A DNA stretch of 56,806 bases from NCBI RefSeq assembly GCF_000620145.1, contig NZ_JHVM01000018.1, positions 1 through 56,806 on the forward strand. The letters are read 5' to 3'. A program made the position numbers and the translations under genes. This document shows positions 1-56,806 of the stretch, piece by piece (the stretch's first letter is position 1; the number at the start of each line of letters is the position of its first letter). The DNA comes from Deefgea rivuli DSM 18356. GTDB taxonomy: Bacteria; Pseudomonadota; Gammaproteobacteria; Burkholderiales; Chitinibacteraceae. Under the pieces are notes generated by a model, which searched no databases, was not told where the DNA came from, and saw nothing but the letters and a program-made list of their open reading frames with translations.

Positions 1-1796
1 ACGCGTTCGCGTTTGATTTTCCATTTGCCGCCCTCGCTCACCAATTCCAAGGTTTTTTCGACTACGTCTTGGTAGTTTTGCGAGCTGTAGTTTTGCTTGA
101 ACGTCACGTCGGCACGGTCTTTGCTGACATTGGCGCAGCTAAAGTTTTCAAACTTCAGGCTGATATCGCCTTCTTTGTTCACACGAGCACGGCGTTTGGC
201 TTCCCAATCGGCGCGTGTGCGGCCAGCACCCACGTCAAACTGACTGCTGTAAAGCGCTAAATACTCATCGGCTTTCTTGCTAGACCATTGCGTGCGCCAG
301 TTTTCAACAAACTCAGTCACGGTTTTGTCGCACGTTGCAGTGGGCGTAGTGGAAACGGGTGTCGCTGGCGTTGGAGCTAGAGATTCAGCGCTACGCGGTG
401 GGCGCGCTGCTACAGCAGCGGCGCGATCCAGTGGAACGGCCGCGATCAAAGCGCCTGAGCAGCTGATTTTTTCATCTTCGGCCAAATTGTCGCCCAGATC
501 ATTGTCGGGCGAGGTGTTTTCGAGCGGCGAAATCTGCAAAGCAGCAAGCAATTCATGCGATTGCATCAACACCCGTGCGTAAGAGAGTTGATGATCGTAT
601 TCGGCGCGAACCAAAGCGCGTTTGGCTTCGAAGAGTTCGTTTTCAGTATCGAGCACGTCCAGTAGCGAGCGTTGGCCGATGTCGAATTGTTTACGGAAGG
701 CATCGCGGGCTTTTTCGGTCGACAGCACGTGTTGATCGAGGTATTTGAGTTGTTCTCGCAGGCGATAAGTATCATTCCACGCGATTTGTGTGGTTTGGCG
801 AATATCGCGGCAGGTTTTATCGCGTAGTTCTTGGGCGATATTGAGCAATTCAGCATATTGGCTGGCGCGCGCAGTATCGCTTCCACCGCGGAACAGGTTG
901 TAATTCATGACGAGCTGAATTTTTCCGTCTTTATAGCTGCCGTCGATATTGTCGCGATTGTTGTCATAACCTTGGCTGGCGCGCAATTCAAGTTGCGGAT
1001 AAAAACTGCTTTTCTTGGTTTGTGCATCAGCACGCGCAGCGCGAATATTGTAAATCGACGCACGGAAGGCCGGATTTTGTGTCATTTGCTCTTTGAGCGT
1101 GGCCAAATCTTTCGCGGTTTTTGTCGAAAAGTCCGGTGCATTACTCATTTCGGCGGCGGGCAGTGCGCCAGTCAGGCGCTCATAGCGCGCTGACACATCG
1201 TGCAAATTCGATGATTCGGTTAACCAGTTCGATTCGGCCAAAGCCAAACGACCCGATGCGGTTTCCAAATCAACGCGGCGGCCGACACCCGCAGTCACGC
1301 GTTCTTGAATTTGATTAAAGGTTTCTTGGTGAATGGCGTAGTTTTCGCTGGCGAGCTGCACCAGCTTGCGATAACGCAGCACATCCAAATACGCATTGGT
1401 GGTTTCCAGCGCTGCGGCATCACTGGCGGCGAGTAAATCGTAATAACGGGTGAGTTTGCCATAACCTAGACGGCGCACTTCTTCGGAGGTGGCAAAGCCG
1501 TCGAACAACATTTGACGCAATTCCAGCGATACGCCGGGATGGTTAAAAGTGCCGGTATTGGTATTTGGATAATCTTGGCGCTCAACGCCCGCATAGCCTT
1601 GCAAATCGATTTTTGGATAATAGTTACCACGCGCAACGTCTTGCTCATTGCCCGCAGCGCGGAAATTGAGCCACTTGGCACGGACTTCGGGATTGCGTAA
1701 AACGGTTTGTTCCACGGCATCGCGTAGATTAGATGCGGCAAAAGTGGCCGTGCTACCGCAGGCGAGCAGCAATAGTGCGAGTGGTTTGAGCTTCAT
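1..1796 (-). CDS. TolC-family outer membrane protein with C-terminal NTF2-like domain (3' end outside window)
   Basis: Reading leftward from an ATG at 1796, the frame is open to base 1 (at least 598 residues), so the stop lies outside the window. Residues 1-21 are a signal peptide (MKLKPLALLLLACGSTATFA). Residues about 25-430 have the repeated helical pattern of the outer membrane efflux protein (OEP/TolC) family, including RNPEVRAKWLNFRAAGNEQD and DIGQRSLLDVLDTENE. TolC proteins form the outer-membrane exit duct of type I secretion or RND efflux. After a Pro/Ala-rich spacer, residues from about 489 on look like an NTF2/SnoaL-type domain similar to the C-terminus of Cds6-like proteins (CDKTVTEFVENWRTQWSSKK, then KTLELVSEGGKWKIKRER). 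That extension is not part of standard TolC. No inner-membrane partner is visible here. The gene is divergent from the response regulator at 2067. Confidence 0.85.
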   Translation of the reverse strand, partial: MKLKPLALLLLACGSTATFAASNLRDAVEQTVLRNPEVRAKWLNFRAAGNEQDVARGNYYPKIDLQGYAGVERQDYPNTNTGTFNHPGVSLELRQMLFDGFATSEEVRRLGYGKLTRYYDLLAASDAAALETTNAYLDVLRYRKLVQLASENYAIHQETFNQIQERVTAGVGRRVDLETASGRLALAESNWLTESSNLHDVSARYERLTGALPAAEMSNAPDFSTKTAKDLATLKEQMTQNPAFRASIYNIRAARADAQTKKSSFYPQLELRASQGYDNNRDNIDGSYKDGKIQLVMNYNLFRGGSDTARASQYAELLNIAQELRDKTCRDIRQTTQIAWNDTYRLREQLKYLDQHVLSTEKARDAFRKQFDIGQRSLLDVLDTENELFEAKRALVRAEYDHQLSYARVLMQSHELLAALQISPLENTSPDNDLGDNLAEDEKISCSGALIAAVPLDRAAAVAARPPRSAESLAPTPATPVSTTPTATCDKTVTEFVENWRTQWSSKKADEYLALYSSQFDVGAGRTRADWEAKRRARVNKEGDISLKFENFSCANVSKDRADVTFKQNYSSQNYQDVVEKTLELVSEGGKWKIKRER

Positions 1797-2066
1797 GCTA
1801 ATTTTTCCGCCAAATAAAGTTGAATCGGTTCAGTCCACGCGCATCACGCCAAGGCCTTAGTCCGATTGAAAAGTCGCAATTTTTGTCAATGTAAATAAAT
1901 TAGCCCTGCTCTACGAGCCAATTGACAATGTTTAACAAACAATCCGAAGCCACTATAGAAAAAACAATAAAACTAGCCCTTTTTTAACTCAGCAGGTACA
2001 GTTGCAGCTAGCTTGATCGCAATATTAATCAATGCTTATTTTCAAACTTTAATAGCTTTTAAAAAA

Positions 2067-2777
2067 ATGCGTATTGCCCACCTTGATGATGAAATTTACC
2101 AGCTCGATTTAGTCGAACGTGCCATCACGGCGATGGGATATCACTATTTTGGCTTTGAGCGTGGGCATCAATTACTGAATCAATTACGCACCGAGAGCTT
2201 TGATTTACTGATTGTCGATTGGCACCTACCTGATACCACCGGCATTGAAGTCGTTCGCTGGGTGCGTGACAATTTTGAACTTAAAATTCCAATTTTATTT
2301 CTCACCAATCGCAGCGAAGAACTCGATATCGTCGCAGGCTTAACGGCGGGCGCAGACGACTATATTACTAAGCCCATTCGCCTCTATGAATTAAATGCCC
2401 GAATTAAAGCTTTATTACGCCGCAGCTACCCCAATACGGAAGCCAATTTAATTCATTATGGACAATTTCAATTTAATCTTGCGGAGCGCATGTTGAGCTT
2501 TGCAAACCAAAACATTGAATTAAAACAAAAAGAATTTGATTTAGCGCGGTATTTATTTGCCAATTGCGGGCGTTTACTCTCGCGCAGCCATTTATTAGAA
2601 GCCGTTTGGGGCATTGCCGCCGATATTCCTTCACGCAGTATGGATACGCATATTTCGACCTTGCGCGTGAAATTAAACCTGCGCCCTGCTCGTGGCTATC
2701 GCTTAAGCGCCGTGTATGGCCAAGGCTATCGCCTCGAAGCCGTTAGCGCTGATGCGATTCCGACTCCTGCCGAATAA
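2067..2777 (+). CDS. OmpR-family response regulator
   Basis: 236 residues from ATG 2067. An upstream in-frame ATG at 2013 would add 18 residues without homology, so the start just before MRIAHLDDE is preferred, because receiver domains begin this way. The receiver domain (about 1-120) has the acidic pair DD near residues 7-8, phospho-acceptor Asp51 in LLIVDWHLPD and the conserved Lys in YITKPIRLYE. The C-terminal winged helix (about 135-230) ends in the typical sequence GYRLSAVYGQGYRLEAV. It should be phosphorylated by the CHASE2 histidine kinase encoded two genes downstream and bind DNA. The three genes run in the same direction with short spacers (23 and 5 bp), which suggests one operon. 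Confidence 0.9.
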   Translation: MRIAHLDDEIYQLDLVERAITAMGYHYFGFERGHQLLNQLRTESFDLLIVDWHLPDTTGIEVVRWVRDNFELKIPILFLTNRSEELDIVAGLTAGADDYITKPIRLYELNARIKALLRRSYPNTEANLIHYGQFQFNLAERMLSFANQNIELKQKEFDLARYLFANCGRLLSRSHLLEAVWGIAADIPSRSMDTHISTLRVKLNLRPARGYRLSAVYGQGYRLEAVSADAIPTPAE

Positions 2778-2800
2778 AACCAATTAAAGCTACGCTACTT

Positions 2801-4453
2801 ATGAAAATCTTCTCGCAATTAAGTCCTATTTTATTTCTAATCAGTAGCGGTATCTACGCCTCAGAGCCCAGCGTGCCCTACCAAGTTAAAGCGGGCGATA
2901 ATCTGTACCGCGTAGCACAGCAATATCTAAATCAAATCGAAGATTGGCGCGCCGTCGCGACGCTCAATCACATCAAAGATCCGCTGGCACTAAAAGTAGG
3001 CAGCACGATTGAATTGCCGCTCAGTAAACTCCGTGGCCAAACTCAATCGGCTCGCGCGGTTTTTCTGCGCGGAGAAGTGTTGATCCAGCAAAAGAAACTC
3101 CCCCGCCAAGCGCTCTTGCTCAGCACTGAAATTAGCGAAGGCGCGTGGATCAATACGGGCAACGATGGCTTTGCCACTTTACGCTTGGAAGATGGTACAG
3201 AAGTACAACTGCCCGCCAATACGCAAATGCAAATGCAGCGTTTACGCCATATTCCGCAAGCGAATGCCGGGCAAACCGAACTGAAACTCAAACAAGGCCG
3301 CTTAGATTTAAGTGTTACGCCGCAAAATACCGGTTCGCGCTTTGACGTGCGCACGCCACTGGCAGTAACGGGCGTACGCGGTACACATTTTGGCGTCATG
3401 CAAGCCAACGCCAAATCAGCCTCACTGACCGATGTCACCGAAGGCCGCGTCGCTTTTAATAGTAATCGCAGCAAGACCGACCCAAAAACCTTCCTCAATG
3501 CAGGCCAAGGCGGCGTGATGAATGCCACGCAGCAGATGCCAATCGTGCGTAATTTAATCGCCGCACCGATGCTAGCCCACGAAAATCTATTGATTGAACG
3601 CAGCCCAATGCTGCTGAATTTTGCTCCCGCCTCTGGCGCGCAAGGCTATCGCATTCAAATCGCCAAAAACGCGAAGTTCAGCGAAGTACTATTTAGCGAA
3701 GTCGTGCATCGCTTGCCAGCAAAAATCAGCGATTTAGACGATGGTGATTATGTAGTGCAAGTACGTAGCATTGATGGCGATGGCGTATTTGGCCTGATCG
3801 CTAGCGCACCATTACGCGTCAAAACCACGCCGCTACCACCATTAGCACAATCGCCTAGCCAAAATAAAACCGTACAAACTGGCAGCGTTGAACTGCAATG
3901 CACTGATTTGCCCGACGCCAGCCACTACCAATTGCAATATTCATCCAGCGCCGACTTCAGTAGCAGTAGCAGCAGCGATACCACGACACTCCAGCAAGAT
4001 CGCTGCCAATTTACGGCGAATATAGAAAAAATCGGTACACATTATTGGCGCGTTGCCACACTAGATTCAGCAGGCCAACGCGGCCCGTATAGCGATACAA
4101 GTCAGTTTATTGCCGTTGCTGCGCTGGCCGTTCCTGAGCCAAAATGGGCTTTCGACGATTTACTCCACGTACACTGGGCCGCCATTGAAGGTAGCCATTT
4201 CCTGACGCAAGTCGCTACAGATAAAGACTTTACCCATATTGTGTTGAGCCAAACCGTCACCGAGCCACAGGTCAGCTTTGATTTGCCACCGCAATGCACA
4301 CCGTATTATTTCCACCTACAAAGCATCGATAGTGAAGGCCTGCGCTCGAAGTTCTCTGCGGCGCGCCTTATTAGTATGGATTCGATGATTTGCAGCCCTT
4401 CTGGCCCCGTTCTGGATGGCGCAGGGCGGGCGATTAAAAGCCGCGCGCGCTAA
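2801..4453 (+). CDS. LysM-FecR domain periplasmic protein
   Basis: 550 residues. The first 20 residues are a signal peptide. A LysM domain (about 27-75: YQVKAGDNLYRVAQQYL ... KVGSTIELP) suggests peptidoglycan binding. A FecR-type domain follows (about 85-225), with the signature VRTPLAVTGVRGTHFGV. The rest (about 255-530) looks like fibronectin-III-type repeats, with recurring YRIQIAKNAKFSEVLFSEVV, YQLQYSSSADF and FLTQVATDKDFTHIVLSQTV. FecR domains act in envelope signal transfer; families with LysM-FecR are often encoded beside CHASE2-domain proteins. Here the gene sits between the response regulator and the CHASE2 kinase, so a role as periplasmic partner of the CHASE2 sensor is inferred from context. 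Confidence 0.85.
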   Translation: MKIFSQLSPILFLISSGIYASEPSVPYQVKAGDNLYRVAQQYLNQIEDWRAVATLNHIKDPLALKVGSTIELPLSKLRGQTQSARAVFLRGEVLIQQKKLPRQALLLSTEISEGAWINTGNDGFATLRLEDGTEVQLPANTQMQMQRLRHIPQANAGQTELKLKQGRLDLSVTPQNTGSRFDVRTPLAVTGVRGTHFGVMQANAKSASLTDVTEGRVAFNSNRSKTDPKTFLNAGQGGVMNATQQMPIVRNLIAAPMLAHENLLIERSPMLLNFAPASGAQGYRIQIAKNAKFSEVLFSEVVHRLPAKISDLDDGDYVVQVRSIDGDGVFGLIASAPLRVKTTPLPPLAQSPSQNKTVQTGSVELQCTDLPDASHYQLQYSSSADFSSSSSSDTTTLQQDRCQFTANIEKIGTHYWRVATLDSAGQRGPYSDTSQFIAVAALAVPEPKWAFDDLLHVHWAAIEGSHFLTQVATDKDFTHIVLSQTVTEPQVSFDLPPQCTPYYFHLQSIDSEGLRSKFSAARLISMDSMICSPSGPVLDGAGRAIKSRAR

Positions 4454-4458
4454 GAACT

Positions 4459-6756
4459 GTGTCGATCCACTCACTAAAATCACTTAAATACGGCTTTAGC
4501 GCGCTGGTCTTGATCTGCGCGCTGGCTCTTGGTTTTTTGAATGGCTGGGGGCGAATCGATGCGGCGCTGATTGACCATCTGAGCAATTTTAATCGCCGCG
4601 CTGCGCCCAACGATATTGTTATCGTTGCCATCGATGATCAAAGCTTGGCGCAGTTGGGACGCTGGCCATGGCGACGCGCACTGCATGCCGATTTACTCCA
4701 ACGTTTGCAGGCAGGACAGCCGCGCGCTGTGGGCTTGGATTTAATTTTTTCCGAACCCGATTTTAATCATCCCAACGATGATTTGGCTTTGGGCGCAGCG
4801 ATTACGCAACTCGGGCGCGTCGTGTTGCCAATTCGCATGACCCTGAATCGCTATGGCGACCCCAGCGCCACCTTACCCACGCCCGCAATTGCGCACGCAA
4901 CACCCTATTTCGGCCATATTCATCTCGAACTCGATCCCGACGGTATTGCACGCAGTGTATTTCTCAAAGAAGGTGCGTCAAATGTTTGGTGGCCGCATTT
5001 TTCACTCGCCTTGCTGGCGGCTGGCGGGCAAGCTTTGCCTAATACGGCGCTCAGCGGTTTGCGCCGCGATCCATCGACGATCACACAGCAAGCCACATGG
5101 TCGCGCGACTATTGGCAGCAAATTCCCTATGCAGGGCCACCGAATCATTTTCAGCGAATTAGCTATAGCGATGTCATCGATGGGAAAATCCCCAGTACAT
5201 TTTGGCGTGATAAATACGTATTAGTCGGAGTAACAGCAGCGGGTCTGGGCGACGCGTATCCGACGCCGTTTGCCAGCCAGCATGCGCTGATGCCCGGCAT
5301 TGAAATCATTGCTAATACGCTTGATTCACTGCGACAACAGATCCAAATTCGCAAAGCCAGCGCGATGGAAAACGCGCTATTCACTGCGCTGTGGGCAGCG
5401 CTGGCCTTGCTGGCGGTGTATCGACTGCCGACGCGCCGCGCTTTAATCGCGGTCGTCGCCCTGTTGCCGCTGCTGTATGTCAGCGCCGGTTTAGCGGTTT
5501 TGTGGCTGGGGATTCAGTTCGCGCCGCTGGCTGCGGCCTGCTGCGTAATCGGTATTTATCCGCTGTGGGCGTGGCGACGTTTAGAGGCCGCGCACGCTTA
5601 TTTATCCAAAGAGCTGGCCGACATTGAGCGCGACAATCTACTGCTGACGAATGATGTTGGTGCGGGCGATGAACTCGATCAAAAAATGTTCGCAATGAAT
5701 CGTGCCATCGGCCAATTGCGCGATTTGCAACGCTTTGTTCGCGACAGCCTCGATCATCTGAGCGATGCGATGCTGGTTTGTAATTGCGCTGGGCAAATTT
5801 TGCTCGCCAATCGCGCCGCGCAGACTTATTTTGATAGCGAACTGATTGGTCTATCGGTCACGGACTATTTCACCGATTTTCGCTGCGAATCAGGCTTGGC
5901 TGACTTGGATCCACTCAGCGAGATGGATAGCAGCGCTATTTTAGCCATCAAAGTCCACGATGCAGCGCAAAATGCGCTGCTGTTTAAACGCATCGCGCGT
6001 TACGACAGTAGCAACACGCAAGTCGGTTGGATTTTTAGTTTGGTCAATATTTCGGTGCTAGAGCAAGCGCAGCGCCAGCGCGAGGAAATGCTGCACTTTT
6101 TATCGCACGATATGCGAGCGCCGCAATCGTCGATTTTGACCATCATTGAACTGTATCGCCAAGATCATCCCGCGCCGCATCCGAGCGAATTGGCGCGTAT
6201 CGAAAGCCATGCGCGGCGCACCTTGGCGCTAGCCGATGATTTCGTGCATTTAGCGCGCGCGCAAGCCAATGAATATCATTTTGAACCCGTCAATCTGGGC
6301 GATATTGTGTTTGATGCGGCGGACTTTTTTTGGGAGCAAGCCCAAGCGCGCGGCGTTGAAATTCAAACCGAAATTCCAGATATGCCGTGTTATAGCCAAG
6401 CCGATCGCGCCGCCCTCACCCGCGCAGTGACTAATCTAATCGACAACGCAATGAAATACGGCGGGATCAAAGGAACGATACAGTGCACGATTACGAACAG
6501 AATTGAGGCATGGGAAATCAGCATTGAAGACGACGGCGCAGGCATTGCGCCCGAATTTCAAAGTACGTTACGCCAACGCTTTAAACGCATGAACCGCAGC
6601 GACGGCCTACCCTCCGGCGGCGTCGGCCTCGGCCTCGCCTTCGTCGAAACCGTCATCGCGCAACATGGCGGGCACATTGAAATCGGCAGTTCAAGCAGCG
6701 GCGGTGCGAAGTTCAGCCTGATTCTCAAGCAATGCGATTACATGGATGAAGCGTGA
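4459..6756 (+). CDS. CHASE2-domain sensor histidine kinase
   Basis: 765 residues from a GTG start at 4459, 5 bp after the preceding stop. Order of domains: an N-terminal membrane segment (about 10-30), a periplasmic CHASE2 domain (about 35-300, with NDIVIVAIDDQSLAQLGRWP and the DLIFSEPDF motif), three closely spaced membrane segments (about 305-375), a short coiled linker, a PAS-like region (about 425-530), a HisKA domain with phospho-acceptor His550 in FLSHDMRAP, and a HATPase_c domain with NLIDNAMKYGG (N box) and GGVGLGLAFVETVI (G box). CHASE2 is an extracytoplasmic sensor domain with unknown ligand. The likely partner is the OmpR-type regulator at 2067. No receiver is fused to the kinase. 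Confidence 0.92.
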   Translation: MSIHSLKSLKYGFSALVLICALALGFLNGWGRIDAALIDHLSNFNRRAAPNDIVIVAIDDQSLAQLGRWPWRRALHADLLQRLQAGQPRAVGLDLIFSEPDFNHPNDDLALGAAITQLGRVVLPIRMTLNRYGDPSATLPTPAIAHATPYFGHIHLELDPDGIARSVFLKEGASNVWWPHFSLALLAAGGQALPNTALSGLRRDPSTITQQATWSRDYWQQIPYAGPPNHFQRISYSDVIDGKIPSTFWRDKYVLVGVTAAGLGDAYPTPFASQHALMPGIEIIANTLDSLRQQIQIRKASAMENALFTALWAALALLAVYRLPTRRALIAVVALLPLLYVSAGLAVLWLGIQFAPLAAACCVIGIYPLWAWRRLEAAHAYLSKELADIERDNLLLTNDVGAGDELDQKMFAMNRAIGQLRDLQRFVRDSLDHLSDAMLVCNCAGQILLANRAAQTYFDSELIGLSVTDYFTDFRCESGLADLDPLSEMDSSAILAIKVHDAAQNALLFKRIARYDSSNTQVGWIFSLVNISVLEQAQRQREEMLHFLSHDMRAPQSSILTIIELYRQDHPAPHPSELARIESHARRTLALADDFVHLARAQANEYHFEPVNLGDIVFDAADFFWEQAQARGVEIQTEIPDMPCYSQADRAALTRAVTNLIDNAMKYGGIKGTIQCTITNRIEAWEISIEDDGAGIAPEFQSTLRQRFKRMNRSDGLPSGGVGLGLAFVETVIAQHGGHIEIGSSSSGGAKFSLILKQCDYMDEA

Positions 6757-6780
6757 TTCAGCCGAAAATAGACTTCGATG

Positions 6781-6827
6781 GGTATATCTACACAGAGCAA
6801 TACCTAAAATATCCAGAAGCATATACC
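6781..6827. repeat. 47-bp GGTAT palindromic element, copy 1
   Basis: Begins GGTATATCTA and ends AGCATATACC, exactly 47 bp. The terminal arms extend outward to TGGGTATAT at 6779 and ATATACCCA ending at 6829. It lies 24 bp after the CHASE2 kinase stop, in a 189-bp gap that otherwise shows nothing recognisable. It belongs to the family described in the findings. It could act as a transcript end or a mobile palindrome; the sequence does not decide. Confidence 0.75.
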
Positions 6828-6945
6828 CATATAAAATCCATTTTACAACAAATGGATTGAGGCATGATTTAAACGATTTCCATCTGCGTTGATATTGATG
6901 GAGATTGCTTCGTTCAATCCCTCCTACGATCTACCGAAGCAAGAC

Positions 6946-7383
6946 TCAAGCGACACCTTGAACAACATTGTGGCGTTTCTCGGCATACAACTTCAATGAT
7001 TGCATCGTGCGCGGCAGGCCCACATGCAGCTGCTTGGCAACGCTTGGCCCGAACAAAAAGGCCAGCGCGCCCGTGAACCACACGCGATGAACGACTTCCG
7101 AGCCGCCATCAACCGGCGCAACCGTATGCTCGAAGTGCATGCGAAATAATGGAATGTAACCCTCGACGGTAAACGAGCGGCTTTCAGTACGCTCGGTAAT
7201 CACCATAGGCACGCCCATGCCTTTGCTGGGCGTGATCTTGCCCTTAGTTCCAACGGTAAATGGCCCGTTGAGGTGAGCTTGCTTGGTATCTGGATCCCAC
7301 AGATGCCATCGATCAACCTCGCTCCAAATCTGGTCAACGACCGTAGGCGGAACTGCGATATGGACGCGTTTTTCGATTTGCAT
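6946..7383 (-). CDS. SRPBCC-family (polyketide cyclase/dehydrase-like) protein
   Basis: 145 residues with the typical start of the START/SRPBCC fold (VHIAVPPTVVDQIWSEVDRW ... DPDTKQ) and an alternating beta-strand middle ending in a long C-terminal helix. Members bind hydrophobic ligands in a helix-grip pocket, but the substrate cannot be told from sequence. No signal peptide, so it is likely cytoplasmic. A good ribosome site (GGGAG region just upstream of ATG 7383) supports the start. It lies at the downstream side of a small accessory patch of attC-like sites and may or may not belong to it. Confidence 0.8.
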   Translation of the reverse strand: MQIEKRVHIAVPPTVVDQIWSEVDRWHLWDPDTKQAHLNGPFTVGTKGKITPSKGMGVPMVITERTESRSFTVEGYIPLFRMHFEHTVAPVDGGSEVVHRVWFTGALAFLFGPSVAKQLHVGLPRTMQSLKLYAEKRHNVVQGVA

Positions 7384-7462
7384 AGGGAGACACTCCTGTT
7401 GATGGTTTTAGAAAAGATTTGAATTCGATTGACTCAGTGGTGGCTCTCGACTCAAAGCATTT

Positions 7463-7542
7463 GTAGGGTGCCAATAAGCAAAGCGCATTGCACCGCGTCG
7501 CGTAGCCAAAGCCGGTAATGCGCGCAGCTTTCAACACCCTAC
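7463..7542. repeat. GTAGGGTG palindromic repeat
   Basis: An 80-bp inverted-repeat element. GTAGGGTG at 7463-7470 pairs with CACCCTAC at 7535-7542, and inner GCGCATT (7483-7489) pairs with AATGCGC (7517-7523). Similar GTAGGGTG palindromes are common intergenic repeats in beta- and gammaproteobacteria. It sits where the second half of the attC-like site at 7561 would be expected, as if it had replaced or interrupted that half. Confidence 0.65.
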
Positions 7543-7560
7543 GGATTGCGGCTTACGAAT

Positions 7561-7601
7561 TGCCGCATCTCGGCCAGTCCGATTGAATGATTTGTTCGGG
7601 G
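7561..7601 (-). other. Truncated attC-like site after the 71-residue gene
   Basis: Directly follows the stop of the small gene at 7602. Read on the minus strand it starts CGAACAAATCATTCAATCGG then CTGGCCGAGATGCGGC, the layout of the left half of integron attC sites (R'' box, ATTCA, L'' arm). Positions 7561-7593 match 7900-7932, behind the next small gene, at 29 of 33 bases. The right half is missing. Confidence 0.45.
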
Positions 7602-7817
7602 TTAATGTGCGACATGACTTTGAGAGCAATTTGGATTGCGCTCTAGATGCTCAAAATGAGCGGCTGCGTGGCCACCTGAACGATGGGGGCGTACTGGCTG
7701 AGCGCATTCGGTGCAACGGAAATCTGGGTGAGGGATGCCACCTGAGTCTTTGAGATCAATTGCAGAAACAATATCAATAATCTGTTCGTTCAGAAGACAG
7801 GTTGTCATTATTGCCAT
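7602..7817 (-). CDS. Small zinc-ribbon-like protein, probable gene cassette
   Basis: 71 residues. The second half carries FRCTECAQPVRPHRSGGHAA and HFEHLERNPNCSQSH, a Cys2...His...Cys arrangement like the N-terminal zinc-binding part of CoiA-like proteins. The start at 7817 is supported by AGGAG 10-11 bp upstream. The stop falls next to an attC-like sequence and the gene runs in the same direction as its neighbour at 7941, as in integron cassette arrays. Function is unknown; the CoiA likeness covers only the metal-binding part and no nuclease motif is visible. Confidence 0.55.
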   Translation of the reverse strand: MAIMTTCLLNEQIIDIVSAIDLKDSGGIPHPDFRCTECAQPVRPHRSGGHAAAHFEHLERNPNCSQSHVAH

Positions 7818-7845
7818 ATTTGTAAATGCTCCTTAGGCTATAAAA

Positions 7846-7939
7846 TCTTAACGCCAAAAGTAAACGGCTGGCCGACCTCGCAAAACGTTCCGACTAAGAT
7901 GCCGCGTCTCGGCCAGTCCGGCTGAATGACTTATTAGCC
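7846..7939 (-). other. attC-like recombination site
   Basis: A 94-bp imperfect palindrome between two short same-direction genes. Arms CGGCTGGCCGA (7865-7875) and TCGGCCAGTCCG (7909-7920) pair with unpaired bases on one side, like the extrahelical bases of attC. On the minus strand one end reads GGCTAATAAGTCATTCAG and the other TTTGGCGTTAAGA, close to the RYYYAAC and GTTRRRY boxes of chromosomal integron attC sites, with one or two mismatches each. The site begins one base after the stop of the 7941 gene. No integrase gene is present in the window. Confidence 0.55.
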
Positions 7940-7940
7940 C

Positions 7941-8285
7941 TTATTCACATGCTGTTTTAATGTGGGAAATTATTTCGGAGGCACATGAGTCTTGCGATAC
8001 GGAAACTAACTCTGCAATTACAGCAGTTGCATGATCTAGAGGTAAGTCGCCTTCTGCATAGCGTTGTAAAACCGATGATATAAAACTGCTCATTAAAATA
8101 TTCTCTTGTGAATTTAACTTGAAGCGTTCGCCGCTGCCTTTGAATTCAAGAAATGTATAGGGTGGTTGATGGAAAATTTTAACCAAACTACTGGGTTGCC
8201 AGTCATCGCCAATGACGACCTCTGCATCAAAAGGGATTGTTTTTTCAAGAGCCTGTAGCTTCCTAATTACTTCTGATGTGTTCAT
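7941..8285 (-). CDS. Hypothetical protein, probable gene cassette
   Basis: 114 residues, no signal peptide or membrane segment, acidic. I do not recognise a family. It contains DAEVVIGDDWQPSSLVKIF followed by a strand-rich stretch and a C-terminal helical region (FISSVLQRYAEGDLPLDHA). Its stop is almost fused to the attC-like site at 7846-7939, which is the usual arrangement for an integron cassette. It is AT-richer than the neighbouring housekeeping genes. Confidence 0.6.
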   Translation of the reverse strand: MNTSEVIRKLQALEKTIPFDAEVVIGDDWQPSSLVKIFHQPPYTFLEFKGSGERFKLNSQENILMSSFISSVLQRYAEGDLPLDHATAVIAELVSVSQDSCASEIISHIKTACE

Positions 8286-8348
8286 TTATGACTCCGATTA
8301 AAAGAGCTAACTATTAAGTAGGCCTCACCCATTAAGGCCAGTACCATA

Positions 8349-8551
8349 AGTTGGACTAAGCTTGCGCAGCCCAACGTTTACCGTGGATTCGCTTTTTCTT
8401 CGTACCTAAAAAATCGCTTTCGATTCTTATGGGTATATTTATGCAGGAACTTATAGATATAGGCTTCACTCGTATACATATAACTTCTGTGCCAAGCCAC
8501 CATGAACTAGTTACTTCTCGAACGTTGGGCTGCGCAAGCTTAGCCCAACCT
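8349..8551. repeat. TTGGGCT inverted-repeat element with a nested 47-mer
   Basis: The segment 8349-8378 is the inverted copy of 8521-8551 with one mismatch in the shared core of about 29 bp. Each arm is itself a hairpin (GTTGGGCT ... AGCCCAAC). The roughly 140 bp between the arms contain the 47-bp element at 8432-8478. The 483-bp gap 8286-8768 holds this repeat and the chitinase terminator; I see no gene in it. Confidence 0.7.
8432..8478. repeat. 47-bp GGTAT palindromic element, copy 2 (degenerate)
   Basis: Starts GGTATATTTATGCAGG and ends CTCGTATACA, 47 bp. The outer arms are preserved and the inner stem is weak. It is nested within the TTGGGCT inverted repeat at 8349-8551. Confidence 0.5.
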
Positions 8552-8708
8552 ACAAACTTTGCTCCATTTAGTTGTGCAGCAATACTTAGCTGGCATCAAA
8601 TAAATTACCCCTCATAGCTGACAGTCCCCATCAAACGCAAACCATCATGCCCCAAGCATAAATAACAGGCAATGAAATTTCGCCCAACACATCTCAAGCC
8701 CATAAAAA

Positions 8709-8737
8709 AACGCCACGATCAAATCGTGGCGTTTTTC
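8709..8737 (-). terminator. Rho-independent terminator of the chitinase gene
   Basis: Stem CGCCACGAT / ATCGTGGCG with a 3-base loop, flanked by A-run and T-run, so it can work on both strands. It lies about 30 bp after the chitinase stop. Confidence 0.85.
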
Positions 8738-8768
8738 GTTAAGCCAGCGTGCTGGCTTAGAGACTAGC

Positions 8769-11663
8769 TTATTGCTTAATACCGTACACTTTACCGTTTG
8801 GCAGAGTGAGCGTTACGCCGCTTGGTTGTGTCATAGGCATAAACACACGCATACCGATCGTGATGGTTTTGCCTGCGCTAAAGTCAGTCACGCCCCAGCC
8901 AGTGCCACCTTTCAGTTCGTACGAAATACGGTGGAAGCCGTTTGGCAAGCCGCCTACGTTACCGATGGTGTTGCTAGCAGGAACCGCAGACCAAGTACCG
9001 CCACTGTAGATGTCAACGAGGTTTTCTACGCCGTTACCTGCTGGTGGATCGCTAGGTTTCAGGTATTGAACTTCAGATTGTACCAATGGTGTCGATGGCG
9101 CCACGTTGAACGACACTTTCGCGCCAGTCAAATCAACAGTTGAGTTGTTTTTCAGTTTCACACCGATAGCGAGTGGATAGTTTTCCTCACCTTTAGGTTT
9201 GAAGCCAACCAAATCAAGCGTTACATCCAGTACTTCGGCTGGTTGAACAAAGTTTACATCGCCCGCTTTGATACCGTATGGTGCTGCTGCGCGCAATTTA
9301 GTCGCTGCGAGTGCGGTCAAAGTGCTACCCATGCCGTACGAGCTAGTACCGTTTTGAGCTGGCGTGCTGTAATCACCCGCCATTTCCCAGTACATGATAC
9401 CGCCAGCGCCTTGATCGATTGCGTACTGTACTTTGGCTGCGAATGATTTCTCATTTTCAGTCGACAAGAACACTTTCTTCGCGGCATTCCACAATGAAGA
9501 TGATTTCGCAACATCATCGTAGCTTTCAACGTAAGTACCAGTGACTTGGTTAGCTGGCTTAGTGATGTCGTGACCATATTGAGCAACGTACGGAACTGGC
9601 AAGCCATCACGCAAGTTGTTCACGTGCCACAATGGATTCACACCGGCAAACATTTCATTGCCTGCTGCATCACGGTCGAACCACAAGTTATCAATACCTT
9701 GTGCGCCGAAGCCGCATGGTGCGCCCGCTTTAGTCAAGGCGTTCGGGCCCATGTTCAAACCAGTACCTAAGTAGCACTTAGTTTGATCAGCCAGAGCCGA
9801 AAGACCCCACAGACCATTCACGCCGCCCGTTACGTTTTGTGAACCGCGAGTGTAGTACGGTAGACCGATATTGATACGACCACCTGCCAATGCAGTACGG
9901 AAGTATTTATAAGACCAGTCAATGTTCAAGTAACCTTGCGAATTGTAGTAATGCGCATCGCCACCTTGGTAGATCTTCGCATCAGCGATTTCGTTATCTT
10001 TACCTGTGTCATACAAAGCTGCATTGTGACCCACGAAGTGGTTCCATGCGCCGTGCAAGTCGTACGTCATGATGTTGACGTAATCGAGGTATTTAACGGC
10101 TTCGAAGTCTTCCATACCGCGCAGCAAGTAGCCTGACGAAGGTGATGCAATCGTCAACATGTAGTACTTGTTATCCGCTACGGCTTGTTTATCCAACTCA
10201 GCACGCAGAGTTTTGGTCAAAGCCATATAGCCTTTCCACAAGTCGCCACGTTTTGCATTACCGATTTTCCAGTCTTCTGGATTACCAGCATCTGCCATTG
10301 AAGTTGGGTATTCGTAATCGATATCGATACCGTCAAAGCCGTATTGCTTAACGAATGCAGCAGCTGATTTAGCAAAAGTATTGATACGATCTTGATTCAC
10401 TGCGCCCGTTGCTGGGTCAGTTGTCAGTGCGTAGAAACCACCACTTACAGTACGGCCATCGGCATCATTAAAGAAACCGCCAGTCTCAGCCCAACCACCA
10501 ACAGAGAGCAGCAATTTCACGCCGTTCTTGTTGTTGGTCTTCAACATGTTGAAGTGACCTTTGTATGGCAGGCTAGGATTCAGCGCGTATTTAGCGCCTT
10601 TCTCTGGCCATTCCATGCCAACTGATGAGTTGTTTGGATTGTTTACATCACCAATCGATACTTTCCATTGGTCATTCACGTGTGCAAATGCATAGTTCAC
10701 GTGAGTGATGTCATTCCAAGGCACGTCTGCGCCGAGGTATGAAGGTTGACCATTTTTGCCGGTGCGCCAGTTAGTGAAGTAACCGATGCTACGGCGTTTC
10801 ATGTTGTTAGCCAGTTTTTCACGGCCGTTCGTGTCGTATGCATCGCAATACGGAACGTTCGCAACTTCAGACACCAAGCCAGCTGGGCGGCATTGGTCTT
10901 GCGAACCAACGATAGGCGTTGTAGTTGGTGTTGGCGTCACAACCGGCGTTGTTGTCGGGGTTACCGTCGGCGTAGCAGTTGCAGTCGCAGTTGGTTTTGG
11001 CGTTGCGGTAACAACAGGTGTTGCTGTTGGCGTTGCAGTCGGCGTAGCGGTTGCAGTCGCAGTTGGTTTTGGTGTTGCAGTAACCACCGGCGTTGCCGTT
11101 GGTGTTGCAGTCACAACTGGAGTCGCAGTCGGTGTTGCGGTAACCACTGGCGTTGCTGTCGCAGTCGCAGTTGGTGTTGGCGTTACAACCCCACCAACGC
11201 ATGGACCAAGATCAAGCCAAGGTTTACCAGAGCCAACGTTAGTCGCTGGATCATTATTTTGTGTCCACCACTGTGCTTTGTAGTTACGACCGTTCGAGCT
11301 CACCAATGCACCACCGTTGTAGGCAGTTGCAGAGTTCCAAGCCGCGTAAGTACATGCACCCGGAGCTGGTGTTGGCGTTGCAACAACTGGCGTTGGTGTT
11401 GCAGTAACAGGGGTTGCAGTCGGAGCGATTGGCGTTGCAGTTGCTACTGCAGTAATAGCTTCCCAAGGGCCCCATTGTTCGGCGCCAGGTACGTTACCCT
11501 GAGTCCACCATTTGGCTTTGTAATCTTTGCCAGAGTAAGTAACAACGTCACCTGCAACATAAGTTGCAGTGCTATTCCATGCAGCGGCTGCAAAAGCATT
11601 CACTGAGATCATTGCAATGGCGGCCGGGATAGCTGCGAGTGCGATGCGATTCAAATGGGACAT
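8769..11663 (-). CDS. Secreted GH18 chitinase with two CBM5/12 modules
   Basis: 964 residues. Signal peptide to about residue 26 (ends VNAFAAA). Two chitin-binding CBM5/12 modules follow, at about 27-70 ([30 protein letters not shown]) and about 112-155 ([29 protein letters not shown]). A Thr/Pro/Ala/Val linker spans about 157-250. The GH18 catalytic barrel is at about 285-740, with the DxxDxDxE motif at Asp444, Asp447, Asp449 and catalytic Glu451 ([11 protein letters not shown]). A C-terminal domain (about 780-960) resembles the ChiC-type chitinase C-terminal domain. The enzyme cleaves beta-1,4-GlcNAc links in chitin outside the cell. ATG 11663 is supported by AGGAGGAG just upstream. The gene is transcribed alone and ends at a strong terminator. 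Confidence 0.95.
10915..11190 (-). repeat. Tandem repeats coding the chitinase Thr-Pro linker
   Basis: Degenerate units of about 6 codons (ACTGCxACxCCA types) encode runs of ATPTATPVV and TATATP between the second CBM and the catalytic domain. A shorter stretch at about 11370-11450 links the two CBMs. Such DNA can change copy number by slippage in steps that keep the frame. Confidence 0.8.
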
Positions 11664-11703
11664 TAAAGTCTCCTCCTATTATTGATTGGCATTCGTGCCG
11701 CAA

Positions 11704-11719
11704 AATAAGTGGTCTTATT
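11704..11719. promoter_or_regulatory. Palindrome in the chitinase leader, possible operator
   Basis: Six-base arms AATAAG and CTTATT around TGGT, located between the chitinase start and its likely promoter. A regulator site is inferred only from symmetry and place. Confidence 0.35.
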
Positions 11720-12035
11720 CTGCAGCTTAGGGTTATTACCATTTTGTAAGAATCTAGGTATTTACCCTTGCTGAGCGACCACACCATTTCCAGGCCGACC
11801 GCGGCAATTACGATTAATCCTGAAGCCAAAACCCTTGTCAACACCACAAAACCAAACAAATACTTTCTTGCCTAATTGAAACAAACATGCGTTATTTACG
11901 ACTACAAAGCATAGCAACAAAAACAATATTGCACCGCAACAAAAAACTTTTAAACCATTGAATAATATAAATTAAATATTCAACAAAATCAGTCGCAGTA
12001 CGTCAATTAGCATTAACTTATGTAACTTTTCTTAC

Positions 12036-12083
12036 TTTTACTTGGTAGTTTTTCGCGTAATATTTTTTTAAAACTACGTAAAA
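12036..12083. other. Long hairpin in the intergenic region
   Basis: TTTTAC (12036-12041) and GTAGTTTT (12045-12052), separated by TTG, pair with AAAACTAC (12070-12077) and GTAAAA (12078-12083). That is fourteen pairs with a 3-base bulge. No gene end lies close by, so an ordinary terminator is unlikely. Confidence 0.5.
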
Positions 12084-12308
12084 GTGTGACGAAAATCTCA
12101 TGGAATTTTCTGATTAAAAAATAGGCCAAATATTTTACTTTCCCGATACTTTCTTAGTGTTTTCTTGAAAGAAATATCCATTCATTGCTAATCGCGGTCA
12201 GTCAAAGGTATTAGTACATCTAATTTGCTCGCCAGATAACAAACCTGTGCCTTGCCCCCAAGCCCTGCTTCTGATACAAACAAGCCTCATTCATCGGTAA
12301 AACTTAAT

Positions 12309-12902
12309 ATGTTGATTCGCAAACTATTTAAATTTGAAAACGCCCATATCGTCCGCAATTGCTCGTCCGAGCGCTGCCGCACGTCGATTCATGGCCACAG
12401 CTATAAAGTAGAAGTGCTGCTGGAGGCCGATGCGCTCGACAATGGGCAAATGGTTTACGATTTTGGCTTGATGAAAGGCACGATTCGCGATGTGATCGAT
12501 GCATTCGATCATGCGATCTGCTTTTGGGATAAAGACGACGCGGAATACATCCGCTTGTGTAAAACCTTTTCAGCGCGCTGGATTGCAATGCCGGTGTCGC
12601 CATCAGCTGAGCAATTTGCGCGCCTGTTCTTTGTGATTATCGATCAAGTGCTGGCGCAAACGGTGATGGCCAATGGCGAAAGCGACGTTCGCCTACATTC
12701 GATCATCGCGCACGAAACCGAAACCGGCTACGCCCAAGCCTTCCGCCACGACGCCTACAATCCGCGCATGGGCGAAATCCAACTCTCGCAGATTGAGTTT
12801 TCTGCGCAATGCCAGCAAGAATGGATTGATCCAGCGATGTACCAAAAGCTACTCGATGGCGTGAAGTTCACAAATCCGGTCGTGCCACAGCAAGTTATAT
12901 AA
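12309..12902 (+). CDS. 6-pyruvoyl-tetrahydropterin synthase / QueD-family protein
   Basis: 197 residues from ATG 12309; the upstream frame (from 12252) adds a Ser/Pro-rich tail without homology. The start LIRKLFKFENAHIV and zinc ligands His13, His28 and His30 (SIHGHSYKVEV) match the PTPS/QueD family, with a Cys at 23 (SSERCRTSIHGH) in the position of the catalytic Cys. QueD makes 6-carboxytetrahydropterin for queuosine and related 7-deazaguanines. The protein is longer than typical QueD (about 120 residues), with an insertion in the second half, so a related pterin reaction is possible. It stands alone, closed by the terminator at 12925. Confidence 0.85.
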   Translation: MLIRKLFKFENAHIVRNCSSERCRTSIHGHSYKVEVLLEADALDNGQMVYDFGLMKGTIRDVIDAFDHAICFWDKDDAEYIRLCKTFSARWIAMPVSPSAEQFARLFFVIIDQVLAQTVMANGESDVRLHSIIAHETETGYAQAFRHDAYNPRMGEIQLSQIEFSAQCQQEWIDPAMYQKLLDGVKFTNPVVPQQVI

Positions 12903-12924
12903 AGTAGCGCCAAAACGACATTAG

Positions 12925-12962
12925 TAAAAAAGCCCGCTGGATTGACCTAGCGGGCTTTTTCT
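12925..12962 (+). terminator. Rho-independent terminator
   Basis: AAAAAGCCCGCT pairs with AGCGGGCTTTTT around GGATTGACCT, followed by more T. It lies 23 bp after the QueD-like gene. Confidence 0.9.
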
Positions 12963-13017
12963 TTCCTCATTTAAATCCACATCGACAGACATTGAAAAAC
13001 ACCAAACCTTATTAATT

Positions 13018-13098
13018 CGTCATTCCGGCGTAGGCCGGAATCCAGCTGCAATGGTCACTTTAGCGTCACTCTGGATACCGGCCTACGCCGGTATGACG
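13018..13098. repeat. 81-bp CGTCATTCC repeat, copy 1
   Basis: Starts CGTCATTCCGGCGTAGGCC and ends CGCCGGTATGACG. The two ends pair with each other and each half also forms a small hairpin. The same 81-bp unit, including its spacer AGCTGCAATGG, recurs at 50791-50871, and a solo arm is at 53879-53905. The flanking stretch 12963-13161 shows no gene. Confidence 0.85.
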
Positions 13099-13161
13099 AC
13101 AATTTTGGATATTTCAAACTTGCGTCAATGTTTCCCCAGAAATGAAGGGGTTATCTGCTAA

Positions 13162-13866
13162 TTATTGCAACTTCACCCCTAACAATAATCCCGCCAACAC
13201 CAAATCCTGCGGATAGGTCACTTTCAGATTCCACGGACTACCCATAATCAATTTCGGCGATTTGCCGAGGCGTTCTAGCGCGCTGGCTTCGTCGGTGATG
13301 TCTGCAACATGTTCGGGCAGCGCCGCTTGTAGTGCAGCGAGCAATTCTTGCTGACGGAACATTTGCGGCGTTTGTGCTTGCCAGAGTCCGGCGCGTGGCG
13401 TCGTGTGAGCGATACTTTGCTCGTTGGTCGCCACTTTAAGGGTATCGGCCACTGGCACAGCGAGAATACCGCCTACGTCGTCATACTCCAACTGGGCAAT
13501 CATGTCATCGACTTGCTGACTACGCAAACAAGGCCGTGCGGCATCGTGAACTAAGACCCAAGCGTCCGACGCAGGCAATGCCGCTAAGCCATTCAGCACT
13601 GACTGAGCACGACTGTCGCCGCCAACGCGCAGCACCAGCAGGCGCGCGAATGACTCACCGAGCAATGCTCGCCAGTCGTAGCTTTCCCACCATTCATCTT
13701 CCGGCGAAATCACGACGACGACTTGCGCCAATCGCGCCGCGCCCAGTAATGCGCGCAGCGTGTGGGCGATCAACGGTTGGCCGAGTAAATCAAGATATTG
13801 TTTCGGCGTGGTCGACGCCATGCGGCTGCCGCTTCCGGCGGCGGGAACCAGCGCAATCGCGCTCAT
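13162..13866 (-). CDS. ispD: 2-C-methyl-D-erythritol 4-phosphate cytidylyltransferase
   Basis: 234 residues, the normal IspD length. It starts with the nucleotidyltransferase motif ALVPAAGSGSRM and TPKQYLDLLGQPLIAHTL; VHDAARPC and the C-terminal DLVLAGLLL region also fit. IspD transfers CMP from CTP to methylerythritol phosphate in the non-mevalonate isoprenoid pathway, in the cytosol. Its ATG overlaps the end of the TPR gene by 4 bp (13863-13866), so the two are probably co-transcribed behind dnaQ. The usual partner ispF is not immediately downstream, where only an 81-bp repeat and the convergent QueD-like gene follow. Confidence 0.95.
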   Translation of the reverse strand: MSAIALVPAAGSGSRMASTTPKQYLDLLGQPLIAHTLRALLGAARLAQVVVVISPEDEWWESYDWRALLGESFARLLVLRVGGDSRAQSVLNGLAALPASDAWVLVHDAARPCLRSQQVDDMIAQLEYDDVGGILAVPVADTLKVATNEQSIAHTTPRAGLWQAQTPQMFRQQELLAALQAALPEHVADITDEASALERLGKSPKLIMGSPWNLKVTYPQDLVLAGLLLGVKLQ

Positions 13867-14780
13867 ACTGACTCATCCTCAGCGTCTTCATCGGCATCGA
13901 GTGCGTTGTAAACTTCAACGAGTTCGACTTCGGGATGTGCTGCTTGCCAAGCGTCGAGCACGTCGGCCAGCGCTTGATCGTTCAGCGCCGCGACGCCAAA
14001 TTCACGTTTCGGCTGCCATTCCTGCGCGGTTTCAGCGGCTGCGTGATCGTGATGCTCGTGTGGCTCTCCTTCGCTGCATGCCTTGCATAACATCTGCACA
14101 TTGCTGCCCCAATCTTCTAGCGCCAAGCCAGAATCGGCAACTAAGCGATCAAGGGTATTCACCGCTAGCGCATTAGGAACAATGGCTTCAATCACATACG
14201 TCGAATAATCTGAGCGTTGCCAGAATTCTAGCCAATCAAATACCGGGACCTCTTTACCATTCAGTTCCCGCGTTCCACGCGGTGCGCCGTCATGCAGCAC
14301 GATGTCGTGAAAGCGCACGCCACAATCGGGCATAGGTACGCTAACAATTTGCGCTCGCGCCGGATCAAGGCGATTGGCCCACAGCACTTCAACATGCTCA
14401 CCTTGCGTGATGCGTACCGGAATCAATCCAAGCTTTAAGTCTGGCGCGGTAGTTGTTGCCGCATCCAGCGTGATGCCAAAGAATTCCCAAGCCTTCGCCG
14501 CAGTCGCCCAATCAGAAATCGCCGTCGCAGCGATACCCAGATTCCACCATGCGGCTTCGTCTTCGGAATTGAGCTCCGCAGCGCGGCGGTTGTAACGTAG
14601 CGACTCGGCCCAGCGGCTTTGATATTTATATAACAGCGCCAAATCGTAATTAGTCACCGCGTCTTGCTCATCAATCGCCAGCGCAGCTAAAAAATGCTGC
14701 TCAGCCAGCGCCTCATCATGCTCGTTCCACGCGGCATGCGCGGCGGATTTAAGTTCAGTCGTATTCATACACACGCTCAT
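13863..14780 (-). CDS. Tetratricopeptide repeat protein
   Basis: 305 residues. N-terminal TPR units (about 5-110) read AEQHFLAALAIDEQDAVTNY, LALLYKYQSRWAESLRYNRR and AAWWNLGIAATAISDWATAA. The C-terminal 190 residues are a separate conserved domain without recognised catalytic motifs; they contain KLGLIPVRITQGEHVEVLW and a Cys/His cluster MLCKACSEGEPHEHHDHA that might bind metal. TPRs mediate protein contacts, and the partner is unknown. The start overlaps the dnaQ stop as ATGA (14777-14780), with a second possible ATG at 14768. It is likely translated in one operon with dnaQ and ispD. Confidence 0.8.
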   Translation of the reverse strand: MSVCMNTTELKSAAHAAWNEHDEALAEQHFLAALAIDEQDAVTNYDLALLYKYQSRWAESLRYNRRAAELNSEDEAAWWNLGIAATAISDWATAAKAWEFFGITLDAATTTAPDLKLGLIPVRITQGEHVEVLWANRLDPARAQIVSVPMPDCGVRFHDIVLHDGAPRGTRELNGKEVPVFDWLEFWQRSDYSTYVIEAIVPNALAVNTLDRLVADSGLALEDWGSNVQMLCKACSEGEPHEHHDHAAAETAQEWQPKREFGVAALNDQALADVLDAWQAAHPEVELVEVYNALDADEDAEDESV

Positions 14781-15517
14781 TGTGGATTGCCCTCGGTATT
14801 CGGCAACAGCGGTTCAAGTTCGCGCCACACGCACGAGCCTTTGACAGCTTTATCGAGCGCATTGAGATATTTTTGGTGCAACGCCAGCTCTTCAGCGCTG
14901 GCCTGCGTGACGATGAGCGGCAAGCTATTGCTGCGGCGCTCTAAATTGCTGGCGTTTTCTTCGGCAGTCGGCGCGTAGTCGATCAGCAGACTATCTTGGC
15001 CGCGCGTCATCGCCATATACACTTCGGCGAGCAGCTCACAGTCAATCAGCGCGCCGTGCAATGTCCGGCCTGAGCGATCCACTTCGTAGCGATCACACAG
15101 CGCATCCAGACTGTTACGCTTACCCGGCCACAGATCTTTGGCCATTTTCAGCGTGTCGGTGATGCTGACAACGTAATCTTGAATCTTGCCGCGCCCCAGT
15201 TTACCTAGCTCCATATTTAGGTAGCCCACGTCAAACGGCGCGTTGTGGATAATCAGCTCAGCGCCTTGCACATAGGCGAGAAAATCATCGACCACTTCGG
15301 CAAACTTGGGTTTGTCGCTCAAAAATTGCGTTGTCAAGCCGTGGACGTTCAAAGCGCCCTCTTCCGAATCGCGCCCCGGATTCACGTAGCGATGAAAATG
15401 CGCGTCACTTTTGGAGAGCTTGCGATCGATCATTTCTACCGCCGCCATTTCCAGCAAACGATTGCCATCTTCAACGCGCAAACCCGTCGTTTCGGTATCT
15501 AAAAACAGCTGACGCAT
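14777..15517 (-). CDS. dnaQ: DNA polymerase III epsilon subunit (3'-5' proofreading exonuclease)
   Basis: 246 residues from ATG 15517, giving the family start MRQLFLDTETTGL; the frame opens 7 codons earlier but those residues are not conserved. Exonuclease motifs: ExoI DTETTGL with the catalytic Asp/Glu, ExoII in LIIHNAPFDVGYLNMEL, and ExoIII in HGALIDCELLAEVYM. The subunit proofreads within the replicative polymerase core. The C-terminal tail (about 185-246) should contact the alpha subunit. It is first in the dnaQ-TPR-ispD group. Confidence 0.95.
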   Translation of the reverse strand: MRQLFLDTETTGLRVEDGNRLLEMAAVEMIDRKLSKSDAHFHRYVNPGRDSEEGALNVHGLTTQFLSDKPKFAEVVDDFLAYVQGAELIIHNAPFDVGYLNMELGKLGRGKIQDYVVSITDTLKMAKDLWPGKRNSLDALCDRYEVDRSGRTLHGALIDCELLAEVYMAMTRGQDSLLIDYAPTAEENASNLERRSNSLPLIVTQASAEELALHQKYLNALDKAVKGSCVWRELEPLLPNTEGNPQ

Positions 15518-15606
15518 ACGAAATTCCCCACAAAACAATGGCGGCTATTGTAACTGATGTTCGTGCCAGCCTGCGCCCAGCGCGGTGAAATCCAAAGTCA
15601 AAACCG

Positions 15607-15842
15607 GAGTCCACGAAAGGCACGAAAAACACGAAAGAAAGACAAAAAAACGAAGCCGCTTAAGTTTCTATGCAAGAAAACTTCGTGGGAGCGGGCTTGC
15701 CCGCGAAAGCATTGCCAATACAGAGCAAAAATGAATCCGTACTCAGTGCCTTCGCGGGCAAGTCCACTCCTACAAATTCAATTGCTTTGCCTCTTTTCGT
15801 TTTTGTATTTTTTCGTGCCTTTCGTGTTTTTCGTGGACTCCT
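15607..15842. repeat. TTTCGTG-arm inverted repeat with nested REP pair, copy 1
   Basis: Left arm 15607-15636 (GTCCACGAAAGGCACGAAAA and on) pairs with right arm 15810-15842, each made of repeated CACGAAA/TTTCGTG units. Between them lie 15684-15707 (GTGGGAGCGGGCTTGCCCGC) and its inverted partner 15750-15773 (CTTCGCGGGCAAGTCCACTC), which look like the REP sequences known from Pseudomonas. The gap 15518-15945 contains only this structure. Open frames across it are low-complexity and not supported as genes. Confidence 0.8.
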
Positions 15843-15945
15843 GCTTTTCAGCCCCAGTTCATTTTTTTTCGATGACTCGTTCAAATCATTTCGCCGCAGG
15901 GTTTTGCGCAAAATCGTATGATTGAAGCATCAAAAAGGATGACCT

Positions 15946-16746
15946 ATGCCACGCACTCTCTTTATTAGCCACGGCGCGCCGACGTTGGTGATTGACGATA
16001 TTCCGGCTCGCGATTTCCTGCTGTCGCTCGGCCAAACCATGCCGCGCCCTAAGTTGATCGTACTGATTTCGGCGCACAATATTCAGGCTCAGAATACCGT
16101 TGGCATCACGCACCAATGGCAGGAATGGCAAGACTTTAGCGGCTTTGCGCCTGAACTCTACCAAATGCAATATCGCCCACAAGGCGATACGAATTTCGCG
16201 CAACGCTTAGCGCAGCAACTCGCGAATTTGGGCACGACGATTGCGATAAGCGATGATGCGGCGCTCGATCATGGCGCGTGGGTGCCACTGAAACTGATGT
16301 ATCCGAACGCCGATGTGCCGGTCGTGACAGTTTCATTGGCGCAAAATATGGATGCCGCCGCGCATTGGGCTTTGGGGGAACATTTGGCGGAAATTTTGCC
16401 GGATGATGTATTACTGATCGGTTCAGGCAGCATCACGCATAATTTGCGCGAAGCCTTTGGGCGGATGCAGACGGGACAAACTGAATTTGAGATTGAGCCG
16501 TATGTGGCTGAGTTCATTACTGCGACTTACTCAGCGCTCAATACCTATAGCCCTGATGATTGGGCAAACTGGCAAAATACCTTGCCGCACGCCCGCCGCG
16601 CGCATCCAACGCCCGAGCATTTTTTACCACTATTGATCGCGCGCGCTGCCGCAGGAAAATCAGCGACTAGCACCGCCTTGCATCAAAGTATGTCGCTGGG
16701 CGTATTGGGCATGGATGTGATTGGATTTGCACCAGCCACGACGTGA
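15946..16746 (+). CDS. Class III extradiol dioxygenase, DODA/YgiD type
   Basis: 266 residues, matching the usual length for 4,5-DOPA-extradiol-dioxygenase-like proteins. Conserved parts are LFISHGAPT (metal His), LIVLISAHN, ALDHGAWVPLKLMYP and LLIGSGSITHNLRE. The family opens catechol rings with a mononuclear metal; the bacterial members' natural substrate is poorly known. ATG 15946 follows AAGGATG at good distance. It stands alone, between the TTTCGTG repeat and the sensor kinase. Confidence 0.88.
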   Translation: MPRTLFISHGAPTLVIDDIPARDFLLSLGQTMPRPKLIVLISAHNIQAQNTVGITHQWQEWQDFSGFAPELYQMQYRPQGDTNFAQRLAQQLANLGTTIAISDDAALDHGAWVPLKLMYPNADVPVVTVSLAQNMDAAAHWALGEHLAEILPDDVLLIGSGSITHNLREAFGRMQTGQTEFEIEPYVAEFITATYSALNTYSPDDWANWQNTLPHARRAHPTPEHFLPLLIARAAAGKSATSTALHQSMSLGVLGMDVIGFAPATT

Positions 16747-16824
16747 GAAATGACAAAAATCACCCTAAAACCAGCTATAAAACGGAGACGCTATTTACAA
16801 TCAAAATAAATAACTGGGGTGACA

Positions 16825-19080
16825 ATGCATACCAGCTTACTTCGACTTAACCGGATTGCACGTCGTCACCCGCAGATTGCACTCAGCCTATATCAGCGCA
16901 TCGAAGCCAACGCTGCCGCAGCCGGAGATTTAGCGCTGCAATTTGATGCGCTGTATCAGCGCTACTTCACGCTAGAACGTATCGGGCAAGCGGCCAGTAT
17001 TGAGGGAGAACTCAAAGCAGCGCTCAATCTGGCCGAAGAAAATACACTCGCCACACAAGCCGGACGACTCTACGAGGCGCTCGGCCGTATTCACTACACC
17101 CGCAGCGAATACCGTGACGCTTTGCAACTTTGGACGCGCTGCATCGACACCAGCCTACTGACTGGCGATATTGCATCCGGCATCGAAGCGCGCATTGGTT
17201 TAAGCCAAATTAGCAATGAATTAGGCGATCCCGGCCAAGGTGCACGCTACTTTAAAGACGCTGAACAACTGATCGACAAAATTGATAATCCCTACCTAGC
17301 CAGCAAGCTTGCACTCAACCGTGGCGTGAATCATTTTTATTTTCCCAATGAACTTGATCTGGCAGAACAGCAATTTGAACGCGGTTTGTACTATGCCACG
17401 CAAGGCGATATCCAAGAATACATCGCCGAAGCGCATTGGCATCTCGCCCATGTTTATCTGGATCAGCAACAATTAGACAAAGGCAAAGCCAGCGCCACAC
17501 AAGCGCTGGCGCTGGCCGAAAAAAGTGGCTATTCCTGGCTACGCAGCGTTTGCTACGACACGCTTTCGCATATATTGCAGCAGCAAGGCGACCACAATGC
17601 CGCTTATGCGCTCAGTGAAAAAGCTCTGGCCTTTGCACAGCAAACTGACTCACTCTATAACCAGCGTGATCATTTGGAGCGATTATCTCGCCTAGCCGAA
17701 CAGCAAGGCGATCTGCAAACCGCTTTGGAATTAGCGAGGCAACAACAAGCAATTAACCAGCAAATGGATTTACTCAGCGCCCCCGAGCGCTTGCAATCGC
17801 TGCGCCACTACGACTTAACGCAAAAACCCGTCAGCGAGCAATTGCTCGAACTGGCCGCCAATCCCGAGATTAATCTGGGGCAACACGCTTCATTGCAGCT
17901 GGTGCTCAACGAAGCAGCACAGATTTTGCAGCTCGATTGGATTGGCATCTGGACACTCAATCCGCATGCGTCCGGCTATGATTGCGCCGTGCAGTACAGC
18001 AAAAAAGTGCAGTTACAATTTCAAATTAACCCGCAGCAAACGCCGCATTATTTCAAATATATCAATCAGATGGAGCAGCTCGTAATCGCTCCCGACGCGC
18101 GCCTACATCCTGCTGCGACCGAAATTTTGCAGTGCTATCGCGATGCAATGCCGCAATCGATTTTGGATTTCCCACTGCAAATTCATAATAAGCACTTTGG
18201 CATGGTGAGCTTTATGCAAATCGCCCAGCCCAATCCATGGCGGCGCGAAGACATTATGCATTGCAGCCATATTGTGCATTTACTCGAGCGCATTTTTGCC
18301 AACAAAGAGCGTGACGAGATTCAGCTTGAATTGCAGCGCAATGAAAAAATGGCGTCTTTGGGTCGTCTGGTCGCCGGCATCGCGCATGAAATCAACACGC
18401 CGATTGGCATTGGCGTCACCGCCACCAGCACTTTACACAGTGAAATTAAACTGGTCTTAAACGATCTAGATGAAGGCAAACTAGGCAAAAATCGGCTCAC
18501 CCAATTTCTACAAGCCGCGCGTGAAAACGTCATGGTCACCGAGCGTAATTTGCAGCGTGCTGCTGAACTCATCAAAAGCTTTAAAGAAATCGCCGTCGAT
18601 CAAAATAGCGATGTGCGGCGCTGGATTAATGTGAATGATTATCTCAATGAAATTTTGCTCAATCTATCGCCCAGCGTAAAACACACACCGTATTACTGGG
18701 AAACCCAATGCCCAAAAGAGCTACAAGTCGATACCTACCCAGGTAGCCTAGCGCAAATTATTACCAACTTTATTAATAACAGTATTTTGCACGGCTTTGA
18801 AGGCAAGAGCGCCGGTGTGATGCAGATTGAATTAAGCCAGAATGCCAGCGGTGCCTTAGTGCTGGATTACCGCGATGATGGCTGCGGGATGGATGAAAAT
18901 ATCCAACAACATATTTTCGACCCCTTTTTCACGACCAAGCTCGGCCAAGGCGGCAGCGGTTTGGGCATGAATATTGTGTACAACCTGATTACCCAGCGAC
19001 TCAAGGGGAGCATCGAAATTCACAGCCAGCCCAATAGCGGCGTGCACTTTCATTGCGTTTTCCCAAAATTGCCGGATTAA
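16825..19080 (+). CDS. TPR-GAF sensor histidine kinase (soluble)
   Basis: 751 residues from ATG 16825, preceded by GGGGTG; a GTG six bases earlier is less likely. The N-terminal half (about 30-320) is a run of TPR-like helical pairs (YEALGRIHYTRSEYRDALQL, AEAHWHLAHVYLDQQQLDKG). A GAF-like domain follows (about 345-495). The kinase core has phospho-acceptor His521 in GRLVAGIAHEINTPIG and a HATPase domain with NFINNSILHGF and DPFFTTKLGQGGSGLGM. There is no membrane segment and no fused receiver, and no response regulator gene is adjacent. It probably senses an internal signal or protein partner through the TPRs. It ends exactly where the convergent MscS gene ends. Confidence 0.88.
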   Translation: MHTSLLRLNRIARRHPQIALSLYQRIEANAAAAGDLALQFDALYQRYFTLERIGQAASIEGELKAALNLAEENTLATQAGRLYEALGRIHYTRSEYRDALQLWTRCIDTSLLTGDIASGIEARIGLSQISNELGDPGQGARYFKDAEQLIDKIDNPYLASKLALNRGVNHFYFPNELDLAEQQFERGLYYATQGDIQEYIAEAHWHLAHVYLDQQQLDKGKASATQALALAEKSGYSWLRSVCYDTLSHILQQQGDHNAAYALSEKALAFAQQTDSLYNQRDHLERLSRLAEQQGDLQTALELARQQQAINQQMDLLSAPERLQSLRHYDLTQKPVSEQLLELAANPEINLGQHASLQLVLNEAAQILQLDWIGIWTLNPHASGYDCAVQYSKKVQLQFQINPQQTPHYFKYINQMEQLVIAPDARLHPAATEILQCYRDAMPQSILDFPLQIHNKHFGMVSFMQIAQPNPWRREDIMHCSHIVHLLERIFANKERDEIQLELQRNEKMASLGRLVAGIAHEINTPIGIGVTATSTLHSEIKLVLNDLDEGKLGKNRLTQFLQAARENVMVTERNLQRAAELIKSFKEIAVDQNSDVRRWINVNDYLNEILLNLSPSVKHTPYYWETQCPKELQVDTYPGSLAQIITNFINNSILHGFEGKSAGVMQIELSQNASGALVLDYRDDGCGMDENIQQHIFDPFFTTKLGQGGSGLGMNIVYNLITQRLKGSIEIHSQPNSGVHFHCVFPKLPD

Positions 19081-21498
19081 TCAGGCAAGATCCGTGTTCT
19101 GCGCCATCATGCGAATATTTACATCCCGCTGTGGATATGGGATTTCGATATTTTCAGCTTTCAGTGCGGCATGGATGCCCAGCGCCATTTCACTGCGAAT
19201 CGTAAGCGATTGATCGTAATTATCAATCCAGGCTCGCACACTAAAATCGAGCGAATTTTCACCAAAGCCCATAAACAAAACCACAGGAGCCGGCTCCAAG
19301 CTGATCCCGGCCGTGCTTTGCGCTACAGCAAGTAGCAAAGCCTGCACGGCTTTCGGATCACTGCGATAGCTCACACCAATAGGGATTTCAATTCGGCGGC
19401 GCTTATTATTCAGCGTCCAGTTGGTCAGCTTTTCGGACAACAACATGCCATTGGGCACCACCACATCAGCACCGTCAAATGTCGTTAACGTCGTGGTGCG
19501 CATGCCAATATCGCGAATACTGCCTATCGTGCCGGAAACTTCCACCATATCACCCGGTTGAATCGGCCGCTCAACCATCAGAATCAAACCTGAAACGAAA
19601 TTATTTACAACGGTTTGCAAACCAAAACCAATCCCCACACTGAGCGCACCAAGAATAATAGCCAGTTGTGACAACTGAAAGCCTGCCGCTGTGAGGGCAA
19701 TCATCAGACCGAGAATCAATAAGAAATAATACGACATGGTCGAAATACTATTGGCTACGCCACGCGGCAAAATCATCGAAGGCAAAATGTCTTCGCTTAG
19801 AATGCTACGTAGCGTTTGTGCCAACCAGAACGACAAATAAACCGAAACACAAAACAGCACTATCCCACCTAGCGTGAGTGAAATCGAACCGAGCGCTAGG
19901 GTATAGCCAGCGATAACACTCAACTCATCCAAGGTGGGGCGCAAAGCGCGAAAGGCTTCCAGCACGCCATACACCCAAGCCACAGCCAAGGCCAAAATAA
20001 ATAAGCGATGCACCACCCCCAGCAAGCGATAAGCATGCTGCGTGCGATGGCGTAAAGCAATGGCGCTCCGATGCAATAATAGAGAGAAATTGGCCAGTAT
20101 CACGTTATGGGCAGCAAGAATAAATAGCCCCAGATACATACTGTAGAGTGTTGCTTGCGTGAGTAAGCTTGCTAGATGCACATTACCAATTAGATTTCCC
20201 AGTAAAGCAAGAACCATCAATATGGCACCGCCCCACAATAAAATCTGCACCCATCTTTGAACCCGCCCGGATGCGAGGCGCTGCTGCCGCACAATCAAGA
20301 CGATAAACATCATCAGCATCAAAATCGTATTGGATAACACGAACAATCGAAATATCAATGGCTCGCCAACAATGAGACTCGACAGTACTTGAATCACAAA
20401 AAAGATCAGCGTGGCATACAGCCAACGCCCAACCGCATCATGCATGGACTGAGACTGCAAGCGCATAACAGGCAACCATGCCAGCAACAGTAGCATCTGC
20501 TGGCGTAAGTAGGAGCCATTGGTATTTTCCAGAATCATGCCCGCAGCCAGTAATAGCAGCCATGCAGAAACCGGACGTGATAATACAGTGCGATTCACCG
20601 CAACTTTAGCATCGGCAGCAGCAAGAGACTTCGCCTGAAAAGACAGCCAGATTAATAAAGGCAGCAGCAAAACCAAGAAAATCAATAACAAGGTGCGCTG
20701 ACTACGGCTTCCTTGCTTGAAATCATTGGCTAATTCGAGCTCATCAGCCAGTTGGTCAGTCAGTGGCGTGGGATTAAGTACGGCATGCTGCTCGGCAAAA
20801 ATCGCTGACCACAGATTTGGAGAATCAATATTCCACAGTAATTCATCGGTTTGCGTAATTTGTTGCCGGAGACTTTGCAAGTCTTTATTCAACTCGAGAT
20901 GCCGCTGGCTCGCCTGACGATCCAATGCCATCAAGCTAGATAAGGGTTGCGATATGGCCACTTCAGCGAGAGAAAAATCCTGCTCTAGGCGATCAATGCT
21001 CGATTGCAGCGCTGAAGGTAATAAACCCGCAGTGGCTTTATGCGTTTCTCGCCAGACGGAGCGGCGAACTGCCAATTGCGCCGCATCTTCTGCCAGTGGC
21101 TGCGCACTGGCCTGAAGCCGGGCTTGCCATGCAATCAGTTGCTCATTAATAAATTGATAATGCCGAACCAGCGTTTCCAGCTGGGCAAAGGGCGTCTCAT
21201 TTAAATGTACCGCATTAATCCGTTGCTGTAGTTTGTCTGCGCTGACTTTGATTTTCTGTAACGATTGCTGGAATCCATCAGTTGGCGGTGCAGCCTGACT
21301 ACGCTGGATGAGGTTTTGCAAAAATGTACTATCGGCATCGATTTGCTGCGGAATGTCGGTGATCGCAATGGCATGCGGCGCGGTATCGGGAACCGCCTTG
21401 ATATCGGCCAGCACAACAGATGACTGCGATTGAGCAGCAAAAACCTGTATGTGCAGCAGCATCGCCAGCAGGCACAGCAATCGTAGCCATCGCGCCAT
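19081..21498 (-). CDS. Large MscS-family mechanosensitive channel
   Basis: 805 residues. Signal peptide about 1-22, then a periplasmic helical/coiled region (to about 265) with Gln/Leu-rich repeats. About ten or eleven membrane segments follow (about 270-620). The MscS pore and beta domain is at about 590-790: GFGLQTVVNNFVSGLILMVE, QPGDMVEVSGTIGSIRDIGM and VVVPNGMLLSEKLTNWTLNN. It resembles the long MscK/MscM/DUF3772-type channels that release solutes at hypo-osmotic shock. The stop adjoins that of the sensor kinase, with no room for a terminator between. Confidence 0.9.
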   Translation of the reverse strand: MARWLRLLCLLAMLLHIQVFAAQSQSSVVLADIKAVPDTAPHAIAITDIPQQIDADSTFLQNLIQRSQAAPPTDGFQQSLQKIKVSADKLQQRINAVHLNETPFAQLETLVRHYQFINEQLIAWQARLQASAQPLAEDAAQLAVRRSVWRETHKATAGLLPSALQSSIDRLEQDFSLAEVAISQPLSSLMALDRQASQRHLELNKDLQSLRQQITQTDELLWNIDSPNLWSAIFAEQHAVLNPTPLTDQLADELELANDFKQGSRSQRTLLLIFLVLLLPLLIWLSFQAKSLAAADAKVAVNRTVLSRPVSAWLLLLAAGMILENTNGSYLRQQMLLLLAWLPVMRLQSQSMHDAVGRWLYATLIFFVIQVLSSLIVGEPLIFRLFVLSNTILMLMMFIVLIVRQQRLASGRVQRWVQILLWGGAILMVLALLGNLIGNVHLASLLTQATLYSMYLGLFILAAHNVILANFSLLLHRSAIALRHRTQHAYRLLGVVHRLFILALAVAWVYGVLEAFRALRPTLDELSVIAGYTLALGSISLTLGGIVLFCVSVYLSFWLAQTLRSILSEDILPSMILPRGVANSISTMSYYFLLILGLMIALTAAGFQLSQLAIILGALSVGIGFGLQTVVNNFVSGLILMVERPIQPGDMVEVSGTIGSIRDIGMRTTTLTTFDGADVVVPNGMLLSEKLTNWTLNNKRRRIEIPIGVSYRSDPKAVQALLLAVAQSTAGISLEPAPVVLFMGFGENSLDFSVRAWIDNYDQSLTIRSEMALGIHAALKAENIEIPYPQRDVNIRMMAQNTDLA

Positions 21499-21549
21499 TC
21501 AAAAACCCCATCAGACTATTTAAGAAATCATCCTTCTCTCAACGCTCGT

Positions 21550-22083
21550 TCACAAGACTTGAAAGCGCTGCAATTGACCGCTCGGGTCAAAATCACACTG
21601 AAATGATTTTTTACCTTGCTGACCTAAATCAGCAGAACCTTTGATTGCATATCCAGCGGATGTTACAGAAGCTTTTTCAGTCTGGATGTACTTTGGCTTG
21701 GTGTTCAATTGGCCGGCGGCTTCTCCAGAACAATAGCTGCCCATATTCTTTGGCATCGTTTTCTTCGCGGCAGGCTGAGCAGTAGATTTTGGGGCGTCGA
21801 CTTCAGAGCACATGCCATTGGCACCGTGCTTGCCTGTATAGCTCACGATACGAGAACCATCAGGATTGCTTCCCACCTCGACCGAGACACCATTACCCCG
21901 AACTTCAAAGTAATTTTCATTCACTATTTTTAATTTGGCATCTTTACCGTTCAAATAGGCGCGGCCACCTTGCTCAATATGCAGCTCTATCCCTGTCGGG
22001 CAAGCATAGTTCATCGTTGAAATGGCCGCTTGCGCGGAGCCAACAATCAGAAGGGCAAAAGTAGAAAGAGTTAGGGTTTTCAT
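21550..22083 (-). CDS. Secreted two-domain protein, N-terminal part weakly MliC-like
   Basis: 177 residues with a signal peptide (MKTLTLSTFALLIVGSAQA). The first domain (about 24-90) starts YACPTGIELHIEQGGRAYLN and has a second Cys at GMCSEVD, a pattern weakly like MliC-type lysozyme inhibitors (an inference). The second domain (about 110-177) has Cys in GSYCSGEAAGQLNTKP and FQCDFDPSGQLQRFQVL, typical of small periplasmic beta proteins with one disulphide. No operon partner is clear, since the MscS gene is 51 bp downstream in the same direction. Function unknown. Confidence 0.7.
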   Translation of the reverse strand: MKTLTLSTFALLIVGSAQAAISTMNYACPTGIELHIEQGGRAYLNGKDAKLKIVNENYFEVRGNGVSVEVGSNPDGSRIVSYTGKHGANGMCSEVDAPKSTAQPAAKKTMPKNMGSYCSGEAAGQLNTKPKYIQTEKASVTSAGYAIKGSADLGQQGKKSFQCDFDPSGQLQRFQVL

Positions 22084-22371
22084 GGTGGCATCCTTTGTGT
22101 GTCAATCACATCGCGAGTACGTGAAATCACTTCAGATGGTCAGCCACCAAAATCAGTGATTACAGTAAGAACACAGAAATTAGAGAACAAAACTTTCTGC
22201 ATCCCAACCATGATACTACTGCGTGAATAGTGGGTTACGCCCTACTTATCACAGTGGTCTTTTTACCATTCAAGCTAATGATTTGGAGTGGGTATCCGCG
22301 AAGAGACAAAGCATGAATCATGCTTAAAATTATTTTCCTTCCTGCCTTGAACCCGATTTCGCGCTTGACGT

Positions 22372-22803
22372 TTAAGTTGATAGCGATTCAACGCCGCGAT
22401 TGGCGAGTTGGTCAGCGCGCTCGTTGCCCGGATTACCCGCGTGGCCTTTCACCCAGCGCCATTGCACCGTGTGCCGCGCGACTTCTGCATCGAGCTGTTT
22501 CCACAGGTCTTCATTTTTTACTGGCTGCTTGGCGGCGGTTTTCCAGCCGTTTTTCTTCCAACCATGAATCCACGTTTCGATGCCGTTTTTAACGTATTGC
22601 GAATCGGTATGAATCGTCACTTCGCAAGCGCGCGTTAACGCAGCCAGCGCTGAAATCACGCCGAGCAATTCCATGCGATTATTAGTGGTATGCGCTTCGC
22701 CGCCAAAAAGTTCTTTTTCGTGCTCGCCATAAATCATATAAGCGCCCCAGCCGCCTGGGCCAGGGTTGCCTTTACAGGCACCATCGGTGTAGATTTCAAT
22801 CAT
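22372..22803 (-). CDS. rnhA: Ribonuclease HI
   Basis: 143 residues, close to E. coli RNase HI. All four catalytic acids are present: Asp7 ([12 protein letters not shown]), Glu45 (NNRMELLG), Asp67 (HTDSQYV) and Asp131 (NERADQLA), with the basic handle [20 protein letters not shown]. It removes RNA from RNA-DNA hybrids. The methyltransferase and gloB at 23283-24796 are near neighbours, a cluster usual in beta- and gammaproteobacteria, here split by a small secreted-protein gene and repeats. The 288-bp gap downstream (22084-22371) holds only a weak hairpin near 22311. Confidence 0.97.
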
Positions 22804-22833
22804 TGTTCGTTCACTTTCGGATTAAGTATTCGT

Positions 22834-22936
22834 GCAAAAGTTTTATGGCAAGACGGGCAAGCCCAAGACAGTACATCTAGTACGACAAGGCGAGACAACG
22901 ATGCAAGACCGGGTGGCCTTAGGCCAAAACTTTTGC
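22834..22936. repeat. Correia-like palindromic element, copy 1
   Basis: GCAAAAGTTTT at 22834-22844 is the exact inverse of AAAACTTTTGC at 22926-22936. The inside carries GACAGTACATCTAGTACGAC then AAGGCGAGACAACGATG, similar to the Correia-repeat core of Neisseria as I remember it. The element lies in the rnhA leader, divergent from the small secreted protein. Confidence 0.6.
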
Positions 22937-22958
22937 TTATCTATCTAGGATTAGACTT

Positions 22959-23243
22959 ATGCGCCAGATTGCAATTGCTTTAAGCTTCATTTTAACCGCT
23001 ACGACAAGCGCAGCGGCGACTTTCTGTCCGTGGAAAATACTGGGCGAGGCCAAACCCGAGCGCTTTATCAATCTCACCGTAGTGCAATACGTCGATATTG
23101 CAGATGACGAGTTAAGAGTTTCATTTGGCGGCGGTAATTTTGGCAGTGGTTATGATGTCAAAATCGCCATCAAAACCCGTGAAGACGGGCTAAAAATCCT
23201 AAAAGCGATGCAAGAGACAGCCAAGCAATGCGATAGGGTATAG
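22959..23243 (+). CDS. Small secreted hypothetical protein
   Basis: 94 residues with a signal peptide (MRQIAIALSFILTATTSAAA). The mature part is about 75 residues with two Cys (FCPWKILG, KQCDRV) that could form a disulphide, and strands such as LRVSFGGGNFGSGYDVKIAI. I do not recognise the family. Its promoter would lie in or just after the Correia-like element at 22834-22936. The stop codon overlaps the 47-bp palindrome at 23237. Confidence 0.65.
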   Translation: MRQIAIALSFILTATTSAAATFCPWKILGEAKPERFINLTVVQYVDIADDELRVSFGGGNFGSGYDVKIAIKTREDGLKILKAMQETAKQCDRV

Positions 23244-23283
23244 CCATCCAGCCATTACTAAATAATGGCTAGATTAATATACC
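23237..23283. repeat. 47-bp GGTAT palindromic element, copy 3
   Basis: GGTATAGCCATCCAGCCATT ... ATTAATATACC, 47 bp, with inner stem TAGCCAT (23241-23247) / ATGGCTA (23265-23271). It fills the whole space between two convergent genes and supplies the end of both. Confidence 0.75.
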
Positions 23284-24017
23284 TACTTGCATCGATCTTT
23301 ATTCGCCTGCTGACGCATTTTCTCAACGGCGACGGCCGTATTTGGATTTACCGTTACGGCGCGCCATTGCGGCTCGATCACATGCATGCCGCGCACGCGT
23401 TTTACCGCTTCAAGACAATACACACCGCCACCCGCAGGCCACAAGCGATCACCGGCTTGATCAAAGAATCGGCTTTTTTCTAACCATTTAGAACGCTGGA
23501 TCGGCGGGCGATAACACAAATGTTCATCGTGCAAGGGTTGCAAATCGAGTAGACCCAACCAATCTTTCAATTTAGGCAGCGCGACAAAATTGCCTTTCCA
23601 CGGCATATCTTGATTGGGTTTTAAACGGCGCAAACCCCATAAACTCCACGGATTAAAACCCGTAATCAACAAACGACCTTCGGGGCGCAAAGCGCGTTGG
23701 CATTCACGCAGCACAGCGTGTGGATCAGGAGAAAAATCCAGCACATGCGGCAAGGCAATTAAATCGAGGCTTTGCTCGTCAAACGGCAATTCATGCGCCA
23801 CGCATTTCAATTGTGTGCCTGTCGCCTCACCGGCTTGCAAGCGCCACGGCATGCGATTGCTACGTAAGCAATCGATTTGCGGTAATTCCAGTTGCACAGC
23901 TTTGTAGCCGAAAATATCCACGGCGGCGCGCTCAAACCATGCCGCTTCACTCAATGCCACATAACGCCCTAAGGGCGTGGCGAGCCAAACGGCAAAATGA
24001 TCAAACTCAGCATTCAT
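23283..24017 (-). CDS. Class I SAM-dependent methyltransferase
   Basis: 244 residues. Methyltransferase_11-type motifs: a short motif I region around AVQLELPQIDCLRSN, motif II near LPFDEQSLDLIALPHVLDFS, and motif III at LRPEGRLLITGFNPWSLWGL. The N-terminal WLATPLGRYVALSEAAWFE and the NPWSLWGLRR motif are typical of the gene that sits next to rnhA and gloB in many proteobacteria. Substrate unknown. It is divergent from gloB with 29 bp between the starts. Confidence 0.88.
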   Translation of the reverse strand: MNAEFDHFAVWLATPLGRYVALSEAAWFERAAVDIFGYKAVQLELPQIDCLRSNRMPWRLQAGEATGTQLKCVAHELPFDEQSLDLIALPHVLDFSPDPHAVLRECQRALRPEGRLLITGFNPWSLWGLRRLKPNQDMPWKGNFVALPKLKDWLGLLDLQPLHDEHLCYRPPIQRSKWLEKSRFFDQAGDRLWPAGGGVYCLEAVKRVRGMHVIEPQWRAVTVNPNTAVAVEKMRQQANKDRCK

Positions 24018-24046
24018 GACGATGATCCACAGGATTGATATACAAC

Positions 24047-24796
24047 ATGCTCAAAATAATATGCCTGCCTATTTTTACTGATAATTATATCTGGCTGATG
24101 CAGAAAGAAAATCAAGTCATCGCCGTCGATCCCGGTGCGGCTGAGCCGCTGCAAGCGTGGCTGGCCGAACAGCAATGCCAACTCGCCGCGATCTTAATCA
24201 CCCACCACCATCACGATCACACCGACGGCTTGCCGACCTTAGCACAAGCTGGATTACCCATTTATGGTCCCGCAGGCATTGCGCACGTCAACCATGTGCT
24301 CCACGGCGGCGAAACCCTTCATTTGTTCGATGAAGCCTTCCAAGTCATCGCCACACCGGGCCACACTCTGGATCATTTAAGTTACTTTGGCGCGGGCGCG
24401 CTGTTTTGCGGCGATACGCTATTTGCTGGTGGCTGCGGGCGGCTATTTGAAGGCACGCACGAGCAACTGTTTCAGAGTTTACAACGCCTCGCCGCATTAC
24501 CGGCAGATACCCTCGTCTGCTGTACCCATGAATACACGCTGAGTAATTTGCGCTTTGCGCTAGTGCTCGAACCTGCCTTGCCCGCACTGATTCAACGTCA
24601 GGCCATCGAAAGCGAAAAACGTTCCCGCAATCTGCCGACTTTACCCAGCACGATTGCACTGGAACTGGCGACCAATCCCTATTTGCGCGTGCATGACGAA
24701 GCACTATTTGCTCGCGTCAAAGCACATACGCCCAGCATTCAAACTGAGCTAGATTGCTTCACGGCACTGCGAAAATGGAAGGATTCTTTCCGTTGA
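24047..24796 (+). CDS. gloB: Hydroxyacylglutathione hydrolase (glyoxalase II)
   Basis: 249 residues from ATG 24047 (start MLKIICLPIFTDNYIWLM); an ATG four codons earlier is less likely. Metallo-beta-lactamase zinc motif ITHHHHDHTDG, then ATPGHTLDHLSYF, GDTLFAGGCGRLFEG and CTHEYTLSNL, all diagnostic. It hydrolyses S-lactoylglutathione to lactate and glutathione, completing methylglyoxal removal. It is followed by mltD in the same direction after 90 bp. Confidence 0.97.
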   Translation: MLKIICLPIFTDNYIWLMQKENQVIAVDPGAAEPLQAWLAEQQCQLAAILITHHHHDHTDGLPTLAQAGLPIYGPAGIAHVNHVLHGGETLHLFDEAFQVIATPGHTLDHLSYFGAGALFCGDTLFAGGCGRLFEGTHEQLFQSLQRLAALPADTLVCCTHEYTLSNLRFALVLEPALPALIQRQAIESEKRSRNLPTLPSTIALELATNPYLRVHDEALFARVKAHTPSIQTELDCFTALRKWKDSFR

Positions 24797-24886
24797 TCAA
24801 GAAATTCCCCGTATCTACGTTGACACAGCAGGAAAGCGGCATTTAGTATCCCAAGATTCATCACACACATCCAATGGGATCGGCTT

Positions 24887-26476
24887 ATGAAGCTGCAATT
24901 GCCTGCGCTTATCCTTACTGCCATCTTGGCAACGCCGCTGTTTGCTGCCGACCCCATCATTCGGCTCGATTACCAGCTGAATAATCACCCGCTCCAAGTT
25001 GATCACGATACCGCGCAAGTGATGAATGCTTTGTTCAGCAACGGCATCAGCAGCGTCATCAACGCGCCCATCGAGAAAGACTTATGGAGCCGCGTTCGCA
25101 AAGGCTTTGTCATTCCCGATATTGACAGCCCATTAGTCAGTAAATGGGAAAACTATTACGCCAGTCGGCCTGATTATTTGAATCGAATCATTAATCGCAG
25201 TAATCCCTACCTATTTTTCGTCGTTGAAGAAGTCGAAAAACGCGGCATGCCGATGGAATTCGCGCTGCTACCGATGATTGAATCTGCCTACAACCCGAAA
25301 GCAATTTCTTCAGCGCAAGCCGCAGGCATGTGGCAATTTATCCCTGCAACAGGCAAGCGCTACGGGCTAGAGCGTACTTGGTGGTATGACGGTCGCCGCG
25401 ATGTCGTGGCTGCAACGGGTGCTGCGCTGTCTTATTTGCAAGAAATCCACGGTATGTTTGACGACTGGCAACTCGCATTGGCTTCATACAACTGGGGCGA
25501 AAATGCGGTTAAACGTGCGGTCAATAAGAATCTCGCGGCGGGCTTACCTGCTGAATACATCGACTTAAAAATGCCGGATGAAACGCGCAATTACGTACCA
25601 AAATTACTCGCGATTCGCAATATCATTGCCGACCCAGCCGCTTATGGCGTTACCTTAACGCCAATGAATAACCAAGCGTATTTCACAACCTTGCAAACCG
25701 GCAAACACATGGATGTATCAGTTGCGGCGCAATTAGCGGAAATCAGCGTTGATGAATTATTGCGCCTGAATCCTGGCTTTATCCGCCCCGTTATCGCGCA
25801 CAAAGATGACCGCCAAATGGTGTTGCCGATTGCGAAAAAAGCCGCATTCGAGCGCAACCTAGCGCAATACACCGAGCCACTACTCAATTGGCAGCCGTAT
25901 GTGACCAAATCGGGTGAGCGATTTGATGAACTGGCCAGCACTTTTGGCATTGCGCCAGCCGAGCTGCGTGACATCAACGACATTGCTGGAAAAGACAATA
26001 TCGCCCGCGGCCAAACGATTTTGGTGCCAAAAGTAGCCGGGCTAGACATCTCTGAGCGCCAAACCCTCGCCGCTTTGCATAAAAATCGCGAATCCGATGC
26101 GATTGATACCGGCGCGAATGACGCACCGAAAGCGATGCCAGTGCTCGCCAAAACCAATAAAGGTAGCGAACATAAAGTGGCTAAAGGCGATACCTTGTTT
26201 AATATCGCCAACCGCTACGGCCTAAGCGTGGCGCAGCTTAAAGCGCTGAACGGGCAAAAATCGAATCATTTAGCGATTGGCGATACGCTGGCCGTACAGC
26301 GCAGCAACGCGAAAAACAGCAAAACAGCTGCGCCGATTCGCTATGTAGCCAAGCGCGGTGACACGTATAGCTTAATCGCCAAAAAATACGATGTTGAACT
26401 CGATGACTTAAAAAAATGGAATCGACAAAACTTAGTGCCAGGGATGAAAGTCGTTTTATATCAACCCAATAGCTAA
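24887..26476 (+). CDS. mltD: Membrane-bound lytic murein transglycosylase D with three LysM domains
   Basis: 529 residues, signal peptide about 1-20 (no lipobox Cys). SLT-type catalytic domain about 105-240 with Glu132 in LLPMIESAYNPKAISSAQAA and GMWQFIPATGKRYGL. Three C-terminal LysM domains at about 345-385 (YVTKSGERFDELASTFG), 425-467 (HKVAKGDTLFNIANRYGLS) and 485-527 (YVAKRGDTYSLIAKKYDVE). MltD cuts the glycan strand of peptidoglycan, forming 1,6-anhydroMurNAc ends; LysM anchors it to the wall. It ends at a strong terminator. Confidence 0.95.
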   Translation: MKLQLPALILTAILATPLFAADPIIRLDYQLNNHPLQVDHDTAQVMNALFSNGISSVINAPIEKDLWSRVRKGFVIPDIDSPLVSKWENYYASRPDYLNRIINRSNPYLFFVVEEVEKRGMPMEFALLPMIESAYNPKAISSAQAAGMWQFIPATGKRYGLERTWWYDGRRDVVAATGAALSYLQEIHGMFDDWQLALASYNWGENAVKRAVNKNLAAGLPAEYIDLKMPDETRNYVPKLLAIRNIIADPAAYGVTLTPMNNQAYFTTLQTGKHMDVSVAAQLAEISVDELLRLNPGFIRPVIAHKDDRQMVLPIAKKAAFERNLAQYTEPLLNWQPYVTKSGERFDELASTFGIAPAELRDINDIAGKDNIARGQTILVPKVAGLDISERQTLAALHKNRESDAIDTGANDAPKAMPVLAKTNKGSEHKVAKGDTLFNIANRYGLSVAQLKALNGQKSNHLAIGDTLAVQRSNAKNSKTAAPIRYVAKRGDTYSLIAKKYDVELDDLKKWNRQNLVPGMKVVLYQPNS

Positions 26477-26488
26477 GTTGATCCACTC

Positions 26489-26520
26489 AAAAAAACCGCT
26501 GCTCAGTCAGCGGTTTTTTT
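26489..26520 (+). terminator. Rho-independent terminator of mltD
   Basis: AAAACCGCTG / CAGCGGTTTT with loop CTCAGT and a 7-base T run, 12 bp after the mltD stop. Confidence 0.92.
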
Positions 26521-26606
26521 ATGCCGATTCGCCACAAAACGCCGTGCATTTTGCAATGAAAAAGCCTAATCTACCTTAACGATAAGACTTATCGAGAGAT
26601 TCAATC

Positions 26607-27008
26607 ATGAAACCGCACACCGATCAGCACCAGCAACATAGAGATATTGTATTTAGTGCTCTGCCCACCGATCAGGCGGCGCAAGCGGCTAGAATTTTAA
26701 GCCGCATCGTCGGCGTTACAGCACAAGCTCACATCCGCGAGCACCGCGTTACCGTGCAATACGACGTCAGCGAACACAATTTACTGGAGCTCGAAACACT
26801 GCTCTGCGACATTGGTTTTCATCTCGATAATCACATTCTGCAAAAAATCAAACGTGCGCTGGCGCATTATTGCGAAGAAGTGCAATGCGATAATCTGCAT
26901 ATCCCCGAACACAATCTAAAAAGCCGCGATGTGTATGTCCAAGTTTGGGGCAATCACCCGCACGGCGACCACGACGATACCCCCGAAGAACTGCGCCGTT
27001 ATTTATAG
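26607..27008 (+). CDS. Small HMA-like protein with His-rich ends
   Basis: 133 residues. The central part (about 13-75: RDIVFSALPTDQAAQAARIL, VTVQYDVSEHNLLELETLL) has the alpha-beta pattern of the heavy-metal-associated domain but lacks the CxxC metal site. The ends are His-rich (HTDQHQQHRD at the start, NHPHGDHDDTPEE near the C-terminus), so metal binding through His is conceivable. No P-type ATPase gene is adjacent. Function not known. Confidence 0.6.
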   Translation: MKPHTDQHQQHRDIVFSALPTDQAAQAARILSRIVGVTAQAHIREHRVTVQYDVSEHNLLELETLLCDIGFHLDNHILQKIKRALAHYCEEVQCDNLHIPEHNLKSRDVYVQVWGNHPHGDHDDTPEELRRYL

Positions 27009-27010
27009 TC

Positions 27011-27057
27011 GGTATACAGCTGTAGACCATATTGCACAATGGCTACCGACAAATACA
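27011..27057. repeat. 47-bp GGTAT palindromic element, copy 4
   Basis: GGTATACAGCTGTAGACCAT ... CAAATACA, 47 bp. The inner stem GTAGACCAT (27022-27030) / ATGGCTAC (27039-27046) has one unpaired base. It begins 2 bp after the HMA-like gene. The remaining 200 bp up to 27254 show no gene. Confidence 0.7.
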
Positions 27058-27254
27058 TATAAAAACTACAATGTTTGGATTAGGCATTGAGGCTATAAAA
27101 AACCATTCATGGTTCGACAACGCACTCCTGCGCTAAGCCTAAGGGTTCGCCACGAACGATTTTTTTGCCTAAGCTTTGAGCAGCAACAGCAAATCCAAGC
27201 ATCGCAAAAAAAAACCACATTTAAAACGCCTAAAAATCTGAGATCAATAAAGAC

Positions 27255-28007
27255 ATGCTTAAAACCTTGTGCCTCCTTATCATGACCGCAGTGAGCGGCT
27301 ATGCCAGTGCACAAGTCATCCAAGTTGCCATTGGCGTAACGAAAATGCCCTATATTTCAGCCGAAAACCGCACGGGGATTGAGTACGAAATTATTGATCT
27401 GGCACTCAAAAAAGCCGGTTTTTCCGCCCAAATTCAGCATATGCCCATTAAACGCGCACAAAATGAGCTGGCACAGGGACGCTTGGATGCGGCCATCCAT
27501 ACCGAAGGTGCTAACACTTCCGATGCGTATATCACCTATCAAAACATGGCGATTACGCTATGTGAGCGACGGCTGCAAATCGAAAAAATCGCTGACCTGA
27601 GCCGCTATCAAGTCGGCTCCTTTCACAATGCGAGCCATGTTCTCGGTACAGACTTTGCCCGCATCGCCAGCGACAAGCGTCGTTTCCGGGAAATATCACC
27701 TCAGCAACTAATGAACCGGATGCTGATGGCCAATCACTTGGACGTAGTCATTAGCGACATCAATATTTTTAAGCACACCCAAGCAGAAATCGATCCGCAA
27801 GCCACAAAATCACTCTGCCCATTTGCCATTTTCGCACCCACTTTATATCGCCTTCAATTTCGCGACACCACGATGAGAGATAAATTCAACATCGCACTCA
27901 AACAGCTGCGCGAACAGGGGCTGTATGAAGCCTTGGCAAAAAAATACAACACCGCCCTCGACCAAAAGACACCTTACTTCAAACCCAAAGGGCACGGTTT
28001 AAATTAA
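27255..28007 (+). CDS. Periplasmic solute-binding protein (SBP family 3-like)
   Basis: 250 residues with a signal peptide (MLKTLCLLIMTAVSGYASA). The fold follows type II amino-acid-binding proteins: IEYEIIDLALKKAGFSAQIQ, RAQNELAQGRLDAAIHTEG, then KFNIALKQLREQGLYEALAK near the C-terminus. No permease or ATPase gene is adjacent, so it may be a stand-alone sensor-like binding protein; many such orphan proteins occur in betaproteobacteria. Ligand unknown. Confidence 0.8.
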   Translation: MLKTLCLLIMTAVSGYASAQVIQVAIGVTKMPYISAENRTGIEYEIIDLALKKAGFSAQIQHMPIKRAQNELAQGRLDAAIHTEGANTSDAYITYQNMAITLCERRLQIEKIADLSRYQVGSFHNASHVLGTDFARIASDKRRFREISPQQLMNRMLMANHLDVVISDINIFKHTQAEIDPQATKSLCPFAIFAPTLYRLQFRDTTMRDKFNIALKQLREQGLYEALAKKYNTALDQKTPYFKPKGHGLN

Positions 28008-28165
28008 CGCTCTTGAATTTCCTGCGTGCCCGACAGCGATACAGATTCGTCAAATAAGACCGAGTTCTCGACCTACGAATTGCATCATATCGGGAAGTGA
28101 TTTCGAACCATGTCCGGAGCTAAAACAAAGCATCTGCAGCAAGGCGCAGCAGGCTATAATTTACA

Positions 28166-28208
28166 GCTCACTACTTGGCTCACTACTTGGCTCACTACTT
28201 GGCTCACT
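28166..28208. repeat. 12-bp tandem repeat before moeB
   Basis: Three perfect units of GCTCACTACTTG (28166-28177, 28178-28189, 28190-28201) and a partial fourth. The units keep the moeB reading frame, and each contains an in-frame TTG. A TATAAT at 28155-28160 lies just upstream. Confidence 0.85.
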
Positions 28209-28213
28209 CGCTT

Positions 28214-29005
28214 ATGACCTTCTGCCCCACCCGCACTGCGAAAATTGATCTCGATGACGCCGCTTTATTACGTTACAGCCGCCATATTTTGCTCGATGAA
28301 ATCGGCATCGAAGGCCAAACAGCGCTCAGCAATGCGCATGTTTTAGTCATCGGCGCGGGCGGTTTAGGCTCGCCGGTGGCGCTGTATTTAGCCAGCGCAG
28401 GCATTGCTACACTCACAATTGTCGATGATGATGTGGTGGATCTGACTAATTTGCAGCGGCAGATTATCCATACTGAAGCCAGCGTGGGCAGCAATAAAGC
28501 CGAATCAGCCAAACATTCTTTAAGCCAGCTCAATAGCCAAATTAATATCATCGCTCTGGCTGAACGCGCCACAGGTGAGCGCTTGCTGGAGCTAGTTCGC
28601 GCGGCCGATATTGTTGTTGATTGCTGCGATAATTTTGCCACTCGCCACGCGATTAACCGCGCTTGCGTCGCAACGAAAACACCGCTGGTTTCTGGCGCTG
28701 CGGTGCGTTTTGATGGCCAGCTCACCGTGTTTGACAGCCGAGTTGCTGGCGCGCCCTGCTATCACTGCCTATTTAGCGAAGATGGAGAAGATAGTGACAG
28801 CCCATGCGCCACCTTTGGCGTGTTTGCGCCGCTGGTTGGCATGATTGGCGCAGCGCAAGCCGCTGAAGCGCTTAAAGTGTTGATGGGCTTGGGCGAAACG
28901 CTAATTGGCCGTTTGCAACTGTTTGATGCACGCAACTCGCGCTGGCGTGAAATGAAGTACAAACAAGATCCACACTGTCCAGTCTGCGGCGATGCTGATG
29001 CTTGA
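28214..29005 (+). CDS. moeB: MoeB/ThiF-family adenylyltransferase
   Basis: 263 residues from ATG 28214. Nucleotide-binding motif VLVIGAGGLGSPVALYLASA (Gly47 to Gly52), the family start LLRYSRHILLDEIGIEGQ, and zinc Cys pairs CYHC and CPVC near the ends. MoeB activates the MoaD C-terminus by adenylation for molybdopterin synthesis; ThiF does the same for ThiS. Both share this sequence and the neighbours do not decide, although a molybdopterin-binding-domain protein is encoded nearby at 32538. TTG codons in the upstream 12-bp repeat could extend the N-terminus in frame. The stop overlaps the gntR stub as ATGCTTGA. Confidence 0.9.
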   Translation: MTFCPTRTAKIDLDDAALLRYSRHILLDEIGIEGQTALSNAHVLVIGAGGLGSPVALYLASAGIATLTIVDDDVVDLTNLQRQIIHTEASVGSNKAESAKHSLSQLNSQINIIALAERATGERLLELVRAADIVVDCCDNFATRHAINRACVATKTPLVSGAAVRFDGQLTVFDSRVAGAPCYHCLFSEDGEDSDSPCATFGVFAPLVGMIGAAQAAEALKVLMGLGETLIGRLQLFDARNSRWREMKYKQDPHCPVCGDADA

Positions 29006-29114
29006 AAAACCGCGCCGCCCTTCACTGCAAGACGTCGCTGATGTCGTTGGCACATCGAAAATGACTGTAAATCCCGTTATCTCTGCGTGCCAAATGCGAT
29101 CCAATCATGCTTGA
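28998..29114 (+). pseudogene. Truncated duplicate of the gntR 5' end (38 codons)
   Basis: The ORF starts ATGCTTGAAAAACCGCGCCG, matching the gntR start at 29107 for about 23 codons (MLEKPRRPSLQDVAD, VVGTSKMT), then diverges to NPVISACQMRSNHA and a stop. It contains only the first part of the DNA-binding helix-turn-helix. Nine of the codon differences from gntR are silent and two change Val to Leu or Ile, so the two copies diverged while coding. Both joints (moeB/stub and stub/gntR) are the same ATGCTTGA overlap. Best explained as the remnant of a deleted gntR paralogue; a coupled leader peptide is the alternative. Confidence 0.7.
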
Positions 29115-30120
29115 AAAACCACGTCGCCCCTCCCTGCAAGACGTTGCTGATCTCGTCGGTACATCGAAGATGACAATCAGTCGTTACCTGCGTTCGCCCG
29201 AACAAGTCGCGGCACCTACCGCAACTAAAATTGCCGCAGCCATGAGTGAGCTGGGCTATATCCCCAGCCGAGTTCCCGAAATGCTATCCAATTCCCGCAG
29301 CCGCGCGATTGGCGTGCTGTTGCCGTCCATGTCGAATCAGGTTTTTTCGGCCGTCGCGCATGGCATTGAGCAAGTCAGCACGCAAGCGGGTTATCACACG
29401 CTGTATGGTCATTACGGTTATGAAGCTGAACGCGAAGAGCAGCAAATCGAGCAATTGCTGTCCTTCCATATCGACGGGCTAATTTTATCCGAATCCAATC
29501 ATACGGCGCGCACGCGGCAAATGCTGGCAACCGCCGCGATTCCGGTTGTTGAAATCATGGATTTGCCAGCGCAGCCGATTGATTTGGCGGTAGGCTTGGA
29601 TCACCGCGCCGCCGCGATGGCGATGGTGAATGCGATGCTAGATCAAGGTTGCCAGCACATGGTGTATTTAGCGGCACGAATGGATACGCGAACGCAGCTA
29701 CGCGAAGCGGGTTTTCGCGCCGCATTGGCCGCACGTCAACTCCCCGCACATGTGGTGCAAACCAGCAAATCGTCGAGCTTTACTTTGGGCGGCGAACTCA
29801 TTCGCCAAGCGCTCCAAGAAGTCCCGCAGCTCGATAGCGTGTTTTGTACCAATGACGATATCGCCGCTGGCGCACTGCTGGCTTTGCAAAGTATGGGTAA
29901 ACGTATTCCGCAAGATGTGCGCATTGCGGGCGTTAACCACCTGGATATTGGGCTGGCGCTGCAACCGCAATTGGCCAGCATCATTACGCCGCGCGAAGCG
30001 ATTGGCCGCCACGCTGCCGAGCGCTTAATTGGCAGCATCAACGGCCAAACCTATGCGGAGCGCACACTCGATCTGGGCTTTACTTTGTTTATGGGCGGCA
30101 GCGTCATCACTCTACCTTGA
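29107..30120 (+). CDS. gntR: LacI-family gluconate utilisation repressor
   Basis: 337 residues. N-terminal LacI helix-turn-helix (SLQDVADLVGTSKMTISRYL, then LGYIPSRVPEMLSNSRSR hinge) and a periplasmic-binding-type effector domain (AIGVLLPSMSNQVFSAVAHG ... VFCTNDDIAAGALLALQS). It is very like GntR of the gluconate regulon. It should bind two overlapping operators at 30270-30299 in front of gntK, and release them with gluconate or 6-phosphogluconate. The start is inside the ATGCTTGA overlap with the truncated copy upstream. Confidence 0.93.
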   Translation: MLEKPRRPSLQDVADLVGTSKMTISRYLRSPEQVAAPTATKIAAAMSELGYIPSRVPEMLSNSRSRAIGVLLPSMSNQVFSAVAHGIEQVSTQAGYHTLYGHYGYEAEREEQQIEQLLSFHIDGLILSESNHTARTRQMLATAAIPVVEIMDLPAQPIDLAVGLDHRAAAMAMVNAMLDQGCQHMVYLAARMDTRTQLREAGFRAALAARQLPAHVVQTSKSSSFTLGGELIRQALQEVPQLDSVFCTNDDIAAGALLALQSMGKRIPQDVRIAGVNHLDIGLALQPQLASIITPREAIGRHAAERLIGSINGQTYAERTLDLGFTLFMGGSVITLP

Positions 30121-30167
30121 TGTATTGAACGCCAAGCCATTAGCTGCAATGCATACAGCCCAATACA
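30121..30167. repeat. 47-bp palindromic element, probable divergent copy 5
   Basis: Begins directly after the gntR stop with TGTATTGAACGCCAAGCCAT and ends GCCCAATACA, 47 bp. TGTATTG pairs with CAATACA, and the inner AGCCATT ... AATG matches copy 6. The first and last bases differ from GGTAT/ATACC. Confidence 0.5.
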
Positions 30168-30269
30168 TGATGTAGTAAATATTAACTCGACTACATACGT
30201 AGTATCCCTAGGCCAATTTCACGCCTCAATCCCTGTTTTTGCTTGAATCCACTTCAAAATGTAGGCAAG

Positions 30270-30299
30270 ATGTTACCAATAACATGTTACTGGTAACAT
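30270..30299. promoter_or_regulatory. Two overlapping GntR operators
   Basis: ATGTTACCAATAACAT at 30270-30285 and ATGTTACTGGTAACAT at 30284-30299 are both palindromes of the form ATGTTAC-N2-GTAACAT (the first with mismatches in the middle), sharing two bases. This is the known GntR operator type of gluconate genes. They lie about 125 bp before gntK and should repress gntK and the permease when gluconate is absent. Confidence 0.85.
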
Positions 30300-30316
30300 T
30301 GATTCAAAGTTCTCAT

Positions 30317-30387
30317 GCAAAAGTTTATCGCAAAACGTAGTCTCCGCAGACTGTGCAACAAGTACGGCAAGGCAAAGCGATAAAACT
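30317..30387. repeat. Correia-like palindromic element, copy 2, in the gntK leader
   Basis: AGTTTATCGC (30322-30331) pairs with GCGATAAAACT (30377-30387) with one extra A. The inside reads CCGCAGACTGTGCAACAAGT then ACGGCAAGGCAAAGCG, close to the Neisseria Correia core. It lies between the GntR operators and the gntK start, so it is probably part of the gntK leader transcript. The 302-bp gap 30121-30422 is thus a 47-mer, operators and this element. Confidence 0.6.
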
Positions 30388-30422
30388 GATGTTTCACTAC
30401 TCATTTCGATTGGAGTCGAAAA

Positions 30423-30941
30423 ATGACAAGTACAACCAAGGTATTCGTTCTGATGGGCGTTTCGGGCTGTGGTAAATCCGCCGTCGCCAGCCAACTCGCA
30501 CAAAAGCTAGGCGCGGCATTTTTGGATGGCGATTTTTTACATCCGCGCGCCAATATCGAAAAAATGGCATCCGGCCAACCACTCAATGACGACGATAGAG
30601 CGCCGTGGCTGGCAGCACTGAACGATGCCGCATATGCAATGCAGCGCGCCAATCCTGTCTCGCTCATCGTTTGCTCATCGCTCAAAAAAGCCTATCGCGA
30701 TCGCCTGCGCGTGGGTAATCCAAATTTAGCGTTTCTGTTTTTAAAAGGTGATTTCGATTTAATCGAGCAGCGCTTAATCGCGCGAAAAGGTCATTTTCAA
30801 AAAAGTGGCATGTTGGCCTCACAATTTGCCGCACTGGAAGTGCCCGGCGCGGATGAGACGGATGTGATCGTGATTGATATCGCGCCGCCACTCGATGTCG
30901 TGATTGATGAGGCCTACACCGCAATTTTGGCGCAGGAGTAA
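30423..30941 (+). CDS. gntK: Gluconokinase
   Basis: 172 residues, the usual GntK length. Walker A GVSGCGKS at 12-19, DGDFLHPRANIEKMASGQPL and DDDRAPWLAAL (substrate region), VCSSLKKAYRDRLR, and KGHFQKSGMLASQFAALEVP are all typical. It phosphorylates gluconate to 6-phosphogluconate for the Entner-Doudoroff or pentose phosphate route. Start at 30423 with GGAG about 8 bp upstream. The permease follows after 5 bp in the same operon. Confidence 0.96.
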   Translation: MTSTTKVFVLMGVSGCGKSAVASQLAQKLGAAFLDGDFLHPRANIEKMASGQPLNDDDRAPWLAALNDAAYAMQRANPVSLIVCSSLKKAYRDRLRVGNPNLAFLFLKGDFDLIEQRLIARKGHFQKSGMLASQFAALEVPGADETDVIVIDIAPPLDVVIDEAYTAILAQE

Positions 30942-30946
30942 TCATC

Positions 30947-32284
30947 ATGGAAACGTTCACTCTGATCTTTACCGCGCTCGGCTCGGTGCTCTTGCTACTG
31001 TTTTTAGTCATGAAAGCGCGCTTGCACGCTTTTGTTGCGCTGATGATCGTGTCATTTGGCGCAGGGATTTTCTCGGGAATGCCAGTCGATAAAATCGCCG
31101 ATACGATGCAAAAAGGCATGGGCGGCACGCTGGGATTTTTAGCCGTGGTCGTTGCGCTGGGTGCGATGTTTGGCAAAATCCTGCATGAAACCGGTGCACT
31201 GGATCAAATCGCCGTTAAGTTACTCGATAAATTCGGCCACAGCCGCGCCAATTACGCGCTTGGGATTGCCGGTTTGATTTGCACGCTGCCGTTGTTTTTT
31301 GATGTGGCGATTGTGTTGTTGATCGGTGTGGTGTTTGCCGTAGCGCGCCGCACTGGCGGCAATGTGGTAAAACTGGCGATTCCTTTATTTGCTGGCGTTG
31401 CAGCTTCAGCGGCGTTTTTGATTCCCGGCCCAACCGCGATGCTGCTCGCCTCGCAAATGAATGCCGATTTTGGCTGGATGATTTTGCTCGGGCTTGCTGC
31501 GGCAATTCCAGGCATGATTTTGGCGGGGCCCGTGTTTGGCAACTTCATCAGCAAACACGTACATTTGCCGCTACCTGATGATGTCAGCGAGCCTACATTA
31601 GGGCAAAGCCAAATGCCTTCGTTTGGCTTTAGCTTGTCACTGATTCTATTTCCTTTGCTGCTAGTCGGCCTAAAAACCATCGTCGCGCGCTTTATTGATA
31701 CCAGCGGTACGCTACATCAATGGCTGCAACTGATCGGCCATCCGTTCTCGGCTATTTTGTTGGCATGTTTGCTGGCAATCTATGGCTTGGCGATTCCACG
31801 CGGCATGAGCAAAGAAAAAATCATGGAAGTATGTAGCGCTGCATTGCAACCAGCGGGGATTATTTTGCTGGTGACGGGTGCTGGCGGCGTGTTTAAACAA
31901 GTATTGGTCGATTCAGGTGTTGGCCCTGCCCTGGGTAATGCGCTGATTGGCGCGGGTTTGCCGATTGCATTGGCCTGCTTTGTGCTCGCTGCTGCGGTAC
32001 GTGTGATTCAAGGCTCGGCGACGGTTGCTTGTTTAACCACCGTCGGCCTCGTATTGCCGGTGATTGAGTTCGCGGGATTTTCTGGTGCGCAATTGGCAGC
32101 CTTGTCGATTTGTATTGCGGGCGGCTCGATTGTTCTGAGCCATGTGAATGATTCTGGCTTTTGGCTCTACGGTAAATTTACCGGCGCCAATGAAGTACAA
32201 ACACTGAAAACGTGGACTGTGATGGAAACCATCCTTGGTAGCACAGGCGCAATCGTCGGGATGATTGCATTTTCGGTATTATAA
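30947..32284 (+). CDS. Gluconate:H+ symporter, GntP family
   Basis: 445 residues, about 12-14 membrane segments. GntP-family signatures include FGAGIFSGMPVDKIADTMQK, MFGKILHETGALDQIAVKLL and CTLPLFFDVAIVLLIGVVFA, and GSATVACLTTVGLVLPVIEF near the C-terminus. It imports gluconate across the inner membrane. The 5-bp spacing to gntK and the shared operators upstream support co-regulation by GntR. A terminator follows at 32305. Confidence 0.94.
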   Translation: METFTLIFTALGSVLLLLFLVMKARLHAFVALMIVSFGAGIFSGMPVDKIADTMQKGMGGTLGFLAVVVALGAMFGKILHETGALDQIAVKLLDKFGHSRANYALGIAGLICTLPLFFDVAIVLLIGVVFAVARRTGGNVVKLAIPLFAGVAASAAFLIPGPTAMLLASQMNADFGWMILLGLAAAIPGMILAGPVFGNFISKHVHLPLPDDVSEPTLGQSQMPSFGFSLSLILFPLLLVGLKTIVARFIDTSGTLHQWLQLIGHPFSAILLACLLAIYGLAIPRGMSKEKIMEVCSAALQPAGIILLVTGAGGVFKQVLVDSGVGPALGNALIGAGLPIALACFVLAAAVRVIQGSATVACLTTVGLVLPVIEFAGFSGAQLAALSICIAGGSIVLSHVNDSGFWLYGKFTGANEVQTLKTWTVMETILGSTGAIVGMIAFSVL

Positions 32285-32304
32285 ATCGCGTGAAATCCGC
32301 TCAC

Positions 32305-32333
32305 AAAGCCGCGTTTTGCGGCTTTGCGTTTTT
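32305..32333 (+). terminator. Rho-independent terminator of the gluconate operon
   Basis: AAAGCCGC / GCGGCTTT around GTTTT, followed by GCGTTTTT, 20 bp after the permease stop. The remaining 200 bp to 32537 show nothing further that I can support. Confidence 0.85.
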
Positions 32334-32537
32334 CTGCGCCAAGAATCAGCACAAGCGACTCCGCATAATTTACAAGCCTCAAGCTTGCTACATAATTTTG
32401 ACAGTACAACACCCAAAGCAAGAAACAACACTCATTCGCCGATTATCTGTTCAAGCACTTCCCAGCGCGGCAATTAATCACATCATGCTTATATTCACGT
32501 TACAATTTAAAGCTAATTAAATAATAAGAGAGACACG

Positions 32538-33011
32538 ATGCTGCGTATTTTGCTACTAAGCCTTTGCCTTTTGAGCCCGCTGGTTCACGCTGAAACGATG
32601 AACGACAAAATCATCCTCACTGTAAACGGTAAATCTCCAGTAACAGAAGTGCAGCTGACCGAAGCCATGCTCGCCAAAATGCCGCAAAAAAGCATGACGC
32701 TCAACACGCCTTGGTATCCCACCCAACAAACCTTCGAAGGCCCGCTACTGCGTGATGTTTTGAAATTAGCCAATATCAAATCAGGCAATATCACGCTTAA
32801 AGCGCTAAATGACTATGCGATTTCGATTCCGGTCGGCGATGCGCTGCAATACGATGTGATCGTTGCACGATTACTGAATGGCAAGCCGATGTCGGTACGG
32901 GAAAAAGGACCGCTATTTATCGTGTATCCATTTCATGAACACGAAGAATTACGCAAGACAGATTACTATCGCCGCTGTAGCTGGCAATTACGCAGCATCA
33001 CCGCAGAATAA
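32538..33011 (+). CDS. Periplasmic molybdopterin-binding (SUOX-fold-like) domain protein
   Basis: 157 residues with a signal peptide (MLRILLLSLCLLSPLVHAE). The mature part matches the small oxidoreductase molybdopterin-binding domain proteins: WYPTQQTFEGPLLRDVLKLA, LKALNDYAISIPVGDALQYD, GPLFIVYPFHE and the end YYRRCSWQLRSI. These proteins are too short to be full enzymes and usually lack the cofactor Cys, so a sensing role is likely. It is followed after 8 bp by a hybrid histidine kinase, a pairing common in proteobacteria, and may present a signal to that kinase. Confidence 0.8.
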   Translation: MLRILLLSLCLLSPLVHAETMNDKIILTVNGKSPVTEVQLTEAMLAKMPQKSMTLNTPWYPTQQTFEGPLLRDVLKLANIKSGNITLKALNDYAISIPVGDALQYDVIVARLLNGKPMSVREKGPLFIVYPFHEHEELRKTDYYRRCSWQLRSITAE

Positions 33012-33019
33012 GCTCACCC

Positions 33020-35140
33020 ATGACCCGATTTAGACTGATCCTCGCGGCAATCTGCATTGTCTTGCTCGCTAACTTTAGCTTGATGGTGCATTTTGAACTC
33101 AAGCAAAAAGCGACGCTCAGTCACGCCAGCGAGATTGGTTTAGATAACCAGCTATGGCAGTTTTTTCAGCTCAATAATGAATATCAACGCCTGCGCGAAG
33201 CAGTGCAATACGGTAATCCGGCTGAGCGCGAGCAAATTGATCTGCGCTTTGATATTTTTTACAGCCGAATCAATAGCTTTGCCGCCGGAGAAATTGAATC
33301 GGCATCGCTATTTCAACACCACGAGCTGAGCGAGCCACTGGTCGCGCCACTGGTACAGTACATCCATGAAGCGGCGAAAATCTTAGAAAAGCCATCATTA
33401 AGCCAGCAAGACTGGCTCACTTTCCAAACAAAAACGCTAGCTCAAGAAAACCTCGTCAATCAGTTGATTCAAGCCGCGCGCACGCACGATGCTCAGGAAG
33501 TCGATGCCAACCGCCAGGATATTCGCCACTGGGGCGAGCTACGAATTATCCTCGCCACAGCCCAAATGCTACTGCTACTGGTTTTCGCCTCTCTTGGCGT
33601 CTATGCGCTCTGGCGCTCAGAAAAAAGTCGGCAGCAATTGGCAGAGACGGCCGAGTCACTACTTGAAGCACGCCAGCAGGCCGATGTCGCTAACGCGGCC
33701 AAAAGCCGCTTTTTGGCGCACATCAGTCATGAAATTCGCACGCCGCTCACGTCAATTTTGGGCTACACCGACCGACTTTCCCGCAAAAGCACTTTGGCCG
33801 CAGAAGACCAACGCGAAATCGGCTATATCGCCAAAAGTGGCGCTCACTTACTGAGCCTACTCAATAATGTGCTGGATCTATCCAAATCCGACCAAAATAA
33901 ACTCAGCCTAATCAATGAGCCACTCAATTTCAAACAGCTCAAACAAGAGCTGGAAACGATGTTTGAAATGATGGCGCAAAGTAAATCAATTCAATTTTCC
34001 ATTCTATTTGCCCGCGATTTGCCCGAGAACGTTGAGCTGGATGCGGGGAAATTTCGTCAGATTTTGATTAATCTGATTGGCAATGCGCTGAAATTTACCA
34101 ACTCTGGCGAAATTAATGTCACCTTTTATGGCGAAGAATTCGCCGATTATTATCAACTGTCGGCGGCCGTATGCGATAGCGGATGCGGTATCAAAGTCGA
34201 AGATCAGCAGCGGATTTTCCAGCCTTTCGAGCAAAGCGAATCAGGTCAACTCGCGGGCGGAACAGGGCTGGGATTGGCCCTAAGCCGCGATTATGCACGC
34301 TTGATGCAAGGCGATATTAGCTTTAATAGCCAGCTCGGTTGTGGCAGTGAATTTACCGTTACGGTGAAAGCCCAGCACTTTGCTGCCCCGCAAAAAGTCG
34401 CCAGCCCGACCGTGATTCTCACTCAAAAAAGCAATCCACCCTTAGCAGGCAAGCTGATTTTGGTGGTCGAAGATCAGGCGGTAAATCGTGAAATGATTTG
34501 CGAAATCTTGCATGATTTCGGTGCCAAAACACTGGAAGCTGCCAATGGCCTTGAAGGTTTACAGCAAGCACAGCTTCATCCCGAGATCGACGATATCATC
34601 ATGGATTACCAGATGCCGGAAATGAATGGCATCACTGCGGCCAAACAGCTACGCGAACAAGGCTGGCACAAACCGATTTATTTGGTTTCGGCCAGCCCTT
34701 TAAATGAATTGCAACTCTCCGCCGGCTTTGCCGCGTTTACCGGCCATTTGCGAAAGCCATTTACCATTGATGAGATTGTGGCTTTATTAAACGGGCAGCC
34801 CATCAGCAGCCCCCAGCACAATGAAGCCAGCGCGCTGCTGGATGCAACAACGGCAATGCGCAATTTGGGATTTACCACTGAGCGCTTCTGGCCCGTGTGC
34901 CAAAGAGGTTTAAACCGAATTGAAGAATTAGAAGTCGCCTATATTGCGGCGCTGGACGTGGATGCGCAGGCAGATGCCATTCGCCACGCCCACAGTGCGA
35001 AAGGGATCGCCTTACAAATTGGTGCAAATGCGCTGGCGCAAGCGTGGGCACAATTAGAAACCGCCCCCACTCTGCCTTTAACTGATTTAATCGCCTTACG
35101 CCAACAAACTCAGCAAGCGCTCAAGCAGTCTCAGGCTTAA
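33020..35140 (+). CDS. Hybrid sensor histidine kinase with receiver and HPt domains
   Basis: 706 residues. A membrane segment at about 5-25, a periplasmic helical domain (about 26-175), a second membrane segment (about 177-197), a coiled linker, HisKA with His237 (AHISHEIRTPLTSILGY), HATPase_c (ILINLIGNALKFTNSGEI, GGTGLGLALSRDYA), a receiver domain (about 480-600) with Asp529 in DDIIMDYQMPEMNG and Lys in GHLRKPFT, and a C-terminal HPt with His658 in RHAHSAKGIALQIG. This is a full phosphorelay in one chain, but no separate output regulator is adjacent. The periplasmic partner encoded just upstream probably feeds the sensor. The 3' end overlaps the convergent GNAT gene by 20 bp. Confidence 0.92.
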   Translation: MTRFRLILAAICIVLLANFSLMVHFELKQKATLSHASEIGLDNQLWQFFQLNNEYQRLREAVQYGNPAEREQIDLRFDIFYSRINSFAAGEIESASLFQHHELSEPLVAPLVQYIHEAAKILEKPSLSQQDWLTFQTKTLAQENLVNQLIQAARTHDAQEVDANRQDIRHWGELRIILATAQMLLLLVFASLGVYALWRSEKSRQQLAETAESLLEARQQADVANAAKSRFLAHISHEIRTPLTSILGYTDRLSRKSTLAAEDQREIGYIAKSGAHLLSLLNNVLDLSKSDQNKLSLINEPLNFKQLKQELETMFEMMAQSKSIQFSILFARDLPENVELDAGKFRQILINLIGNALKFTNSGEINVTFYGEEFADYYQLSAAVCDSGCGIKVEDQQRIFQPFEQSESGQLAGGTGLGLALSRDYARLMQGDISFNSQLGCGSEFTVTVKAQHFAAPQKVASPTVILTQKSNPPLAGKLILVVEDQAVNREMICEILHDFGAKTLEAANGLEGLQQAQLHPEIDDIIMDYQMPEMNGITAAKQLREQGWHKPIYLVSASPLNELQLSAGFAAFTGHLRKPFTIDEIVALLNGQPISSPQHNEASALLDATTAMRNLGFTTERFWPVCQRGLNRIEELEVAYIAALDVDAQADAIRHAHSAKGIALQIGANALAQAWAQLETAPTLPLTDLIALRQQTQQALKQSQA

Positions 35141-35630
35141 GCCGCAAACCTAAAATCACCAAATCGCGCTCAATCTCATCGAGCACTGCGACGCGTGGCA
35201 AATGCCCCCAAGTGCTAAAACCCATTTTTTCAAATAGTTGGATACTGGGGGTATTATGCCCAAAGACAAAGCCAAGCAAGCTATGCAGACCAATACCTGG
35301 CGCAAAATTCATTGCAGCGCAAAGTAAAAATCGACCCAGCCCTTGCCCACGCACGGACTCGGCTAGATAAATACTCACTTCGGCAGTACCTTGATAGGCC
35401 GGACGGCCATAGAAACTAGAAAAAGACAGCCAGCCAACGATTTCACCCGCTTGCTCCACCACCCATAAAGGACGATCAGGCCGCTGATGCGCATCAAACC
35501 AAGCTTGGCGGCTCGCAACGCTCACCGGCTCGGTGTCGGCAGTCACCATCCTCGATGCAACCGTGCTGTTATAAATAGCAACAATCGCTGGTAAATCAGC
35601 GATTGTTGCAAGTCGATAAGCCCAATTCAT
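35121..35630 (-). CDS. GNAT-family N-acetyltransferase, phosphinothricin acetyltransferase type
   Basis: 169 residues. Typical PAT/YncA-like features: start YRLATIADLPAIVAIYNSTV, VVEQAGEIVGWLSFSSFYGR, acetyl-CoA motif YLAESVRGQGLGRFLL, and VFGHNTPSIQLFEKMGFSTW. Members acetylate small amines such as phosphinothricin or methionine sulfone; the real substrate is unknown. It converges on the hybrid kinase with a 20-bp overlap of coding ends. Confidence 0.9.
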   Translation of the reverse strand: MNWAYRLATIADLPAIVAIYNSTVASRMVTADTEPVSVASRQAWFDAHQRPDRPLWVVEQAGEIVGWLSFSSFYGRPAYQGTAEVSIYLAESVRGQGLGRFLLCAAMNFAPGIGLHSLLGFVFGHNTPSIQLFEKMGFSTWGHLPRVAVLDEIERDLVILGLRLKPETA

Positions 35631-35723
35631 TCCTTCCCCAGTCGCAGCATCACAATGATGGTGACTGTATCTGCACCCAAGGCTTCCAGCAAGACGGAAA
35701 AGCCGTACAACTTCTGCTCAGGA

Positions 35724-36209
35724 TTACAGGCCTTTCGGTGCGATATTTTTAATCGTGTTCCAGCTCACCGTCGCTACTTTCAAATTGCCTGAAACATCAA
35801 CCAACCAGTTTTTCTGCACTTCTTTGCTTTGCAGTACAAATAAATAGCCATCCACAATGCGCCACGCCGTTGGATCGCTATCAATTTTCTTATCTTTCGC
35901 AATCCCCATCGCGCAAAAAGCACCAAACTTAGGCGCGTATTGCGTTGGATTGGCTTTGAATTTGGCTAGATTTTCCGCAGAAGCGAACCAATAAGTTGCG
36001 CCTTCAAACACAAATTTATAATCATCGCTGCCCATCATAGGGCCTTTGCCGGTGAAATAAGACATTGGATCAAAACCACGCAGCGCAACCCCTTTCTCAT
36101 TCACATTCACAGGGCGGCTTGAATTAGCATCAAAGGCCAATACAGTCACTGGTGCCGATATCAATAGCGTAGCGGCAAGAATACAAGAGCGAAGGGCTGG
36201 GGAGAACAT
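35724..36209 (-). CDS. Secreted YHS-domain protein
   Basis: 161 residues, signal peptide about 1-25 (ISAPVTVLAFDA). The YHS core spans about 38-95: GVALRGFDPMSYFTGKGPMM, YKFVFEGATYWFASAENLAK and FGAFCAMGIA. YHS domains are small Cys-containing modules often tied to metal handling. Here one Cys (FCAMG) remains in the mature protein. No clear operon partner. Function unknown. Confidence 0.85.
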   Translation of the reverse strand: MFSPALRSCILAATLLISAPVTVLAFDANSSRPVNVNEKGVALRGFDPMSYFTGKGPMMGSDDYKFVFEGATYWFASAENLAKFKANPTQYAPKFGAFCAMGIAKDKKIDSDPTAWRIVDGYLFVLQSKEVQKNWLVDVSGNLKVATVSWNTIKNIAPKGL

Positions 36210-36414
36210 GACAAATCCTTATCAATAAATGCTTACTAAAAAAACTTACGGCGCTCATTAGGCCAGATGACCTTGAGCGCCGTCAATTTTTACACATCTT
36301 GCATTGCACAAATCATACGTATTAGGACTAATCAATCAGTAATACCACTCACAAAATACTTAGCCTTTGATTTTTAGCGATTTTTTCTATTGACAATTAC
36401 AATTCTTTACAAAA

Positions 36415-37206
36415 CTAACCGCCAGCACCTGCGTAATGACGCATCCCCGCTTGCCACATCCAGTTGAGTCCTGCCACACATACCCCTGCTAGTAAGGCCA
36501 TACCCAGCCAAGTCAATGGCAAACTCGCATTACGCAGTAAGGCTTGGCACGGCCACCACACGGTGCCCGCCAAGGGTAGCGCCATGAAAATCATCGTCGC
36601 CAACTTCGGAAATAAATCGAGCGGATAGCGCGACATATCAACTAATTTTCCGGTCGTCATAAATACCGGATGCGATTCGCCCAGCCAAAAACATGTCGAC
36701 AATGCAGCTAAATTAATCACCCACAGCACCAATGCTGACAAGGGCATCAGCAAAGCAAAGCCAACATAAAACATTGGTTCAAATAAAAGTGAGCTACCCC
36801 ACAAACCAAACAGGCAGTAAGCCAAACCGATCACCAACACGATAAAACCCTGAGGATGAAAGCGCTCCAACGCCAAAAGCAGTAAGGGATTGGCGGGCCG
36901 AGTATAAAAACGCAAAAACGCACCGGTTTTTAGCCAATGCTCTAGCCAAAACATACTGTTGTAACACGCACTTTGCGGCGCAAAAATACAGAACATAAAG
37001 CCCTGCATAAAAATCAATTCACCCCGATTCCAACCGGCAATCGTGCCTGTCGCGCCGAGCATAAAATACAAAGTAGCTGCAGTCGATAAAGACGTCACGG
37101 CCACGCCCAAAATAATCAGCGCAAAATCGGCTCGATTTTCCAAACGCGCCCGCGCTTCTGATCCCACCATGCGCCGATACGCGCGCCAAAATGGACTGAG
37201 TTGCAT
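36415..37206 (-). CDS. ABC-2-type transporter permease
   Basis: 263 residues, six membrane segments, matching the ABC2_membrane_6 (DUF990-like) permeases. It opens with LSPFWRAYRRMVGSEARARL, has FMQGFMFCIFAPQSACYNSM, and ends in a hydrophobic segment GVCVAGLNWMWQAGM. It is the third gene of an exporter with the permease at 37408 and the ATPase at 38199, all on the minus strand. The 201-bp spacer to the second gene is occupied by a TTTCGTG inverted repeat, unusual inside an operon. Exported substrate unknown. Confidence 0.88.
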   Translation of the reverse strand: MQLSPFWRAYRRMVGSEARARLENRADFALIILGVAVTSLSTAATLYFMLGATGTIAGWNRGELIFMQGFMFCIFAPQSACYNSMFWLEHWLKTGAFLRFYTRPANPLLLLALERFHPQGFIVLVIGLAYCLFGLWGSSLLFEPMFYVGFALLMPLSALVLWVINLAALSTCFWLGESHPVFMTTGKLVDMSRYPLDLFPKLATMIFMALPLAGTVWWPCQALLRNASLPLTWLGMALLAGVCVAGLNWMWQAGMRHYAGAGG

Positions 37207-37227
37207 ATAAATCCTTTTAAATTTATT

Positions 37228-37398
37228 AGTCCACGAAAGACACGAAAGGCACGAAAAGGGTCAAAAAACACCAATACAAAGTCTGTATATCTATGCAGAT
37301 CAATTAAATCATGAGCTACAAGCAGATACCCATCAAGACAATTAAATCATATCGCTTTTGATTTTTTTCGTGCCTTTCGTGCTTTTCGTGGACTCTGG
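37228..37398. repeat. TTTCGTG-arm inverted repeat with nested 47-mer, copy 2
   Basis: Left arm AGTCCACGAAAGACACGAAA at 37228-37247 and on, right arm 37363-37398 (CGTGCCTTTCGTGCTTTTCG, ending GGACTCTGG). The same arms frame copy 1 at 15607. Here the inside holds the 47-mer at 37284. It separates two permease genes of one ABC exporter. Confidence 0.8.
37284..37330. repeat. 47-bp GGTAT palindromic element, copy 8 (divergent)
   Basis: TGTATATCTATGCAGATCAA ... CAAGCAGATACC, 47 bp; the first base differs from GGTAT. ATCTATGC and similar blocks recall copies at 6781 and 8432. It lies within the TTTCGTG repeat. Confidence 0.55.
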
Positions 37399-37407
37399 TT
37401 TTAGCTT

Positions 37408-38205
37408 TTACGCTCCAAACACAATTAATTTTCTCAGCACAATCCGCCCCGCCAATCCAGCAGCAAAAAGGAAAACCAGCGTCCACGCCGCCTGAATGAG
37501 CACAGGCTGAAAACTCACAATCTCGCCGGTGATATAGCCAACGGGCGTATTAAAAAAATGTCCGAAGGGCAAATACGCCAACACCTCGCGCATCGCCGCT
37601 GGGAAAAATGCCAAGGGAATCAGCGCGCCGCCCAAAAATTGCACCAGCGCATCTTTACTCGCTGTGATACCCCACAAGTCCGTCGCGATAAATCCAGCCA
37701 AACCGACGACAAAATCAATGCAAAATAGCAGCACAAAAGACAAAGCAACTGAAAGTAGCGCCAAGCCTATGGTTTGTGGCGCTAAGCGCAAATCAAACCA
37801 CCATAAAAACGCGATAAACGCCGGCAGGATATACACGGCTTGCGCCAAAGCACGCCCCAAGGCAATCGAAAACTGCCGCACATTGAGCGACATCGGCAAG
37901 ATGAGCTGCGTCGCAATTTCGCCCGAACGAATCTCACGCGCCATGCGCCAATCGGTTCCGACATGCAAAAAAGTAAACAGCGTTTGCGCCACCGCAACAT
38001 GCAAAAATGCAGCCTCGAAACTCATCCCCGCCCGCATTGGGCTGTCTTTAAATAGCGCCGACCACAAGTAATACAGCAGCCACATCGCAATCAAATAGCC
38101 AAAAGTCACCAACCAGCGCCCTTTTCTATCGGTAGCCAGAATGCGTGCGCTCCCCCAAACCAATGCCGCACAGCCCTTCAAAGGCAGTCGTGGAATACTC
38201 AACAT
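37408..38205 (-). CDS. ABC-2-type transporter permease
   Basis: 265 residues, six membrane segments, ABC2_membrane_6 type. It contains MWLLYYLWSALFKDSPMRAG, REIRSGEIATQLILPMSLNV and the C-terminal GRIVLRKLIVFGA. With the ATPase (stop overlaps this start by 7 bp) and the second permease it forms a heteromeric exporter. Substrate unknown; related systems include EcsAB-like and fluoroquinolone/lipid exporters. Confidence 0.88.
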   Translation of the reverse strand: MLSIPRLPLKGCAALVWGSARILATDRKGRWLVTFGYLIAMWLLYYLWSALFKDSPMRAGMSFEAAFLHVAVAQTLFTFLHVGTDWRMAREIRSGEIATQLILPMSLNVRQFSIALGRALAQAVYILPAFIAFLWWFDLRLAPQTIGLALLSVALSFVLLFCIDFVVGLAGFIATDLWGITASKDALVQFLGGALIPLAFFPAAMREVLAYLPFGHFFNTPVGYITGEIVSFQPVLIQAAWTLVFLFAAGLAGRIVLRKLIVFGA

Positions 38206-39206
38206 ACCGCCTCCGTTTTATTGGCCAAGTAAAAACCATGCAGCAATTCTTCAAATTCCTGCTCAACAGGTTTGAGTTCGCTCACAGAATACGGCGCAAG
38301 CAATTGCATTAACTCAGCAAACGGCAGCGTGTCGTGGCGCGCAATTTCCAACCAATCACCGCGCAAACGCACTGGCAAGGCTGAATGATGCTGACGCAAA
38401 ATCAATTCAGCCGCCGCGACCAAATCCGGCTGTAAACGCGCCGCCCACCAGCGGCCATCGCCAGCGTGTTGGCGAAATTGCGCCAAGCTACCGTCAAAAC
38501 GCAGCGTGCCTTTGTCGATCAATAACAGCCGCTGCGTGAGCCGTTCGATATCGCCGACGTCATGTGACGTAATCAGCACTGTCGTTCCTGCGTCTACATT
38601 GAGTTTACGAATCAGGCCGCGCATTCTGGATTTCATGTCCAGATCCAGCCCAATCGTCGGTTCATCCAAAAACACCACATCAGGGCTATGCAAAAACGCA
38701 GCTGCGATCTCACAGAGCATGCGCTGACCTAAGGACAGCGTGCGTACTGGCCGATGATAAAACTCGTCCAAATTCGCTTCGCGGCGAAATAAATCGAGTC
38801 GCGCATTAAACGCGGCCTGCGGCACATCAAATAAAGCCTGCAAAATTTCAAATGAATCCTTGACTGGCAAATCCCACCATAATTGGCTGCGCTGGCCAAA
38901 TACCACGCCAATTTTCTTGACGTATTTAACTCTATCCCTTTGTGGATGATGGCCAGCGACCAATACCTTGCCTGAGCTGGGCGCTAAAATGCCGGTCAAC
39001 ATTTTAATCGTCGTCGATTTTCCCGCGCCATTGGGGCCGACTAAACCGACGCACTCGCCCGCCGCGACGGTGAAACTCACATCACTAACCGAGAGTTTGT
39101 CCTCGAAATTAGCGCGAATTAAATGTTTAAAACGCTCGCCCCAATTTTTAGGCGCGACCGGCGTACGGTACACACGGCTTAGGTTTTCTACTTCGATCAG
39201 CATCAT
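38199..39206 (-). CDS. ABC transporter ATP-binding protein
   Basis: 335 residues. Walker A GLVGPNGAGKST at 54-65, Q-loop near VFGQRSQLWWDLPVKDSFEI, signature TLSLGQRMLCEIAAAFLHSP, Walker B VVFLDEPTIGLDLDMKSRMR and switch His in ITSHDVGDIERL. A C-terminal domain of about 100 residues (from LRFDGSLAQFRQ) is usual for this exporter subfamily. It drives the two permeases downstream. The small gene at 39238 may share its transcript (31-bp gap). Confidence 0.93.
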   Translation of the reverse strand: MMLIEVENLSRVYRTPVAPKNWGERFKHLIRANFEDKLSVSDVSFTVAAGECVGLVGPNGAGKSTTIKMLTGILAPSSGKVLVAGHHPQRDRVKYVKKIGVVFGQRSQLWWDLPVKDSFEILQALFDVPQAAFNARLDLFRREANLDEFYHRPVRTLSLGQRMLCEIAAAFLHSPDVVFLDEPTIGLDLDMKSRMRGLIRKLNVDAGTTVLITSHDVGDIERLTQRLLLIDKGTLRFDGSLAQFRQHAGDGRWWAARLQPDLVAAAELILRQHHSALPVRLRGDWLEIARHDTLPFAELMQLLAPYSVSELKPVEQEFEELLHGFYLANKTEAVC

Positions 39207-39237
39207 TTATTTCCCTGTATAAATCGGCTAGCTCTAG

Positions 39238-39615
39238 TTATTTTGAATCCAGTCTGCGCCAAATTTCATGCTCAACTTGCACGCCATTTTCCCAACGCGT
39301 GTTATGCCAAAGATCGCCTTCAATGCAAAACTGAAACGCAAACTCACGGCCCAATAAATGCAGTGAACTGGTCGTTTGAATTTGCTCAACGTAACGATCC
39401 GCTTCGACTGAATACACGCCACCCGCACAACATGAAAATGCATCACCCGCATGCGTGATAAACGTAAAGTGAGTTTCCGACAAAACTTTGAGCGAGTTAT
39501 ATTTCACCGCTTCGTAATCCACCATCGGCCCATCGCTCTCTTCTTGGCATTCACCCGTCACCAAAGCCCAAGCACCCATCATCGGCGGCTGAATTTTAAT
39601 TGTTACGTTAGTCAT
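39238..39615 (-). CDS. Conserved hypothetical protein, lipocalin-like
   Basis: 125 residues, no signal peptide. Strand-rich: MMGAWALVTGECQEESDG, YNSLKVLSETHFTFITHAGD, then CCAGGVYSVEADRYVEQIQT and NGVQVEHEIWRRLDSK. The pattern fits small lipocalin/DUF4488-like proteins. It is upstream of the ABC exporter in the same direction and may be co-transcribed. Function unknown. Confidence 0.6.
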   Translation of the reverse strand: MTNVTIKIQPPMMGAWALVTGECQEESDGPMVDYEAVKYNSLKVLSETHFTFITHAGDAFSCCAGGVYSVEADRYVEQIQTTSSLHLLGREFAFQFCIEGDLWHNTRWENGVQVEHEIWRRLDSK

Positions 39616-39739
39616 TCCAAATACCCTGGCAACATTGAAAGGTAATAGACAGTTAATTTACAGGCTTGATCAGATATTGAAAATGTTGCAACATGACATT
39701 TAGTTTGTTTAAAACTCACACAGCACTCTCAGAAAAACC

Positions 39740-40639
39740 ATGGCACTCATTTATCGCGAACGATTGGATGTTGGCTCAAGCATTCCACAAATCATGGTGG
39801 GCACGCATGTGTTCCACAAAGAGTCTTACCCAGCGCTGCGGGATCGCGGGATTATGATTTGTGGTATCAGCGAGGGAACCGAGCCATTTGAAGTCGAGCG
39901 TATTGATACGCCTTGGCATGTCGTGGCTTTCTGTTTGGGGGGAAGTGGCGAGGTGTTCACACCCGATGGACAATGCCGCGCAATCAATGCCGGACAATTG
40001 GCCTTAATGCCGCAAGGCGTGCACAGCGGTTACCGCCGCGTGGGCGACGCAGCAATGCCCCACGTGTGGTTTTTGCTGTATCACCATTCGCGTTGGGATT
40101 ATTTGAATCAAGCGCGACCATCGATTTTGCCTAGCCAAGAAGGGATTGCATTGCACGATGCATTACGCCAATTTCATCGCGAAACCCAGCGCTTTAATGC
40201 TGGTGATTCCGCGTCTCTCGCCGTACAGGCGCTAGATTTTTTATGCTTGGCTCTGGAGCGTGCAATCAAACCGCTACATCCGCGCTTGGGTTGGGCAGAG
40301 CAATTGCAACAAATGTTTGCCCACGTGCAGCAGAATCTTGATCAAGAATGGAATAACACGGCGCTAGCGGCGCAACTACATATCACGACAACACATCTGC
40401 ATCGCCTGTGCATACAGCATTTGGGCGAAACGCCCAATAAAATTGTCTTTCGCATGAAAATGAATCAAGCCAAAGAGTTGCTGATGCACGGCAATAGTGT
40501 CGGCAATGTGGCACGCATCAGTGGCTACCAAGAAATCGCCAGCTTTTCTCGTCGCTTCCGCCAATATTTTGGCTATAACCCCAGCCAAGTGCTCAGCAAA
40601 CACCTCGCGAGTTTGGGGCATGAGCAGGTTTGGTCTTGA
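39740..40639 (+). CDS. AraC-family transcriptional regulator
   Basis: 299 residues. N-terminal cupin-like sensor (about 20-130: WHVVAFCLGGSGEVFTPDGQ, INAGQLALMPQGVHSGYRRV). C-terminal double helix-turn-helix (about 195-290): NTALAAQLHITTTHLHRLCI and NVARISGYQEIASFSRRFRQ YFGYNPSQ, characteristic of AraC/XylS. Probably responds to a sugar or other small ligand; the target is not evident because the ABC exporter lies divergently upstream and no sugar gene is adjacent. Confidence 0.9.
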   Translation: MALIYRERLDVGSSIPQIMVGTHVFHKESYPALRDRGIMICGISEGTEPFEVERIDTPWHVVAFCLGGSGEVFTPDGQCRAINAGQLALMPQGVHSGYRRVGDAAMPHVWFLLYHHSRWDYLNQARPSILPSQEGIALHDALRQFHRETQRFNAGDSASLAVQALDFLCLALERAIKPLHPRLGWAEQLQQMFAHVQQNLDQEWNNTALAAQLHITTTHLHRLCIQHLGETPNKIVFRMKMNQAKELLMHGNSVGNVARISGYQEIASFSRRFRQYFGYNPSQVLSKHLASLGHEQVWS

Positions 40640-40694
40640 TTAAAGCTTGGCTTTACCCTCTATAAACCAGTGCACAGCACCAAATCAAGCGCAA

Positions 40695-40719
40695 TAAAAA
40701 AACCCGCCGTAGCGGGTTT
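40695..40719 (-). terminator. Rho-independent terminator of the PEP-CTERM gene
   Basis: AAACCCGC / GCGGGTTT with loop CGTA. On the minus strand it is followed by a T run. It lies 20 bp after the PEP-CTERM stop and may also end the AraC transcript. Confidence 0.85.
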
Positions 40720-40738
40720 AAAATTAAGCCAAGTGAAC

Positions 40739-41221
40739 TTAAGCAGCGAGTTTGCGGCGACGAGCAGCCAACAAACCAACTAAACCCAGACCCATCAACG
40801 CGTATGTTTCTGGCTCTGGAACTGGTGCAGTGACCAATGAAATATCCACTTTCCCAGTGCTCAGACCTGTAAAACCAAGCGCATAAGCAAAAGTCTCTGG
40901 ATTCGTTACTGTAAATTTGTATTCATTGGTGTACGCACCAGGCAAAGTAAAGGCTTTATTTTCAACCTTTACCACTCCTTTTTGAAATGAAAACAATACA
41001 TCAGCCAAAGTTGCAATACCTGGGTTTGAATCAGGCGTAACGCTGACTTTAAATAGATAATCGCCAGCCTTGCTAACTGTAAATGGCGAAGTCCAATTAC
41101 TAAAAGAATTAGCGCCAATTTTAGAAATTGTATCTTTTTCAAAAACATGAACAACCGCAGCCTGACTAGTGACAGCAGCGAGAGCAAAAGTAGCAGCTAC
41201 AGCAATATTAGAGAAACGCAT
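40739..41221 (-). CDS. PEP-CTERM sorting domain protein
   Basis: 160 residues. Signal peptide about 1-21 (ATFALAAVTSQA). The C-terminus has the sorting motif VPEPETYALMGLGLVG followed by a hydrophobic stretch and ARRRKLAA. PEP-CTERM proteins are cut and anchored by an exosortase, often with exopolysaccharide. The mature part (about 22-132) is strand-rich with one repeated DYLFKVSVTPDSN-like unit and no Cys. No exosortase gene is in the window. The 197-bp gap behind its start (41222-41418) is AT-rich with no gene. Confidence 0.92.
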   Translation of the reverse strand: MRFSNIAVAATFALAAVTSQAAVVHVFEKDTISKIGANSFSNWTSPFTVSKAGDYLFKVSVTPDSNPGIATLADVLFSFQKGVVKVENKAFTLPGAYTNEYKFTVTNPETFAYALGFTGLSTGKVDISLVTAPVPEPETYALMGLGLVGLLAARRRKLAA

Positions 41222-41418
41222 TTTTAAATCTCCATAAGTATATGATAATAAGATAAATCGTTGATTTTGCAGTGTTTTTATTATTGAATTGCATTCTACA
41301 CAGATAAATTCTTATGTCAAACAAATGGAGCAGTAAGCTAAATTAAGTTTTAATGAATTTCAAATTAGGGTTTTCTCTAGTATTAATTGTTAATATTATG
41401 ATATTCATAATTAATACT

Positions 41419-42204
41419 TTAAATATTAATATTTAATACTCGTCGCGTATTTTCAGCACAGCTAACTGCAAGCGTAGTTAAATCTATATTTCTTAATTGA
41501 GCCAATTCTTGTGCAATCGGCAATAGCTCTGCGGGCTCATTTCTGAGCTTGGGCGGGCCAGCTAACCAGCTCGGTTGAATATCGGGCGCATCCGTTTCCA
41601 ACACCAGCGCCTCTAGCGGTAAGGTTTGCGCCAAACGACGAATTCTTTGCGATCCGCTATAAGTCAACGCGCCGCCAAAGCCAAGACAAAACCCCAATTT
41701 GATAAATTGCTCGGCCTGCTGCTCGCTGCCATTAAACGCGTGTGCGATGCCGCCACGGACTTGCCATTTACGTAGATACTTTAGAACTTGATCTTGGCTG
41801 CGCCGAATATGTACGATGACGGGCAGGTCGTAATCGCGGGCGATTTTAAGCTGTGCTTCAAAAAAATGGATTTGCCGATCGGCACTCAGCTCTGGTAAAT
41901 AAAAATCCAGCCCAATTTCACCGACCGCGATGGCAAGACCTAAATCCAGCTGTTGCCGCAAGCGCACTAAATGTTCATCGCGGTGCTGTGCTTCATAAAT
42001 CGGATGCAGGCCAAAAGCGATCTCTGCGCCATATTGCTGCTGCATAGCGGCGGTTTTTGCAAACGTCGCCGCAGTCACCGCTGGCACTACCCAACGTGCC
42101 ACACCGGCAGCGCGTGAACGCGCCACCACGTCATCCCGATCAAGGTCAAATTCTGGGGCGTCGAGATGACAATGACTGTCGATGAAACTTATTTCAGATT
42201 CCAT
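41419..42204 (-). CDS. TatD-family metal-dependent hydrolase
   Basis: 261 residues from ATG 42204 (another ATG two codons upstream). TatD features: FIDSHCHLDAPEFD (metal His pair), VGEIGLDFYLPELSADRQIH, LPVIVHIRRSQDQVL, GIAHAFNGSEQQAEQFIKLG and LVLETDAPDIQPSW. TatD proteins are metal-dependent DNases/hydrolases, with roles in DNA repair suggested. It is divergent from TerC. Confidence 0.92.
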   Translation of the reverse strand: MESEISFIDSHCHLDAPEFDLDRDDVVARSRAAGVARWVVPAVTAATFAKTAAMQQQYGAEIAFGLHPIYEAQHRDEHLVRLRQQLDLGLAIAVGEIGLDFYLPELSADRQIHFFEAQLKIARDYDLPVIVHIRRSQDQVLKYLRKWQVRGGIAHAFNGSEQQAEQFIKLGFCLGFGGALTYSGSQRIRRLAQTLPLEALVLETDAPDIQPSWLAGPPKLRNEPAELLPIAQELAQLRNIDLTTLAVSCAENTRRVLNINI

Positions 42205-42297
42205 GATCATAATGCTATCGTTCGCGTCGTCTAATTCGTAATGATCTAGTCTGATTGTAAATAATCAGCTTAGCAAGCAATCACAAAAGGGAAAAAA

Positions 42298-43293
42298 ATG
42301 GATCTGTTAATGGGCTTATGGGTCGGCTATCCAATCTGGGTTTGGCTGATGTTTTTCGTGGTCGTACTCTCACTGCTGGCATTTGACTTGGGCGTTTTGC
42401 AAAAAGACGACCATGAAATCAGCGTTAAAGAAAGTCTGAAACTCTCGGCGATGTATATCGCGATGGGGCTTTTATTTGGGGTATGGCTCTGGTGGTACCG
42501 TGGCCCAACAGCTGGGATGGAATACGTCACAGGTTATCTGATTGAGAAATCACTCTCGATGGATAATGTGTTTGTCATTGCACTGATTTTCACTAGCCTA
42601 GGCGTGCCACGGGTTTACCAACATCGTGTGCTGTTCTGGGGGATTCTCGGCGCAATCATCATGCGCGGTTTGATGATTAGCATTGGCGCGGTCTTGGTAT
42701 CGGAATATCAATGGGTGCTGATGATTTTCGGTGCGTTCTTGATTTTCACCGGTATCAAAATGCTGATCGCCGATGACGAGCACGGCAAATTAGAGGACAA
42801 CGGCTTTTATAAATGGCTACGCGGCCATATGCGCTTTACACCAAGCATTCACGGCAATCACTTTTGGGTGCGCGGTGAAGAGCAAGGTCTGGCCAAAGGC
42901 TGGTGGGCAACGCCATTGTTCTTGTGCTTGATCTTGGTTGAAACGGCGGATTTGGTGTTTGCCGTGGATAGTATCCCAGCGATTTTTGCGATTACCCAAG
43001 ATCCATTCATCGTTTACACGTCGAATATTTTTGCTATTTTAGGTCTGCGTGCGCTGTATTTTGCCTTGGCGGCAATGGTGCATCGTTTCCATTACCTAAA
43101 ATACGCGCTAGCTGTCGTGCTGGTATTCATCGGGATTAAGGTCGGTTTGGTGTATTTGAATGACATTAATTTAGTCGAATTCAAGATTCCAACCTTAGTT
43201 TCACTCGTCGTCACCTTTGGCTTATTACTCTCGGGCGTGCTGTATTCGCTGTGGAAAACCAAGGACGAGCCGTTCCCAGAAAAAACTGAATAA
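42298..43293 (+). CDS. TerC-family integral membrane protein (Alx-like)
   Basis: 331 residues with about nine membrane segments. TerC signatures: EKSLSMDNVFVIALIFTSLG, FLIFTGIKMLIADDEH and ETADLVFAVDSIPAIFAITQ with the acidic membrane residues. Alx/MntP-like TerC proteins export manganese or act in metal homeostasis. No yybP-ykoY riboswitch fits in the 87-bp leader, which has only GGGA before ATG 42298. Ends at a terminator. Confidence 0.9.
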   Translation: MDLLMGLWVGYPIWVWLMFFVVVLSLLAFDLGVLQKDDHEISVKESLKLSAMYIAMGLLFGVWLWWYRGPTAGMEYVTGYLIEKSLSMDNVFVIALIFTSLGVPRVYQHRVLFWGILGAIIMRGLMISIGAVLVSEYQWVLMIFGAFLIFTGIKMLIADDEHGKLEDNGFYKWLRGHMRFTPSIHGNHFWVRGEEQGLAKGWWATPLFLCLILVETADLVFAVDSIPAIFAITQDPFIVYTSNIFAILGLRALYFALAAMVHRFHYLKYALAVVLVFIGIKVGLVYLNDINLVEFKIPTLVSLVVTFGLLLSGVLYSLWKTKDEPFPEKTE

Positions 43294-43324
43294 TCGGAAT
43301 CACTGAATAATCAAAATCAGTACC

Positions 43325-43360
43325 AAAAAAGGCCGCGTACTTTAGTGCGCGGCCTTTTTA
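43325..43360 (+). terminator. Rho-independent terminator of the TerC gene
   Basis: AAAAAGGCCGCG pairs with CGCGGCCTTTTT, T run after the stem, 32 bp after the TerC stop. It can also stop minus-strand transcription of the VOC gene. Confidence 0.88.
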
Positions 43361-43385
43361 TATTCAGCGAATCAAAACACGTCTG

Positions 43386-43736
43386 TCACCATTGCCGAAA
43401 AATCACGCAAACCTGCGTTGCATCCAGCACAGCAAACTCCCTCGCTCCCCAAGGCTTCTCTGCGACGACGTTTGAATTGGGGTGCAGCAAATCAGCGCGC
43501 TTGGCCGAAATCTCGGCAAACAAATCATCGATAGAATCAGTTTCAATCGTAATCTCGGGTCTATCTTTGGCAGCAAACTCGGCATCTTGCACCAAATAAG
43601 CCTTGGCGCCATCACGCTCAATCACTGCTAAAGCATCATCCTGGTATAAGATTTTAAAGCCCAAACCGTTCACAAATAGATCGATGCCATCGGCCATCTT
43701 GGCGTAAAAAATCTTTGGGATGAGTCGATTCATCAT
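43386..43736 (-). CDS. VOC-superfamily (glyoxalase/bleomycin-resistance-like) protein
   Basis: About 116 residues, one VOC unit of two beta-alpha-beta-beta-beta modules: IPKIFYAKMADGIDLFVNGL, KPWGAREFAVLDATQVCVIF. Substrate unknown. The start at 43736 is chosen because GGAGG lies 9 bp upstream; the longer TTG frame would put that site inside the gene. It is downstream of the ChaN gene by 15 bp, probably one operon. Confidence 0.8.
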   Translation of the reverse strand: MMNRLIPKIFYAKMADGIDLFVNGLGFKILYQDDALAVIERDGAKAYLVQDAEFAAKDRPEITIETDSIDDLFAEISAKRADLLHPNSNVVAEKPWGAREFAVLDATQVCVIFRQW

Positions 43737-43751
43737 GGCCAGCGCCTCCAA

Positions 43752-44516
43752 TTACTTCGTTAATTTAAACGACGCACACGGATCTGGGCGCGCTGCGACC
43801 GGAATCAAATGCACTTCATCAAAATGCGCATCGCTTTTTGACTCCACAAAACCCACCGAATACGCCGATTTCAGCCATTGTGGCACGCCAATATCGGTGC
43901 GCACATGGCCATTCCCCGCAATCAGCACTACACCGCGCGATTGATAGGGCAGCATCGTCGCCGCCATCACACGATCTCGCGCAATTTGCGCTCGCGCCAT
44001 GCCCTCTTCCATTCCAATAGGCAATTGATTGCAATGCCCAGCCTGCACCGCTTGGCGCTGTTGATTAATTAACTGTAAGGGAATGGCTGAATTCAAATCG
44101 ATATCTTGCGCACCCGCCAAATCCAAACGGCCATTTTTTACAAGCTGACTGGCTTCTTTACGCGATAAATTCGCTGCCAAAATCGGCAAATCATAGCGTA
44201 ATGCCAACTCAATCACAGGGCGATAAAAACGCCAATCCCAGCGCTCGCCCCCAACCGCTTTAATCAAATAATCGACGTCATTTGGATGCTCTTTTCTAGC
44301 TAGCTCTAAGTCTGCTTGGCGCTCACGGTCAAACTGCTCCATCGCAATCGCAGGCCGCCAGCCTTGCTCGATTTTATGGGTCAGCCATGCCAAGCGCTGC
44401 TGATGACCGATTTCATTGTCGTGGACTTCGCCAAGCAAAACAGTATTGCTCTTTACAGGCATGCTTTGGCATGCAGAAAGCAAGGTGACAAGAATAAATG
44501 GGAAAACAATTTTCAT
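43752..44516 (-). CDS. ChaN-family haem-binding/iron-regulated lipoprotein
   Basis: 254 residues with lipobox LLSAC (Cys16). ChaN-family stretches include VLLGEVHDNEIGHQQRLAWL, MEQFDRERQADLELARKEH and VVLIAGNGHVRTDIGVPQWL. ChaN of Campylobacter binds two haems in a dimer. Here the gene is divergent from a TonB receptor and shares the Fur boxes at 44579-44638, so iron repression is likely. It probably hands haem or iron into the periplasm. Confidence 0.88.
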   Translation of the reverse strand: MKIVFPFILVTLLSACQSMPVKSNTVLLGEVHDNEIGHQQRLAWLTHKIEQGWRPAIAMEQFDRERQADLELARKEHPNDVDYLIKAVGGERWDWRFYRPVIELALRYDLPILAANLSRKEASQLVKNGRLDLAGAQDIDLNSAIPLQLINQQRQAVQAGHCNQLPIGMEEGMARAQIARDRVMAATMLPYQSRGVVLIAGNGHVRTDIGVPQWLKSAYSVGFVESKSDAHFDEVHLIPVAARPDPCASFKLTK

Positions 44517-44578
44517 GTTGATGTCATTAAAAAAGAAAGGTTAAGCCTTGATTTTATTGGCAAATAAAATCAATTGCA

Positions 44579-44597
44579 AATGAGAATAAATATCGTT
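44579..44597. promoter_or_regulatory. Fur box 1
   Basis: AATGAGAATAAATATCGTT matches the 19-bp Fur box AATGATAATNATTATCATT at 15 of 18 positions. It lies in the divergent promoter region of the ChaN gene and the TonB receptor. Confidence 0.75.
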
Positions 44598-44619
44598 ACC
44601 ATGCGACCCATAAAAATTA

Positions 44620-44638
44620 AATGATATTGATTCTCATT
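44620..44638. promoter_or_regulatory. Fur box 2
   Basis: AATGATATTGATTCTCATT matches the 19-bp Fur box at 16 of 18 positions. With box 1, 22 bp away, it should repress both divergent genes when iron is sufficient. Confidence 0.85.
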
Positions 44639-44736
44639 TGATTGCATAAAGATAAACAAACCACAGTCCCTGCCACGCGCCAACAAATTGGGCAACTACG
44701 CGTGTCACGGCCTGCCCACATCCACAAGGGAAAATC

Positions 44737-46932
44737 ATGAAGGGCTCTATTTTTACTTTGACATTGCTGTCGATCTCACTTCAGCACGCTTTTGCAGCGG
44801 AGCCAATGCCAGCGAAAGCCACTGCGACCAAGCCAGTCGCAGCAGAGCAAATCGCATTCAATCAGCTTGATCCTATTGTCGTCACCGCCACACGCACTGA
44901 AAGAAATTTGGCTGACTTGCCACCCTCTGTGAGCGCCACACAGCGTGAAGAACTCGACGCCAATATGATTAACGATTTCCGTGATTTTGCGCGTTCTGAG
45001 CCGGGCGTCAATATCAGTAAACATTCGCGCTTTGGCCTATCTAGCGTCAATATTCGCGGTTTAGAAAGTAATCGCGTGTTGATGCTGGTCGACGGCATTC
45101 GCCTGCCGGATGTGTTTACTTTTGGTGCCTACCTCAATAGTGGCCGCGATCAAGTCGATTTTGCGCAGCTATCCGCAATTGAAGTCGTCCGCGGCCCAGC
45201 ATCGACCTTGTATGGCTCAGATGCACTCGGCGGTGTAGTCGGTATGCGCACGACTGAACCGACTGATTTGCTGCAAGCAGGACAAACAGTCGCCGGACAA
45301 ATCAAAGCCGATTACGGCAGCGCCGATCAAAGCTATGGCGCGCAAGGCGCAGTGGCGTTTGCGGTAGGTGAAAACACACTTGGCCTCGTACAAGTGGCAG
45401 GCCGTCGTGGCCATGAACTTGAAAACATGGGCGATATCGATATCCAAAAATATGGCCGCACCACCGCCAATCCACAAGATACCGAAAAACGTAGCGCGCT
45501 GGTCAAACTCCAACATTACCTCGATGGTGGGCACAAACTCGGCCTGACTGCAGAAGCCTATCGCAGCGAAGTCGATACGATGATGTACACCGAAATCGGC
45601 GCGCCTATGCTCACCTCAGTCCAGTCTAGCCGCGCGTCGGACGAACAAGATCGTCGCCGTATTTCACTGGATTACAGCTATGTTGCGCCTGAAGCAGGCG
45701 GCTTGATCGATGGTGCACAAGCCAAAATTTATCGCCAAACCATGGATAGCACGCAAAGCTCCTACCAAGTCCGCCAAGTTGGCAAAGTCGTGACGCCGAA
45801 CTGGAGCCGCGTTTCAACGTATGAGCAAGATTTAATCGGTGCAAGCGGTCTGATCGAAAAACAAATTGCAGGTGACGTGAGCCAGCGCTGGACTGTCGGC
45901 GCAGAATGGTTCCAAACCGATTTCAGTGACCTACGCGATGGCACGCCTGCATCGAGCAGCCTCAATGTCCGCGACATTCCAAAAACCAAAACCACACAAT
46001 GGGGTATCTACGCACAAAATGAATTGGGCTTTGACGACGGCCGTTTCACTTTAACGCCGGGCTTGCGTTATGACTCGTATGACTTATCGCCCGATGTCGA
46101 TAAACAATTTAGCAGTGGTGGTGGCAAGGCAACGGCGCTCAAAGATTCGGCCGTATCGCCAAAATTAGTCGCCGCATGGCAATTGGCCGATAAAGTGACC
46201 GTATTTGGTCAATACAGCAGCGGTTTTCGCGCACCCAATGCGCTTGAACTCAATGGTAGCTACGTCTCACCGATGGGCTACGCCGCCATTGCCAATCCCG
46301 ATCTCAAACCTGAAACCAGCCGAGGCTTTGAATTTGGCTCGCGCTTTGGCGACAACGCGCTCGGCGGCAGCGTAACGGCTTTTGATAATCGCTACGACGA
46401 TTTCATCGAACAAGCCAGCATCAACTGCCCAGGTAAACCTGCTTGCGTGCCCGGCACATTTGTCACTTACCAAAGCCAAAACATCAGCGAAGCGCGCATT
46501 TACGGCGCAGAAGCGCGTCTACATTGGCAGTTTGCTGAAGGTTGGCAAAGCTGGGGCAATGTCGCCTGGGCCAAAGGCACCAACGAAAGCAACGACAAAC
46601 CTTTAGGTTCTGTTGCGCCACTCAAAGGCGTATTGGGTGTGTCGTACAGCCAAAGCCAATGGGGTAGCCAATTACTGCTCACTGCGGTTGAGAAACAAAC
46701 CGAAACAGCCAACGCCACGGATTTTCAAGCACCTGGTTATGGCTTACTCGACCTCACTGCATGGTGGAGCCCAGTCAAAAATCTAACTCTCACTGGCGGT
46801 ATTTTCAATATTACGGATAAAAAATATTGGATCGATAGCGATGTACGCAGCATCGCCGCCTCGACCCCTTACCTAGATCGCCTCACCCAAGCTGGCCGCA
46901 ATGTGCGCATTGCTGCGGACTGGAAATTCTAA
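44737..46932 (+). CDS. TonB-dependent haem/haemoglobin receptor
   Basis: 731 residues. Signal peptide about 1-21, TonB box region near LDPIVVTATR (about 46-55), plug domain (about 60-175: PPSVSATQREELDANM, IRGLESNRVLMLVDGIRLPD, VRGPASTLYGSDALGG) and a 22-strand barrel ending in ...RNVRIAADWKF. It has the FRAP box at 497-500 and NPDL at 520-523 typical of haem receptors, but no His in the segment between them, where known haem receptors carry a ligand His. It imports haem across the outer membrane using TonB. Fur boxes at 44579-44638 control it. Confidence 0.9.
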   Translation: MKGSIFTLTLLSISLQHAFAAEPMPAKATATKPVAAEQIAFNQLDPIVVTATRTERNLADLPPSVSATQREELDANMINDFRDFARSEPGVNISKHSRFGLSSVNIRGLESNRVLMLVDGIRLPDVFTFGAYLNSGRDQVDFAQLSAIEVVRGPASTLYGSDALGGVVGMRTTEPTDLLQAGQTVAGQIKADYGSADQSYGAQGAVAFAVGENTLGLVQVAGRRGHELENMGDIDIQKYGRTTANPQDTEKRSALVKLQHYLDGGHKLGLTAEAYRSEVDTMMYTEIGAPMLTSVQSSRASDEQDRRRISLDYSYVAPEAGGLIDGAQAKIYRQTMDSTQSSYQVRQVGKVVTPNWSRVSTYEQDLIGASGLIEKQIAGDVSQRWTVGAEWFQTDFSDLRDGTPASSSLNVRDIPKTKTTQWGIYAQNELGFDDGRFTLTPGLRYDSYDLSPDVDKQFSSGGGKATALKDSAVSPKLVAAWQLADKVTVFGQYSSGFRAPNALELNGSYVSPMGYAAIANPDLKPETSRGFEFGSRFGDNALGGSVTAFDNRYDDFIEQASINCPGKPACVPGTFVTYQSQNISEARIYGAEARLHWQFAEGWQSWGNVAWAKGTNESNDKPLGSVAPLKGVLGVSYSQSQWGSQLLLTAVEKQTETANATDFQAPGYGLLDLTAWWSPVKNLTLTGGIFNITDKKYWIDSDVRSIAASTPYLDRLTQAGRNVRIAADWKF

Positions 46933-46964
46933 ACGGCAGAAATTCTAAACTGACACAAAAAAAC

Positions 46965-46988
46965 GCCGCTGGATTACGGTTCAGCGGC
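46965..46988 (+). other. Short hairpin between receptor and VOC gene
   Basis: GCCGCTG / CAGCGGC around a 10-base loop, without T run, 33 bp after the receptor stop. It may weaken transcription into the following genes; it is not a clear terminator. Confidence 0.45.
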
Positions 46989-47009
46989 ATCACCTTTGGA
47001 AAAAATAGC

Positions 47010-47360
47010 ATGAATATCATCGGCTTACACCCTTTTGTTCCTGCGCGTGATTTCGAGATCTCGCTCCAGTTTTACCAAGACTTGGGCTTTGAACTCGTTT
47101 GGCGCGACGACGCACTCGCGCGTTTGCAATGCGATGAACATGCGTTTTTTCTGCAAGATTTTTATGTCAAAGACTTCGCGGAAAACCTGATGCTGCATTT
47201 ACACGTTAGCGATGTTGCCGCTTGGTGGCGCATCGCTGAACCTTTGCAGCAAAAATACTCAGTTCGCGCGCAGCCGCCCACCGATCAGCCATGGGCGATG
47301 CGCGACTTTGTTTTATTCGATCCGAGCGGCGTACTTTGGCGTATCGCTCAAAATATTTAA
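47010..47360 (+). CDS. VOC-superfamily protein in the haem locus
   Basis: 116 residues with bleomycin-resistance/dioxygenase fold: GLHPFVPARDFEISLQFYQD, LGFELVWRDD, and MRDFVLFDPSGVLWRIAQN. It sits between the TonB receptor and hmuS and probably shares the transcript. Its role in haem handling is unknown; some VOC proteins are metal enzymes. A second VOC gene lies on the other side of the locus at 43386. Confidence 0.8.
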   Translation: MNIIGLHPFVPARDFEISLQFYQDLGFELVWRDDALARLQCDEHAFFLQDFYVKDFAENLMLHLHVSDVAAWWRIAEPLQQKYSVRAQPPTDQPWAMRDFVLFDPSGVLWRIAQNI

Positions 47361-47382
47361 CCCAACATAAGGACACAAGATC

Positions 47383-48429
47383 ATGAACGCGATTACTTTT
47401 ACTGAACGCGCCGCCACCCTGCAAGCGGCCTACCAAGCACTACTTGAAACCGAACCAAAACTACGCGCCCGCGAGCGCGCCAAACGGCTTGATGTGAGCG
47501 AAGCCGAACTCGTTGCTGCGCAATGCGGCGTGACCGCGACGCCATTGGCCGGAACAGCGCAAGAAATCTTCCGCGAACTACCGACTTTAGGCGAAGTGAT
47601 GGTACTCAGCCGCAATGACTGGTGTGTGCACGAGCGTCATGGAGAATACGAACAGGTCGATGCCGAAAAAGGCATCGGTCTGGTGCTCGGTAAAGACCTC
47701 GATTTGCGGATGTTTTTCTCAATGTGGAAAAGCTACTTTACTGTCGTCGAAGGCGAACGCCGCAGCGTGCAATTTTTTGATGGCGCGGGCGTTGCAATCC
47801 ATAAAGTGTATTTGACCGAACACAGCAATATCGCCGCTTTTGACGCCATCAGCGCGAAATTTGCCGCACCGGAAGCGACATGGCCGCACATCTCCGCCTA
47901 CCCTATCGACGAAACGCCGAATCAACCAGAAGACGCCGCCGCACTACGCGAATCATGGTTGGCACTGACCGATACGCATGGCTTTTTCCCGATGCTGCGC
48001 AAGCACAAAGTCAGCCGCCTGGGCGCGTTGCAAGCCGCTGGCAATGATTTAGCCCAAGCCGTGGCGATTGATGCGACCGAAACCATGTTGCAAGCTGCGG
48101 CCGCTTCATCGCTCGCGATTATGTGTTTTGTCGGCAATCGCGGCATCGTGCAAATTCATTCAGGCTCAGTACAAAAACTACTTCGCACCGGCCCTTGGTA
48201 CAACATTCTCGATCCAAAATTCAATCTACATTTGAACACCGAAGCGATTGCGTCTTGCTGGGTCGTCAACAAGCCAACGAGTGATGGTTGGGTCACATCG
48301 CTCGAAGTCTACGCCGCCGATGGCGAGCTAATCGTGCAATTCTTCGGCGTACGCAAACCGGGCGTACCCGAATTACCAGAATGGCGCGCACTGCTGGAAA
48401 GCTTGTGCAGTACGCCTTTAGCTAAATAG
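47383..48429 (+). CDS. hmuS: Haem-degrading/haem-trafficking factor HmuS
   Basis: 348 residues, two tandem HemS/ChuX-like halves (about 35-170 and 205-340): EIFRELPTLGEVMVLSRNDW, WKSYFTVVEGERRSVQFFDG, and RTGPWYNILDPKFNLHLNTE, WVVNKPTSDGWVTSLEVYAA. HemS-family proteins bind haem in the cytosol and pass or degrade it. It starts 22 bp after the VOC gene. The next haem gene, hmuT, is separated by almost 500 bp of repeats. Confidence 0.93.
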   Translation: MNAITFTERAATLQAAYQALLETEPKLRARERAKRLDVSEAELVAAQCGVTATPLAGTAQEIFRELPTLGEVMVLSRNDWCVHERHGEYEQVDAEKGIGLVLGKDLDLRMFFSMWKSYFTVVEGERRSVQFFDGAGVAIHKVYLTEHSNIAAFDAISAKFAAPEATWPHISAYPIDETPNQPEDAAALRESWLALTDTHGFFPMLRKHKVSRLGALQAAGNDLAQAVAIDATETMLQAAAASSLAIMCFVGNRGIVQIHSGSVQKLLRTGPWYNILDPKFNLHLNTEAIASCWVVNKPTSDGWVTSLEVYAADGELIVQFFGVRKPGVPELPEWRALLESLCSTPLAK

Positions 48430-48431
48430 AA

Positions 48432-48478
48432 GGTATTTAACTGTAGCCATTGATAAGGAATGGCTACAAGTAAATACC
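48432..48478. repeat. 47-bp GGTAT palindromic element, copy 6
   Basis: GGTATTT (48432-48438), GTAGCCATT (48443-48451), AATGGCTAC (48459-48467), AAATACC (48472-48478). Both arm pairs match perfectly. It begins 2 bp after the hmuS stop and directly precedes the structured element at 48485. Confidence 0.85.
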
Positions 48479-48484
48479 ATCAAT

Positions 48485-48718
48485 GATTAGTCAAGATTCA
48501 GATTTGCTGTTGATGCTATGCCGCGATGGTTGGACTGCGCAAAATCCCTTGCATCAAGCCGAGCGAGGAACAAGCGGCAAGGGGCTTTCGGTGGGCTCTG
48601 TTTTGTTAAAGCCCACCACCTTGCCGATTGTCCGCAGCGAGGGTATCCGGCGAAGCCGGACGCAGATACAGGGCGGCCTTCTTTTGCTTACTTTTCTTGG
48701 CCGTTCAAGAAAAGTAAG
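48485..48718 (+). ncRNA. Structured dispersed element, copy 1 (candidate RNA or ssDNA element)
   Basis: About 234 bp, nearly collinear with 56230-56463 and similar at most positions. Predicted stems: A GGCAAGG (48576-48582) / CCTTGCC (48619-48625); B GGTGGGCT (48590-48597) / AGCCCACC (48610-48617); C TCCGGC / GCCGGA (48646-48660); D CTTACTTTTCTTG / CAAGAAAAGTAAG (48687-48718). Stems B and D have paired changes in the other copy. The strand is assigned by the direction of hairpin D and is not certain. Both copies follow a 47-mer. Transcription or mobility is not shown. The open frames crossing it differ between copies at their ends and are not supported as genes. Confidence 0.6.
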
Positions 48719-48818
48719 TGCCGCGCGGCATTAGCGCGACCATGGTGAGTAGAACTTGGATGCTTTCAAATTAAGTTTTTTCATTCATGCGAAATCTTGC
48801 TGCTCAAAAAAATAATTA

Positions 48819-48865
48819 GGTATTTTCCTGTAGGTATTAATCAATAAAGCCTACAGGCAAATACC
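48819..48865. repeat. 47-bp GGTAT palindromic element, copy 7
   Basis: GGTATTT (48819-48825), CCTGTAGG (48827-48834), CCTACAGG (48850-48857), AAATACC (48859-48865). Perfect arms, with an inner stem different from copy 6. It lies 62 bp before hmuT, on the other side of the structured element. The gap 48430-48926 holds only these three elements. Confidence 0.85.
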
Positions 48866-48926
48866 CAAACAACAATCTTAAGTAGTCTACTAATTTAACT
48901 ACTTTTACTGCTTGCTGGGACCCACC

Positions 48927-49760
48927 ATGCGTATTTTTAATTCCATCGCCACGCTGCTGGCGCTGTACTGTTTAAGCGCGATTTCTGCGGTGGCTAGCGC
49001 CGCCGAAATGCGCGTCGTCAGTTTAGGCGGGCCGCTGACTGAAATCGTTTATGCGCTCAACGCCGGAGATCGCTTGGTCGCCGTCGATCAATCCAGCGTG
49101 TACCCCGCTGCCGCCAATCAACTCCCCAAAGTCGGCTACTACCGCCAATTCTCAGTCGAAGGCGTATTGTCGGCCAAGCCCGATTTGATTCTGGCGTCTG
49201 ATCAAGCTGGCCCGCCCGAAGCACTGGAGCAATTGCGCCGCATGGGGCGTCGCGTTATCGTGCTGCCGAGCGCGCCCACTGTTGCCGCTCTAGAGCAGCG
49301 CATTCATGGCGTTGCCGCTGCGCTGGGTTTACGTGATGACGGCCGTAAAATGGTGGCATCCGTGCAGCAACAAGTCGCGGCACTAACGCAAAAACCCAAT
49401 CAAACCCGCGCGCTGATGCTAATGAGCCGCACAGGCGAAGCGGAAGGTGGCGGTAAAAACACCAGCGCCGATGCGATGATGAGCCTAGCAGGCATGAGCA
49501 ATGTACTCGCCAAGCAGCAAGGCTATAAACCGCTATCGCAAGAAAGCCTCGCCGCGCTGCGCCCCGACGTCATTATCACCACCACGCGCTCGCTGGAAAG
49601 CATGGGCGGAATGGATAAATTGCTCGCCTCACCCGGCCTGTCGCAATCGCCCGCCGCCAAGCAAAAACGCGTGTTGGTGATGGATGATTTATTGCTACTC
49701 GGTTTTGGCCCGCGCTTGCCCGAAGCAATGAAGCAACTCAATACGCTAGTTCGCAAATGA
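48927..49760 (+). CDS. hmuT: Haem ABC transporter, periplasmic substrate-binding protein
   Basis: 277 residues from ATG 48927 (upstream TTG frame unlikely, GGGA in front of this ATG). Signal peptide to about residue 26 (AISAVASAAE). Cluster-A/TroA-type binding fold: RVVSLGGPLTEIVYALNAGD, VAVDQSSVYPAAANQLPKVG, YYRQFSVEGVLSAKPDLI and LLASPGLSQSPAAKQKRVL. The YYRQFS stretch near residue 75 is typical for HmuT, with the haem-ligand Tyr. It delivers haem to HmuUV. The stop overlaps the hmuU start (ATGA). Confidence 0.93.
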   Translation: MRIFNSIATLLALYCLSAISAVASAAEMRVVSLGGPLTEIVYALNAGDRLVAVDQSSVYPAAANQLPKVGYYRQFSVEGVLSAKPDLILASDQAGPPEALEQLRRMGRRVIVLPSAPTVAALEQRIHGVAAALGLRDDGRKMVASVQQQVAALTQKPNQTRALMLMSRTGEAEGGGKNTSADAMMSLAGMSNVLAKQQGYKPLSQESLAALRPDVIITTTRSLESMGGMDKLLASPGLSQSPAAKQKRVLVMDDLLLLGFGPRLPEAMKQLNTLVRK

Positions 49761-50752
49761 GCGCCGCACGTACTCACACACTGCGCTGGCTTGCCAGCGG
49801 CGGCGTGCTATTGGCGCTGATTATCCTGACCGCCAGCCACGGCAGCGTCAAAATCCCGCTGGCAGAAATCCCGAGCTTGTTTTTCCGTTCCACTTTGGAT
49901 GGCGACCAGCAATTTTGGCACGACGTCTTGCTCGATATTCGCCTACCGCGCGTGCTGCTCGCCGCGCTGGCCGGTGGCGTGTTGGCGCTCGCTGGCGCAA
50001 CGATGCAAGCGCTGTTTCGCAATCCTTTGGCCGAACCGAGTCTGATAGGTATATCGTCGGGTGCCTCTCTGGGTGCGGTGATGGCGATTGTACTTGGGGG
50101 GGGTAGTTTCGCGATTCTGGCGCCTGCTGCTTTTTTAGGCAGCGTGTTGGCGACGGCGCTGGCCTATCACTTGGGGCGGCGCTATCCAGGCATGGCGGGT
50201 TTGCTGCTGGCAGGGATTGCGATTAACGCAATTTGCGGCAGCTTGATTGGCCTATTCACTTATCTGGCGGACGACAATCAATTACGCAGCCTGACTTTTT
50301 GGAATATGGGCAGTTTGGCTGGTGCGAGCTGGCAGCGTTTAGCAGTATTAGCACCTTTTTTACTGCTGGTTTCACTCGCGATTATGCGCTACTGGCGTGC
50401 GATGAATGCGCTGCTACTGGGCGAGCGCGAAGCGCATCATTTGGGCTTTGAGATCAAGGGTTTACGCCGAATTTTAATCACGCTCACCGCGCTGTTGATC
50501 GGCCCTTTGGTCGCCGCAACGGGCGGGATTGGTTTCGTCGGCTTGGTCGTACCGCATTGCGTACGCATGGTCTTGGGCGCAGATCATAAACGCCTATTAC
50601 CAGCATCATTTTTGCTCGGCGCGATGGCCTTGCTGCTCGCCGATTGGCTAGCCCGCATCGCCGTACAACCCGCTGAATTACCCATTGGCGTCATCACCAG
50701 CCTGATTGGCGGACCATTTTTTCTAGCACTTTTGCTACGCCGCAAGCCTTAA
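49757..50752 (+). CDS. hmuU: Haem ABC transporter permease
   Basis: 331 residues, about ten membrane segments of the FecCD/BtuC family. Conserved parts: RLPRVLLAALAGGVLALAGA, FRNPLAEPSLIGISSGASLG, GREAHHLGFEIKG and GGIGFVGLVVPHCVRMVLGA. It forms the membrane channel for haem with HmuT and HmuV. It overlaps hmuT by 4 bp; the ATPase gene follows only after 139 bp, a gap holding an 81-bp repeat. Confidence 0.94.
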   Translation: MSAARTHTLRWLASGGVLLALIILTASHGSVKIPLAEIPSLFFRSTLDGDQQFWHDVLLDIRLPRVLLAALAGGVLALAGATMQALFRNPLAEPSLIGISSGASLGAVMAIVLGGGSFAILAPAAFLGSVLATALAYHLGRRYPGMAGLLLAGIAINAICGSLIGLFTYLADDNQLRSLTFWNMGSLAGASWQRLAVLAPFLLLVSLAIMRYWRAMNALLLGEREAHHLGFEIKGLRRILITLTALLIGPLVAATGGIGFVGLVVPHCVRMVLGADHKRLLPASFLLGAMALLLADWLARIAVQPAELPIGVITSLIGGPFFLALLLRRKP

Positions 50753-50790
50753 AACGCCAGATGAACTGTTCATATCAAAAATCATTAACT

Positions 50791-50871
50791 CGTCATTCCG
50801 GCGAAAGCCGGAATCTAGCTGCAATGGTGATCTTACCGACGCTCTGGATACCGGCCTGAGCCGGTATGACG
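50791..50871. repeat. 81-bp CGTCATTCC repeat, copy 2
   Basis: CGTCATTCCGGCGAAAGCCG ... CCGGTATGACG, 81 bp, same length and spacer as 13018-13098. It lies between hmuU and hmuV, inside what is normally a tight operon. Confidence 0.88.
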
Positions 50872-50891
50872 AAAAAATAGAGTATTTCTTT

Positions 50892-51677
50892 ATGTTACAA
50901 CTGAAAAACATTTCTTTTTCACGCGGTAAATCGACCATTTTGCAAGATGTTTCGCTGGACATCCCCGCAGGCGATTTCACGGCGATTTTGGGTGCAAATG
51001 GCGCGGGTAAATCGACGCTATTGTCGATTGCTGCGGGCGAACTGAACGCCAGCACAGGGCAAGTTCAATGGGGCGATGTGGCTTTGGCTTCGCTGAATAC
51101 CGCCCAACTAGCGCGCAAACGCGTCGTTTTGCCACAAAATCCGGGATTGAATTTCAATTTAATGGTCGAAGAAGTGATCGCGATGGGGGCTTACCCATTT
51201 CCAGAGTTGTCCCCTGCCGCCGTCGCCGAGCAAGCCGAGCGAGCGGGGCAATGGGCGGATGTGATGCATTTGCTCGGCCGCTGCTACCCAACGCTCTCAG
51301 GTGGCGAGCAGCAGCGAGTGCAATTTGCGCGCTCTATTGTGCAGATTTTGGCGGGCTACCAAGGCGGTGAATATCGCTGCTTACTACTTGATGAACCGAC
51401 GGCCAGCTTAGATCCCTTGCATCAGCATAGCCTACTGTCGGCAGCGAGAAAATTGGCCGTTGAAACCGGCATCGCCGTCGTCGCGGTCTTGCATGATGTG
51501 AATTTAGCGGCCAGATATTGCACCCGTATTGCCATGCTAGCTAATAACAGCATCATCGCCAGCGGTATACCCAGCAACGTGCTGCGAGCGGATTTATTAG
51601 AGCAAACCTACGACCTCCCCGTCACCGTACTAGCGCACCCACAAGATGCACAACGACCTTTGGTGTTGTTTGCTTAA
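50892..51677 (+). CDS. hmuV: Haem ABC transporter ATP-binding protein
   Basis: 261 residues. Walker A GANGAGKS (34-41), signature TLSGGEQQRVQFARSI, Walker B CLLLDEPTASLDP and switch His in VVAVLHDVNLAARY, all typical of HmuV. The order hmuTUV is conserved, but the 81-bp repeat separates U from V. Whether the repeat lowers expression of V cannot be seen. A possible start is ATG 50892 with no strong ribosome site. Confidence 0.94.
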   Translation: MLQLKNISFSRGKSTILQDVSLDIPAGDFTAILGANGAGKSTLLSIAAGELNASTGQVQWGDVALASLNTAQLARKRVVLPQNPGLNFNLMVEEVIAMGAYPFPELSPAAVAEQAERAGQWADVMHLLGRCYPTLSGGEQQRVQFARSIVQILAGYQGGEYRCLLLDEPTASLDPLHQHSLLSAARKLAVETGIAVVAVLHDVNLAARYCTRIAMLANNSIIASGIPSNVLRADLLEQTYDLPVTVLAHPQDAQRPLVLFA

Positions 51678-51783
51678 GTAGGCAAAGTCCATTCCGTACT
51701 AAATTATTGAGTTAAACTACCTGAAAGGCTGATTTCGGCCAACCATAGACTTTTTGTCCTCACGGTTTTGGCTTAACTGAAAG

Positions 51784-51808
51784 TCTGCAGTAGCTTCTAT
51801 TGCAGACC
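51784..51808. other. Hairpin after hmuV
   Basis: GTCTGCA (51784-51790) pairs with TGCAGAC (51802-51808). No T run follows. The gap 51678-52014 contains this hairpin and the left inverted repeat at 51840; I see no gene in it. Confidence 0.45.
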
Positions 51809-51839
51809 CTCAGCCAACCACTCCCGCCTTCAGTAGCTC

Positions 51840-51859
51840 GGCCAAAACGGACATCTAAA
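51840..51859. repeat. Left arm of a 20-bp inverted repeat around the PQQ-propeller gene
   Basis: GGCCAAAACGGACATCTAAA matches the inverse of 53731-53750 at 18 of 20 bases. Confidence 0.65.
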
Positions 51860-52014
51860 GGTTATGTAGGTTTTTCGATGGGCGATTGAGCATGGCATTT
51901 GCGAAAATCTAGACGTAAATTTACAACGCCACGGGTTTATTTGTAATTTTTGTTGGAAAATATTTTGTTTTGTTTTGGATTAGATTGGCCTGATTTTAAT
52001 CGTGGGGATGTGGG

Positions 52015-53661
52015 ATGCTTTGTCGAAAAATATTAGTAACTTTGTTGGCTGCCGGATTGGCGGGCTGCGGCGGAGGATCAACCCCCCCCGTGACAGAACC
52101 TTCTCCAACTTCAACCCCAACTTCAACCCTAAGCCCCATCCTAACTCCGGCGCCCGCACCATCGATGTCGATACAGTCTGATGCACTGTCGAGGATGATT
52201 GCACAGGGTACTAGTATCAATATTCAGCTGACTGCACTGGCATCCAACTTCACCCCGACATCGACCCTATACGCAAGTGCCAGCGACACAATGGGCGTCT
52301 TGCAAAAACCAGTGACTGTCGTTGACAACGGTGCTGGTAGTTATACATTCTCTCTAGATACCCTCAGCACTGCGCCTTCAGGACACTACGCTGGTACGCT
52401 CAAGATCAAGCTATGTAGTGATCAAGATTGCAAAGTTCCTCAGGCTGTGTCCTCGATCAGCATTCCTTATGATTTGACGATCATTGGGAGCAACAGCGCT
52501 TGGCTGGGGAACAAAATTACGCCATTGGCAGCAATGAATGGTGCAGCTAATTGGAGTACTTTCCAGGGTAATAACGCGCACACTGGTTATGTCCCAGTCG
52601 AAGTGAAGCCTGATCAAATGCAGCCACGCTGGAAGCGCGGAGCGGTGAGTGCCAACGGAACGGGCTATAGCAGTGCGATGTCTTCGCTCGTGACTTCCAA
52701 CGGCCTTTTCTATGCGAGCATGAATAAGCAATTGACTGCTTTCAAAGAGCTCGATGGTAGCGCCGTCTGGAGTTACGACGTATCGGGCTTAGAGTATCCA
52801 TCCGTAAATCCGCCTGCCGTAGCGAACGGCGTCGTTTACATGGCGGCTGGGCAGCAAAGCTCAACCTTCCTGTTTGCACTCGATGGAACAAACGGTAGTT
52901 TGCGATTCAAAGCGCCGATGAGCGCTCAATGGGAAGACTATCTTGCCCCTGTAGTGACCGATAGTGGTGTCTACACAAATGCAGGCACATTCGGTGGTAT
53001 GTACGCCTTTTCCTTGAGCGGGGAACAGCTTTTCTTCGGGTCGTTGGATATGACAGATATGTGGTCACCCGCTGCTGATAATAAGCACATCTATGCTTAT
53101 ACTGGCGAAGCACTCACGATGTTTGATCCCAAAACTGGCGTTAAACAGGGAACTATTGTCGATTCCAATTTCACAAACTACGTCTACCAACTTAGTGGTG
53201 CGGCTGTAATTGGTGCAAATGGGGGGGTGTACGCGGCCGCTTATGAAAATGCATACTTAAGCGGTGGCGGCATTGGCAATGATCTTGTTCGTTTCGACAC
53301 GACCAAAGGCATTCTCGACTGGCGTATCAATGGTGTTTACACGAAAACACCAGCCTACGCCGATGGCGTACTGTATATCCCTAATAGTAAGCCATATCGA
53401 ATCGAAGCGCGCGCCGAAAAAGATGGCGCCTTGCTGTGGCAGTGGATACCTCCCTATAGTGGTGACACAGCTTATTTTAGCTCGCCCATCGTAACCAAGA
53501 ACCTGCTTTTTGTAAGTAGCAACTTGAATACGTATGCGGTTGACCTACGCAGCCACAAAGTGGTATGGAGTTATCCGATGCCAGGCAACTTGGCGCTTAG
53601 CCAGAATGGAATTCTGTATATTCAGGGAGCGGATACTTTGGTTGCCATCAATCTTAAATAA
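52015..53661 (+). CDS. PQQ-like beta-propeller lipoprotein
   Basis: 548 residues. Signal peptide with lipobox LAGC (Cys18), then a Thr/Pro/Ser-rich linker (about 22-50). Residues about 60-155 are an Ig-like domain. The remainder (about 180-545) is a PQQ-binding-like beta-propeller: recurring VVYMAAGQQSSTFLFALDGT, GVLYIPNSKPYRIEARAEKD, LLFVSSNLNTYAVDLRSHKV. Similar BamB/PQQ-fold lipoproteins act in the outer membrane; this role is unknown. The gene is bracketed by the 20-bp inverted repeat at 51840 and 53731 and stands alone, which might mean it was transferred as a unit. Confidence 0.85.
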   Translation: MLCRKILVTLLAAGLAGCGGGSTPPVTEPSPTSTPTSTLSPILTPAPAPSMSIQSDALSRMIAQGTSINIQLTALASNFTPTSTLYASASDTMGVLQKPVTVVDNGAGSYTFSLDTLSTAPSGHYAGTLKIKLCSDQDCKVPQAVSSISIPYDLTIIGSNSAWLGNKITPLAAMNGAANWSTFQGNNAHTGYVPVEVKPDQMQPRWKRGAVSANGTGYSSAMSSLVTSNGLFYASMNKQLTAFKELDGSAVWSYDVSGLEYPSVNPPAVANGVVYMAAGQQSSTFLFALDGTNGSLRFKAPMSAQWEDYLAPVVTDSGVYTNAGTFGGMYAFSLSGEQLFFGSLDMTDMWSPAADNKHIYAYTGEALTMFDPKTGVKQGTIVDSNFTNYVYQLSGAAVIGANGGVYAAAYENAYLSGGGIGNDLVRFDTTKGILDWRINGVYTKTPAYADGVLYIPNSKPYRIEARAEKDGALLWQWIPPYSGDTAYFSSPIVTKNLLFVSSNLNTYAVDLRSHKVVWSYPMPGNLALSQNGILYIQGADTLVAINLK

Positions 53662-53730
53662 GCAAGTATTGAAGTAGGCTGCTCATATATGAACACTAAA
53701 GCTTGGGACAAAATCTACCAAAAATAACTT

Positions 53731-53750
53731 TTTAGATGTCCGTTAAGGCC
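53731..53750. repeat. Right arm of a 20-bp inverted repeat around the PQQ-propeller gene
   Basis: TTTAGATGTCCGTTAAGGCC is the inverse of 51840-51859 with two mismatches. Confidence 0.65.
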
Positions 53751-53771
53751 GATGCTGTGGCCGCTCAAATT

Positions 53772-53795
53772 AATCACTGAGCGAATCACTGAGCG
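53772..53795. repeat. 12-bp direct duplication
   Basis: AATCACTGAGCG occurs twice without gap (53772-53783, 53784-53795). Intergenic. Confidence 0.8.
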
Positions 53796-53878
53796 GCAGC
53801 TTTACTTCCAAAGCTCGTCACTCGCATTCTCGGTGAACCAGTGTCTGCAGTGGGTCGAGGCCTATCGCTAGCCAAACG

Positions 53879-53905
53879 AGACTCCGGCCTTCGCCGGAAT
53901 GACGA
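53879..53905. repeat. Solo arm of the CGTCATTCC repeat
   Basis: GAGACTCCGGCCTTCGCCGG and then AATGACG, the inverse of one half of the 81-bp repeat. It lies next to the stop of the DUF475 gene. Confidence 0.7.
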
Positions 53906-53919
53906 GTTAAGTGCTTGTT

Positions 53920-54957
53920 TTAAGCATGCCGCTTAATCAACCAAGAATGCAGCGCCGCCGCAATAATCAGTACCGCCGCCACGCCACCTGTAATCGCCTC
54001 AGGAATATGAAAACGCGCGGCGAGTAGCATGACGGCGGCGAGTGCGCCGATTGCCCAAAACGCGCCGTGCTCCAGATATTTGAACGCGTTCAGCGTGCCT
54101 TTTTCGACTAACAAAATCGTAAAGCTACGCACAAACATCGCGCCAATACCAAGGCCAATCGCAATCAAAAAGATGTTTTTCGTTAAAGCAAATGCACCCA
54201 GCACGCCGTCGAACGAGAACGATGCGTCTAAAATTTCTAAATAAATAAATCCTGCCCAGCCAGTCTTGGCCGCAGCGCCTTCGTCGCCAATCAAATCGCC
54301 CAAACCATCGACCAGCACAAAGGTCACCACGCCCCAAACGCCAGCGACCAAGAATCGATAGCCTTCTGCGGCGGGCAATGAGCCTGCCATCCATGCCAAA
54401 ACGACCAAACTGAGCAAGACTGCAGCCATATCCAGCTTGCCTAATTTGGCCAATACGCGCTCTACAGGGAAAAACCAGTGCGTTTTTTTGTCTGAATCAA
54501 TAAAGAAATTCAAAAATACCAGTAATAAAAATGCGCCACCAAAGGCGGTGACTTCGATATGCGCCGACGTCAAAATTGCCGCATATCGATTGGGCTCGAT
54601 AATGGCCATCGACAACACATCATTGGTCGGCCATGCACCAGTGCTGAAATAATCCAACAAAGCCATCGGCCCCGGCATGGGTGCAAGCCCCGCAATCACC
54701 GCCACAATCACCAGCGGAAAAATCACCCGCATGCCAAACACGGCGATCAGCATGCCCCATAGCAAAAAGCGTTTGCGCCATTTTTCATCCCAATGCTTGA
54801 GCACCGACGCATTCACCACGGCATTATCAAAACTCAGGCTGATTTCCAGTAGCGCCAAATTAAACGCCACCCACAGCCCGCCCCAGCCCGCAATCAGCCA
54901 TGCGCCCACAAAGCCAATCAAAGTCACAATCAATGAACTATGAAAATAATGAAACAT
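53920..54957 (-). CDS. DUF475 (TerC-like) membrane protein
   Basis: 345 residues with about nine membrane segments. DUF475 signatures: ALLEISLSFDNAVVNASVLK, FGMRVIFPLVIVAVIAGLAP, and YLEILDASFSFDGVLGAFAL. TerC/DUF475 proteins share acidic residues in membrane segments (LSFDNAV, SFSFDG) thought to handle metal ions. It may be related in role to the TerC protein at 42298 but is a distinct family member. Function not proven. The 300-bp gap upstream to 55257 shows no element I can support. Confidence 0.9.
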   Translation of the reverse strand: MFHYFHSSLIVTLIGFVGAWLIAGWGGLWVAFNLALLEISLSFDNAVVNASVLKHWDEKWRKRFLLWGMLIAVFGMRVIFPLVIVAVIAGLAPMPGPMALLDYFSTGAWPTNDVLSMAIIEPNRYAAILTSAHIEVTAFGGAFLLLVFLNFFIDSDKKTHWFFPVERVLAKLGKLDMAAVLLSLVVLAWMAGSLPAAEGYRFLVAGVWGVVTFVLVDGLGDLIGDEGAAAKTGWAGFIYLEILDASFSFDGVLGAFALTKNIFLIAIGLGIGAMFVRSFTILLVEKGTLNAFKYLEHGAFWAIGALAAVMLLAARFHIPEAITGGVAAVLIIAAALHSWLIKRHA

Positions 54958-55257
54958 GCCTACCTCAATTGAATTTCAAACATTATGCAGCACTTTGCTG
55001 ACGCAACCTTGCCTACGTCCCCAAATCACGGGCTAAGTCAGCGCTTTCTTGCTCTGAAGCAATCCGAACCACTCTGAATCAGCAACACTTGAGTACAGGC
55101 TACGGCGCATTTTTGCTGCCCTTACTGACTTAAATGCTGTGAATAATCAAGCCAAAAGCCACTTGCTTGCGTCAGACTCTTGGTTGCTAGAGTTTGAACG
55201 CCTATACTCTTGATAATGTTTTTTTCCTGCCCTGCAACACGCACCGGAGTTTGCCCA

Positions 55258-56118
55258 ATGAGTAATCCCTACCTCGCGCTGGTTGAAGCGCACAACGCCC
55301 TATTACAAAAAACCGACGCACCGCTATTCGCCAATTTAGACACGCTAGGCCACGCGCCTGCAGCAGCTGTTGCTAGCGACGCACCTGTGGCGATGATTTT
55401 CGCGCCGCATCCCGATGACGAATGCATTATCGGCGCGCTGCCGCTGCGTTTGGGTCGTGAAGCGGGTTTTAAAGTGATTAACGTTGCGGTTTCGCAAGGA
55501 TCAAACCTAAAACGCCAGCCAGAGCGCTGGGTTGAAGTGAAAAACGCCTGCGATTACCTCGGCTGGGGCTTGCTAGAAACCATTCCGGGCGGCTTGATGG
55601 ATGTGAACTGCAAAACACGCGATGGCAATCCTGCTGCGTGGGCGGAAAAAGTCGCCGTCATTGCCAAAATCCTGAATGAGCACAAACCACAAGTCGTCGT
55701 TTGCCCGCACAATAATGATTACCATTCTGCACATATCGGCACGTATTACCTGCTGATGGACGCGCTGAAAGCGACTAATCACAAGTGTATTTTGGTGCAA
55801 AGCGAATTCTGGCGCCAAATGGAAGCACCAAATGCGTTGATCGCGACTAGCCTCACCGACACCGCCGATTTGATCGCCGCGCTGGCTTGCCACGTCGAAG
55901 AAGTTCGCCGTAATCCTTACCATTTACGTCTACCAGGCTATATGGCTGACAACGTACGCCGTGGCGCCGAAGTCTGCGGCGGCCAAGGTGCAGCAGCGCC
56001 GACATTCTCATTCGGCACGATTTACCATATCGGCCATTTTGACGGCAAAGATCTGGTCGCCACCGACAAGAAATTCACGATTAGCGAAAGCGACGATATT
56101 AAAGCTGTGCTGGTTTAA
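55258..56118 (+). CDS. PIG-L family deacetylase
   Basis: 286 residues from ATG 55258 (GGAG 9 bp upstream; the longer frame from 55210 lacks a good site). Metal motif FAPHPDDECIIGALP (His51, Asp53, Asp54, Glu55 region) and the second His motif VVCPHNNDYHSAHIGTYYLL. PIG-L proteins remove acetyl groups from GlcNAc-type sugars, including lipid and bacillithiol-pathway substrates. The real substrate is unknown; in a chitin degrader an acetyl-aminosugar is plausible. It ends at a terminator and stands alone. Confidence 0.88.
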   Translation: MSNPYLALVEAHNALLQKTDAPLFANLDTLGHAPAAAVASDAPVAMIFAPHPDDECIIGALPLRLGREAGFKVINVAVSQGSNLKRQPERWVEVKNACDYLGWGLLETIPGGLMDVNCKTRDGNPAAWAEKVAVIAKILNEHKPQVVVCPHNNDYHSAHIGTYYLLMDALKATNHKCILVQSEFWRQMEAPNALIATSLTDTADLIAALACHVEEVRRNPYHLRLPGYMADNVRRGAEVCGGQGAAAPTFSFGTIYHIGHFDGKDLVATDKKFTISESDDIKAVLV

Positions 56119-56135
56119 TTCAACCCGCTCAAGCA

Positions 56136-56168
56136 CAAAAAAACCGCATGAATTTCGTGCGGTTTTTT
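56136..56168 (+). terminator. Rho-independent terminator of the PIG-L gene
   Basis: AAAACCGCA pairs with TGCGGTTTT around a 9-base loop, T run at the end, 18 bp after the stop. Confidence 0.9.
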
Positions 56169-56178
56169 ACTTTCAATG

Positions 56179-56225
56179 GGTATATCAATGCGGCGCTTAC
56201 TTATTAATTTCTACATTGATATACC
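56179..56225. repeat. 47-bp GGTAT palindromic element, copy 9
   Basis: GGTATATCAATG (56179-56190) pairs with CATTGATATACC (56214-56225), 47 bp in all. It precedes the second copy of the structured element, as copy 6 does the first. Confidence 0.8.
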
Positions 56226-56229
56226 CAAG

Positions 56230-56463
56230 AATTAGTAGCGATGTTCAAATTTGGTTGATGCTGTGCCACGATGGTTGAGCTGCGCGAAATCCCTTGTATC
56301 AAGCCGAGCGAGGAACAAACGGCAAGGGGGTTTCGGCGGGTTCTGTTTTGTTAAAACCCGCCGCCTTGCCGATTGTCCGCAGCGAGGGAATACGGCGCGG
56401 CCGGACGCAGATACTAGGGCGGCCTTCTTTGGCTTACCTTTCTTGGCCGTTCAAGAAAGGTAG
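56230..56463 (+). ncRNA. Structured dispersed element, copy 2 (candidate RNA or ssDNA element)
   Basis: Collinear with 48485-48718. Stems: A GGCAAGG / CCTTGCC (56321-56327, 56364-56370); B GGCGGGTT / AACCCGCC (56335-56342, 56355-56362), where pairs changed relative to copy 1 in a compensating way; D TACCTTTCTTG / CAAGAAAGGTA (56435-56462), also compensated. Stem C is weaker. The similarity ends at the foot of stem D, 16 bp before the IS110 transposase stop, so the mobile element may be inserted here. Strand assigned as for copy 1. Confidence 0.6.
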
Positions 56464-56478
56464 ATACCGTCTTGTTCG

Positions 56479-56806
56479 TCAAGCATTTTGATACTCTGCT
56501 TGATACTTTTTTTGGGTTTTCAGTACGCCGAAACAGAGATGAACTAGCTTACGCATTGCCGCGCCAAGGGCAGACATTTTGCTTTTTCCTTTCACCAATA
56601 GACGCTCATATAAAGCCTTAACATGCGGATTGTGCTTGATCCCAACCATCGCCGCCATGTACAGCACGGCACGCAGGCGAGCAGGTCCATTTTTCGATAA
56701 GCGGGCTCGCCCAAGTAGCGATGTACCTGACTGTCTTTCGATCGGAACCAGCCCCAAATAAGCTGCTAATTGTTCGGCTGAATTAAAATGGTGATTGTGC
56801 ATCACG
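56479..56806 (-). mobile_element. IS110-family transposase, C-terminal part (5' end outside window)
   Basis: About 109 residues visible, continuing past the right edge. It matches the Transposase_20 domain: FNSAEQLAAYLGLVPIERQS, TSLLGRARLSKNGPARLRAV and YMAAMVGIKHNPHVKALYER, with the conserved Ser in RQSGTS probably catalytic. IS110 elements use a DEDD recombinase and a bridge RNA for target choice. The DEDD domain lies outside the window. The stop is next to the structured element copy 2. Confidence 0.9.

Follow-up and report, generated by a model that had tools for sequence, protein, structure and literature searches.

Several described systems share single features with the element reported here. 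Integron gene cassettes combine folded recombination sites with varied low-GC genes, and MITEs are non-autonomous, have short inverted ends and occur in many copies. Among structured RNAs, the table entry for TwoAYGGAY rates this family as probably RNA and not cis-regulatory, from the human gut, Gammaproteobacteria and Clostridiales (PMC2864571), and the portion consulted of an RNA survey of 50 genomes lists multi-copy "mobile/repeat sequence candidates" (PMC11109978). REPs are also known as IS targets, in the part of PMC1525189 that we draw on.

The window analysed here, the whole stretch of 56,806 nucleotides on contig NZ_JHVM01000018.1 of Deefgea rivuli DSM 18356, holds two copies of an element of about 234 bp at 48485–48718 and 56230–56463, both lying as first described, with their stems, their loop and a preceding 47-bp palindrome each (Table 1). 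Stem B reads GGTGGGCT/AGCCCACC in copy 1 (48590–48597 and 48610–48617) and GGCGGGTT/AACCCGCC in copy 2 (56335–56342 and 56355–56362), the loop CTGTTTTGTTAA is constant between the two, and in stem D one pair is altered on both sides. The fold of copy 1 beats 200 of 200 shuffles (z −3.4) and that of copy 2 beats 197 of 200 (z −2.5), the latter copy being interrupted within P4, at 56462/56463, by an IS110-family transposon. The original prediction was correct for both copies but too low in its count, as the host genome (3.7 Mb) has 74 matching pieces, many of them fragments and 11 of them P4 hairpins matching their own opposite strand; likewise the end proposed for copy 1 falls short of the fold, which runs further into a 3' pseudoknot.

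Table 1. Features of the two element copies and their surroundings in the window.
Feature	Position	Strand	Remark
47-bp palindrome 5' of copy 1	48432–48478	none	
83-aa open frame across copy 1	48483–48734	+	judged non-gene
5' terminal-repeat-like stretch, copy 1 (host-genus form GATGTTCAGATTTGGTGTTGATG)	48494–48515	+	sequence
P1 outer stem, copy 1	48546–48555 with 48665–48673	+	one C-A mismatch; fully paired in copy 2
P2 hairpin, copy 1	48575–48626	+	stems 48575–48582/48619–48626 and 48590–48597/48610–48617; 5'-side bulge; loop 48598–48609
P3 hairpin, copy 1	48646–48660	+	TCCGGC GAA GCCGGA
P4 hairpin, copy 1	48687–48718	+	most conserved part of element
3' pseudoknot, copy 1	48719–48737	+	TGCC-GCGC-GGCA-TTA-GCGC
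Second 47-bp palindrome, 3' of copy 1	48819–48865	none	
47-bp palindrome 5' of copy 2	56179–56225	none	
5' terminal-repeat-like stretch, copy 2	56240–56260	+	sequence
P1, copy 2	56291–56300 with 56410–56419	+	encloses P2 (56320–56371) and P3 (56393–56403)
P4, copy 2	56433–56462	+	shortened by transposon from 56463
Start of IS110-family transposon	56463–56806	−	ORF 56479–56805 = Transposase_20, E 3.9e-19; runs off contig

The window copies are single, host-genus derivatives adjoining 47-bp palindromes. The host-genus form of their terminal-repeat-like 5' stretch has 30 matches with at most three mismatches in the host genome (reversed pattern, n = 0), and its complementary 3' partner, decayed in copy 1, is present for instance in loci L002, L005 and L010. 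The palindromes themselves form a family (GGTAT..ATACC) whose arms vary yet stay paired. Strict matching gives 15 distinct members across the window and the host loci examined, often 5' of the element; a fourth window member, at 23237–23283, is distant from both element copies.

Relatives of the window copies share a common fold, made up of an outer stem (P1), a long hairpin with freely changing sequence (P2), P3, a conserved hairpin (P4) and, in most cases, a pseudoknot at the 3' end. P2 reaches 30-odd bp, often has a 4–5-nt bulge in its 5' arm and keeps a conserved tip, and in many other copies P3 shows, by eye, a GNA loop on a varying stem. Enough flank was available for 120 copies, 112 of them distinct over the P4–3' region. 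Where both P2 arms could be cut out (73 of 112 copies), they paired with their own partner at a mean of −48.0 kcal/mol vs −27.7 kcal/mol with partners from other copies, and the own partner was better than all of up to 40 sampled others, related copies included, in 41 of 73. P4 and the pseudoknot were aligned without gaps in 73 of the 112 copies, chosen to differ by three or more bases. The pattern used for the named copies demanded most of P4, and covariation is readable at the positions it left open: pair 2–33 is C-G in 41 copies, G-C in 32 and broken in none, pair 5–30 is A-U, C-G or U-A in 71 of the 73, and pair 4–31 is only ever U-G or U-A. Across this alignment 147 cells are changed on both sides vs 65 in shuffles, and the covariation score is 0.239 vs 0.103 shuffled and 0.09 or less in slid registers; pairs with at least one double change are no more numerous than in shuffles (11 vs 10.2). 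A flexible search found both pseudoknot stems, at least 9 bp together, in 94 of 112 copies vs 8–22 of 112 in 20 shuffles, with the pseudoknot absent in 8 of 112 copies; in a fixed register the two stems pair in just 75% and 65% of cells because stem lengths vary. The helices covary beyond chance. The claim that the two copies represent a functional folded RNA or folded single-stranded DNA is borne out, as other copies, instead of breaking the stems at random, keep them while the bases change, with strong compensatory change in P2, P4 and the pseudoknot.

Departures from pairing are not symmetrical between the strands. Among 1982 aligned pairs from 72 P2 hairpins, in an alignment that gave no favour to wobble pairs, G-T occurs 97 times vs 20 for A-C (p 2.6e-13), with other mismatches including G-A (n = 35), A-G (n = 25), A-A (n = 21) and G-G (n = 18). 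Furthermore, when both strands are folded as RNA, the + strand is the more stable in 95 of 104 elements, by a mean of −11.5 kcal/mol; a flanking control leans to the + strand as well, but only slightly (55 of 94, mean −3.5, p 0.03). The wobble excess and the folding asymmetry together point to selection on the + strand, the folded one, and RNA is the more likely folded molecule, favoured over single-stranded DNA.

The element is widespread. All six congeners have matches, with a similar copy present in Deefgea chitinilytica, and the relatives search found matches in 34 of 61 genomes, host included; the host-genome loci examined hold 43 oriented P4 cores. At a threshold of E 1e-4, 37 of 249 phylum genomes match R1, a covariance model built from P4 and the first stem of the pseudoknot. 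They are the host, 8 others of its order, 16 from further orders of the class and 12 with weaker matches, all in a single family outside the class. Per-genome R1 copy counts are lower bounds because at most 19 candidates were scored per genome. A pattern scan of named genomes gave at least 119 loci and confirmed the expectation of relatives in other betaproteobacteria, the titles among the matches listed (n = 80) being mostly Betaproteobacteria, including Herbaspirillum, Thiobacillus, Variovorax, Gallionella and Roseateles. Frequent carriage on plasmids or phages was rejected at the sensitivity used, with two matches among 72,556 plasmid records, each on a replicon of 2.5 Mb, and none among 50,697 phage records (one and zero, respectively, with a second, shorter query). 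The element is undescribed in the literature searched, by sequence words and by topic, in a coverage with most subscription papers outside it.

No Rfam family matches either window copy, or the element at 18 loci of its family and 10 further loci, and one Thiobacillus copy gave just sub-threshold microRNA hairpins and a 12-bit sRNA match. The proposed Infernal/Rfam check thus left the window copies without a family, but it did recover TwoAYGGAY (RF01731) in some relatives of other orders, above cut-off in 2 of 11 and 6 of 19 loci, in total eight loci from four genomes (L213; L304, L305, L207, L373 and L374 of genome G225; L209; L211), five of the eight from G225. These genomes come from other orders of the class, which we take to be Gammaproteobacteria under the customary GTDB scheme. 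In them, RF01731 sits at the position of P1/P2, immediately 5' of the P4–pseudoknot, most matches covering the middle of the model only; in the window, the AYGGAY double hairpin is absent, P2 having one tip. The position of the RF01731 matches at P1/P2 makes the element the broader fold and TwoAYGGAY its upper part in one lineage, so that an orphan Rfam RNA is now tied to a larger fold with a pseudoknot that behaves as a mobile repeat. The toxic-sRNA family, as given in the part of the H. seropedicae sRNA paper that we used (PMC7011215), has no match to the Herbaspirillum loci.

Copies differ between congeners at both window loci. At locus 1, by eye, the element is absent in five of six congeners, four with a terminator-like hairpin only and one (G006) with a single 47-mer, while the sixth (G004) has a different variant in reversed orientation beside a 47-mer. 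At locus 2, where the host's right side ends at the contig end, the element is absent in five congeners and G004 again has a variant in reversed orientation, whose inverted ends are similar (by eye). Of nine G225 stretches, one did not extend far enough to show both sides. The remaining eight are head-to-head units, each about 0.8 kb long and at unrelated sites; they have 18-bp inverted ends that are related to one another (TTGATACCGGACTGGCAA and its variants), a near-identical P4–pseudoknot block and a weak partner end (18–22 bits). The 18-bp end occurs 125 times in G225 with at most two mismatches (control, n = 0). Target duplication was not seen by eye at the compared copies and G225 units, where copies are old and ends unclear.

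The mirror arrangement is not confined to G225. Among 67 cases of neighbouring R1 matches at the 119 loci listed, 52 are head-to-head, 10 tandem and 5 tail-to-tail, in a hand count of matches less than 2.6 kb apart that includes one cut-off match in L156 and leaves out one tail-to-tail pair at 2.8 kb. The head-to-head share has p 2.5e-19 against 25%, with kinship between loci ignored. A head-to-head pair is present in 51 of the 119 loci listed, the others being single or otherwise arranged, and the gaps of 50 of the 52 pairs fall into two groups, 37 of 255–618 bp and 13 of 965–2122 bp, with none between. The tail-to-tail exceptions L098, L111, L115 and L178 have the same 63-bp gap between R1 matches.

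The best reading, to which we give a probability of about 0.5, is a non-coding, non-autonomous mobile repeat with a + strand folding as P1–P2–P3–P4–pseudoknot. Copies are dispersed, the fold is conserved with compensatory changes and asymmetric between strands, there is no coding signal, insertions differ between congeners and pairing is frequently head-to-head; as a whole, its behaviour across many proteobacteria is that of a mobile repeat. An enzyme acting in trans would recognise the folded single strand and copy or move the unit, often to give two mirror-image copies whose 5' ends face inwards. No such enzyme was found; the family tested, the best-known candidate, was that of the Y1/REP transposases.

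These observations can be read in other ways. A structured RNA that serves its host, as a small RNA or a 3' UTR element, such as a protein-binding RNA, and has multiplied in genomes would also have a pseudoknot, G-U tolerance and strand asymmetry, all typical of RNA, and P1/P2 is, in some genomes, the TwoAYGGAY family rated probably RNA in its table entry (PMC2864571); the retention of so elaborate a fold at this distance would fit a host function just as well. Of 20 tandem gene settings in the host genome, 16 have the copy in the same direction and 4 in the opposite one, copies leaning with neighbouring genes. However, among the named loci listed 15 are the same and 21 opposite, so that gene direction was rejected as a general guide to copy orientation. 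The mostly mirror-paired neighbouring copies and the variable presence at both window loci among congeners likewise count against a host-serving RNA, which is the less likely but still a serious rival. The same tally, from which 40 of 139 were excluded as overlapped by a crude ORF call, has 9 copies between divergent vs 25 between convergent genes at the named loci listed, and this scarcity, together with the very stable fold, would suit a transcription terminator or an mRNA 3'-end stabiliser between genes. Yet the window copies have no U-run after P4, an ordinary terminator-like hairpin already precedes some copies (L003, L004 and locus 2) and the structure far exceeds such a need, so we consider this role improbable.

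Movement by a REP-associated tyrosine transposase, with the copies as REP/BIME-type repeats, is suggested by the inverted pairs and compensatory change, which resemble REPs as described in the section of PMC2817692 used here, and by REP-like pairs (GTAGGG..CCCTAC) adjoining some copies. However, Y1_Tnp (RAYT) does not track the element: 16 of 24 genomes with the element have it, and so do 13 of the 20 listed without the element. No element copy lies near Y1_Tnp at the 30 loci examined of 48 listed places, the host's own Y1_Tnp has no adjacent copies, and RAYT was rejected as the mover. With a unit of about 200 nt with a pseudoknot, no GTAG head or GTAG-tagged short palindrome and no partner RAYT flanked by repeats, the REP/BIME reading is very unlikely. 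A small protein gene, for which the 83-aa frame open in copy 1 could be cited, has almost no probability: of 20 short-type host copies just 6, including copy 1, keep the frame open, it has no Pfam match, and the substitutions in host copies show no bias by codon position (249/211/270, with 5' parts aligning poorly in some). The suggestion that relatives are annotated as small hypothetical proteins was not confirmed either: one of the two plasmid-collection matches opened has no listed gene beneath it and the record of the other lists none there.

There are 17 long pairs, 13 named and 4 from the host. In all 13 named pairs the GC content inside is below that outside, by a mean of 13.4 points (−13.4), vs a side-to-side difference of −0.9 for single copies (n = 28; p 1.8e-6). 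Three of the four host pairs, which were chosen for a 1–3 kb span, have inside GC below both flanks; the exceptional pair holds an ordinary SDR gene, and one low-GC pair holds ordinary-looking DnaJ-like genes. Cargo includes a GmrSD_N/Schlafen protein (host contig C7, GC 33), three adjacent dCTP-deaminase/dUTPase-like ORFs without a PADLOC match (host C10, L221 1032–2820, GC 35–38, flanks 52–56%), the PDC-S14 candidate defence protein in L153 (E 1e-105), and bPH_2 and SnoaL-like proteins. The Pfam scan, which left out L120 and L157, gave no match for the cargo scanned from L165, L160, L174, L123, L197 and L181 and sub-cut-off matches only for L148 and L128. PADLOC recognises 2 of 10 cargo proteins, hence defence is a theme and not a rule. 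As pairs can have foreign-looking genes between them, the family is also a marker of cargo-exchange sites and may contribute to building them.

Further features accompany these pairs. A 513-aa protein without a Pfam or PADLOC match lies within a head-to-head pair at L174 5506–7047 (GC 41, flanks 60–63%), a xanthine riboswitch (RF03054) is located close to an element pair at L157 5538–5604, and REP-like pairs (GTAGG..CCTAC, GTAGGGCGGGTTAG..CTAACCCGCCCTAC) occur between element and cargo at about 791–892 and 2854–2950 in L221 and about 2846–2938 in L219.

The metH neighbourhood differs in all seven species of the host genus (L221, L259–L264), with low-GC genes of 32–38% GC. These are the three dCTP-deaminase-like ORFs in the host, a PDZ protein in G001 (about 3.5 kb off, behind an IS110 transposase and other genes), a HATPase protein in G002, several ORFs with PDC-S42 in G003, a pair with a sub-cut-off HEPN match in G004, an Avs5 homologue in G005 (L262, E 7.5e-193) and a NACHT protein in G006. 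PADLOC recognises four of the eight metH-site proteins scanned, two of them weakly. R1 detects the element at six of the seven loci, the exception being G003; full head-to-head enclosure is seen in the host only, and in G002, G004, G005 and G006 the element is detected on one side of the cargo. The host order, by eye, is element, 47-mer, REP-like pair, cargo, REP-like pair, 47-mer, element. As several repeat families share these spots, the cargo is not creditable to the element alone. A bolder and doubtful proposal is that the head-to-head pairs are the ends of an unnamed class of gene-capturing mobile unit in Beta- and Gammaproteobacteria. Each unit would carry one low-GC gene, in some cases for phage defence, and its recognition would depend on the folded + strand, as RNA or single-stranded DNA, with the pseudoknot included. 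The metH neighbourhood, Avs5 homologue included, points to a possible exchange route for anti-phage genes.

Insertions of other elements were also observed. An IS110-family transposon lies at the identical P4 base in three host copies, all at contig ends (window copy 2 and the copies at C1 and C11 of the host assembly G000; L379 and L380). Among the G225 ends opened, a minority of the total, two longer units carry IS110-family insertions at two different places, and P4 as a single common IS110 site was rejected, as these two units were struck elsewhere. IS110 is reportedly RNA-guided.

Compared with integron cassettes, the element differs in being inverted, about 200 nt long and equipped with a pseudoknot. 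It shares with MITEs inverted ends, 18 bp in G225 and about 22 bp in the host genus, and such terminal inverted repeats are present in the G225 units and part of the host copies; the differences are selection on a folded strand and that target duplication was not seen. REP, BIME and REPIN repeats with RAYT, as presented in the text drawn on from PMC2817692, are likewise dispersed, intergenic and hairpin-forming, with inverted pairs and compensatory change, whereas the fold described here is much larger, has a pseudoknot and lacks a GTAG head or Y1_Tnp link. BRE, the betaproteobacterial repeat element, is, in the portion of its paper used here (PMC3110155), also repeated, mostly intergenic, from Betaproteobacteria and found via RNA-structure prediction, but it is described as about 90 bp long, with 69% GC and in tandem arrays. 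The survey candidates share many copies per genome, inconsistent gene orientation and structure, with RNA or DNA left open, although the example given in the survey is linked to a transposase and to a repeat, UYCCGG, and its text does not contain the words Betaproteobacteria, Burkholder, Thiobacillus or Herbaspirillum (PMC11109978). TwoAYGGAY has an Rfam model that ends before P4 and the pseudoknot, and the betaproteobacterial copies tested, window included, have no RF01731 match and another P2 tip, but in eight loci it takes the same P1/P2 place 5' of the P4–pseudoknot module.
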